Assembly: GCA_002205965.3 (NCBI GenBank)
Contig: NADL03000762.1
Location: 124,001 to 188,000, forward strand
Source of the DNA: Kappaphycus alvarezii
Taxonomy: Eukaryota; Rhodophyta; Florideophyceae; Gigartinales; Solieriaceae
Length of the DNA: 64,000 bases
Direction of reading: 5' to 3'
Below are positions 1-64,000 of this stretch, piece after piece. The notes below the pieces were generated by a model. That model saw only the letters and a program-made list of their open reading frames with translations. It was not told where the DNA came from and made no database searches. Numbering within the stretch: position 1 is the stretch's first letter; the number at the start of each line of letters is the position of its first letter. A program made the position numbers and the translations under genes.

Positions 1-700
1 AGTACAACGTCAACCCGATAGAAATGCTGACTGACGTACTCACCTTCGCACATTGTGCGTGACATTATGCTCAACTTGCTTTCACCTCCAAAAACGCCGC
101 AGATCATGTTGCATGCAGATGCAGATAGTGCAAGTATCATTTGCAGGAAGAGCAAAAAGTTGCCTACCTACTCGTGTGGATTACATGTAATAATTGGATC
201 AAGCCTCTGGGGGTTTTATGCTTGGGTCTTCCCTTTGTTTGCGAAGGATGCAAAGGTGAGCTGTTGTAAGCAAGTGTAGTACAGTAATTTACGTAAGTCA
301 GATTTATCATCGCGAAAGAAGTCATGCGAGTAATAGTCCAATTTTCCATTTTGCGCCTTAGACGGGGTAAGTGGGGTTGTTTTTGTTTTTTTAAATGGTG
401 TAAAGGTTGGAAATCCCATGAATTTGCATTCGTACTATGATTCAGGATCTTCACTACGAGCAACGGAGCTCTCCCGACTAAACAGTAGCTGTCAACCTAA
501 CATGGCGTGTGCAAGGGATGAAAACATTTGCTCAAATTGTGCGACGCTTTAATTTACTTTGGATACCCCACGAGTTGCAAAAAGAGTTAGTGTTGAGCAA
601 TTGTTGTCTGGTCTCGAGTTAGGTATATACTGCTGGGCTCCTAGCTGCAGTTGGGTGAGCCTTTGTCAAGACTTGCCTCCGAAGGCAAGCTTTCATGCGG

Positions 701-737
701 TATTCTGCACTATATTCGTATTCTGCACTATATTCGT
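701..737. repeat. 18-bp tandem duplication
   Basis: The unit TATTCTGCACTATATTCG occurs twice in a row without mismatch. No gene is associated with it. Confidence 0.85.
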
Positions 738-3700
738 AAAGAAGAAAGTTACAACATGCACTTGCTGCTGTTGCAGGATTGCCCCATGCTAATTAGTGTT
801 CTTGGCAAAAAAGCCGACCCTATTTCTCAATTATGAAACACCCTGAATTTTCCCCTTGTTGTCTCCGAAGTCCACTTCAGTACTGTACAGCTTTTCTTCC
901 TCGAAGGCGCTAAATTTGTAATTACGCGGTGCAGTACCGAGCCACGCTGTCAGATCATGTCAAACCATCGGTGTCAGTAGTATGTGGATTTACGGTCGTG
1001 GACATTACTAGCGATGGTACCTATTTTTCATCGCCACTTGAGGGCCCACCTCTCGACAGGGGGAAAAGTTTGGGTGCTTCACTGCTTAGTGGCACTGACG
1101 GATGTGAACTCGCCGTCGAACTCTTAGTAGGTGCTCTCGGTAGGTGTACGGTACTGGTGAAAAAATGCATGGACAATTACAACAGGAGCTGTTGGATTTG
1201 CAAAAATTTGACAGTACTGCTCCAAGGATCCCACTATCAACTACTGTAAGTTGCTACGTATGATGAAGGATAAATGGAAAAATAAGCATTTCCCGTTTCC
1301 GCTTAAAAGAGTTATGCGAAGATTGGGAGTCCTAGGAACTTTCATTCTACCCATGTTGCAGAAAGTCTGTGTAATTTAAGTTTATCTCAACAGAGAACCT
1401 TTCACGCAATTTGTCCCTTGCGGTTTCCTAGCCAGTGCAAATTCAGTGTCCAGAGTACAAATTGTAATCACATGGGTCCAAGTGTACTCGTATGAGTACA
1501 TAACTCTAACAACTAGATTTTATGTAAACTTTTGACAGAATGACAACATTAACATTTCTCTGCATCTAATAGAACCTCTAGTTAGTCTACCGCACAAAAT
1601 TCGGCGGAGCCCACACCTCGATCCTCCAGGATATTCCATGCCACAACCGACCACATCTCTAATATTAAAGCACCCCTTATTCCCCCCTCATCTATTCACT
1701 TGAGCTCAAAGTTTCGCGAAATCAAAAAATAAACCCCAAAGATTACCCTCATCAATAAGCCGAAACCCGTCTAAACGCTTGTACAAACCTTGTAAAGTCA
1801 GCAGGTGAGTGTCAAAGACTATACTGTTCTGTTTGGAGAAATAGGCACGTCAACATACCGTGGTCATCATCCAAGTTGAAATATCTACCGGAAGATGTGA
1901 GACTTCAGTTACGGAGGACTTTTCCATCCAGAACAGGGCAAAGCGGGTAAGCTTGACACTTACCAACATCAAGCCAAGAGAAGCATCTGCAGTTAACCCA
2001 GCAACGTGTAGTATTACGGTATCCCGCAGGTTGATGACCCATGTATAGGGGAGGCGGTGCTTTCGATCTGGGTTGCTGAAAGCCAGGTGGTCAGGAGTGT
2101 AAGGAGCTAGGAGGGATAGGGGCGTTTATTTCTGTCCGCCCAAGAGGAAATACCATGAATGGGGCTGGTAATCTGGCTGGAGATCACTGTTAGGGTCCTA
2201 GCATACAGTACAGACTCATGAATGTGTCACATAAACCGTGCGGTAAGCACAGTTCAGGTGGTCAACGAAGGCGAGCTCCCTGCTCAGCCTTGAATCCTTG
2301 ATTGCGAAGTGGTATCCACGACATGATGGATGCAAAGGACTGAACCTTAGTGGGAATAGACTTTAAAGTAGTAAGAGTGTAGAGGTAGGTCCGCCTGGTT
2401 ACACAGGCCGGGGAGTCCTTAGTGTGTAGTAAAGAATGTAACCAACTTTAGGCCCTGAGATTCCCCCTTGGGTTTCCGAGGCATCAGCGCCGTCCTGTTA
2501 ATTCAACCCCAGCTAGTTTAAACGCTCTCTCATTAATGCCTTAAATCTCTTGCTTTCGTGGTTACTGTTTATCCATTTTGTTAAAAGTTTCCCCTTTAGT
2601 TTGTATTTGCTCTACCACACTGATTTAACACTGAGGAACTCTTCCACAGATTTTTATCCCGTACAATTTTACATACATTGGAGAAATTTGCTGCCGAGCT
2701 CGAGCTTACAGAATTGTCAGCCTTCAGAAGAGAGCCTCAAGATAGCAATGAAATGAACAGTGGAGGGGGCATATGCAAAGAACTTCATGGAAAACCTAGG
2801 ACCAACAAGGAAGTATTATTACATTTGAACCTATCGAGGTAGTATTTTCTTGGAGTTTATCAATGTGGCATTGGCTGTGGAATATAATTGGTCTCGTAAA
2901 GTGCATCCAAATTCAAGATCATAACAAGTTAAGAACATTCGTACGAATTTTCTTTTGTATGTTTTCCCTTCTGCACAAGGTCGCAATTACCAAGCATCCA
3001 AACCAAAAAAATCGCGAAATATGCATGGTAAGCTGATGAGACTCTAACATTTTTTTGCATTAATGTTTTTTCTCATATTACTATGCAGATAAGAGTTCAC
3101 TAACCATATCCGATGACATTCTATTTGCGGTGTCTGGTAAAATAATTTCGAGGAAACCCTTCGAAGCACGGGTCTCATGTATTACCTCCAACCGTTAAAG
3201 GGAAACTGGAGGCTCTGACAGAAGATGTTTGGTAATTAGTAGATTAATGGACGCTAAAATGCCCCATAGGAGGTCAACTATTTAGCCATCAGAGAGAATT
3301 TTCGTGGATGAAAGCATGTCACGCTGGTACGGAAAGGGGGAAAGCTTGATTCCAGAAGGAATCCCCTACTACGTGTCTATGGAACGTAATCCTGAAATAG
3401 ATGTGAAATAAAGACTATATACTGCGGTATTAGTGACATTGGATTGAATTTATAAATTGTTTCGTCTGCATCTGAAAGCATCAATCGGCGTTACGAGTCG
3501 AATTTACCTCTTGTAATTTCTACTATTCTTCGCCGTAAGGAACCTTGATTCCATTCAAATCGACTTATTTGGATTGATTATGCGCTCGCATCTGTGGCTA
3601 CAGCAAATGTGCTTTTCCAGTATGGACTGGGATTTATAGGCACCATCAAGAATACAAAAAGACTGTTTCCTATGGAACTTTTGTCAGGACAGGAAATTTT

Positions 3701-6223
3701 CAGGCACAGAGATCATATTTGCATAGCAACTCAAAGAACATAAAGCTGCCCCTCTATGAGGCTGTACTGTAAATTTGTACAGACAGGGGATATTTTGTCA
3801 GTATTTTCGGTACAAATATTACGTTAGGGCATATCTTAATATCTCTGTGTTTGTATTCTGGCAATGAAACTTTACATTTGGAAATTGAAATGCCAGTTCC
3901 AGAGGTTTCCAGTACATACTATGAAACGTACCTACGGATTGACAGGCGTAATAGATGCTTGCCGTATGATATTGGCCTAGAGAAGAAATTAGAAGTAAAT
4001 GATTAGTCGTTACGGTTTAATACATATTTTCTTTCAATTCGAATATTTGGCTCATTGCTTCTATAGGAGAGCTTGACGTCTGCAATAAATGGCAAGTATC
4101 AAAACATTTTGTGCAAAAGTTTGAAGGCAACTCCTTGACAATTCATTTGATGCTATTAGCCTTCGCATATCTCAACATTGAAGTTCCCAAAAACTGCATT
4201 TCCTCATTCTCCTGAGGCATTATAATCCAATTGATGCCTACGGCGAAATGACACAATGTAGGCATTGAGCCTTCGACTACAGCGGCGTTTCAAAGCAGAT
4301 GGAAAGTCTGAAAATCTCATAAGAAGTACAAATATATCTTCTTTGACTGTTTAAGTTGGGGATAAAGGTATGGATATGTCATTCAGAGATGGCACGTAAC
4401 CGCTTTCAAAAATATTTTCGCGATTTACAAGTCTGTAGTAATTACATTGTGCTTTATACTACTCTATAGTGATGTTTAATTGTCACAATTACGTTACTTG
4501 TAGGATAAATGAGTAAAAATTAAAAAATGTACTGTTTGAGCATGGATACCTACAATTATGATTCGCGTAGTTAGACTTTCGGGATGAGAATACGTACCTA
4601 TGGCGTGATTTCCCTTTAAGAGTGATCAGAGAATTAAACCATTTGATAATGTTCAAGTTGGTGCTTTAAGGCAAACTGAGGTAGCAGAAGAAGTAAGAAT
4701 AGTAGCAACAGATATCCTTGCATAAGAGACAAAAAAAGTTTCGAACAATATCCTGAAGTTAAAATAATCACAACTATAAGAAGGAGTTCGCAAAGAAACT
4801 GAAAGAAACAACAGTTAATTGGAATTTAATGACAAGACAACTGAGTACCTCAGCTTTCTGGTACGACTTACCTCCAAAGCACCATCAAAAGCCATGGCGA
4901 CTACTGAAAATTTCGGTCCATTCGCAATTGCTTCGCATATCTTTTTTATCAATAAATGATACCAGAGGACTAAATATTGGAGGGATTGAAAAAACTATGG
5001 TTATGTGAAAAAGGAAATAGAAGGATTGCCGAGAGTCACTAAAGAATTTTTGGAGTGAAGGCCCTCGAAACCTCCGAATTTATACATAATTACAAATATT
5101 TATCATCATGAGGGTGGATGATAATTAATAATCATCCGTTTGACCTACAAATAAGCGCGATATGCCACCCAGGCCATCTTTTGGTAATTAAATTGTCCGA
5201 ATGGAGCTATCATGGACAAAAAATATTTACTGAAAAACGTAAATTATATTGATACGAATGCAAGATATATGTTCTGACCAACGGTCTGTAATTATGGTGT
5301 TCGCTTAATTATATTGTGTTTATTTTGAACCTCAAGGGTGTTCCACAAAATCGGGAGTTTCATGCATCTTAGCTGGAATATGGATAAGCGAGAGCAGCGT
5401 ACTTGATAATTTGCAGCTTCGTGAAACTAATTAAAGGGAATAGGATTTACTGATGGCTGAGGGATGCACCGGCGCTATATATATTCGTCGAGCAGTAGTC
5501 CACAACGAAAATAATTCCAAAAAAACTTCCCATGGAGGATGAAGATTATCATGCTGAATAAAAATGGAAGGATAATAGTGGAAAAATTTGTCGGAAGTAC
5601 GGGCGGAGTGTGGAGCATGGCTGGCGGAAAGTGAAGATGGTCGAAGACATTTTACGTTTCCCATTTTTACCTATATGCGGCCTTTAAAGTTTTGAATGTT
5701 CGATGTCACCTACTTTGGTTTGAGGACACAAACTGGATCTGATGTATGCACTGTCTTCTGTTTGAGATGTACTAGAGTGCACACGCAGAAATTTGAGTAG
5801 AGCTTCGAGAATAGGTACGTAAAGATGCGGAGACCTCGAATGGACTGTCAGCTCAGACCTTTTGAGCTAAGGGAGGCAGTCTAGTCCTGACTTTGTATGG
5901 GTTTTACCAAATGCCTCTGTTTCTTGCCGAATGAAATATAAATAATTTACTCTCAGTTCTTCATGTTATGGTTCTGTACATCAAAAGTTTGTCCTACAGT
6001 ATCTCTATCACCCTATTGAAATGTCTTCATATTGCTCCTATGTCAGACAGCGTGTTCAAACAGTTTTCAAAATCTCCTGATTCCTTGAAATTAAGCCGAT
6101 ACCTGGTACAAAAATCTATAACGAGCCTCCAACGTAAGTTATATGAAAAATGCGTCCATGAACATGTCAAAATTGTATTTAGAGTGCACGAAAGGCAATG
6201 AAAAGAATTTAGTGGCATTTCCA

Positions 6224-6269
6224 GAGAGAAAGCTCGAATTGAGCTTGAGAGAAAGCTCGAATTGAGTTT
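6224..6269. repeat. 23-bp tandem duplication
   Basis: Two adjacent near-identical copies of a unit starting GAGAGAAAGCTCGAATTGAG, offset by 23 bp. They differ at one base near the end of the unit. Confidence 0.8.
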
Positions 6270-7495
6270 GATAGAAACCGTGAGTTTTTTTTATTCAATG
6301 GAGCCTTTTAATTCAGTAGTTGATATTTTAACAAAGTGTAAGAGCTCAATAAGTATTGCAATTGTCGAGCGGTAAAAAATGGATAAATTGATCAGAAAGC
6401 TCATCAATATCATGTCAATTCGCTGTGAAAAAATGATGGAGAGGAAAAAGGTGAAGTTCAATATTTCCATTACATTTCTATATTTCCATTACAATTACGT
6501 TTGAAATTGATCTCATTATTTGTGCGTATTCCTTCCCTAAACAATAGGACTAATGCAGGAGCCCTACCGAAACTATATGAAATAAAAGTTGTCTTTTTCT
6601 TCTTTTCATTGTCGGGGGGAAAACTTTGGCGCAACAATATTTCGCGAGTAAGGGTAAATCTGTACAGAATGTTTCGTTCATAGAAGACCAATTATCCTAT
6701 GTTCGTATTTCCTTAAATGAAATTAACATTTATATAAAAACCATTTAAATTTGACCCTTCAGTCAAACTCGCATGCAGTGTTGGTTCTATTTGTTTTTGT
6801 GAAAGTTATCTTTCAATCCGTCTACTAATTTCTCCCAGACCTTCAAATCACTGATCGACCCTCTTTTCGTTCCCTCTACACATTGTTTACCCTCTAAGAG
6901 TATCGTTGTCTAATCTGAAAGCCATTCGGCCAATATGACCATTGCAAGCTCGTGGTAAGAAGCGACGCATCGCTTATACCTCTTCCAGAAGAAGTCGCTT
7001 GATATTGTGGCATTATCGCTCTCGCCCACGCGTGGGGCTCAAGTTGGATGGTTAACTTTTTCAAAGCATGACATAGAGCAATAACAAACGATAAGGATTC
7101 CGTGGGGTGAACTGCACGAACGGAATTGATGAGAGAGACCAGGGTCGACGAATGGCGAGTAGCTCCAGCTTTATTCTCGTTGAAGTACTGAACTAACTAT
7201 TGCTTTTCTCCGAGAGTATGGAAAAGCCATACGCCTGCAGCACATTTTTTATACTCACCAACGGATCAGGGGACGCCTCGACGGAGATGCCGGAGGTTTA
7301 CGAGTAAACACTGTAAGAAATGACATTAATTTCCAAATAATAGATTACCCAAAAATGTCCTCTCTTTGTAAGCAGCTGTTGTAGTTTCAGATATGGTACT
7401 GTAATACAATGTATTTTAATGGTGGTAACTTAGTATTCCATATCTCTAAATGCTTAAAGTAAAGTGTAGAAAACGGGAAAAATTTGCACCAAATG

Positions 7496-7526
7496 GTACA
7501 GTACTGTACTTATTGTACTGTATTAT
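7496..7526. repeat. GTACTGTAC-type short repeat cluster
   Basis: The segment contains GGTACAGTACTGTAC followed by a second TTGTACTGTA. It is one instance of a palindromic GTAC(A/T)GTAC motif that recurs through the window, often a few hundred bases upstream of genes. It lies about 330 bp upstream of the Myb/SANT-like pseudogene. Confidence 0.6.
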
Positions 7527-7534
7527 ACTTTACA

Positions 7535-7690
7535 GGGGGGAACGGGGTTCAATTGGGTGGTTTACTTAAATTTCCGGATTAAATGAGATGGTACCGTAAA
7601 CTCAATTTTTCTGATACCGTATCAGTAGCGCAGAAGAGGCCTGATTTGAGGAGCTACTGACATATCATGCACTAAGAACGGGGATTAGAG
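7535..7690. repeat. Left copy of a direct repeat flanking the Harbinger element
   Basis: The start of this stretch, containing GGTTCAATTGGGTGGTTTAC, closely matches 10421-10462. A second matching block (AGAAGAGGCCTGATTTG here, AGACGAGGCCTTATTTG there), followed by a shared AGAACGG word, matches 10470-10530. Both copies are on the same strand and enclose the Harbinger-type gene pair. They may be remains of an older host repeat or of the element's flanks. Confidence 0.5.
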
Positions 7691-7819
7691 AGTTTACGCA
7701 ACGTATCATTTTTCACATGCCTTGCAAAATTCGGCAAACGTTGAACACGTGGTCAAAGTTTGCCCAAATTTCGGTTCCAAGTAATCTCATATTTTGGTTG
7801 TCGCCGAAAAAACGTTACG

Positions 7820-8764
7820 CCAAAATGACATCGTGATTTAACCGCCGACGAGTTGATCTGCGTCACCCGTCCTATTTCTCACACCTTTCCCACTACTGAG
7901 GCGCCGCCCCAATCTCCATCTACCATTCTAGAGCCGTCCGCACACACACCAGCCATCAGAAGCAGGCTCCGCTTCTCAACCTCGTGGGATATAATGCTGC
8001 TCAAAGCAGTTACCGCTGTGGAAGCTCACATTTGACCACATGGCAAAGCACAAAAGCACTATAAAGATGCAGTTCAAAGATTACCTGGTGCAATTCCGGC
8101 TGGTGCGCTTAATACCGTTTGCGCACCACCTCAAAAGACGCTTATCCACATATTTAAGAAGATTTTAGTAATCCACCGCGCTGCCTGTCGATTAAACGAA
8201 GCCGCGTTTGGGATAACTGAAATTCAAGGTAAAAAGAGAAACAATATTTGACGATGTAATCTTGGCGGTCGATGAATGGGAAGAGAAGCGAAGAGCAGAG
8301 AGGTACGAGTGGACTGAGCTGAACAGGACGCTGGCGTCAGTTGGTGAGGCAACTCATGCTAGGTCAAAAGGGATAGAGGTCGGTTCGAGAGAAGCCTACA
8401 GCTAGGAGCAGCAGTCGAGACCATGTGCTCGACGTCCAAATCGAAAGAGAGCCATCGCTGTTGACTCTGATGAAGAGTAGCATGAACTTATTAACGCGCA
8501 TGTTACTGCCCGTCGCGAATTGGAGGAGCGCCGCTTCAAAATGGAAAAGAGCGATTACGCTTTGATTATAAGCGGGAAGAGCGTTTAGACTCTCGCATAC
8601 AGCGCACTCAAGACCAAGAGCCGAAGCGCATGCAAATTGAGAAGAATCGTATGGAGATCGAGGCAGATAAGGCCTTGTTGGAGCGGGAAGAGCTAGGCAA
8701 TTCTATTGCAGAATGCAAGAATATGCTAACGGTCTTAAGTGCTTTATTGAAGAAACTACAGTAA
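7820..8764 (+). pseudogene. Myb/SANT-like protein with C-terminal coiled coil, probable Harbinger partner protein (decayed)
   Basis: After a Ser/Pro-rich N-terminus, one frame reads FSTSWDIMLLKAVTAVEAH and, after a TGA, continues as PHGKAQKHYKDAVQR. This is the pattern of Myb/SANT-like domains that bind transposon ends: a Trp-Asp-Ile-x-Leu-Leu-Lys start, then Gly-Lys-Ala. Further on come an Arg/Glu-rich helix (EEKRRAERYEWTELNR, ARRELEERRFKMEKSDYAL) and, after a frame change near 8555, a charged helix (RMQIEKNRMEIEADKALLE) ending KKLQ and a TAA at 8762. Several stops and at least two frame changes break the gene. Harbinger elements typically carry a transposase and a separate Myb-like protein, and a transposase relic lies tail-to-tail just downstream. 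The N-terminal limit is uncertain, because no good ATG is in frame. Confidence 0.65.
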
Positions 8765-8784
8765 AGTTTGGGAGCATAGGGTTC

Positions 8785-9911
8785 AATATATTAGCCCAGG
8801 GCTGGTGTTGGGCAGTTGAAATAAGATGGAACTTGTCCATTCCCCGCCATATAGACTCGAAATTTTGATAGTAGGGCTGCGGCCTTGTAGAGCAGAGATA
8901 TAGGTGACTTTCGAACTTTTAGTTGCCGGTTTCAGTCTTGTGACGACCATAGTTGCTTCGGATCCTTATATTTCTACTCTACTGGCTCATACACACTGCT
9001 CCAATGAGTGTTTTAGGCAGTCTCCTGATCGCTCGCTGCGATACGTGGGAATTCAGTCTGCAGTCAGGGGCGATAAATGTACGCCGCGTCCCCATATAAG
9101 CAAAATTGCCGGTCATCCATTAAGAGCGCATCTTGAAGTACAACATCTAGTCTGCTGCCTATGTATCGCGTCACATAATGGCGCAGTCCCTCTTCCGGTC
9201 TATATAGGTGAAACATCAATCCATCCGGCGTGGCCACGGATTGATATTTGAGACAATGGAATCTTTCATGTCCCGAATAGCATCACCGCTGCATAGCTTC
9301 TTTACCATCAGGTCTGCACATTTGTATAATCGCACGGTCTATGAAATCTACGCATTTGTCGAGGGAGGGCCCTTTCTCGTCTAAAACGAACGCGTATTGT
9401 GTAGCACGTCTAAGCATCAGGGAAACATGGAGCGATTCCAGCAGATGAACTTTGATTTCATTTAGAGTGTCAAGTACTTTTCAAAACATTTTGATACTAC
9501 CGAAGACCTCATTTCAAACATGGGCTCTATGTCCACCCAAATCGTTGGAAATAATAAGCGTCAAAGCATAATACACGTAGCGATAAATGAGTTCACCTTA
9601 TAGCGGGAGCGCTTTGTCCTTTCACTTCTCCAACTGATCAATTCGCTTACATTGCTGATCTGGGAAGGCCAAAAACGAAGAAGACTAAGACATCTTTCAA
9701 TTGTGAGGCTGTGGATGTTGCACGTTGTACTACTGAGGGCAGCAAAGTGTATCAGTAGGAGGCGGACATCCGATGCCGCCGTGTGATGGTGGCGCTGCAG
9801 TCTGAATAAAACTTCGTCGTCAATGTTTTCTGTCGTATCAAGATGTAATAGATGCCGTCGGTTGCGCTTGTATTGCTTGGTACATCCTATTGTGTAGTCC
9901 TTCCGCCTCAT
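8785..9911 (-). pseudogene. PIF/Harbinger-type (DDE_Tnp_4-like) transposase, decayed
   Basis: From the ATG at 9911 the frame begins MRRKDYTIGCTKQYKRNRRH and reads to about 9575. It then continues in pieces: PTIWVDIEPMFEMRSSVVSK, GPSLDKCVDFIDRAIIQM, CYSGHERFHCLKYQSVATPD and DDRQFCLYGDAAYIYRP, with LLYKAAALLSKFRVYM near the end. This matches the Harbinger order: Asp in the FIDG-like motif (here FIDR), the YSGHKR and TPDG motifs, then the second Asp in GDAAY. About 375 codons fit the usual transposase length. In-frame stops (for example before CYSGHERF and after YIYRP) and frame changes show it is inactive. It converges on the Myb/SANT-like relic, with only about 20 bp between them. Confidence 0.8.
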
Positions 9912-10002
9912 GAGTACTAAGGGCGGGGGTGAAGTGGGATCATTCTCACAACATTGATAGTTTCTGTATGCGTAATAGGGAAAAGGTTTCGGTGTTTTAC
10001 TC

Positions 10003-10160
10003 TTGGAAGATATATCCGATCTATTCCATAGTTTTCCAGACAACCAAAATCGACTCAAAAAGGGCATGCCGACACAGTAATGGGGCAGGAACTACGCTCC
10101 CTAAAATGCTACCTTCAGGCCAGCCATCAAGCAGGCCTCATTGGACATGACGGCTGCTGC
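10003..10160. repeat. Direct repeat copy 1 (LINE-derived)
   Basis: This block is about 90 percent identical by eye to 10668-10820, on the same strand and about 665 bp apart. Both include CTACCTTCAGGCCAGCCATC and GACATGACGGCTGCTGC-like words. The reverse complement encodes the AAAVMSNAACLMAGL motif found in the LINE-like relics near 16.1 and 45.9 kb. Confidence 0.75.
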
Positions 10161-10420
10161 GGCGTATGTGTAATTGAAGTTCTCTTAAAAATGAGATGGA
10201 TACATTCGCTACAAGTGTACGACTTCTAGGTCTCGAAATTTGGGCCATTTTTATTGCGTAAGATGTCTGGAATCCAGCTACTTTCAAGTTGTGGCCTTTG
10301 GTGTCGCTCAAACCCCCTTGCAACGGACGTTATTCTGGACAGGGAAAATGGGGTTAAACGGGTAGTTCAATTAAATATATGGGTAAATGGGGTGGTACCC
10401 TACACTTACTTGGAGGGGAA

Positions 10421-10530
10421 AATGGGTTCAATTGGGGTGGTTTACTTAATTTTGCTGGTAAAGCAATCGCAGACGAGGCCTTATTTGGGTAGCCACTTAC
10501 ATACCCTGAGAACGGAGGTCCTCTGGAATA
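10421..10530. repeat. Right copy of the direct repeat flanking the Harbinger element
   Basis: Pairs with 7535-7690. The shared words are GGTTCAATTGGGGTGGTTTA here, with one G fewer on the left, and the GAGGCCT block that follows. Same orientation as the left copy. Confidence 0.5.
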
Positions 10531-10667
10531 TACACACTTTCAAGTTGTGGCCTGAAGTATGGGAACTTGAAGGTTGGGACTCATACGAATCTTGTATTCA
10601 AACCATGTTGCTTGACCCATGACTTGCCTAACAGGGCATTTGAGGGGAAAAGGTTTGGGAGTTTCTC

Positions 10668-10985
10668 TTGGAAGATATATCCGATCTATCCCATGGTTTT
10701 CCAGAAAACCACAATCGACTCAAAAAGGGTATACGGACACAGTAATGGGGAAGGAACTACGCTCCCTGAAATGCTACCTTCAGGCCAGCCATCAAGCAGG
10801 CCGCATTGGACATGACAGCTGCTGCAGCGTGCCATTTGAGCCAACTGCACAGTGGCTGATAGCCCAGTCAACGAGCACGCCGTGTTGGAAGTCATCATCA
10901 ACGCGGCATGTGGCTGAAGTAAGATAGCTCTCACCTTGGAGCACTGGTCCAAGGTTCGGATGGCGACCGATCGTGCTATCTCCAT
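10668..10985 (-). pseudogene. LINE-like C-terminal fragment
   Basis: The minus-strand frame from 10985 contains KVRAILLQPHAALMMTSNTA followed by CSLTGL. A second copy of the same motif follows in another frame (AAAVMSNAACLMAGLKVAF). The same motif occurs at 16090-16160 and 45840-45920. I read it as the end of a LINE-type open reading frame, because the better copy at 45.7 kb has the ALGGWHPDA block typical of that region. It is short, broken and not functional. It overlaps direct repeat copy 2 (10668-10820). Confidence 0.45.
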
Positions 10986-11087
10986 GATCAGTGAGAACGC
11001 ATCGGGGTGCCAGCCAAGCGCGGGGAGTGCAACGGAGACAAGCCTGTTCCTACCATTTCAAATACACGTGTACTTGTAATGATGGAT

Positions 11088-11157
11088 TGTACTGTACTTA
11101 TAGATACTTAATGCAATAAAATTTACACTACATATACTGTACTGTAGTGTACTGTAT
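11088..11157. repeat. GTACTGTAC-type short repeat cluster
   Basis: Contains TGTACTGTACTTA and, 45 bp on, TACTGTACTGTAGTGTACTG. No gene lies close downstream. Confidence 0.6.
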
Positions 11158-11565
11158 GGTGCCGTATGACAGTGCGGTATTTGTAAGAACATCCAACCAT
11201 TGCTTTAATCTGAATGTTTCAGCTTTTTAATTATCATAACCAACGACTTTCCTTTTGTTCATTTATAAATTATTGTGTAGATTACCAAGAGTAATTGAGT
11301 GCATACAGTGAAATACAGTGAAAGCAGCTCGATTAAAACGTCATCAAGTCGTGAATTTGCACTGTCCGAGGACGTCTTCACTTGAAAACTCTCTGTGAGG
11401 CCAAGGTCACACATAATCCTTCAACGCCTTCCGTACTTTTGCTGTGCATACCACTTTATTTCATCAGCACATTGTACAGCACGTACGGCAGTACAGTACC
11501 GTGCCGCCCAGCTTCAAGGTCACAGGACACAGCTAATTTGCGTCATAGAGCTTTCCGTACATACT

Positions 11566-11683
11566 GTAATACAAAAAATGGTCCTCCCCTCATTTAATAC
11601 AGGAAATGGTCCTCCCTTCACGTAATACAGGAAATGGTCCTCCCTTCACGTAAGACAGGAAATGGTCCTCCCCTCGTGTAATC
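11566..11683. repeat. 29-bp minisatellite, four imperfect units
   Basis: The core AAATGGTCCTCCC recurs about every 29 bp four times, separated by ACGTAATACAGG-like spacers. The first unit is the most divergent. It lies about 400 bp upstream of the acidic-repeat gene. Confidence 0.85.
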
Positions 11684-12114
11684 CAGCAACCTACAACGAT
11701 CCCGCCCCTAACTTCTCCAACCGTCATTTCCAAATTTACTTCCATTTTATCTAGATATTTTTATACTGTATTTAACCCTCTGAATCGACCCCGAATCAAG
11801 TCCCTTTTCCCTTTTAGCTTACCTCCTCCTCCAAATTCGCCTTTTTTTGAGAAGAAGGGCGCAAATGCACTATTGCAAAATCCCTTGCAGATTTATTTTA
11901 CCTATTCCTAATCTATAGAACCTGCCCCGGGAGCCTATTTAAACCCCTTTATTCTAAGTTCCAAATGCCCCCGATCATTTTACTCATCACCCCTCTCCCC
12001 CACACACCCAAAGCACCCCACATTGCCTCCTGTTCCCCAACTTCTATCACAATGAGCAACCTTCGCCCCTCTGTCCCTATTTCCAAAAAACCGCCCTTCC
12101 CGTTCCATCAATGG

Positions 12115-12651
12115 CCTTCGTCTCGCCGCCTACGGGCCAACCGATGCCGACGACTACATCCGGCGGCAAACAAAGAAGCAAATCATCGAGTTCGTGCGCC
12201 GCCTCTTCATAGAAGAAGAAGCGAGGGAGGTAAGTCCGGGAGAGGCTGAGAAGGTCGAGGAGGAGAGCGGGGAGTCCTTCGAGGAATGGTTAGCCCCTGA
12301 GCTAGTGTACGAGGATCAGGAAGATGAGGATGAGGAGGATGAGGAGGATGAGGAGGATGAGGAGGATGAGGAGGATGAGGATGAGGAAGAAGAGGATGAG
12401 GAGGAGGAGGAGGAGGAGGAAGATGAGGCAACAGGGGGCATGGAAAGTGTTGGACCGGTGGGGCCTGGAATAGAGAGTATGGATCAAGTTGTGCCCACGA
12501 TGGAACCGGATGGAGATATCTTTAGTAGTCTAGATATCTCCCAGGGGAAATAGAGAGTTGTGAGCCATTCGCAGATATTTGTGGGGACTGCTTGGACAGC
12601 ATGGATATTTTAGAGGAGTTGTTTGGATCTGATTTAGAGAATGGGAAATAA
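12115..12651 (+). CDS. Acidic Glu/Asp-repeat protein, function unknown (frame-disrupted)
   Basis: One frame reads INGLRLAAYGPTDADDYIRR and FVRRLFIEEEAREVSPGEAE, then a long run of Glu/Asp repeats encoded by GAGGAT and GAGGAG triplet pairs (about 12316-12426), then a Gly/Met-containing tail. That frame stops at 12551-12553. Shifting by one base at the GGGG run just before gives a natural continuation (ESCEPFADICGDCLDSMDIL) to a TAA at 12649-12651. Upstream, the ATG at 12051 lies in another frame, so the start is not fixed; an intron or indel could join them. The acidic stretch suggests a histone- or RNA-associated protein, but I recognise no family. It could also belong to a mobile element. 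Confidence 0.4.
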
Positions 12652-14700
12652 GAGGACCAAATTAATTGTTAGTTTCTTAAGTATCTTTTGCTTAGAGTAT
12701 ATTGTCAACACAAAGTATTTTTATGCATTTCTTAGTATCTTCTGTAGTTTTGTTCGGACTTTAGGGGTAGCCAAAAGTCTATATAAGCTGAGTAAAACTG
12801 CTTCCTCATGGAGAGGTCAAGCAAGTTGGCAGACAACTTCAAGCCAAGTCCCGAGTAGTAGGAAGTTGAGAGTCAACTTCAGACCCAAGAAAACGTTTTC
12901 TTACGCTGGTCGCAGAGCGTCAGTGGTAGACCCTGCCCCTTTTATACTTGCTTGTAGCTTCCTCAACTCTCTTCTATATACACTCCCTTTTGTTCGTTCA
13001 ACAATACCACGGCAGCACTTTTGTCGCTCGCAACACCTCCTTCTCAGGGTAATTGGTTCTGAGGATCTCCTCCCCCGCCGATTTACCCCTATCACATACC
13101 TTGCAGAAGAAACGCATTTCGGCTGGCTTTCTTCTCTGGATTTTCCCTGCAGCTCAAGGGCTCTACATGAGACAGGGGGGGGGCATTTTTTGTTGTGTTC
13201 AAATACCTTAACCATGCAGGAACTGGGCTGGACTAAACGACGGGCAGCTACAAGTTACGTGTAGAAACGCCTCTCGTCGCATACAGTAAATGACGTACTT
13301 GATCAACTGGTTGTAATAGTCGAGTGAAATTGGTGTGACAAGCGGCGGTTCAGTACGCTAGATGTTGTTTCAGAATTTGTGTTTCTTTGTAACGTCTTGG
13401 ACGGCGACTGTCTTCTAGGTGAATGTCGACACCCTGTTGGTAGCTGAACTCAGTCACATGTCACAACACGAAGATCGCTGCAAGCACATCGAAGCTCTCT
13501 ACGAAGATCGCCGTATTCCTAACTAATCTATCCGCTGCTGCACGCGTGCGAATGCAACAACCAGCGTTCGCACAGAGTCTTATCCTTGTGCCTGTATGAA
13601 TGATACTGCACCGTCATATGTATTCTGGTGCATCCCAAAACTGCAGTCTTCCGTATGCCTGTTTAACTTGGTTGTAATTTGTATGTTATGGAAATTGTCA
13701 CATGGTACCCTGTTATTTCCGTTTCCGTAGTACTGTAGAAGACCGCAAAGTCGAGAGATAATATGAAAACTGCCCTTATTCAATATTACATTTGGAACTT
13801 GAGGGCTTTCAATCTGCTGTTTGTAATCTACTTACGCAAATCATCGTTGTTTCTGCTGCCAAAAGAAAAGCGTCAAGCAACAGCTCCGTTCTCTCGGCCC
13901 TCCAAAGTCTCGCAGTACGCACATCCCCCGCCTTTCCCCGTTCAATCCGCCCTGAAGCACCGTAGGCACATGTGCACGGGACTACTGTCCTTACATGAAG
14001 TTCTCTGTACAGTTTTACCATTTACGGTATGTTCTTGAAACAAGAGTTGTATGACGGATAGAAACTAGAGACAAATACAGAAGGGCAGGATGAAACATAT
14101 TCCTAAAACGTATTCCAGAAACCTGTAGGAGAGTACAACATCTAATAACTATCTACGGTAATGTCAGTCCATGATAAGCTATACAGTACCGTTGTATGCA
14201 TGAAAGGTGAGTAAATGTCTCAGCAGTTCCTGCATGCCTCAGGTTTTTGAACATATTGAAAGATTCCTCCACCCGCAGTTCGTCTTGTGCCTACAAGTGA
14301 CGTGTTTTTACTTTCAGTATGACATTGCTCCAACATCTCTGAAGCCCATCTGAACTTTGCTGCTGGACAAATTCACACGATTTCAGTTATGCTCTGTCAC
14401 CACATATATTCACAACCCACTGGTAGTGCAGAATCACCGACCGGATTTTTTAACCATACTTGTTACGCTAGGCCTCCTATATCAGAGCACCTCTGTCCTA
14501 CTTGATTGCCCTGTCTGAAAATACAAATCATTACCATCTCGGGCTATAATACAATGAGAATGATTAAACCTCCTCCTATTAGGTTGCAGTACTGTACTGT
14601 ACAGTAGTATCTCAAGTGGAGGAATTTTGGGTGCCCTACTGATTAGAGATGTAGTACGGCTACTCCTCGGACAGGGAACTGCACAAGTCTACGTATTAGA
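12552..14700. other. No recognised gene; TATA-like elements and an unassigned open frame
   Basis: A 207-codon open frame (12641-13264) overlaps the end of the acidic gene but resembles nothing I know and has mixed composition. TATA-like words (TATATAAGC near 12780 and TATATACAC near 12975) and a long GGGGGGGG run near 13180 are present. From 13.3 to 14.7 kb I see no coding signal. Confidence 0.4.
14587..14608. repeat. GTACTGTAC-type short repeat
   Basis: Reads CAGTACTGTACTGTACAGTA, a near-perfect palindromic run of the motif seen across the window. Confidence 0.7.
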
Positions 14701-15543
14701 GGGTCTGGTCTCCCCGTTTGCCAACCCACGTCGTCTAAAAACGTCGCCAAAGTATGTACAGTACTTGTAAAAGGTCGGTTCACACTCCCTCATGGAAATT
14801 CGTGTTCTTCCCGATGACATGACTTGCCGCGTCTGTCGGCACTGCGAAAGTGCCATCCTCTAGCGGCGGATACTGGAACTGGGGCCAGTCGGGACCTGGC
14901 TTGCGTGTTTGTAAACACTTGATACCTTCTGAATTTTTATGCTTTCGCTGGTTTCAAAGATATGAAGGGCTCGGTACACAGAGCATCTGTGTTTGAGGAG
15001 TAAGTGGATTCACAAGTAGATCATCGAAGCAGTCTGTACCTCCAATACTCCCTGCAGCCCTGAAGTCTGGCCTTGTGCAGTGTTGGCCATTGGGAAAGGG
15101 CCCCATGACCGGTTGCCGAGCGGCCTTTGCTAGGTCCGACGTGAAAGTTGCAACCTGGCAGTCGTGTCGATTGACCCGATCTTACCTCATTCAAGCAATT
15201 CATGACGTGGTCACCGAAGATGTCAAGAGTATGCGCGCAGTTGTCCCTGGGGCACGCGGTGTCGGCATTGAGAAATTGCACCGACAGAAAAACTGAAACC
15301 AGTCTGAGAAAGCTTTGATCTCCACGTGCGTCTTCGGTCCGGGCGTAGTGCGCAGTGAAACCATTGCCAAGCACCAGAGAGGCCCACGGACGAACGAAAA
15401 GGTAGTCTTATGCTGTCGCTATGCGGTATGCGTTCTTGAGCCGCTTCGTGAATTGCATCCGTCAGGTTTTTGCACGAGGGTGGGTTGCAGGGGCAAAAGG
15501 CGTGAAGGAAATTACTTTCCACTGCGGACAGGAGACACACCAT
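14700..15543 (-). pseudogene. LINE (non-LTR) reverse transcriptase C-terminal relic
   Basis: The minus strand reads SVFLSVQFLNADTACPRDNC, then HTLDIFGDHVMNC. This is the Cys-x4-Cys ... GDH ... Cys zinc-binding pattern found after the RT domain in many algal and fungal LINE-type proteins. After a frame change it continues HDCQVATFTSDLAKAARQPV, GQHCTRPDFRAAGSIGGTDC and FDDLLVNPLTP. Upstream, AIHEAAQERIPHSDSIRLPF precedes it. At least two frame changes and further stops occur, and the RT core itself is missing, so this is a truncated copy. The end near 14.7 kb (DGTFAVPTDAASHVIGKNT in one frame) is less certain. Confidence 0.65.
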
Positions 15544-15810
15544 ACCCTGTAGGCGTCACCTGCATCGTGGTAAGTAGTGAGCGATTTTGTACCGAAGCCG
15601 GTTAGATAGAGCGCCCGAGTGTGGAGGCCAGCCAAGACGCGGCGGCGATGCCGCCAACGTGAGGCCTACTCCCAGCGATGATTTCTAGGAGTCTAGCGAT
15701 TTCACTGGGAGCTAGAGTTCCTGAAAGACCTCACGGTTGGGAACGTGAATGGAGAGAGTTTGGACTCATTTCTTGATCATCTCATCCAAGCACTTGGCAA
15801 CTCCCGTGGT

Positions 15811-16722
15811 TCCTGACATTCAGGCAATGGTAAGTAAATGAGAAAAAGACTTCTTCCATTTCACCTTCATCAACCCCCTCGCGCCTCGCGGAAAGCGCGT
15901 ACTCTTAATCTGCTTTCCTCCCTCATTGCAGCAGTATCCGCCAAGCACGGAAGATATGAAGCTTGATCGCGACTAATGCCAGAGGGAGACTGTGTCCGTC
16001 CCTATACCTACCCTCGGAGGCTAGCATCTAGGCGCGTATGCGGTGCTAGCCGATGTCGCGCGAAACGTGGTCGTTCCAGGGATAGAGATTTACGGAAGGG
16101 TTCGAACGGGGCTGATCCAGAGGCAAGCTTCCGCGGCAGTTACATCTAACGCAGCATGCCTACCCCGTGGCATCGAGCCGGTTCTAACTAGGGAAACTTA
16201 TTTAGCGTTACTCAGTGACGACTTGCCCCGCGTTACGAACTTCCAGCTGCGTGGATACAACCGACCACTTCTTCCACACATTGAAATGACCCAAAATTCC
16301 CCCTGCGGTACTGGAACGGGGAACGGGGATTACTGAGCAACCAACCTTGTAGGCGCTGAGGCAATTTAGAATAAATTGATTTCCTGCTTGGGTGCACTCG
16401 AGGTCGGCAATTGCTTCCAGGAAAGGCTCGATGAACTCGACATATTCGTAGTAATCCTGTTGCATCAATGCTGCCGAATCGATTGGGGCGTTGAAAACAT
16501 GAGCTCCGTTTTATTCCAAGTTGAATTTAATTATCTTGATGATCTACCTGGTTTACAGTTACCCCCTGGATTTTGATTCCCTACGTTCCCCTTCTCCGGA
16601 GACTGTTATTCATCGAAAAGATTGCACCCCGTTTTGCCAGGAAATTCCACACCTAGGACGCTGCTATTGTGCGCAGTCCCCAGTAGATACTGTGAATGCA
16701 TTAAACTTCTTTCTTTCATTCG
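15811..16722 (+). pseudogene. LINE-like C-terminal relic, colinear with the copy at 45.5-46.0 kb
   Basis: Three blocks occur in the same order here and at 45536-46003: GACATTCAGGCAATGG with a CCTTCATCAACCCCCTCGC-like block; a coding block (LGAYAVLADVARNVVVPG, then GRVRTGLIQRQASAAVTSNA here); and a non-coding AGATACTG...GCATTAAACTTC block at the end. The coding block is weakly preserved, with stops. It lies on the strand opposite to the LINE relic just before it, so the locus was rearranged or received two insertions. Confidence 0.45.
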
Positions 16723-16760
16723 CACGCGATCTATCAGCGTATCAGTTGCGCCTTGTGGTC

Positions 16761-16998
16761 TGAAAATGCTTGTTTCTGTTTCCTCTTCCTTTTTCTTTTT
16801 TTTTCGGCCAAGGGGAACCTGCCTCTCGTTCCCCGGACTCCGACAGCCCTAGCGTCATCTTATAGGGGCGGCCGGTCCGGGATTTCTACTCATGAACGTG
16901 CAAGTACAGTGTACACTACTACTGTACACTGTACGAGCACACCGGACCAATCAACTAGCGACCCTAACCGTCGCGCGACACAAAGATCGCGCGACACA
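16761..16998 (-). repeat. 3' LTR of the gypsy element
   Basis: Begins TGAAAATGCTTGTTTCTG on the plus strand and matches 23582-23783 through CTACTCATGAACGTGCAAGT and CCGTCGCGCGACACAAA. It ends GCGACACA, so it has TG...CA ends. It is followed directly by seven C (16999-17005), which on the element's strand is a G-run suitable as polypurine tract. The two LTRs differ by several indels, so the element is old. Confidence 0.75.
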
Positions 16999-17173
16999 CC
17001 CCCCCACTGATTGTGGGCCACGGGCGCCACCAGATAATAACGGACTTGCTTCCTTCTCACTTTGGAGCTCCCTCATCACCACCCCCATGCCCAACTCGCA
17101 CACAACGACCTCCATCCCACGACCCCAGTTCCTACTCAACTTGTTACCCCAACCAACCTTTCAACTTCCGTCA

Positions 17174-17272
17174 GGCGAACGACTGAGGTGCCGACAAACG
17201 GCCAGTATACGCCTGACGTGCAACATTTCTTCGGCGAACGACAAAAGTGCTGACAAACAGCCGGTATACGCC
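17174..17272. repeat. Imperfect 59-bp tandem duplication upstream of the H3-tail gene
   Basis: GGCGAACGAC ... GACAAACGGCCAGTATACGC at 17174 recurs at 17233 with a few substitutions. It lies between the 3' LTR and the H3-tail-like start, where the promoter of that antisense gene would be. Confidence 0.7.
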
Positions 17273-17514
17273 CGGAGGTCCCACTCCCCTAGACTCCGTC
17301 AACCCGTCCTTTACTCTCTACCTCTCGTCTTCGACAACCCAAGGCACTGTTGAGTTCCTCTCATTACCCTCAAACTTCTAAATCGCCCGGAATTTATTCT
17401 GAACCATCTTTATTCCTTGCAATTCCCACCGTTCAATAATTTATCCCCCGTTCTGCATCGCTTTGAACGCTCAACCCTTTGCAACTCCATTCTTCCCTTT
17501 CCTTCTTTCCAATA

Positions 17515-18773
17515 GCTCGAACAAAGCAGCTTGCTCGTTTGAGCACCGGTGGCCGTGCACCTCGCAAGAACATCGCCACTAAGGCAGCGCGAGCCGCCCG
17601 CGGCGCAAAGGGCCTCCTCCTGTGGCTAGGGCGAATTTGATGCGGTTGTTGTCGGAGCGTTTCGACATCAGGAAGGTGCTTTTCCTCGGCAGGGAGGAGC
17701 GGAACCCTTTCGTCATCCACACCGACGCCTGTGGAATACATACATACCGCGTCTATCGTCAGGAGTTCCTCAATCTCTTCGGGACCCACATCACAGACTA
17801 TATGACTCACTGCAATGGTGACAAAGTCACGCGGGAGGATGCTTTTCAACTCGGTCTCACGGAATCCCAGCACGATCGGCGCTTTTGCGATCGATTACAG
17901 GAAGAGGATTGGATGATCAGCACGGTCCGCTGGACGACGACACCCAGACTTATAGAGCAGTCGACACGGAAACGAGAGAGGAGCTTTCGGTTTTGCTCTA
18001 CACTCTCGCGTTTTCCGGCCCCCAAGAGCCAGGCGGTCACTCCATCTCTCGTCAGCCCCGGTTCTCTTTGGGGTGTAAAGGCCGACTCAGTGCTGTGTCG
18101 AGCGTCCACAGGTGGTTTCAAATTCATCCAGGTCGTCGTCTTCAGTTGTCATCAGTTCGTTCCAGGGAGCCCCGTGCTTCCCCTGATTCCTCTTGGCCTT
18201 TCCTCGCACTGATGTGTTATTCCGTGAAGATACTGACTTATGCATCGGTTTCTTCATCTCCAACGCCCTCTGGCAGTTGGGTGCCCCTTCCGTCGCAAGA
18301 GAGTGGTTGGAGTACTATGAGGGTAACGATCGAGCTTTGAAGGCCGATGTCACACGTCGGGGTCGCAGCAGGAGCCTGAGGGACTCCTAGAAGCATGCGC
18401 CTCTACGCTCGTTCATTCTCCATCAAATCTTCCGTCTCAACCCAGGTATCAAGAGACCTTGGCTTTTCCTAGTTGTGTCTACGTCGTGACGATCCAGGGT
18501 TCCCATGGTGTCCTTCACTGCGTCACTATGAACACCGATACGGGCCAGATATGGGACCCGTGTGAGCGCTTTGCCTTGGAGCTCTCCTCTCAAGCTTTCC
18601 GAGAATGCGTCTGTAATAATTCTACATTGATTTCTGTCCTAGAGGTCCGGAAGGAACCGCTCGCTACTGCAGGAAAGCACAGGAAGCGGCGCCCTGGTCG
18701 CAACTCCTTGTCCGTTCGGAAGCACGAGAGGAGGATTAGGGAAAACCAGGGAAGCAGCAGCGCCGCTCCTTAG
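17515..18773 (+). pseudogene. Histone H3-tail-like protein with possible cysteine-protease-like domain, antisense inside the gypsy element
   Basis: The N-terminus reads ARTKQLARLSTGGRAPRKNI and then ATKAARAARGAKG. It matches H3 residues 1-26 at 21 positions, keeping K4, S10, K18 and K23 but with K9 changed to Leu and K14 to Arg. The codon before it is ATA, where ATG would be expected. Alternatively, the pyrimidine-rich TTCTTTCCAATAG before it could be a splice acceptor. The H3 fold does not follow. After a one-base shift near 17610 comes VARANLMRLLSERFDIRKVL and FVIHTDACGIHTYRVYRQEF. Later frames give TDLCIGFFISNALWQLGAPS and VVTIQGSHGVLHCVTMNTDT with GQIWDPCE, an arrangement of Cys, then His, then Asp that could be papain-like (tentative). 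Four frame changes are needed. It ends convergent with the gypsy pol, 157 bp away. No transfer from a real H3 gene can be excluded. Confidence 0.6.
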
Positions 18774-18930
18774 TTGCTCAAGATTCAAGACTTCACCCAA
18801 AATGTTTACGATTTCTCTGTGTGCTTCTTCGATACTTTGCCTTCTATCATGCGTTCTTCACTTTCATCGCACTTCAATATAATCGATTCTTGCTTCTTCT
18901 TCTCCCGTGTCCTCGCATTTCTTGCTCTCC

Positions 18931-19743
18931 TTAGTTGAATAAATGGGTCGATTTCTTCTGATACGGGACAATCCTGCGCGCGTGAATTGCCTTCCTCGTA
19001 ACACAGCCGGTGGAGGAAAGTAACTCGTAGCGAGGGTGGTTCGCCTTCGTCACCCTGCACAGTCCATAGAAATACGAGTCGAAGGCCGGCCAGTTGCGCC
19101 CCTTGTTGAAGGTCGTACCGTGTGCTACCAACACTTCATCTCCAACTTCGAACTTCCTGACTTTTTCTTTGGTCTTGCGGGGTTCGCTAGTCTTCTCCAC
19201 CACGCTAGCCCGCATTCCCTGATCGGCTAAGGTCTCTATAAGCCGATGATGGGGGCCGGCATCACTGAGAAATGCTACCAAATCACTGGCCAGCATCCTC
19301 AGATTAATTCCATTCATCACTCGAAAAGGATAGGGGGCGTCGCTGCCGTCGCGTCTGCGGTAACCATATAGGACTTTGGGGAGGGCTTCAGCCCAGTCTG
19401 CCCCACCGCGGACGATCGTCCTGTTGAGCGGGTGCTTGATAGTTCCCATCATCCGCTCCGCGCGACCGTTTGCCATCGGGGCGTAAGCAAGCACCGCCTT
19501 CCACTCGACTCCCTTCTCTTTCATGTAATCTTCTACCGATCCCGCCATAAACGCAGTTGCGTTGTCCGAAACAATTCTCTTCAGCGGCCCGAACGGTGAT
19601 ATTATCTCTTCCTCGATGAACCTCATCACCGTATCGGCCGTAGAATCCGTCGTGGCTCACGCTATGGGCCACACTGTCATGTGTTCCACCGCGATGAGAA
19701 TAAATTTTTTCCCAGTCTTCGTGGTCTTGAAGGGTCCAGCAAA
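18931..19743 (-). pseudogene. Ty3/gypsy integrase core and C-terminus
   Basis: Reads GPLKRIVSDNATAF (second catalytic Asp), YAPMANGRAERMMGTIKH (catalytic Glu in GRAER) and, near the end, FEVGDEVLVAHGTTFNKGRNW, as expected of a chromatin-independent integrase tail. It ends KKSTHLFN and a stop at 18931. Just upstream (19630-19743) the frame continues to read like integrase (FAGPFKTTKTGKKFILIAVE), but a TAA sits where the first catalytic Asp is expected. No chromodomain is visible. Confidence 0.85.
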
Positions 19744-21645
19744 TTACATCGAGAAGGTCTCAAAGAGTCCAGTAACGGGAGCTCTCAAACTCGAGTGATA
19801 CGTCGGCAACCTTCTCGCATACTGACACGCATCGCAGCTTTTCACATACTCTGTGACATCACGGTACAACCCAGGCCACCAGAATCGGTCTCTCACGAAC
19901 TTTCTTGTCAAACCGACGTCCCAGAGGCCAATATCATCATGAAAGGCGGCCATTATCTCCAAGCGTTGACCGATCGGAGGCACGACACGGAGCCCGTCTT
20001 TCTCAAGACGAAAAAGGGTGTCGTTCCAGAGCATGAAACTTTTTGCGCTCCGTCTGACTGCGATCCTATTCTTCGGGTCGGATTCTTGAACCATTTCTCC
20101 GGCTAGGAACCGTGCTACATCTAGCAAGTGCGATTCCAAACCGTGCAACTTTGGGTCTACCCAATCCACTGTCGCCACTAATCCTTCTGTTATGTTTTCA
20201 TCGTTTCTTCTTCGTTCGTTCTTGTTAGGTCTTCGAGATAGATATCCGGCCGCCCCATTCGCCAGTACCATACGATACTTGATCTCGAAGTCGTATTCAG
20301 CCATCAAATCCATCCACCTTGCCAACCGCCCGTGAATATCTTTCTTCTTGAACGCGGTTTGAAGGGCTTGATGATCCTTATAGACAACGAAGGGCTTGCC
20401 AGACAGAAGGTATACTCGAAAATTCTTAAGAACGAAAACCACGGCGAGTGTTTCTCGTTCGCTCGTGGAGTAGCGGCGCTCCTGGTCCGTTATCGTCCGA
20501 GAAGCGAACTGAACAGGGTGTATTTTCCCGTCTTCTTTCTTCTGCGAGAGAAAAAGCCCAAGGGCTGCCGAAGAGGCGTCCGTCTCCACCAAGAAAGGAG
20601 AATTGAAATCCGGAAACGCCAATACTGGGGGGTTAGTCAGTTTCCCCTTCAAGTATTCGAAGACCTCTTGCATCTCCAGAGTCCACTCGAAAGCCTTCCT
20701 GACCGACGTCGCAGCGTGCAACACTGCTGAACTGTCGGCAAAACACCTTATGAACCATCGGTAGTACCCCGAGAGTCCAAGAAAACTCCTGAGTTCTGTC
20801 ACGTTTTCCGGCACCGGAGCTTCCACAATATTTCTAATCTTGTCGGGATCCACCTTTACATCACTTGAATTAACGATGTGACGAAGCAGCTTCACGTCCG
20901 ATTGAGCAAAGATGCATTTGGTAACCTTCAGCTTGAGCTTCGATTCTTTGATCCTCCTAAACACTTCCTTGCAGTGAGCTATGTGTTCATCCAATATCTT
21001 CGAGAAGATGAAAACGTTGTCCACATAAATCATAGCAAACGGCAACCCGTGAAGGACCTCATCCATAATCGTTTGAAATTTCGCTGGAGCATTCATGAGT
21101 CCAAACGGCATCACCTCAGACTTGTATGTTCCATATTGAGAGAAAAAGGTCGTCTTTTCTTTGCAAGTTTCAGACATCCTTACCTGCTAGTACCCTGTGT
21201 AAAGGTCCAATGTTGTGAAGAACTCTGCGCCAGAGAGTTCGTCGAAGATTTCTTCTATTTTCGGTAACGGCCAGCGGTCTGGTTTCACCACTCTCTTCAA
21301 CTGGCGGTAATCGACGCAGAACCGGGGCCTTCCGTCTTTCTTCGTGGCTATCACGACCGGAAAGGACCAGGCGGACCTTGACGGCGTAATGATTACAGCT
21401 TCCAATAATTCCTTCACTTCTTTCTTTACGACTTCATTATGCCTCGGCGGCATTCGGCGGGCCTTCGAATGTATCGGCGTCTTATCCGTCAACTCGAAAG
21501 AATGTACCACCGGCACATGAGCAGGCTCCAGGTCGTGAATGTCCCAGGCTATAACATCTGTTTCCTTGAGAGCTTTCGACAGCTCCTTCTGATTCTTCTC
21601 TTCGAGATGGTACAGCTTCGAGGCCAATGTAGCCGAGCGGTCCAC
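19744..21645 (-). pseudogene. Ty3/gypsy reverse transcriptase, RNase H and integrase zinc-binding region
   Basis: RT blocks are clear: AWSFPVVIATKKDGRPRFCV, DYRQLKRVVKPDRWPLPKIE, MPFGLMNAPAKFQTIMDEVL and AMIYVDNVFIFSK. The catalytic box is YVDN instead of YVDD. RNase H follows (FLVETDASSAALG, FASRTITDQERRYSTSERET), but the late Asp of the usual ADxLSR motif is Gly (AAGYLSRRP). Then comes the integrase HHCC region (AAFHDDIGLWDVGLTRKFVR and SCDACQYAR), with one His apparently replaced by Leu. A TAG at 21187-21189 interrupts LDLYTGY*QVRM, where Trp is usual. A further TAG lies upstream near 21680. This frame differs from gag-protease by one shift near 21800. Confidence 0.9.
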
Positions 21646-21725
21646 CTCCTCTTTTACCTCCTTCTTTAGTTCAGTCTTCGTCTAGCGAGGTAGATCAGGC
21701 TCGTATGGTTTATTGTTAATGATGG

Positions 21726-22664
21726 CTAAGACCAGGTCTTGTTCGGTATCCGATCCACCATCGCTTTCGCTAGACGATGAGAAAGGATGGAGAGATTCCT
21801 CATCGTCTGAACCTTTTGGGAAGTGAAGTCCTCACTATCCGTCTGAGCCCCATTGATTCTGGACGGCTCGTTGAATGGCAACACAACCTCTTCATCTCCA
21901 ATAAACAAAATGACTTGTTGGAGGGCATAATCGATGCGAGTCTGGAGGGCCTCCAAAGTCGGGCCTCTAACAATAACGTTAAACGGGGCATTTTTGACTA
22001 CCAGGAACTCAAGATGCACAACCATTGACCCATAAGACACCGGAACTCCTTTGAGACAACTAAGAACCTCGGCGACAGTTCCGTCTGCTACCGTCACCTG
22101 ACGACCGGTTTCCGCCGGGGTGAGGGCAAGCCTTTTGCAGAGGTCCCAAGAGATCAGGTTAGGAACTGCACCCGTGTCCAAAAGGGCCTGAGTCTCCGTT
22201 CCATACAACTTCACGGCTACTACCTTGAGTCGGCGTGGACCTCCCGAAGACTTGACCATCGACGCCTGTATAACCGGTAACTTCTTGGATAAAAATATCC
22301 TTAAAACATTTCTGTCCTCCTCGGCATCCCCGCACAATAGCTGCCTGAAATTCATTCCTGTAGCAGCGGAAGCCAGTTCAGCGATCACGTTATATTTTCC
22401 TACATGATCCTGGAGTCCACCGGATTTCTTCTTCGATTTGCGGTTTCCTCTCTTATTCCTCTTCCTTGGGACGGGAGCCATCATCGGCGGACGATTACCA
22501 GGGGCCTTGTTCAAGATGGCATCAAGATACATCAAGTTTTCCCTCCGCTGTTTCGGGAGGGCCTGCCCGTCCGCACTTCTCTTCGCGGCGGCAACCACGC
22601 CCTTTTTGCGAGATTCCTGAACTACGGCGACCTTGTCATCGTCCTTCGGCTTCTTCATTTTCAA
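21726..22664 (-). pseudogene. Ty3/gypsy protease region
   Basis: A Lys/Arg-rich linker (KKPKDDDKVAVVQESRKKGV) is followed by VKLYGTETQALLDTGAVPNL, the retropepsin-type D-T-G-A active site, and FNVIVRGPTLEALQTRIDYA, resembling the usual hydrophobic-hydrophobic-G end of the fold. It is in the same frame as gag, separated only by a TGA at 22671-22673. After QKVQT near 21805 the natural reading moves to another frame (SSSSESDGGSDTEQDLVLAI), which leads on to RT. Confidence 0.8.
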
Positions 22665-22670
22665 TTCTTC

Positions 22671-23558
22671 TCAAGACTCAGACCGGGCCCTAGCAACTCC
22701 TCCTCGCTGATCATCACCACGAGGGTTCTTGGACCAGCATGTTGCTTCCGAATGCCCTCTCCTCCCACAAATTGTACAGCGCGTATATAGATGAGGATTA
22801 TGCGGGCAACGGCTCGCTCCGTGGCCCTTCGGGTTGCAATAGCTGCAAAAATAATCCGCATCCGTCTTCATCTGCGGCGTCGTTTCGTCGAATTGCTTCT
22901 TCACGAACAAAGATAGTTCAGCAAATTGGTCTGCCAACTTATCCACCTTATTTTCCAGATGCTGAGAAGTACGAGCATACGGCCTTTGGAGGATGTTCTT
23001 CGGCGCTTCATTCGACGATGATATTTCACTTTCTTCCCCGTAGAACGTCTTCTTTCCACTAACAAAGTCTGTGATTGCCTCCTTGAGCCCCTTATAGTAC
23101 GAATGGGCTCTAAACACTAAGAACTGCGCCATGTCTTGATCTTCTGCCACTGATTTCCGAAGGAGGCCAAACGAGGCGGTATCGTTGAATCCAACTCTCC
23201 TGTATAGAGCGTCCAACTGCGCCAGGGAGCCCACTACATCCTTCGGGTCCAACCTAGCGTTGATAGCCTTCTGCAAGTCTTCTTCCGGCGTCGGGGTCTT
23301 CCTAAACTCCTCGATGAGCTTGGCCTTAACGATCGAATAGTTCTTCGCCTCCTCCACCAACGCTCCGTCTCTCTCGAAAGCCTCGTAGAAACGCTCAAAC
23401 GCCGCGCCTTCGAGGTGGCAAAGGATCTGGAGCGCCTTTTTCTCGTCGTTTTTACCGCGCATGGCTACATTCTCGTACGCGAAAAGGAAGCGCGCGACTT
23501 CGGAAGATGGGGAACCGTTGAATGAAACGTCGGGTCTAAGGTAATCGTTCATGTCCAT
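22671..23558 (-). pseudogene. Ty3/gypsy gag with two zinc knuckles
   Basis: I chose the ATG at 23558 (MDMNDYLRPDVSFNGSP), because the first in-frame ATG overlaps the primer-binding site. The helical capsid-like part includes RFLFAYENVAMRGKNDEKKA, LQILCHLEGAAFERFYEAF and LDPKDVVGSLAQLDALYRRV. Two CX2CX4HX4C zinc knuckles follow (CSYCNPKGHGASRC and CTICGRRGHSEATC). The frame ends in a TGA after RARSES and continues as protease. The stop may be mutational or a readthrough stop; one copy cannot decide. Confidence 0.85.
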
Positions 23559-23564
23559 AGTCGA

Positions 23565-23581
23565 CCTTGGATGCGGTACCA
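23565..23581 (-). other. Primer-binding site of the gypsy element
   Basis: On the element's strand TGGTACCGCATCCAAGG starts immediately after the LTR end TTTTCA. A TGG start complements the CCA end of a tRNA, and TGGTA followed by a CGC word is similar to initiator-Met primer sites of other LTR elements. The tRNA identity is inference. Confidence 0.75.
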
Positions 23582-23783
23582 TGAAAATGCTTGTTTCTGT
23601 TTACTCTCTCTCTCTCTGCTGTTTAGGCCAAGCTGAACCTGCCTCTCATCCCCCCGGACTCCGGCAGCCCTCGCGTCATATTATAGGGGCAGCAGGGCCG
23701 GGGTTTCTACTCATGAACGTGCAAGTTAATGTACACTACTACTGTACACGTTGCGAGCAGCCGTCGCGCGACACAAAAATCGC
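23582..23783 (-). repeat. 5' LTR of the gypsy element (outer end uncertain)
   Basis: Direct repeat of 16761-16989, beginning TGAAAATGCTTGTTTCTG next to the primer-binding site. Homology stops at 23783, about 8-9 bp before the end of the other copy. An alternative end is 23940, where ...TTATACA is followed by GTGGTC, the same six bases that precede the left LTR. That would require the left LTR to have lost about 150 bp. Confidence 0.7.
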
Positions 23784-24640
23784 TCTAAATGGTCGTTGGC
23801 GTCTGTAGCCATCCTTTCCTGAGCCCCACCACACGTGACCGATTTGGTCCGTCCAGTTGGCTTTTGACTGAACAGTCGGTCAGTCAGTGCGTACCCTACA
23901 TATGTAAGTAATGAGAAATTGTATCTCTTTATTTTATACAGTGGTCTCTTGTTATAAGAAATGTGGTCTATGCGGGTCTCTAGTGTCTATAGGACCATTT
24001 GTAGAAAGTTGGAATTGGTTGGGTTTGTTGTTGCTCCGGTCAGTCAGAAAGACGCCTGGAGTGTCCTTTATATAGAGAAAGATTGTCGAGGGCTGCTAGA
24101 GAGCTTCGGTACCCGAGAAGCAGTGGGCGTTCCGAGTGGCTACCATCCTCTCGTCCAGAGGTGCTTTTCAAGAAGGTGCTGGCCAATGTCAAAAATGCTC
24201 CTGACTGGGCTGCATAAATTTGGCTCTTTCGTAAGCTACTGTACGTACGAATAAAAGGCCATCTATTTCCTTTGTATGTACGAATATTCCAACACCGTTG
24301 TCCTCATATGAGGACATAGTCTAGGGGGGGAACTGGGACCCTTATTTAAAGATTTAATGAGGGCTGCTAAAAAGACACAAGCTGGCAAGGGCTTGACCAA
24401 TGCCTACTCCAGCGAAGGGGACGGAAGAAAATTACTCCATTGAAATTTCGGCAAGCCGAAAAATCAATGGGTTGAAAAACTACAGATGTATTCGATGTGC
24501 TTACAGAAAGTGACGACGAGAGCGACGAATTCTCGAAGGAAGCAGTCATAGTCGTCGTAAAGGCCATCCGTGCCATCCGTGGCTTCTCGGTCGAATCTTC
24601 GTCGACATCCGGCATGTCCAGATCAAATCGTTTCACACTA
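23784..24640. other. No recognised gene between gypsy and copia relics
   Basis: One 97-codon open frame (23961-24254) has no recognisable motif. Around 24.36-24.65 kb the composition looks coding and could be the remains of a copia gag (for example EFLKEAV-like charged stretches in mixed frames), but I cannot support a call. Confidence 0.35.
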
Positions 24641-24648
24641 CTGGAGTC

Positions 24649-25020
24649 ACATCTAAGCAATCTTTCTTAGAAGCTTGCTGCGACATAGGTGCGCAAAGGA
24701 CTTTCATCGGTCGCCGTCAAGCGCGCGCGTATTGCCGGGAAGCCGGTGTCCATTATAAACTTCGGCCATCTGACTTCGCTTTTCGCTTCGGAGATGGTAT
24801 CTACTGCAGCCTCTGCACCATCGAAATACGCATGCACACATCGGACGGTTCCTTTCTGGCTATTCACGCGGACGTTGTTGACGCCGATTTCCCGCTTTTG
24901 CTTGGCATTGATACACTTGACCGGGAACAACTCGTCGCGGACAACGTCCTAAACATCCTCGACAGCCGCCGTTGCGGCTGGCATTTACCCATCAAACGAC
25001 GTGATGGAAACATGTTTTCG
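24649..25020 (+). pseudogene. Ty1/copia protease region
   Basis: Reads SFLEACCDIGAQRTFIGRRQ, with DIGA at the retropepsin active-site position where DTGA is normal. It continues RPSDFAFRFGDGIYCSL and DADFPLLLGIDTLDREQLVA, the last matching the PLLLG...D element typical of copia proteases. The reading ends when the frame shifts before the pre-integrase part. No LTR was found for this copy. Confidence 0.7.
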
Positions 25021-25037
25021 GATGGGATACTAAGCTT

Positions 25038-25232
25038 GTGTTGTTCACTCGGGCGAAACTACGGAAACTACACTTCCATTGTTTCCATCCGTCCGCCCGC
25101 AAGCTATACAACCTACTTAAGCGTATCGATCCCGTCAACACTGGGCCAGACACGCTTTCCGTCCTCGAGGAGATATCAAAAGCATGTCATACTTGCGCTA
25201 AATTCTCCACGGTCCGCACCGTTTTCGGGTAA
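25038..25232 (+). pseudogene. Copia GAG-pre-integrase zinc region
   Basis: Reads LHFHCFHPSARKLYNLLKRI and ISKACHTCAKFS. The His...His...Cys-x2-Cys spacing is that of the GAG-pre-integrase domain. It lies one frame from both neighbours. Confidence 0.75.
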
Positions 25233-25252
25233 GCTTACCGTCTGGCACTTGT

Positions 25253-26209
25253 GTGTTTAACCATACACTCGCGTTGGACCTCGTCTGGTTGGATGGCGAC
25301 CCCGCCCTCCATGTTGTGGATGTTGATACTCACTTCTCTTCTGCTATCTTCCTCCGTGGCAAGTCGACGAGGGACGTGTGGAACGCGTTCGTAGTATGCT
25401 GGGCATCAATGTATTCCGGCTACCCGGACAAATTTAAGGTAGATCAGGATAGTGTGTTTACTAGTCGCGAATGGCGCCAACTTTCCAATGACGCCGGCAT
25501 TTTGCTCGAGTTCTCGGGAGTGGAATCTCACAACGCGATCGGCGTTGGGGAACGGTACCACGCTCCCCTTCGTCGCATTTTTATGAAGATCCGAGAGGAC
25601 GCGCCCACACTAGACCCCGACATCTCTCTGAAGTTGGCAATCAAGGCGATGAACGATACTATGGGGCCGGAGAGTTTAGTCCCACCCCTACTAGTATTTG
25701 GAACTGTCCCGCGCTTCCCGCCTGCTCCAACCTCACTGCCGGACCACATCGACCGAATGGCGGCTATGAACATTGCTCATCTTGAAATTGCCAACATCTC
25801 TGCGCAGCTGCGCATACAACGTACTTTTAGGTCCAAACTGCCTCCGGCAGCTTCGTACAGTGTTTCACCAGGTGACCAAGTATACGTACATGCAGAATCC
25901 ACAGGGCGTGGGAAGGGAACTCGCCACTGGGAGGGTCCGTATGAGGTCTCTAAAACATTTGACAAAACGGTTTATGTCCTCCGCCCTGACAAGGAGGCTC
26001 AATACAGCATAGACCACATTTTGCCTGTGCACAAAGCGGATGGCGACGGTCTCCTTCGATATGCCCATCATGCTTTCAGCTCTAGGACATCCCACCAGCC
26101 CGCTCGCTTCCTTTTAACCGAAGTAATCACTCCGTCTGACCCGCGCTGTCTTACGCCAGAAGCCCTCACGGCCATCGAGAAAGAGATTGCTGGCCTTCTT
26201 GAGAAATGA
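25253..26209 (+). pseudogene. Ty1/copia integrase
   Basis: The open frame contains LALDLVWLDGDPALHVVDVD, then FKVDQDSVFTSREWRQLSND (second Asp) and GVESHNAIGVGERYHAPLRR (catalytic Glu in GERYH). A C-terminal part follows (VSPGDQVYVHAESTGRGKGT, HWEGPYEV). All three catalytic acids are present. It ends in a TGA at 26207 after IEKEIAGLLEK, and the same frame runs straight on as reverse transcriptase, so this stop is the main defect of the segment. Confidence 0.9.
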
Positions 26210-26836
26210 ACATTTGAGGTCGTTATCAAGGAGGACGTCTCGCAAGATGCCAAAGTCCTTGGCAGTCGGTTTGTATTGTCTATCAAACACAAGGGGACTG
26301 ACAAAGAAATGTACAAAGCAAGGTACGTGGTGCAGGGGCACAGGGATAAAGAGAAAAATGTTCTGCTACATCAAAGTACGACTTTGCGACAGAGCTCCAT
26401 CAGAGTCATCACTGCGATCGCTGCCATTTTTAGTTTCAAAATATGGTCCCAGGACATATCACAGGCTTACATACAATCGATGGATAAATTGATGCGTGAC
26501 GTTTATGTACGGCCCACTAAGGAGTTTCGACTATCCCGTGACCATCTTTTGATGCTCATCAAACCACTCTATGGTTTACTTGATTCGGGCGACTACAGGG
26601 ATGTCACTATGAGTACACGCTTGCAGGGTGACTTGGACATGCGGCGCACGGCTTTAGAAATCAGTTTCGTCTTTAAAAGACTCGGTGAGCGTCTTGTCGG
26701 GATCACAGGAACGTATGTCGACGATAGCCTCAATGCTGGGAAGGAAGATTTTATGAAGGATTGCGACGTCACTCAGGACAAATTCAATTCCAGAAATAGA
26801 GAAATGGACTCATTCACATTCGCTGGAACTGCGTAG
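26210..26836 (+). pseudogene. Ty1/copia reverse transcriptase, truncated
   Basis: Reads VLGSRFVLSIKHKGTDKEMY, KARYVVQGHRDKEKN, KIWSQDISQAYIQSMDKLMR and LMLIKPLYGLLDSGDY, then GTYVDDSLNAGK with an intact YVDD box. The frame stops at 26834 shortly after the RT core. No RNase H motif is visible beyond it, so the 3' part of the element is gone. It is in the same frame as the integrase. Confidence 0.88.
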
Positions 26837-27380
26837 ATCTCTAGCCATGAACTATGGGTCTAGGACATCGCAGCCCTATATAACATTATGAGCACTGTCG
26901 GCGGTGCACTTGTCTATTGTGACCTTTCGTACAACACTGAACTAAATGCAATACAATGAATACTGTACGTCATCGGATCTGGATCCGCTACAAATCTTGA
27001 GTAACAACAGTAGAACAGCAACAGCTGGGACCTCGCGCTTTCTGTGACGAATACAACAATGATTGAGTACGGTAGGGTACGATGATCATTGCTGGACATA
27101 GTTTAGGGTAAGTTTTTTGAGTAAAAAATTCTTTTTCTGTCGCTTTTCGCTAGCCTGTACTTTCAACAGTAGTGATGCTCGATCGAAACAAACTTTCGGT
27201 AATTTCAGCGCTATCCAGGGTACAAACTACTTCATTTCACTTGGTGACTTTTGATTTTAGTGCCAACTTGCAGTTGTCAATATTTTATAGTTGGTTGTAC
27301 TAAACAATTATCTTAGTCGACAAATATCATCCAATGAACAGAAAAACATCTTAAAAATTTTAAAAAAATCAGTCTTTCTT
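26837..27380. other. No recognised gene
   Basis: Short spacer between the copia relic and the pogo-like relic. I see no coding or repeat signal beyond AT-rich DNA. Confidence 0.4.
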
Positions 27381-27383
27381 CGT

Positions 27384-27632
27384 CTACCGGCCTTCCATCA
27401 AATGTTGGCCACGGATACAGAGCTGCGTGCGTCTGACATCTCCGAGGAACTCATTCGAAGCCTCTTCCAATGCTTCGACAATCTCCTTCGCCCGTGCTAG
27501 ATTTTCCAGCTTTCTAAGCATCTTTTGGTCTAGAAAATCATCCTCTGATCCACTACTCCTGCACTGATCAACATTTATATCGCACAGTACTGTTCCAGGT
27601 AGTATCTCATCTGTCACAACTCCTGCATACAA
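27384..27632 (-). pseudogene. Possible C-terminal piece of the pogo/Tigger transposase
   Basis: The frame contains INVDQCRSSGSEDDFLDQKM and LENLARAKEIVEALEEASNE, an acidic and helical composition. It lies downstream, on the same strand, of clear pogo-like transposase remains, where an acidic C-terminus is usual. Assignment rests on position and composition only. Confidence 0.35.
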
Positions 27633-28339
27633 TCATTTCTTCCATAGGATTCCATCAATTCCACACTTATCACTTTTCATGCTTGTGGATCCAGTGCATC
27701 CATATGTTCTTCAATTTTTGTGAAGTTCAAAATCTGGTACTGTCAGTGTCAATGAAACCTCGCTGTAGACCCACGAGTATTACGCGGGAGCACAATCTGT
27801 CGCGGGGCAAAATACTCGTCAATAGCGGATAGCTTGCGGTGTAGCAAAGAAGGACTGGGCGGAGAACCTCAGCGAACGAAGACGACCAAAGGGTTGGTTT
27901 ACTTCCGACTTCTATGCTGCCTCGTTTCCCCCTACTCCACCTGACAGTAATTGTCCCTTTGGGTGTGGACGGATGAGTGTGGGCATCGAGTGCTCGGTGC
28001 CACACTCAGTCCGATCCTTAAAATTGATTAAAATAGACCATTAAAGATGGACCAAAATTAAGTCAAAAATTAGCCAAAATAGGGGCAAATTAAGCGTAGA
28101 AAATATTGCGACGCCGACACACCGAATATACAGTATGGAGATCACAGAACATAAGCCGATCAACAGTCAGATCTAATTCTTCTCTGCCCCTTCTTAATCA
28201 AATATCCCTTCAGGAATTTTTAATATATTTGCGAGGATTATCTCCCCAAGCAGCCTAAGATAAACGCAGAGCCATTAAAATATCTACTTAATATAACTAA
28301 TTTGCAGCGAAATCGCTTACTTTAAAACCTTATCCAGTT

Positions 28340-29400
28340 GGGGCTTCTTCTAGCGTAATTTCAAAGTCGTAGTAATAGTAACAACTAGAGGTTGAATCTC
28401 AGAGGTTTTTTGGGAGGAAAATATTAAACCTTGACGTTCGGCATATTGCTAAAGTGTTGAGATGTTCCATGAGCAGAACAATTTTAAATTATCAAAACAA
28501 CCCGTCTTCCTGGCGTGCGTGCAATGTACGATTGGAATCTTTAGAGAAGGTTGATGAATAAATCCGCCGTCATCCAGATCTTTTTATTTTTATGATAATT
28601 AACCTCGATCTCCGGACCCATTTTGCAGTTGAATACTTTTGGCTTCCACGCAGACCCGATAAAAATCAACTGTTGTTTCCTACAACTGTTCATGTTACAA
28701 CAAGCAATAATGGTTATCCGCTTTTTCTCTTTCTTGCGTCCACAAGGTCGATGCCTTGCAATAGTTTTATCAGGGGCCATAAAATAGAACAATCCAGATT
28801 CATCAGCATTGAAGACATATTTAGGAGCCCCTTCCTCAACTTTATCCTGTAGAGCTGTAAATTTGATTTGAATCGAACTCTCTTCAACATCAGCAGTTTA
28901 TACAAGAGACCGAAACTATTTCAGCCCCCACCGCTCTTTGAAGTTTGTCATCTACTCTTCCTAGAACCTAAGTTTAAGATGAACCTCTTGCCTACGGTAA
29001 CCATTAGCCTTTGTTTCCAGATCTTTCCCTTTCTGGCGTATGATATCTGCAACGATTCATTTCCGAAAAGAGGTTTGAGCGCTTATCTATTCAAAGAGTA
29101 AAGCTTCTAGAGCGGGGCATTGGCATTTTTGATTCTGCTTTGACTTTCATAATCTTGGTTGTTGAGCTACTTGTCATATCTGATCCCGTTTCTGTAAGGT
29201 ACTTGAAATGACGGACTTGTGGAGGGGAAATATCAAACGAAACTGGTTCTTGCACCAACCTGAAAGGACGTCTTGCAAATAGCTCCCTCTATTCTGTTAA
29301 CGACGGTCATATTCGATGACAAGAGCTTTCTTTCGGCCGATTTTCAAACTTTTCTCATGGTTTTTTGACTGTTGCAGAGCTAATTTTTTCTCCTGATCTC
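28340..29400 (-). pseudogene. pogo/Tigger-type (DDE_1) transposase relic
   Basis: The centre reads KYVFNADESGLFYFMAPDKT (first catalytic Asp in NADESG), CGRKKEKKRITIIACCNMN, AWKPKVFNCKMGPEIEVNYH and NKKIWMTADLFINLL. After a TAA comes RFQSYIARTPGRRVVL. Shifted frames then give a DN pair and KTSEIQPL, the element just before the third acid, which is not preserved. Upstream (29.1-29.4 kb) a broken helix-turn-helix part is suggested by WCKNQFRLIFPLHKSVISST. The gene has several frame changes and stops. Confidence 0.75.
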
Positions 29401-29756
29401 TCCCAGACTTGCCATTTCTTATGGTTGAATGGGAGTTCTTTGTAGGCAGACAATATTATATTACCAAACGCTTCTGTAACGATCTTTTCAGCCATTCAAC
29501 GACGTAAGAAATGTTTATAGCTCCACAAAGTTCCATTCTTATATCATGGAAACAACAACTCCTATTTTATCGATAAACTTTGTTGTATCCCAGATCCTGG
29601 TATATCTACCAGTTTCTTGTACTGAGTTATACCTAGTATCGTTTTTTTTGTATCAGGAGAATACCAAAGTCTATTTTTACTACTTCAGTCTCTTTCTTGG
29701 AGTGTGTTACCTTACTTAACAGTACGGTAATGTGCGTACTGTATCTGAGTGCATAC

Positions 29757-29775
29757 ACAGTACAGTACAGTACTC
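29757..29775. repeat. GTACAGTAC-type short repeat
   Basis: Reads CACAGTACAGTACAGTACT. No gene is adjacent. Confidence 0.7.
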
Positions 29776-32700
29776 TAAAAAGATTAAGACCAAGAGCAAA
29801 GTGTGAATTCTTTGAACAAATGCATGTCTTTCCAATGTGTACACAGCATATAGTGCATGCCGTGTCACTGAAACAGTAAACAGTCACTGGAATAGAGAGG
29901 TGAGTCGTTCATTGCAGTTTAATTGACGCACTTCAAGAGTAAACATTGTGCAGTGCTGCTGAATGGTGTTACTGTACACTACGTGTATTTTTTAGGGCTG
30001 CATGAGAACCCTAAATTACTGGGGATAAGCAGACGCAGTCAATTGAAAAGGATCGAATGAGCTACTGGTACAAAATTTCAGTTCCTGAAATTTAAATTAT
30101 CCTTACTATAACTCACCCAAAGAGGTATTTCATAGTTGTTGGAGAAATTTTGATAACAGCTCCTGTAGTAAGACATATATTAAATAATGTTTTAGCAATA
30201 TTGACCAAAAATTCAATAGCTCTACTCAAAGGTTTACGTTTCCAACTTCCCTGCAAAGTTAGTTCATACTTTTCTTCAGGATCTTTGAGGAGCCTACTCA
30301 TCTAATCAAAAAATTCTGCATATATTCTTTTTTTTGTATCGGCTACAGTAGCCAGTGACCGAAAAAGAACCACACTTCAATAGGACTCTGATCACAGTCA
30401 TAAATCTCAGGATAACCTGATAGCTTGCTGCACCCGTATATGTAATTATTAGTAAGTTTTTTTCATCTATTATTGAGTCCATTATTTTCTTTTGTTTTGA
30501 AAATGAAAGGGGCAAAAATGCAGTAGCAAATCAATAGTAACATGAGAAACCAAGTATGATAGTATAAGGTCGGCAATGAAAGCCGCCGACGAAATCGAGA
30601 AATGCATTTTTCGAATATGTTTACCTTCCCTTTCTCTCACAGTGAGTACCAAAAATGCCTTATCTGACACTAAAATATTAAGAGATGAGACATCTTTAAA
30701 TGTGGTAGAAATGGAAACGAAAGTTTTAAAGCTTCGAAAATGTGTTCAACATGTCTTGCTTCAAAAATATTTCGGTTTGATAACATAAAAAAATACAGCA
30801 TATGAGATTAACCGTACCCAACCAGCAGCTCTAACTTCACGAATTTCAAATCAGAAAATTTCAATTTTGTATTACACTTAACCTCAAATTGTTGACTGGA
30901 TGATCACGTGCAGAAGCAGACTTGTTCAGCCAAACAACGATAAGGTATCAGTACAGGCATAATTAAGTGAAGTGAAGTTCTTGATTATTAGATATCATTC
31001 TTCTTCTACTCAGTTAATATTATACCCCAACCTTCTGCTCACTTCAACATTATTACATCCAGCAAATAAAATCCAGCTACAAACCATAGTTAGGCTTGGG
31101 ACCTCTGGTCAGTAAAGACGCGAGAAAAATAAGATACTTCAGCGTGAAGTTCAGAACAATTCCAAGCAATTATGCTCAGAGGTAACAAAAGGAAGTTCTT
31201 CGCAGAAAAAAAGAAACTTTAAAAACCCTGAAAATATCAACAAAAATTCAGGAGACTGCTACTTTTTGACCTAATAAAAACTCTAATTATTGTGCAAGCT
31301 TGTTCCAGAGAATCTTATACGCTTTTTAGTTCAGTTGAAAAGCGTTTGAGGAAGCTGTAGATAAGATAGATCAGTATTGTTAATACTGTGCGCTTCAGAA
31401 CATTTTTTGCATAATACGAATACAATTATCTCAATATTCTTAGAGTAGCGTAGCTCATATCTTAAATAATCTATGATATATATACGTTGCACAGTTTACA
31501 GCAAAATATCAGAATATTGATATTTTTTATTCTTATTTCACCTTATTAACGCCCCAAGTTGAAATCACCCTCTTAAGAGAATGTAATAAAATTTTCCGCT
31601 ATATTCCCGACTTCCAAAGTTGTTTATAAAGACCGTAATCTCTAGATTGTACGGAGAGCTTTGTTAAAAGATTCATGTGTGCAAGAGTGTGCAGAATTAT
31701 AGACTTCGAAAAGCCGTACCCTCTGGGTGCCGAGGAGTAAAGTACAACTGCAAGATGAATTGCGTAGTTCACTTTTCCGCCGGACTATGATGATGGCGAA
31801 GAAAAATTCTCCAATGCCGTTAAAAAGCCGCGGCTCACAATAAATGCAATCTTTGAAAAATTAATTCTCATTTTGACACCTTCTCGATCATTCGATTTCC
31901 TGATTGTGAGAAAAAAGGCCAGAATGTTTGAAATATAGGACAATTATGAATGTAGGAAGAGTTCTGGCAGAAAATATTGAACAATTCCATTTCTGCGTGG
32001 TACTTTTCTTATCTTCAACGCAGAAACCTATAAATGGTTAAATTTTGTCTCTCGGCCCTGAACGCCATATCTTCCGGGAAATATTGCTTAATGTATAAAT
32101 TTAACGTTCATCTTAACCACTAAAATTCTGAATTTGAAATCTAAATAAGTTGCGATTGGTTCTATTTGATTTGGATAATTATGGTCAAGCTCTAGAGGTA
32201 TACTTATTGCCTTATTTCAGTTTCATTCTGTCAGTTAATCCACCATAAATTGTATCCCAATATTCTAAAATAGATTATCAGACGTATTCTGAACTCTTTT
32301 ACGAACATAGAGCGTTTCCAGAATATTCGTAGGTTTGAAAACTGTAAACCTCAGCAAATCGTCGAAAATATAAATTAAATTGCTTCCTTTGAGTTGGATT
32401 TCATGAAGTTATTTTATTACATTGAACAGATTTACGTACTGCTTCACAGCATTTATTGCTGCGGTATTGTATTGATATTTCTGTAATAAGTTTTTTAAAT
32501 CATCTTTTCATCATATGCAATATATATTTCTGTTGATTAGGCTGAATGTTTTCTAAACAGGTGGACGAAATGAATGTAATTAGAAGCTGTTAGGTTGATA
32601 ATTATAGAATATAACTTCATATAAAATCCATACGGTGTAACAATGAACGTGTTTGTTCGTGCTTGGGTTAGTCAGTCCATATATTTTGGAGATAAATATT

Positions 32701-35270
32701 TTATATAAAAAGTCGCCAATAAGTCCGGAGATGACTATAAATTTTCAACCAATGGGAAAAAATATTCTTTCATCAAGGTAAAAAACTACTGGCCAGGCAA
32801 ATGCACTATCATATGTTGAAGTTTGAGCTATTAGTATGCAAGTATGAAAGCGCGCGTTGACAATTAAATCAGGAGATTCTGCAATATTATGTACAAATAC
32901 TGAGATTTTATACTATTCTACATATCTAATGGGTATTACAGTCTACTTAAAAAAACTGTCTATCCATAATGTAACATAATTTTTAAAAAGAATAGTTTAG
33001 TTACTTAAATACGACTCATATCAATTTTTTAATTTATTCAGCGTCCGGAGGAAAGTATTGCGAATTGAAAAGACATAGGTGCTCTATGCCTCGGAAGCTA
33101 TACTTACTGGATATTTTTGCATATTTCACTGATTAATCAAAATACCATGTATAGAGTTTTGCAAAAATCTTAATTTATCTACATTATCGGCTCCCAAAGA
33201 ATGCAACTTAACGTGTAGGGGACCAAAGACAAAAATAAGCGAAAAGTAACTTTAGTGATTATTTTCGCTTTGTATGTATTTGTTCCCCACGATGTAAAAG
33301 AAAGAAATTGCCTCGTAAAATAACTTTTCGACGAATAATCGTTTGCTAGAAAGTAGAGAGTTACGAATCTTACCACTGCGGTAGATATATCCATTGGAGG
33401 AACTTATTTCAAGAATTACAGCGTAGAAAAATTTAGAGGCATAATTAGACTGCTTTCTATCATAAATTAACCAGCAAAGCCAAAATTCTGAGTTTAGCTT
33501 TCCAAAGTCCTTGTCCAAAATTCTTTAGCCCTTCCTGCCCAATTAACTTCCACATAATTCAGCACTCTCCTGAAAAATATAAGGCTATGAGAGGGACGAA
33601 AGGCAGTGCATGGTTGAACCCACAGCTGTCCCGTTCAGTGACAACTCAAATTATACCTCATGGTCGGAAAGTTTTTTATCGTCGTTGAAATATTTTTTCA
33701 GTCTTGAACGCTGCTGATAGTACAGAATTCCAATTGACGGGTAAAGTACGTAGCTTCTTTCCAAGTGGAAAGTGATCGAATAAATTTTTATATATTATTA
33801 AAACTCTCATATTAAATTGAGGGTCTCTTAGAACTGCTACTGAATCTAAAATAGGATTTGAAACTTGATATAAAAAGAGGTTCTTAAAATTTTCGAAGAA
33901 AAACTCCTTGATCTTAAAATAAGAGGCGATATGATCCACTCTTACCCAATTGCTGATGACTTCAACTATCATCAGAAAATGTTCCTTCCACATATTTTTT
34001 GCTCTTTTGCGCACCCACCATATTAGAATTTTGCAACATAAATTCTTAGGATAAATTGTGAATATTAGTAAATATTTTATGCTTAAAATCGATGATGGCT
34101 TTTACTGTCACGGAAAAGCCAGTCTCATAAAACTGCTTACAGAAGTTACATTTTAAATAGATATTCTCATTTGTCACCTAAATAGTTTCTGCTCTACCTT
34201 TTCCAGTTTATCATACCTTGTGTCGCCAGTTTCGAGTAGTATTAACAACATTTGGTTTCTTATCTCTAATTACTAATATCTCTAGTCCTCTTTTTCGGAA
34301 TCAGTTTGAGTTTTCGACTTCGGAAAACTTGCATGGATCTATCAGTTGTCTTGACCGTTTAGATCTAATATGTTCTCGAAATTGACGGGAAACATCTCTG
34401 TAGTTTTGTTTTGAGGCAATTAAGGTGGTCGCGGAAAATCAGGTTGTGTTAGTAATGTAAGGGTCGGCAGGAGATGAAATGTATAGATGAAGTATATTAG
34501 TGGATAGTGGGACGCGCTAGGTAAGATTTGGGGATATGGAGATTTTCTTCAGTTGTAAAGGGTCCTCGGAGGAGGGTTTTAGATCCTCGATCTTGAATAT
34601 TGTAATACTTATATTTCCTTTTTCGAAATACCCGGAACTCATTTATTGTGGCACATGTCAGGAAAAAGTGTGACAATATTTCTGGCCCATCACCCAGTAA
34701 TTTTGGCTGCAAAAGACATCATATTCATAGTGACGAATCATTTATCTGATGAAACCAATCAATCTAATAAAGTCAATCAAAGACTGTTCCTCACTGTGGA
34801 TAAATATTTTGTGAGATTTTCAAAAAGCATTGTGACAGGATTTATTTCTCCGCAAATGCATTAAGTCTTTTTGAAAACTGTGTAATCACATTGAGATTTG
34901 ACATGTTTGACAAAACACCCAATACGACAAACTGCGAAATGTACTTTGCAATTGGGACACCCAGAGGACCTTGAATTCAGGTGTGTTTAAGCATTGTGAC
35001 ACAATTTACTTCGAAAAAATACATTGCGGTAAAAAAAGGCCGGTAGCAAACTCTCACAAAACAACGGGAAACGCATTGTGAATTCAATTTATAGCTACCA
35101 ACACCGCAAAAACCCTGCAGGTACTACTACCAGGTCCTAAGCGGCTATCAAAGGACAAAAACTACAGCATGTCTTACAGTTCAGCCTTCTTTCAAACGAA
35201 ACACCTTGTATTCTCGTCATCAAAGAATTGCTGAGCCGGGAAATCTAATCTGGAGTGTTCTGATGTTCTC
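29776..35270. other. AT-rich gene desert
   Basis: About 5.5 kb of strongly AT-rich DNA. The longest open frame (33676-34014, minus, 112 codons) has no recognisable motif and is within chance expectation for AT-rich sequence. I see no tandem array, tRNA gene or transposase motif. It may be old repeat DNA or a heterochromatic segment. Confidence 0.45.
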
Positions 35271-35275
35271 CTGCT

Positions 35276-36241
35276 TTAAGAGGCTTGAAATCTTTCAAAC
35301 CAGTTAACTTTGCGCTTTCCAGTGTTCTTAGTTTTCCGTCCTCTTGGTTGAGGTATTGCCATAGGAATCTGAAGATTCTGGTCCGCTGCAACCATGCGCT
35401 TGGTCGCTTCTTTCACTTCGGATATTGCAAACGGAGCAGGAAATCGAAGATATGTTGTTATTTTGCGATTTACAAGTGCTTTTAAGATATATCTTCGCAA
35501 TAAATCGGCAGAGATTAAAAGATACGTATTTTTTGCAAAGAACAGCAACAACATGAAAACAAGGTAGATCACTTCCAGTTCGGCTATATGCAAAGCATGT
35601 AGGAGGTTTGTGGTATTCTCGACTTAAGATCACGTGTTGCAACACTGTTCCATCATTGATACTCCTCACTGTGGCTTACATTTGAGTGGTACCGTCGAGC
35701 CACTTCACTGTTCCTTGACGTACTTTGGAGTGTTGAATGGGCTCAGCTAGAATGATCTGAACGTTTGGGGGTACTAGATCGCTTGATACCCACGCTGATG
35801 ATTGGTGACGTTGAAAAGCATCACTTTGAGACAAGAACACCCGCTCCAACATTTTCTGAGGTTCCACAGACTGTATATGATTCCATGCAGTGGCAGAAAT
35901 ACCACTTTCAGCTCGTTGGGACGTAGTAATTGTGTCCTGGATACCATAGCATGCACTCGTTCTGATGCTGAATGTACTTGTTCAGTTTCCATCTAGAGTG
36001 ATGAGGCTGTCAGTCGAAAACTGTAGTTGCACTACAGTCATTCTTCCTGCAGACCGTCCTAGCTCTCTCTTAGAGTCTGCTCAACTCTCACTCCCTCAAG
36101 CACTCCTAAATTAGCAGTGTCTGCACGGATCAACTTCTCAAACCTCCACCTGCCCTTTAGAGCCATACCCACCTGGAACTTCACAGGAATGAATTGTGAG
36201 GGCTTCCGGGTTAGAGCAGCGACGGATTCACTTCGCAGCAA
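35276..36241 (-). pseudogene. MULE-like transposase relic with SWIM-type zinc finger
   Basis: In order on the minus strand: SQFIPVKFQVGMALKGRWRF, similar to the N-terminal DNA-binding part of MULE/FAR1 proteins; PPNVQIILAEPIQHSKVRQG; then PTCFAYSRTGSDLPCFHVVA, where CxH in PCFHVVAV fits the second half of a SWIM zinc finger (the first CxC is degenerate). The tail is PFAISEVKEATKRMVAADQN and RKTKNTGKRKVNWFERFQAS. At least three frame changes are needed. The catalytic DDE core is missing between the first two blocks. Confidence 0.55.
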
Positions 36242-36387
36242 AGCTCGAGCTCTCTCCAGTTCCCAGTTCGTACTCGCCTTTTTCTGTTCCTGTCGACTTT
36301 GCAGTCCCTCAATGGGAGAAATATTTTATAGGATCTCTCTTGTCTCTCAGCGTATGGGATACGTCCCTGCATTATCCACTTCATCTT

Positions 36388-38150
36388 CTATATTATCAGG
36401 GACGTATGTATCCATCCCAAACCTCTCATACTCAACAGGCTGCGTGCTTTGAGAGGAACTACCTGTAAAGATTGTTCTGGAGAGAGATCTTCATTTTCGT
36501 CCTCCTCCAGGTCTTCACTCTCTTCTGACCCTCCCTGTCCAACCTCATAATCATCCATGTCTCCTGTTTTGATATGTGTAACATCTGGTATCACAAATTC
36601 ACTCTGAGGGAGTACGTTGTCCCTCTGCGAACCTAAGTTATCCCTCTTTGGATCTGCATCATCCCTCTGCAAACCTACAGCTTTAGGTACCTCATCATCC
36701 CGAGCGGGAATATCATGCTGCCCCCTGGTTTCTCCTCTTATTTCATTTTATGTGGGTTTTATGTATTCATCTTCTGCCATGTTCTTCATTATGTCCTCAA
36801 AAATGTCCCGAACATCATTGTCCACATCCATCTGTACTGTATTTGAATCTGGATCAACGTGCGGATCTGCAAAAATAACTTTAGGCGCGGATTTGTCACG
36901 TCCATCTTCTGCTCACCTGCGCGCACGCATAGATTTACGTTCACCACACTGTCTTTCACGACGCTCCTGTGCCTTATATTCCTGCTCTGCCCAGTGAACT
37001 TGAGAACGTCGCCTGTTATATTTTTCTCTCCTTTGTTGGTGTAAAATGTGAGCTTTTGTTGGGCGACAGTTCCCATCGCCATCTACATCCACACGTTGGC
37101 TGCCCTTGTCCTTTCTCATCCTAGCACATTCGGTTGTTTCCTCATCTCCCCTCCTACTTTGAGTGTCAGAGGATAAGTTCTTGGATCCCTGCATGGCGGC
37201 ATTTCCATCTTGCAGATCTTCGCTTGCATGTTCCATGTCCCCCTGCTCGGACAAATCATCTACGCCGTGTTTCTGACTCCGACTCGCATCTTCTCTGTGC
37301 ATAGTATCCTTTCCCTTCTTTTCAATACCACGCCCAGCCCACTCCTTCTCCCAGCCGCCACGTACCGTACCCTCTCTCTCAGGACCATATCCAACATCCA
37401 ACCCCCTCTTCATGATGTCGATGTCTCCTCCGTTCCTTTTCATTACCACAACCAGCCTCCTCGTCACCATGATCACAGGAAGTAACTTTTTTGCATCTTC
37501 ACTTGAAGATGGTAGAAATCTACGTCCTCGCTCAAGCCCCTTGTTATGACCACCACTTCCAAGTTCTCCACCATCTTGTCTTCTACGCCCAGTTTCCTCC
37601 TAATTACTAGCTCCCATATTGCCTTGACGACTATGCTCACACTCACCACGGTCACTACCACCCTCATCATTGCTGGGCAAAACCCAACTCAAATTACCAT
37701 ATCCTGCTCCTATCCCTTGGACAGGTCTACAGTCCCGCGAAGGAACAGATCTAAAGCACGTTTCCCTCTCACTAATCCTCTGAATTTCCTCTATAAGACG
37801 TTTTTTTCGACTTCGAGCCGATCTTCCCGCGATCCTTGCTTGTTCATCTTCCTCCTCCTCTGCGTTGCCAATTTCTCAGCGAATCTAATTATTTGCTCTG
37901 AACCTGCTTCATTTTCAGGGGTAAACTCAGCATCAAATTGTTTGTTAAGCGACTAGTTCCGAGAAACCTCACCTGCTCTTTCTCCCTCACGCTCTCCGAC
38001 TAGAAAATATAAGAGATTTTCCTTCTCAGATGGTTCCAAACTGTATACTACCTCTGATAAAATCACGAAACTAGATATGGGTCTTTCTTCAATTTCTTCG
38101 AACGATACTTCATTCTCCACCTGAGACTTGGCCCTGGAGAGAATCTGCAT
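36388..38150 (-). pseudogene. Charged, low-complexity protein of unknown function, broken
   Basis: Readable pieces follow each other on the minus strand with frame changes: KSQVENEVSFEEIEERPISS; FTPENEAGSEQIIRFAEKLA; a Gly/Asp/Arg-rich middle; CRPTKAHILHQQRREKYNRR; then acidic SNTVQMDVDNDVRDIFEDIM and EESEDLEEDENEDLSPEQSL. I recognise no family. A DGDGNC word resembles the OTU active-site motif, but what follows does not, so I do not call OTU. It directly precedes the MULE-like relic on the same strand and may be its N-terminal part or a second protein of that element. Confidence 0.4.
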
Positions 38151-40765
38151 TGCACAGCTTGACTCACGTTGTTAATGAGGAGTTCCACGTGAAAACTTGT
38201 CCGGATGGACAAGAATGAATAGGCGACGATGCCGACACATAATGTTTGGGACCGTTCGGCGTTCCGCATACTTTACAGAGGGAGAAGGTTACATTAAGAA
38301 TACATCGAGAACAGGGGTTAAATTGTTCTCAATGGTGCTAAAAGGTCGGAGAGCCTGGCGACCATTCAACAGTAACTGCCTCATGTTAGCAAAAAAGATA
38401 TGAATTATGTTCTTAGTGTGGTGATTGAATCAGAGAGCGACAAGAAATGAGTTGGGTTGGGGATCGGGGATTCGTTGGGAGATGTTATCTCTGTGTGAGC
38501 TCTGGAGGATTATCTCGAAATTTCTGCTTTTTACAAATTTTTACATGTAATGCTTTAGTGTCAAAACAAGTTTGTAATTAGTTTAGCTTGCATACTGTAC
38601 ATGGTGACATTTTCAGTGTCCGTTAAGGTTATCGGTATCCCGAATAGGTATCTCTTTGGATTCAATCGTATCATTTCTCATGGAGACTTTATTAAAACTG
38701 TTCTTTCGCATTGTGACCGGTAGTGGACATAAAGCTCTAGTGTATTGGCGCATGGTGACACAATGCTCCTGTACATCTATATATGCTTTACCATTTTTTT
38801 TCATATGACATCAAAAGAAATCAATGTTTACCCCCAGAAATTAGATTTGTTACCATCAGATTCCCGCTTATCCGAAACATTTTTCGCATTTGATAAAATT
38901 TTAAAAAATTTTTCGTTTCCAAATTTTACTTTCCAGATACCGTGCACGAATCCTGTATCATCGCGTATTTTACGAACTGTGTTGAAGAACTTTTTTCGCA
39001 ATCGGAGATTAATCTCTGAATTTATACGACGCCACCTAGCGATCTCGACGTCTTCTTTCGATTAGTTCTTCACTTACTTCTCTTTCATGCAAGACCTATT
39101 GCATTTTCGCTCTTAATTTGTGTACAATTACTTCAGCTCCATTAGTATATGCAAACATAGACGAGTATGTTACCAAGCGCATTGGCTACACTCCAGCCTC
39201 CTGCTCGCTTAGTGCATAGTTCTCAGCAAAAAAACGACTATTTGTATATGTAACGACCCGGAATTGATTTTCAGGAATTATGCGCCTAACTTCAGCAAAA
39301 TATTTTTGGAAGCATCAAACGCATTTCAAGATGAATGAAAGGACTAAAAACAATCATGTACAGGTACACTTCATACCAAATTTGGCAAAGCTGTCAGCTT
39401 TATTATATAACTATATATTTTACCAACCAGTTGACTTGTTCACCAATACTTTTCTGCTGCACAACTATAGGGAATTTTTTTATGAAACCATATATCCAAA
39501 CACTTACTCTACAGCCTGCCAACTTTAGATACTTACCATAGCTGTAGTGGTTGATAAAACCGTTGCCGTGAAGAGTAACCCCGTTGGATCCATTCTATTC
39601 CTTCTGGGACACATCCATCATGATGCGTAACTTCTCCAGCTTTATCTTCCGAGTTGCTTCCCGCTTTTTCTGAGACCCTGGCATTTATCTTATCCCGCAT
39701 ACTTTTTATTGCAGAATGGAGAGGGTGCCTTTTCTATGCGTAGTTACCAAATATACGGTCGAAAGGGACAAATCAATTACTTAATTACCTTTGATTTGAT
39801 TTCATTATTATTACTATAGGTCTATATTACATTAAGGAACAGTATCAAATACTCAATATACCCAAATTGTTGTCTGTACCTCTGCAATTACATTCTTTAC
39901 AACTAAAAGAATTTATTTGCGTAAGAATTGACAACGTTACCAATTTTCGCAAATAATTTTTCAGAAAATTGGCAATTCAACGGCCCATCCATGAAAATCT
40001 TAAAAAATATGTTCATTCCAAACAATTACAATATTTGAGTAGTTCTCGACAGTAATTTCAGGGAGTGAGTCTTATCGAGGGTAAGTGGGGTTTCTATAGT
40101 ACGTTTTCTGAGCGATGAATGGTACTGGTTGGAAATGTGGGGTGGTTTAATATTTGAGAGATATCTTCGGGTGTGGCCCGAATTATATCGTACTCTACAT
40201 TGGTTTTTATGCCCAAAAAATTAGCTACCCGACTAAAGTAGGGCCGGTAATTCTCCAGGAAATATGGAATACAGTGTCTGAGCTTACATTTTGGAGCTAG
40301 ATGGGTGATAAATATTAGGCGAGTTCACTAGTGCACCGGATATTATTGGAATAGCAAAATTGGACTAGATGACGGTGCTGAGGCGCTGGCAGCTGGTAGC
40401 TGCGACTGCGAACAACCTCCGTGGAGGTGCTATGGCGGCGTAAATGGCCCGCAATAGATCGTTCAGAAAATGGGATGCTAAGCGGAGGAGGGCCTAGTCA
40501 ATTGAAAGCAAGGGGTTGGAATTGAAAAAGAATGTCGCACCGATGGCCTTTCTGGAATTCGAGCACACAACGTACCAGCTTGTGTTCGAGGTCACGGATC
40601 TTTTCCCGGTGCTTGCAGTCCGCTACGCCATCTGCTTTCTGTGAGGCCTTCATGCGGGTTGCCGACTCGAAGGGCTATAAGATAGTGATACCACCGCCGA
40701 GTGGGCGAGGTTGCGGCAGTATGGCGATAGCCAGGGGAAAGACTAAGATATTCGCAGGATAGAGC
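38151..40765. other. No recognised gene
   Basis: Mostly AT-rich DNA up to 40.1 kb. Near 40.52 kb one frame gives VAPMAFLEFEHTTYQLVFEV, which looks coding but is isolated and unrecognised. Confidence 0.35.
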
Positions 40766-41408
40766 CTAGCCGCTGACGAAAAGCGGCGCCTCAATCTTGT
40801 AGTCGCTACCGTCGGCTCGCATAACGTGCGTGACAAGGGCGTTACGCACGGATTTATGGCGTGTTAGGCCGCCGATTCCGGTAGGGCAGAAGTTTGCTTC
40901 GTGCTTGCCTTGCGATTCCATGGGATTTTGGTAGTACAGAGAGATGAAAAGCAGGGGGTCGAGGTAAAAAGGTAGGCCGAGGTGCCTTTGGAGCACTGCA
41001 TTTCATGTTTGGGTCCCGGAGGGAGGAGGCGGGGTGCACATTAAGGAAGGCCGCAGCGGGTCTGAGGAGAAAGTCTTGGCCCCGGACGCGGAGCAAGATG
41101 TCTTTCTCCTTATGCTAGGAGATGATTGGCCTCCCAGTCAGCGCCACGCCAATGGACACAGGATCCTGTGCGTTTTTACTCACCATCTTAAGTGTAGATT
41201 TGGTGTTTCGTGTAGACGCATCAAGCACAATGGGGTCAGGGTCTCCGAAGGCTGCAGGGTCCTGTGATACAGCCCACAAAAGCATAACAGAGTAGAAATC
41301 CTTGATCAAAGAAGGAACGCCAGTCTGCAGCGCACGGAAAATATGAAAGATCTGCAGTCCGGGAAGAGGAATATGGAGTTGTGCGCTCCCGATCATGTGT
41401 TGCTTCAA
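40766..41408 (-). pseudogene. Unrecognised, apparently coding fragment
   Basis: Two minus-strand frames look protein-like and follow each other: LPGLQIFHIFRALQTGVPSL with SVMLLWAVSQDPAAFGDPDP, and after a frame change KHEANFCPTGIGGLTRHKSV followed by RNALVTHVMRADGSDY. The composition is better than chance and GC-richer than the surroundings. I do not recognise the family; a mobile-element protein is likely from context. Confidence 0.3.
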
Positions 41409-42259
41409 TTATGCTGGCAGCGGTAATTTGATGGAGGAGGCCGATTTAACCGAAAACATGTCCGCGAGTTGGATAAAAAAGTAGTATTATTATTAAAGTT
41501 TCCTATCCTGCTCCAAAACTCTAATTAGCAAAAAACATTACCTCCGTTTATCATCTAAAAACATATTACTATGTGTTTAAATGCTATGCTGACGTCTTCT
41601 GAACTGCTGACTGAGCCGCACACGACGATGCTCACTGGAGCACCCCAATATACGCCTGCCTCTCTCAGCAGTGTCACCAGCAATACTGACCAGCCTGTTC
41701 CGCAACATGCAAACATTTTAACGGCGAGGCTCTCGCAACGGATACTAATCCATATATAAGTTTGCTAAAAAGACCGAACATAAAGGAAGGACCATAAATT
41801 GATTCTGGCCAATGTCACTTTTGGGAAAACAGCGCCCACTGGACACAGAAACGGCCCAAATAACTTTCAACAATTATGCGGTTCTCGCCAACTTTGCGGT
41901 TATACTGTTCGTCTTTCAGGGAAAGTACCCATATCTGCGGCTTCTCCTTAAGACGTATGGCCCAAACTTTTTCCAGGGCCACTTGGTAGTTCTTTTCAAC
42001 TAGAAAACTCCCAGCATTTGTAGTAGCGAAGCTTAGTGGTGGCTAGGCGTGGTGGCCGCCAGGTCTAGTGGTGGTGAGGCTTGAAGGTGACAGGTCGTCG
42101 GGGTGGCGAGGCGTGGAAGTGTAGTGCTCGGGGTGATCGGTGTGATGGTAGTGTTTGGGGTGTTGTTTGCGCCCGGGTTCTGGCCTGAATCCTTCTTCAC
42201 ACCTCTTTATCTATAAATCTCAGAAAAATCAACTGCAAAGATAGTGCTAGAAATTTAAA

Positions 42260-42610
42260 TTACACGTACAGTATTTTCCCCCAGTTTTCATGCCTACCGC
42301 ACTGTTTCACAGCGTAGAGTTCACAATCTATGGCCCAGAGATATGCACAGTACAGTACATGGCTCTTGCGAAGCAATTGATCCACCCCAGAATCCATGCG
42401 GAATATTTGGCAGTGGTCGTATTCAGAGATTCTTCGGAGATTTTTCGGAGTTTCCATGCTGCGCCGATGAATGCGCTTCATTAAAATATTCTAGACTGTT
42501 CCCGCGTTGCGCCCTAGTACTTCGGCGATCGCTCGCACTGGGACTTGTTCCCTCCTCATGGCTATGATCTGTCCCTTCTCGAAGTTGTTGAGGTATTTTC
42601 CTTTTTGCAT
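42260..42610 (-). pseudogene. Tc1/mariner-like transposase N-terminus
   Basis: From the ATG at 42610 the frame reads GKYLNNFEKGQIIAMRREQV and PVRAIAEVLGRNAGTV, a Tc1-type helix-turn-helix (FEKGQI ... IA..LGR). It is cut by a TAG, then continues NLRRISEYDHCQIFRM, resembling the second helix-turn-helix. No DDE catalytic domain follows, so this is a 5' fragment. Confidence 0.6.
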
Positions 42611-43057
42611 GCCTACTCTGAATTAAAACTGGTCAGAACTACTCTAGAGACAACTACAAGGCAGTCATGTTCTTCTTTTAAATAGGATTTATAGTATATT
42701 GTTAGTGCTTTAACGCAAACATAGTATGCATGCTAAGTTACTCAGTCATTTACATAAATGGCTGCCTCTAATGCTATTACACAAACTCATTGAACAATCG
42801 CTAAATAATTCGAAATAGATTTCTTCTTCATAAAATTTGATAATAACTATTTCAACGATTGAATAAAACGCACAGTTTTCAGTAGATCTGATAACTGTTG
42901 GTGAATTTCAAAATATGGTGGTCTTATAAGAAACCACTTGATAATTGTGCATTTCCTCGATCTTCACAAACCTATATAGTCGTCTTGAACAGACCTATCT
43001 GTACCTCACTACCATGCAGATTTTCCATTCTAATTCCCGTATTGTTCTGCCCTAATT

Positions 43058-43990
43058 ATGGCAACTGCCTCCTCCATTCAAGCTGCAAGAGCTCTTCTTC
43101 TACTTTCCGATGGTGCAGTTGAGAGACAAACCGAACTTCAGCAATATGCTTCCTCTTCTGACGATGCCGATTTTTCTGATGAAGACTCAAGTAGTGGCGC
43201 CCCTATCTTTGATCAATTCTACAAAAGTAGTGGCTTTCAGTCGATTGTTGAAATGATCAACTTCGATCCCGCTCAGTGCAATACTATTTGGCAGACTTTC
43301 GAGAAATACATCAAGGAACTGTACAATGGCGGTCGGGGTCTGGAATGTGCTGAAAATCCTAAAGATGTTTTATTCATGACTCTACCTTTTTGAAAGCACG
43401 GTGGGCAGTGGGACTTCCTTGCAAAGATGTTTGGCATGAGAGTACCTTCCTTCGAGTGCATGATCTGGTGGTTCATTTATATCATTTCTGAATTCATGTA
43501 TGAACACTTTGTCGAGTATCAGGCAAAGAAGTAGACAATGACCGAAATGGTAAGGAAGAATTCTCTGTTTCAAAACTACACGATAGCTCGCTCCGCAATC
43601 TATTTGGCATTGCAGATGTAGAGTCATTCATCCCAAGAAAAAGCCGGTACATGGAGTCCTAACACACCCAAAAATGGTTTTCAATCGTCACATTTCACGC
43701 GACCACATCATCGTGAAAAATTTCTTTGGAAAGATGAGCTGTTTGTAGACTGTGATTTCGTAAAAGCCAAAGTGGGTAGAAACTTCATACGACAAGAAGT
43801 TTAGGCCTTTTGTTGCTCTAAATAACTTTCACATATTCAACAACCCGCTCCGTGCAGAACAGAGCAAACGTTTTAGGAAAATAAAGAATCGATGGTACTA
43901 CATCGACGATATTCAAATTGAAAACTGTCGGCAGATTCAAGGTAGTACACGGAGAAGCGCCACCGCCGTGTTCAAATTCAATTTCGTCGG
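43058..43990 (+). pseudogene. Harbinger/DDE_Tnp_4-like transposase with internal deletion
   Basis: Starts at the ATG at 43058 with an Ala/Ser-rich stretch, then SGFQSIVEMINFDPAQCNTI. After a TGA comes KHGGQWDFLAKMFGMRVPSF, IISEFMYEHFVEYQAKK and TEMVRKNSLFQNYTIARSA, the typical N-terminal half. The C-terminal end is NRHISRDHIIVKNFFGKMSC, SYDKKFRPFVALNNFHIFNN and PLRAEQSKRFRKIKNRWYYI. The catalytic middle is almost absent and the Glu expected in IVENFFG is Lys. It is not the same family copy as the element at 8.8-9.9 kb. Confidence 0.75.
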
Positions 43991-45535
43991 GCATCCCTCT
44001 CTAAAACATAACATCATTAGAACTTTCTCTTAATTCTCCATTAGGTTGTCTTTTCAGTGAAAGTACACTTGAATTGAACTTTCCTTGCTTTTTTTCTGAA
44101 AATAGAAGTGAAATATCTCGCAATTAATGTATTTTTACCTGTACTCTAGTCCTTTGCCTTCAACATACTTCATTGTTTACGTTATATTTAAGTAATAATT
44201 AACTGTTTCGTTTGTTGCTGGGTTGTCTACAACTATCACACTTGGCAATATTTTAGCAATAAATTCTAGGGAGCCACCCGTGAGGTCACCAGCATCTTTT
44301 TTCCCTGGATGACGAATTTTTTAGCATTTTTATGGAATGGTAGCTATACCATCGCTGCGCAATGTGAGATTTGCGACTTATAAACTAGCTAATTTTTAGC
44401 GCCAGTTACCATTGATCTGCTAGGGAGAACGCTTCAAACGTAAGAACGGATATCTAAGGGGGGAAGGGTGATCAACCCCGCATCATCGGGAATCAGTATA
44501 CCGTATGCAATGTAGCGTATGCTTATATAGACAATTAATTTATAACCTCATTATGTTTTAAAGAACATGCTTCGTCCAGTGATTTCAGAGGTGCAAAATG
44601 ATTAAATGAACGGATTTTATTTCTGGACCTGAAACGAATCTTATATTTGTCATAAATATCATTAAAATTTTCAATGTTCATGTGTTTCTGTAACTGCTGT
44701 ACACATACCATTTCTAGTGTCACTTTTGAGATGCCTTACTGTACGGGTTAACTACAGCCCGAAGCTTGTGCAGAAAAATCAACCCGTCAAGTAAAGAATC
44801 GAGTATTTGCGCAAGTAAAGGATCTTTGCGCATGAACGCAGTAACTGCGGTGGGGACCCATTGTTTGCTTTCCCAGAATGTCGCACAATCTTACTCAGTG
44901 GTGCTTCATGGAAACGCCCACTTTGACGTACGAGACAACAATCACAGCCAGTTGCTGCAAGGTTATATTTTAGTGATCTCGAGATGATTTTACTTGATAT
45001 CACGTTGTAACCTTGGGCAAATCCGAAATTCGAAGCATCGATCATCTACCGCCCTGAACTCCTGAACAGACTCAAGTTCTGGTTTGTACGGAGAATTACG
45101 TTTGCTAAACGGGACGTTTGGCAACGTGACCCCATTCGGGAGAAGGCGTCGGGACATACAGAATAGTTAGACAGGACGCGGCGAGAAATCGTTCCAAAAC
45201 CACCCGCTACAACCGCCCGCAATTTTATTTTCTTTCTACCATTCTTGGCTTTCCGACACAGGAGTTGTAGTTGGCGTTCTCGGGAATTTTGTTTAATTTG
45301 GAAGGGTTCCTGCAGTGTGTTTAGTGTGGTGCAAATAAGGGATCTGTTTTTCTTCTTCCTGGCCAGCTGCACCTCTAGGAGCTGTATAGAGGATATGATC
45401 ATCTCATGCGTTGCCTGCATGGAACCCACATGATCAACCGAAATATTCGCGAAGTCAACCTTCTCGCATAGACCTCGCAAAAACTGCTCGTCATCCTAAG
45501 GTAGAGACACGCCGTGGTCTTCACCGCACAAGGCT
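43991..45535. other. No recognised gene
   Basis: Two overlapping minus-strand open frames (45046-45480 and 45399-45671) contain basic and helical stretches but no motif I know. The remainder is AT-rich without signal. Confidence 0.35.
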
Positions 45536-46003
45536 GGACATTCAGGCAATGGGAAGCGGCTGAGGGACCAACCTTGATTTTACCCTCATGAATCCCCTCG
45601 CTCCGTCCAACCGGAGAGTGATGTCCTTCAATCTGGATGCGACGCGAGATAAAAAGTAGAAAAGATATCAATCTTTTATCGCGACCTCCACCAGAGGTGG
45701 GCTCGTGTCAGTGCCAATACTGATGGCATAAAGTTCTTCTCAATCTTTGCTCTTGGAGGTTGGCACCCGGATGCATGCGCTCCGCTTGATGACGTGGTAG
45801 GGAACGTGGCCGTTAGGGCAATTGAGACCCACGGGAAGGTTCTGGGAGTTTTGGTGCAAAGTCACGCTGCAGCAGCTGTCATGTCCAATGTAGTCTGTGT
45901 GATGGCTGGCCTTCAGGTGGCCTTTTAGCAACGCAGGTTTTCCGCCGGTTCTGAAATGTGTCGACATGCCTATTAGTAGATACTGAACGCATTAAACTTC
46001 TTC
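45536..46003 (+). pseudogene. LINE-like C-terminal relic, second copy
   Basis: Contains GACATTCAGGCAATGG, a block reading FTLMNPLAPSNRRVMSF, then one good frame: GIKFFSIFALGGWHPDACAP, LDDVVGNVAVRAIETHGKVL and HAAAAVMSNVVCVMAGLQVA, ending at a stop. The F.I.ALGGW...A pattern followed by an Ala-rich helix resembles the end of LINE-type RT proteins. The order of blocks equals that at 15.8-16.7 kb. Confidence 0.5.
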
Positions 46004-46012
46004 ACATTTGAA

Positions 46013-46224
46013 TGTACAGTACAGTACAGTACATTGCTCAAGCTATCCTGTCCCGAGCCCCGATGCGCATGGACGACGAGGTACATCCAGTTAGATCCTA
46101 GCCGTATAGTAAGACGTACGCATTCCTCATTAGATACTGACTGCATTGAACTTCTTTCCTCAAGAGAAAAACACCTAAACCTCTCCCCACACCAAACTAC
46201 TGTACTGTACTGTACACTACTGTA
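46013..46224. promoter_or_regulatory. GTACAGTAC clusters upstream of RRP8
   Basis: Two runs, GTACAGTACAGTACAGTACA at 46015 and TACTGTACTGTACTGTACAC at 46198, lie about 220-430 bp upstream of the RRP8 start. They may be promoter elements or a transposable microsatellite. Function is inference from position. Confidence 0.35.
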
Positions 46225-46444
46225 TCTATCAAGTCTGCGTAGCTCGTCACATGCTGAGTAAGAAATCGGCAATATGTACAACACGTGGCAACGTGTGCAG
46301 AATTTTAGTGTCACATTATTTCAAATTGCTTGTGCGTACAGTACCCCTACCGTCCCACGTCCTCGCAACTTTTCTTCGTGGAAACGAATCGCTCGCGTCA
46401 CGCAAAAGCACTCCATCGAAACGCTTTCAGTAACTCCCCGCGCC

Positions 46445-47364
46445 ATGAAAAGAAAAACCAAAGAACCGTCGCCACGGCGGGACGCGAAACCATTGGATGT
46501 TGCACACGCCACTCACACAAACTCTCACCTCCGTACTGCCATTACCAAGCGACGAAGCACGAAGACTCTTTCCTCTTTTCAGCGACGCCTTCAAAGCAGA
46601 CTGGACTCTGGCCACTTTCGCATGCTGAACGAGTCGATGTACACAACCACTGGTGCACAATCTCTTCAACTCATGAAGCAAAATCCGCATCTGTTCCAAC
46701 TTTATCACACGGGATATGCAGAACAGGTCAAACGATGGCCCAAAAACCCGCTGGATGTCATTATTCGGTACCTCAGTAGTCAGAGTGCATCAAAACGAAT
46801 AGCCGATCTGGGTTGCGGAGAGGCGCGACTTGCCAGGGAGGTTCCTCAACAACACGTCAAGTCTTTTGACCTTATCGCTGGGAATGACCACGTTGTTCAA
46901 TGTGATATTGCACACGTACCTCTGACCGATTCCAGCGTAGACATTGCGATTTTCTGTTTGTCTCTAATGGGCACTAACTACGGTGACTTTATACAAGAAG
47001 CTCGTCGCATTCTAGCTCCAAACGGACTCGTCATTATTGCGGAGGTCGCCTCCCGCTTTGAAAATCAGAACCCCACTGATTTTATTCGCGGCGTCGAGAG
47101 TGCAGGTTTCAGGACAGATAAAAACCACCCGCTGTCCAAGCATGGGTTGTCAGCCCCCGTCGGTGCTAGTCACACGAAACGGGGGCGGGTAAGAAGCGAA
47201 AACGAAAACAGGTGACAAACCAGCCTGACAACCATACTAACTCGGCATTCTTCCATATCTTTGCCTTCAGAAGCACGAAAAAGGAGATGGTCGAAAGCTC
47301 CGACAGGGATCAACCAACCACTAACCTTCCAAAACTGGCGGCGTGCGTCTACAAGAAGAGATGA
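46445..47364 (+). CDS. RRP8-type rRNA-processing protein, nucleolar 25S rRNA m1A methyltransferase
   Basis: RRP8 methylates an adenine of large-subunit rRNA in the nucleolus, using SAM. I chose the ATG at 46445 because it opens a basic, nucleolar-type N-terminus (MKRKTKEPSPRRDAK); an upstream in-frame ATG lies at 46274. Family blocks are clear: FRMLNESMYTTTGAQSLQLM, FQLYHTGYAEQVKRWPKNPL, motif I IADLGCGEARLA, CDIAHVPL, IFCLSLMGTNYGDF and IAEVASRFE. The main frame ends at 47215, but the family C-terminus appears in another frame: FFHIFAFRSTKKEMVE, then LAACVYKKR and TGA at 47362-47364. The switch falls at GGGGGCGGG (47181-47189) and needs one base, or loss of a 23-bp segment with GT...AG ends. 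An indel in the sequence is the likeliest cause, so the gene is probably intact in life. Confidence 0.9.
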
Positions 47365-50300
47365 GCTTGAGGCTTGCATTGTCGGAACAGCACGCTCGAA
47401 GCTCCCCGTCACTATCAGTCCTGCAAGCTCCTCGGCTCTACATTCTCTCCGGGCATACATGCCCACCAGATGCCCATCCTGTACACCGAAATCCCAACGG
47501 ACAACATCGAGTCTTTCAAAAGTATGACTGCATCCAAGATGCATGGACATACGCTTCTAAAGGCCTTTGCATGAGGAGCTACCTGCAGCACTTATGGCTT
47601 TCCACGGTAGTCATAAATTTCGCCTTGCGGTAGATGTTTAACGATCGTGCAGGCCGGGCTAATGGTTATAGTCTTTACTCGTTGGCTTCCATGCCCTGAA
47701 CCGGTCTCTTTGATGCTCGTTAATTCGAGAAACGTGAGGGGGCTGCCGCTAATGAAAGTTAGACACATAGACTGATGTTGACAAAGGTTGGCCTGCACTA
47801 TGAGATGAATATCAAGAGAAGATGACACGGGCGGTTTTGGACGGAATCGAGAGCTTCTGCCCGATTCGGCTCTTTCCGGTCACTGTTGCATCGGAATTTT
47901 TGGCTTTTACACGAGATAAATGTGGACTAATGAACTTTCGTAGCACGTGGTACTTTGTCGAAAATGTTGAATACCAGCGGGAAACCCCTCCAATCAGTAC
48001 CCAGAATGTCAGCTTTGCTGAAAATTGTTTGTAGCTGGTGCCTTCTTGCGCAGAGGCTACTTAGGCGACACTGGAAGAACCACCTGTAGGTGCCATGAAC
48101 GAGCGATCATTGAAAGCATGCCAGACTGTGACGTCGTAGCTCATGAGTTTCTCAGGGGCCCCGCTAGGCGCGGGGGCGGGGCTGGGCCAGAATGTCGGCC
48201 AAGTGGATTTCTAGACCATGGATCAGGAAACAGGGATCCAGAGAGCATTGCAGATCGTCAGGATTTTGACGGTAATCTGCGATGGCGCCTCGCAAGGAGT
48301 TGTGGCAGGCAGACATGCTGAACTTTTTCTCGGTAAACAAGGCAGTCGCTACGTGGTTTCATGGTGTCCTGGTAACAGGTGCATATCAGCGCCGGAGCAG
48401 GCATGTCGCAGACTGATAAGTCCAAATAACGTAGTCGTTTTGCATTTGTGATGGACAATGTGGGTTCATGCCGAGAGGTGAACATGTACAGATAGGCCGC
48501 ATCTGGCGCTTCGAGAACTGCTTAGAATCGGGCGCGGCAACGGCACTCTTCACAGGTGTTTCTGGGCGTCTACCTTTTGTGTCGATTCCGCCGTCCCATG
48601 CTGCAGCTGTGGGCACACGGGCCCGTCATGCGTCCCGATTACTACCTCCCCAGACCAGCCCCTCACTCCTCTCCCCTCAATTCTGAACAGAGCCATGTAC
48701 CGGACGCGGGCCAACACCGACTAGCATTCACGCTCGCATGTGTTCGTATTTTCAACGCTACCTTCACAGCCCGGAAACCCGACAGACTTGGAAACCTGCA
48801 CGACCCCGCGCCGCTTGAGAACACTACTACTTATTTTCTCCCCACTTACTCCTCCAGCAAGAACTACTTGCATACCTGCCCCCCCGCCCTGCTTCCCTTC
48901 CACCCTGGAACTGTAGCCAACCTTCGTTTGGTAGAGCCCTTTATATTAACGTACTTTAGGCATGCAGCACTACTGACCAAGACGCATGGCTGCTGAGCAC
49001 ACAAATCACTTCTACTGGCCCGGAAATGGTAGTCATGACCTTATTTCGCGAACGGTGTGGTTGTTTTCGAAACCCACTTCAGTGGCGGTCCCCAGCGAAA
49101 CAAGCAATCGCTCCTCATGAGCAAACTCGGCGTACGTCAGCTAGCAACCAGTGGGCTGCTTTGTGGTACGGACTCATTGTCGGGCAAAGCAAAAGGCTTC
49201 GCACAGCTAGCTTCGAATACAGTCGTCCCAGACTTACCTCGAGTCCTAGCCAACGCACCATTCCCATGATGAGTCTCGCAGAGGATAGCAAGTATTCACT
49301 TGCGGTGCACGCCCAGAAGCTTGAATGCAGCCAGCCCGTTGCCAAGTTGGTTTGGTCCCCAGTCAGAACCCATTACACCCTCATCATCCGTATGCATGGA
49401 ATTGCACACCGCCTAACTCCTTATGCCGCGGAAGCCGGCATCCTACGTGCTGCATGCCCGATGAACCCAACATCTGCCACTGGACCCAACTGCATGTCAC
49501 CACACCTAAATCATTTAGTATTCATCGCCACAGTGTCCCAAGCTGCGGGCGTCACGCCGCTGCGCTCCTCTCCATTAAACCGCATCCTAAACCCCATACT
49601 CCCGTGTCCACAAGGCTGCATCCATCCGTCTCCATGCCCACCGTGACTCCCCCTTGGCACTGGTGCTCCTGCTTCCCTTATAGCCTACCTTTCAATAGCC
49701 TTTCGGATCGACATGAGGTCTCTGATCTGTCGAGCTAACTAGGAACATTGAACGCTCTGCACTTGAATAATCAATCCGAGCCATTCTCTGTCTACACTGT
49801 CACACCCTCACAGACCACCAAGGCGATCTTGATCCCATTCACAGAACTATCTTGAGCGTTGTTTACCCGCACTATTATTCCTTGGAATTTGCCAACAGGC
49901 CATATTTTCAACAATCCTAGCCTCACTTGACAACAAGTCCCATTTGTTCTCCTCGGCATTGACTACCGCCCGGCCGATGTCCTCGACTATCCTTCCCATC
50001 CCCTAGCGGGTTGCATATCGGACAGATCTACCCCCACCGCCGTTATTGCGCGCTCGCCTTCCATCCTACCTCCATCCGCCATGGCACCCATGAAGCCTAC
50101 CAGAGCTGCCGAACTCTCCGTTGTACACAAACTGCGAACCTTTCTCAGATATATAGGCGATGCGCTTCTGGAACTGGCCGACATCGTGCCATCCCCGCAT
50201 GCCCCTTGCCCCATTAAGCACATCGCGATTGATACGCAGGGCTCCCTCTCTACACTACTATGTCTGTGCTGGTCGCCTGCGTCTGTTATCTCACGGCAAT

Positions 50301-53300
50301 ACCGCATATTTACGGAGCGCATCCGATAGCATTTCAGGGGCCCAACATTTCTAGATCTATGTACTTGGTTCCCACCAACCGGCCATAGTCATTCCGTCTG
50401 ACATGAACGTGTGCAAAATGCGCTCGATACCTTGCATTCAGAGATGGTACGCTCCATCCCCATCCGTACTACACCCATCCCTTTCTGCTCAATTTTGCTG
50501 ATCTACTCATGCGCTCCAAGCCTTTGCGTCTGAGACAACCATGAAACGCGCCCTACCCACGATTGTCACCCTATTGGAATTTGACACTCTCGAAGCATAC
50601 TCTTTTCTCGTCTACTCAACCCACCCCTGATAGCTGAATAGCCAGTAAACTCTATGATGCCCACCTTTGAGCCGTATCTAGCTAGTGGTCTAAGTAAATC
50701 CGAGCGTCGCACGACTGCTAAGAGCCCTCTACGCACATGCAATGGTCTTCAGCTCTGCGCGCAAAAATTCCGATCTCCTCCGTGGACATACATATCTAGC
50801 GGTCTAAGTGCGCTTCTGCTTGGACAAAGTTTAGCCACATCCAAAACCGCCGTGCGCTCACCCCCACTCTTAATCACTACCTTTGTCCATTCGTTGGCCG
50901 AGGGCCGGCAAGTCAGGCTTCGCAATGAAAGCTAGGACATTGATAAAATTAACTGGTTATAGTTCCCACAAGGCCACTAAAGGGTCCAGAATTTCCGCAG
51001 GCCGCGGCCTTAAGAAAGAAGCGGTATACTGCAAGTGCTCTCCGCTCCTGCACAATGCGGGATCCGTCCCGAGGAAAAACCCAATCTTCACAGCACCTTG
51101 CGTTGCACACGATCGGTAATCATAGCGGTTATCGATGGGCACATATCATCGATTCAGCGGGGCCACCGAAACGTGAGAAAGTCCTAGGCCGCAGTCCCAT
51201 GCACACCTAACACACAGATCGACAGCGTTAAGCCCTGTGCATTCGCCCTCGCCAGCGAAGCAAACATATGTGAATACTGACCTCGTAACGGGGGCAATAC
51301 GGTAGTAAGCTTGGTGAGAATTTTAGCTACCAGTCAGGAAAGTTGGCTGTATTTGAGTAGTGACTAGGACGGCGGTGCCGGAGTGACGACGGGTGGCATG
51401 AGTGATAGCGACTGGCTTGTTACTGAGATCCCGAATGGTGCCTGGACAAAGCGTTAAAGTCGTGATCCTGACGCGTGGAATTTGATTGTCCGAGCGGTAA
51501 ATGTCGGGAATTTGCCAGCGGGGGCTCTGAGAGGGAAGGTGAGAAGAAAGTCGAGAGGAGTGGCTCTAAGGGGGCGGTGACTTTGAGTGGGAATTAAAAG
51601 AGGTGAGTCAAGCGTGTCATGTTGGGATGACGACGTATTACTAAAGGGTTCAAGAGCCACCAACATCGCACACCCACTGAATGCCCTGAAATTATTCCTA
51701 CCTAAAGAAGCAGATCAAGCTAGCCCACATTTATGTTAGGTCTTCTGCTTATGGTTCAAAGATCATTCTTTAACAAGTGAACCAACGTGGGGACTTTGCA
51801 AGTACCGTGCTATGTACAAAATAGCTTGCAATTTGTGCCATTCTTGCAAACGGCATAGCTCTACAGTCCTGGCTATGTACAATCCAAGTAAAGACGAGGC
51901 ATGTGGAAGAATCTCTCCCACGGCAGTTGAGTCTTGCGCGGCTCAATATTGACAGAGTGAAGACAATGGCGTTGCATTAGTGTTTTTAGGTTATGAAAGC
52001 GAGATCGCAGTGCAGGTAGTTGGTCGTGGGCAGGTGTTGGCCACGGCGAGTGCAGTGCACAGGGATGCCGTTTGTGTGCATAGACACGATCTTCTATGGA
52101 CGTAAGGGTTCAGCTGTGGTGTGACGCATCGGATAAAACTAGCTGCCAAGGCAGCCTTCCCCAAATACCGTACCGCTCAAAACTGAAACTTTCCCTCACG
52201 ATACCACATAGAGTCATTCCGATGACACATATGCCAGCATCGCGACAAAAAGGTTTCTTAATTCCCTCCCACACCCATACTTTCATATCCCTAACCAGCA
52301 CCTCATTCATTTTCACATGGCGCCTTGTTAGTGCAACCAACGAGTGCACTGACAAATCCTAGGTGTTCTAGGAATGATAAATTACCATGTTCTCCGCTGA
52401 TAAGCGGCAAGACATGGATTCACCCTCCGCTTCCACAAAACAGGTGCACCCCATTAGTGTCTCGTTAAAGATTAGTGCTAAGTAACAGGCAGCAGTTAAA
52501 ATTAACGCCCGGATATTTCAACGACGGTGCCCGCGGAGATCCATCTCGAGATGGACATCTCCACGGAGCGCTTCGTCCCCAACTTCTAGGCTAATAGTGA
52601 TATATATGCACGGAGCTCCGTCATGCTACGTAGGTGCAATTCTGAGGGAGTAGTATGATGTCGTACTGACACTTTCGACATGACTAGCTCGCAAAACCCC
52701 TTGACCGGGCCATCTTCGCTCTTCAGGTCCGTAGTCATCCGAACCGGGGTTCGAATGATTCGTACTAGCTCAACACAGCGTGGTCAATGGCACGAATCTT
52801 GATGATCCAGCTTAGGTCTCAATCTTGCAACTCTTCTTTAATCTTGATATGTCACAGTGATGCCCAACTCTCTTCCTCAAACCACATTCCACTCCTTCCC
52901 TCCCTTCTTTCGCTCAATACAAGTCTCCACCAACAAATCCACATCAACTTGACTACTCTTCTGGGACAAGAAACCTCTCTTAATGAGACCAACAATTCAC
53001 ACACAGTACAAGAACAAAACGAACAATGACAAGCTAAATAATCATGTGATGCGTTCCCATCAATCGCGCTGTTGCATACAGTCGAGATGGATACCGCATT
53101 AAGAATGTCGAGGTCACAACACACAACATCATGACTCAACCCCGCTTCCAATTTGAAAAAGGTCAACTACAAATCACATTCTTCATCGCCATGGATCACC
53201 GGGATCACTGCGTCAAGTAATGCGTTTTCCCTAGACGGGAAAACCAAGGCCACACAAGCTTCGTCAGAACAAAGTACTACACAGACAACAAAACGTCAGC

Positions 53301-53470
53301 AAATCGCCACCCTTACACCCACTTTAGGTGCTCAAGACTGCAACAACACAACAAGCCCTTCAATCAATACTGCCCCTTAACGGCTATCGTTCGAAGCCGG
53401 GGTAGTCTCGACTGGCGACAAGTTGGATCCCTTGGACTTTGATGCAACCGACCTCAACCTTGGGGCGCCT
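47365..53470. other. No recognised gene
   Basis: Moderate GC, many overlapping short open frames on both strands (longest 49026-49646, plus, 206 codons), none with a motif I can name. The mixed frames and compositional bias suggest decayed mobile elements. I see no tRNA cloverleaf; a GGTTCGAAT word near 52750 lacks a pairing T-stem. Confidence 0.45.
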
Positions 53471-54477
53471 CTACCGGCTCACCCTCTGCACATCAACATT
53501 GTCGCGTTCAAAGCGCTTCTCCTTGACAGGCATAACATCTCTTCCTCCGTCATAGTCCCTCTCCCTCCACCTGCCTCCTCGTTCACCATTGACAGACGGT
53601 CCAGGCGCACCCTTGTACGGACTCCTTGACCTAGGCGGCGTCTGACTTCTCGAACGGCTTCTTCTAGGGACCGGTTTATCCATGCTACTTCCCGCACCTC
53701 CAGTGGGCGGCGTCATCGACCTTCTTCGAATAGGCGGGGGACTCCTGGACGCACTCCTCCTCCTCCTCCGACGATACGGACCGTCGCGGTAATCAAAGGA
53801 CGGGCTGCGGGACCTCCTCCTCTTGAACCCAGCATCAGATCTGGCATCTCTCCGTCCATCCCAATGATCTCTCCTATCATCCCTGTCATCAAATCTCCTG
53901 CCGCCATCCCTGTCCCTCGAGGGTGGACTGCGACTAACGGGCCTGCCGCCGCCATAACCCGAGGATCTCTCCGGTAACGGTCCGCAGGGGCATCCCAGTC
54001 CCTGGACCATTCCCTGGGCCTACCACGATCCCACTCCCTTCCACCCCGAAAATCACCATCCCTTCTGTCTCTGCCTCTGTCTCTTCGTCCCCAATCTCTC
54101 TCCCCTCGTTCCATTCTTTCCTTTTCACGAATTCTCTTTGCATAAGGATTATCTCTCTCAATATCCAAGCGCTTCATATCGTTCGGGGTCTTACGCTCGC
54201 CCGCAGCCCACATGATATTGACGACATGATGATCCTTGAAAATATCGGTGCGGTCAAGCTTCTCACGGGCGGCATCGGCATCAGCCTCAGACTCAAACTG
54301 GATGTAGGCAAAGCCACGGACCCTTTTCGTAAAGTAACATTTCGGAAGGTAGACATCGATGACCTTACCAAAGGCTGAAAAGACATCACGCAAATCCTGT
54401 TCGCCAATACGGGCAATGTCATAGCCTCTGCAGTGAAGACTTCGAGTCTGGTTGTTGTCGCGACGACGAGATCCCAT
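53471..54477 (-). CDS. SR-type splicing factor with one RRM and RS domain (SRSF10/SCL-like)
   Basis: Binds pre-mRNA through its RRM and spliceosome components through the RS tail. The start at 54477 (MGSRRRDNNQTRSLHCRGYD) puts the RRM at the very N-terminus. RNP1 is RGFAYIQF and the preceding loop VIDVYLPKCYFTKRV is typical of the SRSF10/plant SCL group, as is AAGERKTPNDMKRLD after the RRM. An Arg/Asp/Gly-rich linker follows. The RS domain (RPVSRSPPSRDRDGG, FKRRRSRSPSFDYRDGPYRR, RRSRSRSQTPPRSRSPYKG) is in the next frame. The change is at the CCC run at 53958-53960, where a single base restores continuity. The protein ends at a TAG at 53471. The frame is open upstream to 54660, but that part is Pro-rich and probably 5' UTR. 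Confidence 0.88.
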
Positions 54478-55567
54478 TTCCAAGGAGGGCAGTGAACAAT
54501 ATCGACGTGAAGTTTCGGTTGGAGGGGGTGCGATGAGGGCGGCTGGGCGGGGAGAGCGGTGCAGAGGGTTGCGGTAGAGAGACTGTACGGTAATGTCGGA
54601 TGGGGAGAAGGGGGAGTGAAAAGGAGGTGCGGGTGGAAGTGGTGGGGATGAAGTCAACAAAAGGGAGAGACGGGGAGGGGAGACTCAAGGTGTGGATCAA
54701 ACGGGGGCCCAAGAGAAGCGGGGAAGCAGTATTGTACGACGGGGGTGAGAAAAGGAAAAGGATGGAGAAGGAATTCGAGTGAAAGGAGAGGCTGCAAGTG
54801 GGTTGCAAGACAAAGGTCGCGGACAGGTGCGGTCGAGGGTTGGACGGAAAGGATGTGGTGTGTGTATGTTTGCCGAGAGGATAAGTGCAACGCAAATTGG
54901 AAAGTTTAGATGCCAAACAGTCGGATATATAGATGAAGGGTCGCGGCGAGCGAAAAAATTTGTCGAACGGCACGGCCGGCGGGGAGGTGGTCAAAATGGG
55001 CACAGTTGCCACAAAATATGGCGAAACAAAAACGAGAGGCACATTTTTTGATCAGCACGTGTTTTACGCAAGTTTTTGGTGGGGGTCGGATGGCGTCTAG
55101 TAGGGTCTTCTGTATGCGGGCTGTATCGCTGTTGTATGGCCAGGGCTGTGGCTGTACGTTTCAGCACGATATACGTGGATACGTGGGTAGTTGTGGTTGG
55201 ACGGGGGAACGAAATTAAATGTGAAAATCGAAAAAATATTCAATTTGGGTGAAAAAATTATATATACTGTACATGAAATGTTTGACCAAAGGTCTGGGGG
55301 ACCTCGACAGGACCACACGGCCCTGACAACATCGAATTGGTCCGAATGAAAAAAAAATACGAGGAGGTTGGTGCAAACCCGGCCGCGGCATTTCGAATTG
55401 ACAAATTTCGCGCAAAGTTGCCCTGCGTCGTCGGTAGGTTTCCTGAAATTCATGTGTTGCCGATTTTGGTTTGGCGCCAAAAAAAGATACGATTTGATTT
55501 GATCACGGTGTCTGCAGTGTCGTGGCAAACAAGTGCAGGACCTTTACAGTGTCTGCAATGTCCGGTG

Positions 55568-55690
55568 CACTGTACAGTCACAAACATTTTGGACACATGT
55601 ACTGTACAGTATCTACGGTACAATATAGTTCACCATTCCGCAGTTTTTCTTATATTTCTATACACTCTGCCAGAGTACAGTACTGTACAG
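55568..55690. promoter_or_regulatory. GTACTGTAC cluster in the SR/DYM intergenic region
   Basis: Contains CTGTACAGTC, TACTGTACAGTATC and GTACAGTACTGTACAG within 125 bp. It belongs to the motif family found near most genes of the island. Confidence 0.35.
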
Positions 55691-56140
55691 AATCATACGA
55701 AGAAGAAGAAACTTTACAGTACTTCATTGACAAGAAAGTCCGTAAAATGGTGGAATGAGCCCTCTGTCCATCCAGACTTTTCAAAGCTAATTGCCCAGAA
55801 TTTATTCCGCATTACAGTACAACAATACTGTAACCTGTTGCCAAGTAATTCAGAAAAATGGAAGAAATACACGTGGAAATCAGAACCCTATTGTCAAAAA
55901 GCCTTGAAACGGCCCTCCAAAGAACTTTTCTGTAAGCAGCGATGTGCCGCTTACCGTCGGATTCGGTAACCATCGTGTCGTACAGTGCAGCAAGGACATT
56001 GATGATACGTACAGAATGCTTCTCTTTGTCCGAAAACCCAATTCTGCAAAAACAAATGCATCAAGATAGTGTTTGGCAACCCATTACAGAGGAGCTACCC
56101 CTTGGATTTACAGCAATTTTCAATCTTCACCTCTCCCCGC

Positions 56141-56166
56141 TGTACAGTACAGTACAGTACAGTACA
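56141..56166. promoter_or_regulatory. (GTACA)n run upstream of DYM
   Basis: Five tandem GTACA units end about 190 bp before the dymeclin start. A pentanucleotide microsatellite or a promoter element; its function is untested. Confidence 0.4.
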
Positions 56167-56353
56167 ATGCCCCCATTTCCGTAAACCTAATCGCCGAATC
56201 GAAACACAACGCCACATTCTCCGCTTCCTCCCCACCCACCGCATCGCCCACTTCCGCCATTTCCATCCTTCGTTCCGCTCAACCTGCCACCTTACAATCC
56301 CCACCACGAGCCCGCTCACTCTTCCGCCACCCCATTCCACCCCCGCCCATCCC

Positions 56354-58676
56354 ATGGGCACCACGGCCTCATCCCCAACCTCCCCACCCCCACCGCATCC
56401 TCTCACCCTCTTCTTCTCCTCATCACCTCCTCCACCCCGCTCCCACCTTCTCCAGACGATGAAATCTACACCTCAATCTTCCTTTCTCCACCCCCGAATC
56501 CCCTCCCTTCCCTCCCGCCCTCTCTTTCCTCCCACCTTCTCCGAGCCGCTACAGTCCGTCTGCGTGCCCAAGCCGCACGTCAGCAACCCCCGCCATACCC
56601 GCTCCCCGAGGTCCTTGGTGCCGTTCATTTCGCACGGGCCCTCCTTCATGCCACCCTTTCCATTCACACCACCACCTTATTCGCAACTATGGGTATGCTT
56701 GATCGAATCGATTTTGCCGAACGCGTCGCCATTGGCCATGCAACATTGTGGCAGTTGCACACCGCCGCCTTGCAGATTATAATTTCCACCTGGCAGTCAA
56801 AGGACCATCACCAACTCGTCTTGGCATGTGTAGATATTATTCTCCTGGCTGTGGCGAGAAGAGTCAGAGAGTCTGCAGAGGATGGCGCCAGTTTGTCTGG
56901 CTTGGCGGAGATTGTCGCCACGTATCCGCGGGTGGCGATGTTCTCACAGCCTTGATTAGTTTAGTAGAAGCGGCGATGTCTGACGTCCAATTGCCACAGT
57001 TGCTGGGAGAAGAGCCGGCGGGAGGGGCCCGTACCAAGGGAATGGCGGAGGGTGTTTTCGGTAAAGGAACTGTAGCTATGGCTTTGGCCGCGAGCGCCAA
57101 CGGCTTCGGTTTGGGAGGGATGGGATGGAATGAGGCGTTAGTGGCATTAGGGGAGAGGATGTCCATTCGAGGGCTGGGTGTGAGTAGCGGGGAGGAACGA
57201 GGTGCGCTGGGCTTGGGTATGGACCCGTATGCTTTGCATGCAGAGGTAGGGGGGGTGTTGGAAGGTCGGGGAATCACGGAGGGGGACCCCGATGATACGC
57301 GAGCAAGGGAAGGACGGTTGGCACTTGCGGAGAGGGCGCTGGAGTTGTTGTGTGTGTTGTGTGTTCCAAGAGAGGGAAACAAGTATCACCAGGCATTGTG
57401 TGGGTTGACGGATATGGGTGCAGGAGAGAGCGAAGATGGGTGGGATATAGGGCATTCATTTTCAAGGTTGTATGAAATGCTGGGTGAGTGGATGGCGCAT
57501 CCGAAGGCAGCGTTGTTTGGATACTATTTGTTGACTAGGAGTCGGCGGTTCCGAACCTTTACTCTGTCGCGCACAGACCCGGATGTGTTGCTGCTTCCCC
57601 TGTTAGCATCGTTGAGGAGGAGATGCACGTTGGGAAATGTGGCTGCCGATGCGTATATCCCGGCCGCGATTGTGTTGATGTTGACGAGCGATAAGGGATT
57701 TTGCGAGGCGATCGATATGATCACGGTACCTAGCGCTGGATTGGAGTTTATAGAGGATCAGTCACGGCTTGGAAATGAGGAAATTGCTTTGAGCGGTATA
57801 ACATTGTTGGTTTGCGCACGCGTTGTGCAGCAAAGCTTGGTTTTACGGAGACGAGTCCCTGACTGCTTCCTGGCCGGAATGTGCCTGGCAATTATGGGGA
57901 ACGTGTCAGGGTATGTGACGAATTTGCATCCGCTCCCAGCAGAGCGGCTGTTGTCATTGGTGGAATTTTTGGGCAGAAGACGGAAAAAGGCGGTGATTCT
58001 CTTTGGACATATCGAGGAGATGCCTGCAGAGCCACCGAGAATAAGTGAAAGCCCTAGGCGGGTAGTAGACGAGGCCCCAGTAGAAAAGATGATGGGAAAG
58101 GATATTTATGCGGCAGCCAGTGCAAAACTGTCCGCGTTTGAAAAATCGAGTATGTTTTTAGGGCGGCTCGGGGAGTTCATTGGGAATTGCTTGGAGGTGA
58201 TTGTGTGTGTGTTGCGATCAAGGAGTGTTGTGTCTGCGAATCGTCATATGGTGTACACGTTGCTTCACCGGGAGGCTATATTGGACTGGGAGCAAGTGTC
58301 TAAAGCTTCTGCAAAGTGCGAGACATTGTGCCACATGCTACGAAGAATGGTTTGTTTTTTAAGCGAGCACATTGATGAAGTTGGTGATGTAAAGGGGAGC
58401 GTCGGGGGAAAGAAAAATGAGAGAGGCAAGAGGGGATCAACAGGAATATCGGTGGAGAGGGTATTCGAGGTAATTGACAGGAAGGCCCGACATCTACCTG
58501 CGGATACCTTTGAGGGGTTACCAGAGGTAAGGTTGATGTATGAGGAGGTAGACGGGGCTGAGAATTTTGTGGAAGCCTATTCATGGTCACTGGTGATGAG
58601 ATCATCGGAGGATGAATGGGAAGTTGACAAGGCGGTGATTGCTGTTAACGATGAAAAGTTCAGGCCATCACGATAA
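56354..58676 (+). CDS. Dymeclin (DYM-like), Golgi-associated protein
   Basis: Dymeclin is a peripheral Golgi protein of helical repeats, N-myristoylated in animals. The ATG at 56354 starts MGTTASSPTSPP, which keeps Gly2 and Ser at position 6 or 7 for myristoylation. The N-terminal half is read in the next frame: DDEIYTSIFLSPPPNPLPSL, LGAVHFARALLHATLSIHTT and ATLWQLHTAALQIIISTWQS. The main frame begins near 56940 and gives ALISLVEAAMSDVQLPQLLG, LFGYYLLTRSRRFRTFTLSR followed by TDPDVLLLPLLASL, and later FLAGMCLAIMGNVSGYVTNL with HPLPAERLLSLVEFL, all hallmarks of the family. Two frame changes are needed, one at about 56400-56450 (C-rich) and one at the GGG near 56930. About 774 codons fits the family. 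The stop is TAA at 58674. Confidence 0.88.
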
Positions 58677-59369
58677 TAGGAACGAAAGTGATTTTTTGTT
58701 TTCTCCCTCGTGATAACCACGGGTAATTAATTTTTGGTAAGCGCGGTGGGTTGTGGAATACGGGGCCTGGCGGTTTTCTAACAAGTAAATTGTTCATACT
58801 GTAAAAGTTTACTACACAGGACAAGCATATAGTGGACCAGACCGAGTCGGAAGTTCACACAAGTTTGCCAGGGAATAGTGAGCTTGAAAGAGACGGTGGC
58901 TGTAACATGAGAACACGGAAAGATGGCGACCAAAGTACTGTACTGTACAGGTGCAGTAGTTATGGACGGGAAGATTGGTATTCTGGATCAGTGGGTGCAA
59001 ATCAAATACTGTAATTTAGGTGGAACGTTTTATCTGTTTATAAACAATTTTGAAACTTACAGCTGTTGCCGATTTCCCCCAAATATCAAGATCCGCTGAC
59101 CAAATCCGGTTTTGACATGCCCACGTCCTGTACAGTGCATGGATATATTGTACAGTACTGCGCAAATATAATTTACAGTAGAGTACTGTAAACTCTTTCT
59201 GCACCTCAGCTGCCAATGGTAGGGTACTCGAAAAAAGCCTATCCCCGAGATTCGGCAGCTCCACACCAAAACCCCATGCTCGTCTTTCAACAAAGTGCCG
59301 CGCGCCCCATCGACATCCACCTTGCACCCAACCGCCCCTCTCCACCGTCTCCAACAAACGAGCCCAACC
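58677..59369. other. Intergenic region between DYM and PEBB
   Basis: No gene seen. AT-rich just after DYM, then the GTACTGTAC motifs at 58934-58950 and 59128-59190 precede PEBB. Confidence 0.5.
59128..59190. promoter_or_regulatory. GTACAGTAC motifs upstream of PEBB
   Basis: CTGTACAGTG, TTGTACAGTACTGC and GAGTACTGTA occur within 63 bp, 180-240 bp upstream of the PEBB start. Position suggests a promoter role; this is inference. Confidence 0.4.
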
Positions 59370-60328
59370 ATGCGTCCCACCTTTATCTCCCACCCTCTTC
59401 TCCCTCCCGCCCATCGCATCCCAGCAATCCATGGCCCACAATTCCCTTCCACCTGTCCCACAAAACCCACCCCGCCCATCTCCTTCCCCACCATGTCCAC
59501 GCCATCCCCCACGCAAGTCACAAGTTCCGAGCGGGCCGCCTCGCTGCCCTGGCCGTCAAGTATTGCCGGTGCGGAGTTTAACCTCCTCTTCATGCCATTT
59601 GTGACTCATCAACTCGACATGATGCGCACCCATCTCAAGGATCTACACGATTTGCCATTTGACCAAACCCTCTCATACAACTCCTCTACCAAACGTCCGG
59701 CACGTATTGAGAGTTGGCAATGGCAGTCGTCCACCTTTCGCAAGATCCGTGCCACTTACATCGACGCCGGGATCAACGCGCAGGTGTTTAATTCCGTATG
59801 GTATCCCAGGTATGATTACGAGTTACCGTTGCTAGGCATTGATTTTCTTAGTTTTGGAAAAAAAAAGGTGCTTTGTGTGCTTGATTTCCAACCGTTGACA
59901 CAGGATGCGGGTACCTTGCCAGATACTGCGAACCCGTGGCGCATATCAAGACGCAGTATCAAGGGCTATCCGGGTCCATGTCGACCAAGTTTTACGATGA
60001 GACGCAGTTCTTTTCGCGGCAACTAGTGTTTGCCAAGTTTGACAATAGCGAGCCGGTGATGACGCAGCTATTTCCGGCATTTCAAGGGTATTTAGAAGCG
60101 TATGTGGGGATGATGAAGGGCGCAACACCAGATTCAAGTGAGCAGGGTAGGAGGCGTGTTGCAGAGTGGCAAAGAGAGTATGATCAATACTCTGCGGAAC
60201 GCGACCCCGCTGTCGGCCTATTTAGTACGTACTGGGGTGAGGAGTGGGCCGAGCGGTTCACACATGAGTTTTTATTTAGTGAATCGGTACCCGTGCCAAA
60301 GCAGAAACCGCAACAGGCTAGTATGTAA
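59370..60328 (+). CDS. Phycoerythrobilin:ferredoxin oxidoreductase (PebB type), plastid-targeted
   Basis: PebB reduces 15,16-dihydrobiliverdin to phycoerythrobilin with electrons from ferredoxin, giving the chromophore of phycoerythrin. From the ATG at 59370, about 41 Pro/Ser/Thr-rich residues lacking acids (MRPTFISHPLLPPAHRI...) look like a plastid transit peptide; a second Met (MSTPSP) follows. The enzyme part has IDAGINAQVFNSVWYPRYDY, ELPLLGIDFLSFGKKKVLCV and LDFQPL, with the conserved Asp. The frame then changes at the GGG at 59909-59911 and goes on YLARYCEPVAHIKTQYQ, STKFYDETQFFSRQLVFAKF, YDQYSAERDPAVGLFSTYWG and EEWAERFTHEFLF, to a TAA at 60326. The ERDPA aspartate is kept. These motifs fit PebB better than PebA or PcyA. 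One base restores the full gene. The 3' end faces the TOM5-like gene. Confidence 0.92.
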
Positions 60329-60558
60329 ACTCTGTGGCTACGGTACAACTGCAAACACAAGTTGGGCATTGCAAACTGTTCACAATGGCGCACCAATGGG
60401 AGAATTCTCGGCACAAACTCATGCGGCACGACGAGCGTCTGGGGATGGAGTAGACGCGGCGTTCATGGCGGGGAAGGATGGAGAAATGGCTTCTGTTGTA
60501 CCTCTCGTGCTCGCATGGGCGATGAAACCCGTGGATACAGGGTATGGTATGCGGTGCC

Positions 60559-60843
60559 CTATACCTCAAAGAGGTGACCATAAAACTTGAAAAACGCGGC
60601 GCCCGCTCCGAAAAGGACGACGTTTCTCGTGAGTTTGAGGTTGACCTAGTGGTGCGGGGGACATTGTGAGGTGGGGTGGTTAGATGGCATAGTGTTTGAA
60701 AAGAATGGGCAGAGTTTGATTGTTGACGGTTGGATGAGGAGAGTATCGAGACGCGAGCTACGTACCTCTCGGATAGGACCGTCGCCGAATGCACGGGACA
60801 CAGCGGCTTCCTTGGCGTCGGAGATTGATTTGAGGAGGGACAT
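60559..60843 (-). CDS. TOM5-like mitochondrial outer-membrane import subunit, two exons
   Basis: Exon 1 (60843-60766) encodes MSLLKSISDAKEAAVSRAFG and DGPIRE. A 120-bp intron (60765-60646) has a GTACGT donor and a CACTAG acceptor. Exon 2 (60645-60559) encodes VNLKLTRNVVLFGAGAAFFK and FYGHLFEV before a TAG. The product is 54 residues: a soluble helix, then one membrane segment, then an aromatic-Gly-x-Leu end. Plant TOM5 proteins have the same size and a closely similar N(L/M)KL-R...G...YGxL ending. It would sit in the TOM complex as a tail-anchored helper of TOM40. The splice joins keep frame exactly. It converges with PEBB, with 230 bp between the stops. Confidence 0.7.
60646..60765 (-). other. 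Spliceosomal intron of the TOM5-like gene
   Basis: The donor AGAG|GTACGT and acceptor CACTAG|GTCAAC flank 120 bp. Without splicing the first exon runs on into sequence unlike TOM5. This is the only intron in the window I can place with confidence. Confidence 0.75.
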
Positions 60844-61430
60844 GGTGAGGAGGCGGAAATCTTGCGGTGGACTCACGTAAAGTGCTGCTCGAGTAGGTTG
60901 TCCGACGACGCTCGATGGGATTAAAAGTGCCGGGAAATCGCTACTGTACCTCAATGTATTTATTGGGTACAGTACTTGGCATCGCATCAAGTTATGTGAT
61001 GTGTTTTTCACTTTATTTTGGGACGTATTCAAAAGTTGCGCAAAAACATGCTCAGAAGTATTGAAATCCCGGAATATTACAGTAGGTGCCATCAACAGTG
61101 CTGGAATACCGAAGAGCAAATTAGCCAAAGTGACTGTAATGCATACCTCGCGCATTACAGTAATTCATTCTCATCTGAGCGGCGCAAGCTGTGCGTACGA
61201 CCGACTGCCTCTTCCCGTGACCTTCATAAACAGTCATTACATGCTCAACACGCCTATAGTCAAAAGTCTTTGAGAGCGCCCATTCCAGCACCAGCCACCA
61301 CGCGACATTCTCGATTCTTGACTAGCCATATATCCTCACCCCGCCAACATCCTCATCAGTCTATTCAGAGGTAACCACTTTGCCTTTACTGAGCGATTGT
61401 TACAGTCACACACGCCCCAATACAATTCAA
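60844..61430. other. Intergenic region between TOM5-like and BTB genes
   Basis: No gene seen. Contains ACTGTAC and GGTACAGTACTT (60942-60977) about 100-130 bp upstream of the TOM5-like start. The rest is A/C-rich 3' flank of the BTB gene. Confidence 0.5.
60942..60977. promoter_or_regulatory. GTACAGTAC motifs upstream of the TOM5-like gene
   Basis: CTACTGTACC and GGTACAGTACTT lie 16 bp apart, just before the minus-strand start at 60843. Same motif as upstream of RRP8, DYM and PEBB. Confidence 0.35.
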
Positions 61431-63293
61431 TTAATCCAACAGTCTCAGCAACACTCGAAAGATCGGCATGTGATCACATCCATCGTCCCCAATCGACACC
61501 GAACTCTTCTTACAATCTTCATGCCGCATTCGGAATTCCCCTACCACATCCTCCCCAATATCATGCACCAAACTATTCTCTCCCTCATTCAACTTGACCT
61601 CAAAATTCCTTTCAAACAACACCATATTCGTCTCTGCCATCCTTCCTTTCGATCGTCCCTCCATATCATCCAATACCGCAATGCACACATCCACCCGCTT
61701 CGCTCTTCTGGAAAACCGTTTCCCCATTTCCCAACTCAATACAAACCGAATCATCCCTCCATAATACACCGTCGTGCTTGCCTCAAACTCCAGGTCATTC
61801 AATATTCGCGCTCGGCTGAATGAAAAGCATCGGTAAAATCGTTTCCCACGGCTCCCGGCTTCACCCCGTAGATGTTCACACCCCATGAACTCGTCGCTTC
61901 AAACCTCGCCTGACGACTCGTCAACATCGAATTAGCAAACAATCGCATCGCCCTCACCGAACATCCCTCGGCAAATACCGCACTGCGCAACAGGCTCTCC
62001 GCTCCCATCGTGCTATCAATCAACACATCAAATATAGTACCTACCACATTATCACTCGTGATAAACGGCTCCAACACTCTCATCACCATAACCAGTAAAC
62101 AGGCACGCAGGTTTCGTTCAGAATACGCCCAACGTCTCACAATGCGAGAGATAAACGACGCAATCACACCATGAGAAATTGCCAACTGCCACACGTGAGG
62201 AAAGTTTGGAGTCAGCATTCGCAGCACAGCTTCTCCCTCCCTCGGTGCCGCCTCCTCGCCTTCTTCCTCATCCCCTTCTCCTTTGACAATCCCGGCTACC
62301 GCATGCACAGCACGCACAAAGGCATCCCCCTCAGTAAGACAAGCCTTTTGTATCGTCACAACCGTCTTGTATCTCACGTCTTCCTTTTTCTCCTCAGTCT
62401 GAATTTGATGACCGTCCACACTATCATCGTCGGCAACATTGGCTTCCCCTTCATGCACCTGGACGTGTTCGTCCTCAAACTCGATTCAATTTCGTGCGAA
62501 ACGCCCTCGGACAAGTCAGAATCGAAACCCTCATTTTCCTCCGAATCCCCCATGTCGACGCTGTCAATGTCATCACGCTCACTAGCTTCATCCTCCTCTG
62601 CGATCTCTGTTGTCTTGATGACATCAAAGTCTTCGTCCTTCTGCAACCAATTTGTCAAAGCATTCTCCACAGTAAATTCATCAAAGCAACGGGCCGCTCT
62701 GTCCCAAAAGTGGCGGCGGTATCTGATCGGGACATCTGGTAAATCAACGGCCCTTGCCGCGGCGACAACGTCAGAGCCATCTTGAATGAGACTTGTCTTG
62801 CATACATGGTTGCATACAGCTGAGAAGAGCGGCAACAGGGACCAGCGATGTGCAGAATGAATGACATTCAACAAGTCGGAGAGACTGGTGCGAGAAAAGT
62901 CAATTTGCTTGCAGTACAAGTAGTCGCGCAAGACGGCAAAGGTAGATGGACTGTCTTCTAAAGAAAGGTTGACCTTTTTCTCGGCACATTCACGGAAATC
63001 ACTTGACACAAGGACACTAAGAGGACCACCGACAAAGAGCAGGCGAGAGAGATGGATGTAGATGTCCGGGGAGTCTTGTTGAAAAGTGAAGCGGATGGGA
63101 TAGTCGACGAGGTTGGTGGTAGAGAAGAAGGTGCAAAACTTGGTGAGATAGTGAGATGTGGGGTAAATATTATTGCGGGAACAAGCCCAACCTGAGTCCT
63201 TTGACGGGGCACGTCGACGCTTCCGGGGGGGGAGCAATCTGAAAAGTCATCCTGGTCGACTTGATCCCCTGAAAGAGCCGAGGAGGAGGACAT
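61431..63293 (-). CDS. BTB/POZ-domain protein with acidic middle and a C-terminal MATH- or PHR-like part
   Basis: The start at 63293 gives MSSSSALSGDQVDQDDFSDC. After a one-base shift at the CCCCCCC run near 63220 it continues RKRRRAPSKDSGWACSRNNI. The BTB fold follows: IYIHLSRLLFVGGPLSVLVS, VNLSLEDSPSTFAVLRDYLY, LLNVIHSAHRWSLLPLFSAV. Then comes an acidic segment (EIAEEDEASERDDIDSVDMG) with a second shift near 62485 into VADDDSVDGHQIQTEEKKED. A helical region has HGVIASFISRIVRRWAYSER, and a third shift near 61820 leads into STTVYYGGMIRFVLSWEMGK and VDVCIAVLDDMEGRSKGRMA, a beta-rich end. It stops at 61431. About 620 codons. BTB proteins often recruit substrates to cullin-3 ligases; I cannot name the orthologue. 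Confidence 0.75.
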
Positions 63294-64000
63294 GGGGAAG
63301 GCGGTGGAGCTGGGGTAGGCAGTGATCGACAGATGGAGAGCGGGTGGGTGAGGCGGCAGTTTGCCACGGTATGGCCAGCTTTATACTCACCTAGTTGCCA
63401 AGAGCTTTCCGACAGTCTGCTTGATTTTTGGTCAATATTATGTAGCGGCAACATTGTGATCTTTTTCACTAGGACAAGATCCAATCTGAAGCCGACGCTT
63501 CCATTTGAAATTTATGATTTTTTTCGAAATTAATTTATCTCCAAGACCTGTGCTTTGCTTTGACAGGTGCATCCACTTGCTGAAAGACTGCGTTCCAGTC
63601 CTGATCCGGTCCTGATCGCCGTCCTGATCCCGATCCTGACCTGCCTCCGATGTCCTGCCAATTCTCCAACTCAGATTTGTCAAGACAATGCCGTTCCTCC
63701 CGCGCCCGACGTGCCTCACGTGCAGCCCGAGCACGGGCGGACTTATGTGCAAGACCGGTGCCGACAATCCTCCTTCAAACGAGCATCATGTCACCGAGAT
63801 TCCCCGTAAAGCGAAGTAGTGCCACCGTATCCAAGTGCAGGACCCAACACAGAATCGCTGCATTGAGGCGCGAATCAACTCCGCTGCAACTCTAACATGA
63901 CTAGTGCAAAACTGCATGGGGTTGATTTTACCACACTCTCGCGCTAGTGATAACGTTGCGTGGCTTTTTGGACCATACTACTCGATCGGGCAATGGCAGT
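63294..64000. other. Upstream region of the BTB gene with a short degenerate repeat
   Basis: Around 63597-63640 the word CCTGATCC and its variants recur four to five times. I see no conserved gene up to the window end, and no GTACTGTAC motif. Confidence 0.45.

Follow-up and report, generated by a model that had tools for sequence, protein, structure and literature searches.

An antisense accessory gene of Ty3/gypsy retrotransposons in the red alga Kappaphycus alvarezii with a probable histone H3 tail mimic at its N-terminus

A large and old clade of Ty3/gypsy retrotransposons in Kappaphycus alvarezii carries an antisense accessory gene whose product opens with a sequence closely copying the histone H3 tail, and a decayed copy of this gene lies in the window, the stretch of 64,000 nucleotides of contig NADL03000762.1 that was analysed. 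Conservation of the tail across families of the element, at an unvarying gene position, makes it very probable that the tail is a selected mimic of H3.

The Ty3/gypsy element in the window is on the minus strand, has the order gag-PR-RT-RH-INT and is bounded by a pair of LTRs that align with many mismatches and gaps (Table 1). A search of its RT part against viral contigs was unproductive. The antisense gene region extends on the plus strand from about 17515 to 18773, between the integrase (ending at 18931) and the 3' LTR (from 16761), which is where a previous interpretation from the letters alone (the sequence-only reading) had placed it. The first 26 codons from 17515 read ARTKQLARLSTGGRAPRKNIATKAAR, and 21 of the 26 residues are identical to H3 1-26, the same number of sites as had been counted in that reading; the H3-tail match of the window peptide, with E 1.8e-12 to itself, is far beyond chance. 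The sequence had been read accurately, and only the term gene has to be qualified for this copy, which is broken: its ATG is mutated to ATA (ccaataGCTCGA), the tail frame ends at a stop after 41 codons, and what follows lies in pieces in three frames, with stops. We class the window copy as a degenerate, dead pseudogene.

Table 1. Parts of the Ty3/gypsy element and of its antisense gene in the window.
Feature	Position	Strand	Remarks
3' LTR	16761..16990	-	about 230 bp aligned
H3-tail-like N-terminus	17515..17613	+	codons 1-33; T6L, K9L, K14R, Q19N, L20I; Ala at 27
Core segment A	17622..17921	+	other frame than tail
Core segment B	17885..18235	+	another frame
Core segment C	18190..18387	+	candidate catalytic Cys, codon 18241-18243, DLCIGFFISNALWQLG
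C-terminal segment D	18375..18773	+	candidate His 18516-18518 and Asp 18555-18557 of papain-like Cys-His-Asp set; then basic end
Integrase part of pol	18931..19629	-	
RT (C-terminal half), RNase H and integrase zinc-binding domain	19744..21177	-	
N-terminal RT part	21187..21645	-	by place and similarity to other loci; no Pfam match over cut-off
Aspartic protease part	21726..22664	-	
Gag-like frame, zinc-knuckle-like motifs	22671..23582	-	Pfam match below cut-off
5' LTR	23582..23783	-	diverged from 3' LTR; outer end unsure

The 33 tail residues were used as query against the 336-Mb genome (884 contigs), which yielded at least 150 matches (150 of 395 candidates were scored), three of the 150 being canonical host H3 genes with K4, K9, K14, K18, K23 and K27. 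The gene is therefore not an insertion that occurred once, in the window only, a possibility that the sequence-only reading had considered. From matches to the tail or to H3 we read 122 element tails, the window's included, after six others, which were host H3 genes or H3-like, had been excluded. An ATG directly precedes Ala1 in 93 of the 122, and in 25 of the remaining 29 the codon is one base away from ATG, which is why we regard the ATA of the window as a lost start codon. A splice acceptor before Ala1, considered because CCAATAG in the window resembles the end of an intron, was rejected since those 93 tails have ATG there. Long open frames occur in other copies: that of L015 has 420 aa and that of L013 474 aa, the end of the latter being shifted in frame relative to the others.

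In 23 ten-kb loci, which represent seven tail families, the gene is antisense to pol without exception (20 of 20 around tail matches and 3 of 3 from divergent tail families). It lies beside the integrase in 21 of them; in L015 and L018, where the integrase is missing at this place, its neighbour is PR/gag or RT. Most of the other ten-kb loci also have the order PR-RT-RH-INT, some with deletions. A pair of LTRs was detected in 12 of the 23 loci (none in 11), and in all 12 the gene is located between pol and the LTR at the 3' end of pol, so that the antisense position between pol and 3' LTR, for which a check in further copies had been recommended, is borne out by strand and by LTR side. The two LTRs are 98.6% identical in L009, 98.3% in L013, 95.9% in L129 and 95.7% in L131, and 83-94% in the other eight loci; not all carrier elements are old.

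The carriers are diverse in pol. Identity to the RT/RNase H of the window, taken over the best piece, is 65% for family 3, 60-61% for two loci of family 2 (46% for a third, which has four stops), 53-55% for families 6 and 7 and 42% for family 5. In an RT tree of 11 rows family 2 groups with families 6 and 7 (support 96/95), whereas in a tree of the accessory core (8 rows, long branches) it is nearer to families 1 and 4 than to 6 (support 81/90). This conflict over family 2 (L021, L026, L129, L131 and the window) hints at either an exchange of the gene between gypsy lineages or a convergence of tails. Four loci (L002, L004, L005 and L027) have in common one exact deletion junction, about 190 bases past the start of the tail, through which the core and the protease region are gone and the ATG and the tail remain in a frame of 112-120 aa.

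Three side observations were made in this genome. Within the family 5 element L130 an open frame at 6134-6901 on the minus strand (L130:6134-6901) resembles, by eye, a Tc1/mariner-type transposase. Two similar divergent H3-fold genes (C660:372234-372670 and C609:1093448-1093887), 62-68% identical to H3 and each matching in two pieces, may encode centromeric H3. L064 (C600:513962-514365) is a host-like H3 with tail and fold in different frames, which would fit an H3 pseudogene, a variant with an intron or a misassembly.

The tails were sorted into families under names of our own, families 1 and 2 by script and the others by eye: family 1, ARTKQLARLSTGGRAPRKNIATKAARVARG (63 loci); family 2, ARTKQLARLSTGGKAPR(K/E)KIATKAARMSRE (32 loci); family 3, ...LARLSTGGRAPRAELATKAARTPRG (6 loci); family 4, ARTKQKASLSTGGRAPRKAIATKAARVPRP (6 loci); family 5, ARTKQTANKSTGGKAPRDQLARLAARRAAG (5 loci); family 6, AHTKQTARRSTGGRAPRLELACKAARKRPS (4 loci); and family 7, A(R/K/E)TNQTARKSTGGKPPRKQLWQKAARKTVG (3 loci). 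Three tails were assigned to none of the seven. In the following counts, in which A, V, I, L, M, F, W, C and Y are taken as hydrophobic, the 122 tails are not independent, since they form about seven families with 95 of the 122 in two, and their selection by similarity to the tail or to H3 inflates the conservation of the tail: site 4 is Lys in 110 and hydrophobic in none; site 9 is hydrophobic in 106, Lys in 10 and Arg in 5; site 14 is Lys or Arg in 109; site 18 is Lys in 77; site 23 is Lys in 111 and hydrophobic in 7; and site 27 is hydrophobic in 101, Lys in 9 and Arg in 5. It is thus the two lysines of silencing methylation that have become hydrophobic, whereas K4 is retained.

The loss of K9, which the sequence-only reading had pointed out, is found in the window (K9L) and in most other tails, and does not extend to families 5, 6 and 7, which have Lys or Arg at both 9 and 27. 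What that reading did not contain is that site 27 as well as site 9 is hydrophobic in most tails read. In family 1 site 27 is mostly Val (55 of 63), the window copy with its Ala having neither Met nor Ile there; in family 3 it is Thr or Asn. Family 2 has Met in 23, Ile in 7, Thr in 1 and Val in 1 of its 32 tails, so that 30 of 32 show Met or Ile, the H3K27M pattern; the Ile27 copies may be due to drift, because of the nine single-base variants of ATG three encode Ile. K18 is kept in 49 of 63 tails of family 1 and 19 of 32 of family 2, K23 in 58 of 63 and 32 of 32, respectively. At site 18 the 32 tails of family 2 have 19 Lys and 13 Glu, mostly as AAG and GAG, and may comprise two sublineages. 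A1, T3, K4 and Q5 are the commonest N-terminal residues in six of the seven families; family 7 has N4, family 6 has H2 and family 5 has Leu at 23.

Representatives of families 1, 2, 4 and 6 share 16-19 of the 26 tail residues (62-73%), as compared to 27-36% identity in the rest of the protein. Between them pN is 0.18-0.33 in the tail versus 0.44-0.55 in the core; the corresponding pS values are 0.63-0.94 (tail) and 0.80-0.92 (core), silent sites being saturated. Where two families have the same amino acid, they use the same codon at about the frequency expected from codon usage. In the comparison with host H3 the excess is largest for family 1 and one host gene (11 identical codons, 6.3 expected), other pairs lying below expectation. 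These values indicate that the tail has long been kept at the protein level and was not lately copied from host H3, the pattern being that of old purifying selection on the tail. A recent capture from host H3 was rejected because at silent sites the tails are approximately as close to the host genes as codon usage predicts, and for the same reason the tail is not a recently moved piece of a host H3 gene, an origin akin to one that had been envisaged before.

Within families the ratio of replacement to silent changes (N/S) in the tail is 0.50 for family 1 (2.18 expected neutrally) and 0.59 for family 2, with expected values of 2.2-2.3, these ratios being counts of single-base changes from the majority codon, uncorrected for shared ancestry and biased towards low values by the sampling on tail similarity. 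In codons 34-50, which lie outside the query, N/S is 0.56 (family 1) and 0.89 (family 2) versus 2.1-2.2 expected. As a control, 20 loci were chosen by matches to the core instead of the tail, 13 spread over the matches and 7 picked as absent from the tail list; when compared with H3, 17 of the 20 outscored every one of 300 base shuffles, a single shuffle of 300 reached or exceeded the score of L138, and L144 and L151 had no significant tail (2 of 20).

Pfam searches with the window pieces and with pieces of seven relatives gave no significant match and, in particular, no histone fold after the tail above cut-off; below it were Granin (E 0.21) and CBFD_NFYB_HMF (E 0.17). When the L015 protein was compared with the PDB, H3 was matched at E 0.001 and was the only protein among the best 60 of 125 matches; a profile of the C-terminus had no match in the PDB. 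In the aligned copies three sites in papain order are conserved, Cys244 in 19 of 21, His336 in 18 of 19 and Asp349 in 19 of 19. Loci of families 2, 5 and 6 also have the His and Asp motifs, except that L025 has lost the Asp. A single-sequence model of the last piece of the window predicts beta strands around His and Asp at a mean pLDDT of 50, too weak for a structure search. We therefore call the conserved C-terminus with its Cys-His-Asp set papain-like at the level of motifs, given the Pfam and PDB results and the pLDDT of the model. The sequence-only reading had seen no H3 fold after the tail and a possible papain-like Cys/His/Asp region, and both points extend to the family.

The initiator Met in front of Ala is normally removed, and many H3 readers depend on the free A1 that results. 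With ATG directly before Ala1 in 93 of the 122 tails, this processing would leave a free, H3-like N-terminus exposed. Intact copies would then give rise to a protein of about 420 residues that has the copied H3 tail as its free N-terminus, followed by a conserved core and by a papain-like region with Cys, His and Asp. After removal of the start Met the tail would dock on host proteins that bind H3 tails, and the hydrophobic residues 9 and 27 would occupy the lysine channel of the H3K9 and H3K27 SET methyltransferases and stay unmethylated, in the manner of H3K9M and H3K27M. Whatever the tail has bound may be cleaved by the protease-like region. For the element the net outcome would be anti-silencing. 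We consider the chances to be about even that the protein mimics a histone and counters silencing in this way, by engaging proteins that bind the H3 tail or SET methyltransferases.

H3K9M has been described to occupy the active site of G9a, and PRC2 to be inhibited by Met or Ile at position 27 and not by Lys or Arg (PMC6513997). In the red alga C. merolae H3K27me3 is reported on genes and repeats (PMC5405695) and, according to a review, on transposable elements (PMC8788455). The host genome encodes two EZH-like SET domains (53% identity) and weaker SUV39-like ones (about 40%); a Pfam search for Pre-SET gave no match and, the controls being equally silent, is uninformative. By analogy, inhibition of the K-to-M type is a tentative possibility, in which Leu and Val as substitutes for Met and Ile in the SET channel are putative only. 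That the tails are natural oncohistone-like decoys, which with a free N-terminus and hydrophobic residues at K9 and K27 (K27M and K27I included) would poison the host H3K9 and H3K27 methyltransferases, have diverged from family to family in a conflict with the host and have sometimes spread as a short tail-bearing form without the protease-like part, is conceivable and rather doubtful. Inhibition by hydrophobic residues cannot serve all families, since site 27 is Thr or Asn in family 3 and sites 9 and 27 are both Lys or Arg in families 5, 6 and 7; on account of the latter three families, a K-to-M decoy was rejected as a function common to all.

Histone importins read the H3 tail. The tail could accordingly be a borrowed signal for nuclear import or for chaperones, by which these importins would carry the protein, and perhaps the integration complex, into the nucleus in the guise of H3. 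The tail is basic (Lys or Arg at site 14 in 109 and Lys at site 23 in 111 of 122), but for import alone an exact Ala1 after ATG and the uncharged Q5, S10, T11, G12, G13 and P16, conserved over saturated silent sites, would be superfluous, the hydrophobic residues at 9 and 27 are left unexplained, and family 5 has Leu at 23; we think this explanation unlikely. To the same degree improbable is that the tail targets or recruits factors of active chromatin, such as K4 readers and acetyltransferases, and so aids integration or transcription, with the silencing enzymes uninhibited. It would account for the prevalence of A1, T3, K4 and Q5 at the free N-terminus in six families and for the retention of K18 (49/63 and 19/32) and K23 (58/63 and 32/32) in families 1 and 2, and less well for N4 in family 7 and H2 in family 6; furthermore, a link to the integrase would need additional contacts, because the gene is antisense to pol and its product a separate protein.

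The protease-like region might also be the business end of the protein, with the tail as bait or self-substrate that draws in H3-binding proteins, or the protein might clip H3 tails. The nearly invariant C244, H336 and D349 in papain order (19/21, 18/19 and 19/19) and the His/Asp motifs of families 2, 5 and 6 (L025 without Asp) are in favour of this; yet Pfam gave no significant match, the best 60 of 125 PDB matches were to H3 only, the model reached a pLDDT of just 50, and the four loci with the common deletion lose core and protease region and keep ATG and tail, which leaves a low probability for this proposal, too. That the resemblance is due to chance, or is the dead, functionless relic of a captured host H3, would fit the broken window copy and the decay of many others. 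In its simple form this is refuted, and otherwise extremely improbable, in view of tails conserved over saturated silent sites in families sharing one gene position and of carriers with LTR pairs 96-99% identical.

If the anti-silencing mimic is real, a selfish element would have arrived in evolution at the strategy of H3K27M and EZHIP, and would apply it to both silencing sites of H3 simultaneously, and the counteraction of Polycomb and H3K9 silencing by a retrotransposon would become directly testable. The families would then constitute a natural, selection-sorted set of H3-tail variants, in which the residues for docking can be separated from those for silencing. Even with a wrong mechanism, a 26-residue H3 tail at the exact N-terminus, retained by a gypsy clade, is unusual. 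Titles and the openings of abstracts, mostly from outside subscription journals, contained no earlier report of an H3 tail encoded by a transposon, and the fungal mobile-element precedent mentioned in the sequence-only reading was not found in the literature searched.

In mammals EZHIP is described as a K27M mimic (PMC6513997; PMC12713659). EZHIP (CXORF67) and the H3K27M oncohistones resemble the present tails in that an H3K27M-like peptide stands outside a normal histone with Met or Ile at K27, family 2 keeping A-R-M-S. EZHIP, as far as described in these sources, is a host gene of placental mammals with a K27M-like motif, whereas here a retrotransposon carries the whole N-terminal tail with K9 changed as well; the commonest family has Val at 27, and inhibition of PRC2 would be by analogy only.

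Antisense ORFs between pol and 3' LTR have been reported for plant gypsy elements, those of Retand being mostly TRP28 (PF04195) (PMC11963269). Retand, Grande and RIRE2 share with the K. alvarezii element an antisense accessory ORF in this position that most copies retain; in contrast, the available part of that report describes these ORFs without mention of an H3 tail (PMC11963269), and TRP28 (PF04195) was not matched by the K. alvarezii gene in the Pfam searches with window pieces and pieces of seven relatives.

Counter-silencing encoded by a transposon is represented by the VANC proteins of Arabidopsis VANDAL transposons, which, unlike the protein proposed here, are described as sequence-specific anti-silencing proteins, the descriptions at hand mentioning no histone mimicry. 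The domesticated plant transposase that opposes Polycomb we take to be ALP1. It is reported to antagonise Polycomb silencing and to be an accessory part of PRC2 (PMC4671723). ALP1 is thus likewise a transposon-derived protein opposing Polycomb silencing, but a host gene that arose from a transposase, and in the accessible portion of its description an H3 tail is not mentioned. Influenza NS1 is a viral histone mimic with a few residues of the H3 tail at its C-terminus; it too is a parasite protein that copies part of the H3 tail, the copy being a few C-terminal residues there versus 26 at a free N-terminus here. Histone mimicry and antisense accessory genes of gypsy elements are each known separately, and the novelty of the K. 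alvarezii gene is that the two are joined.
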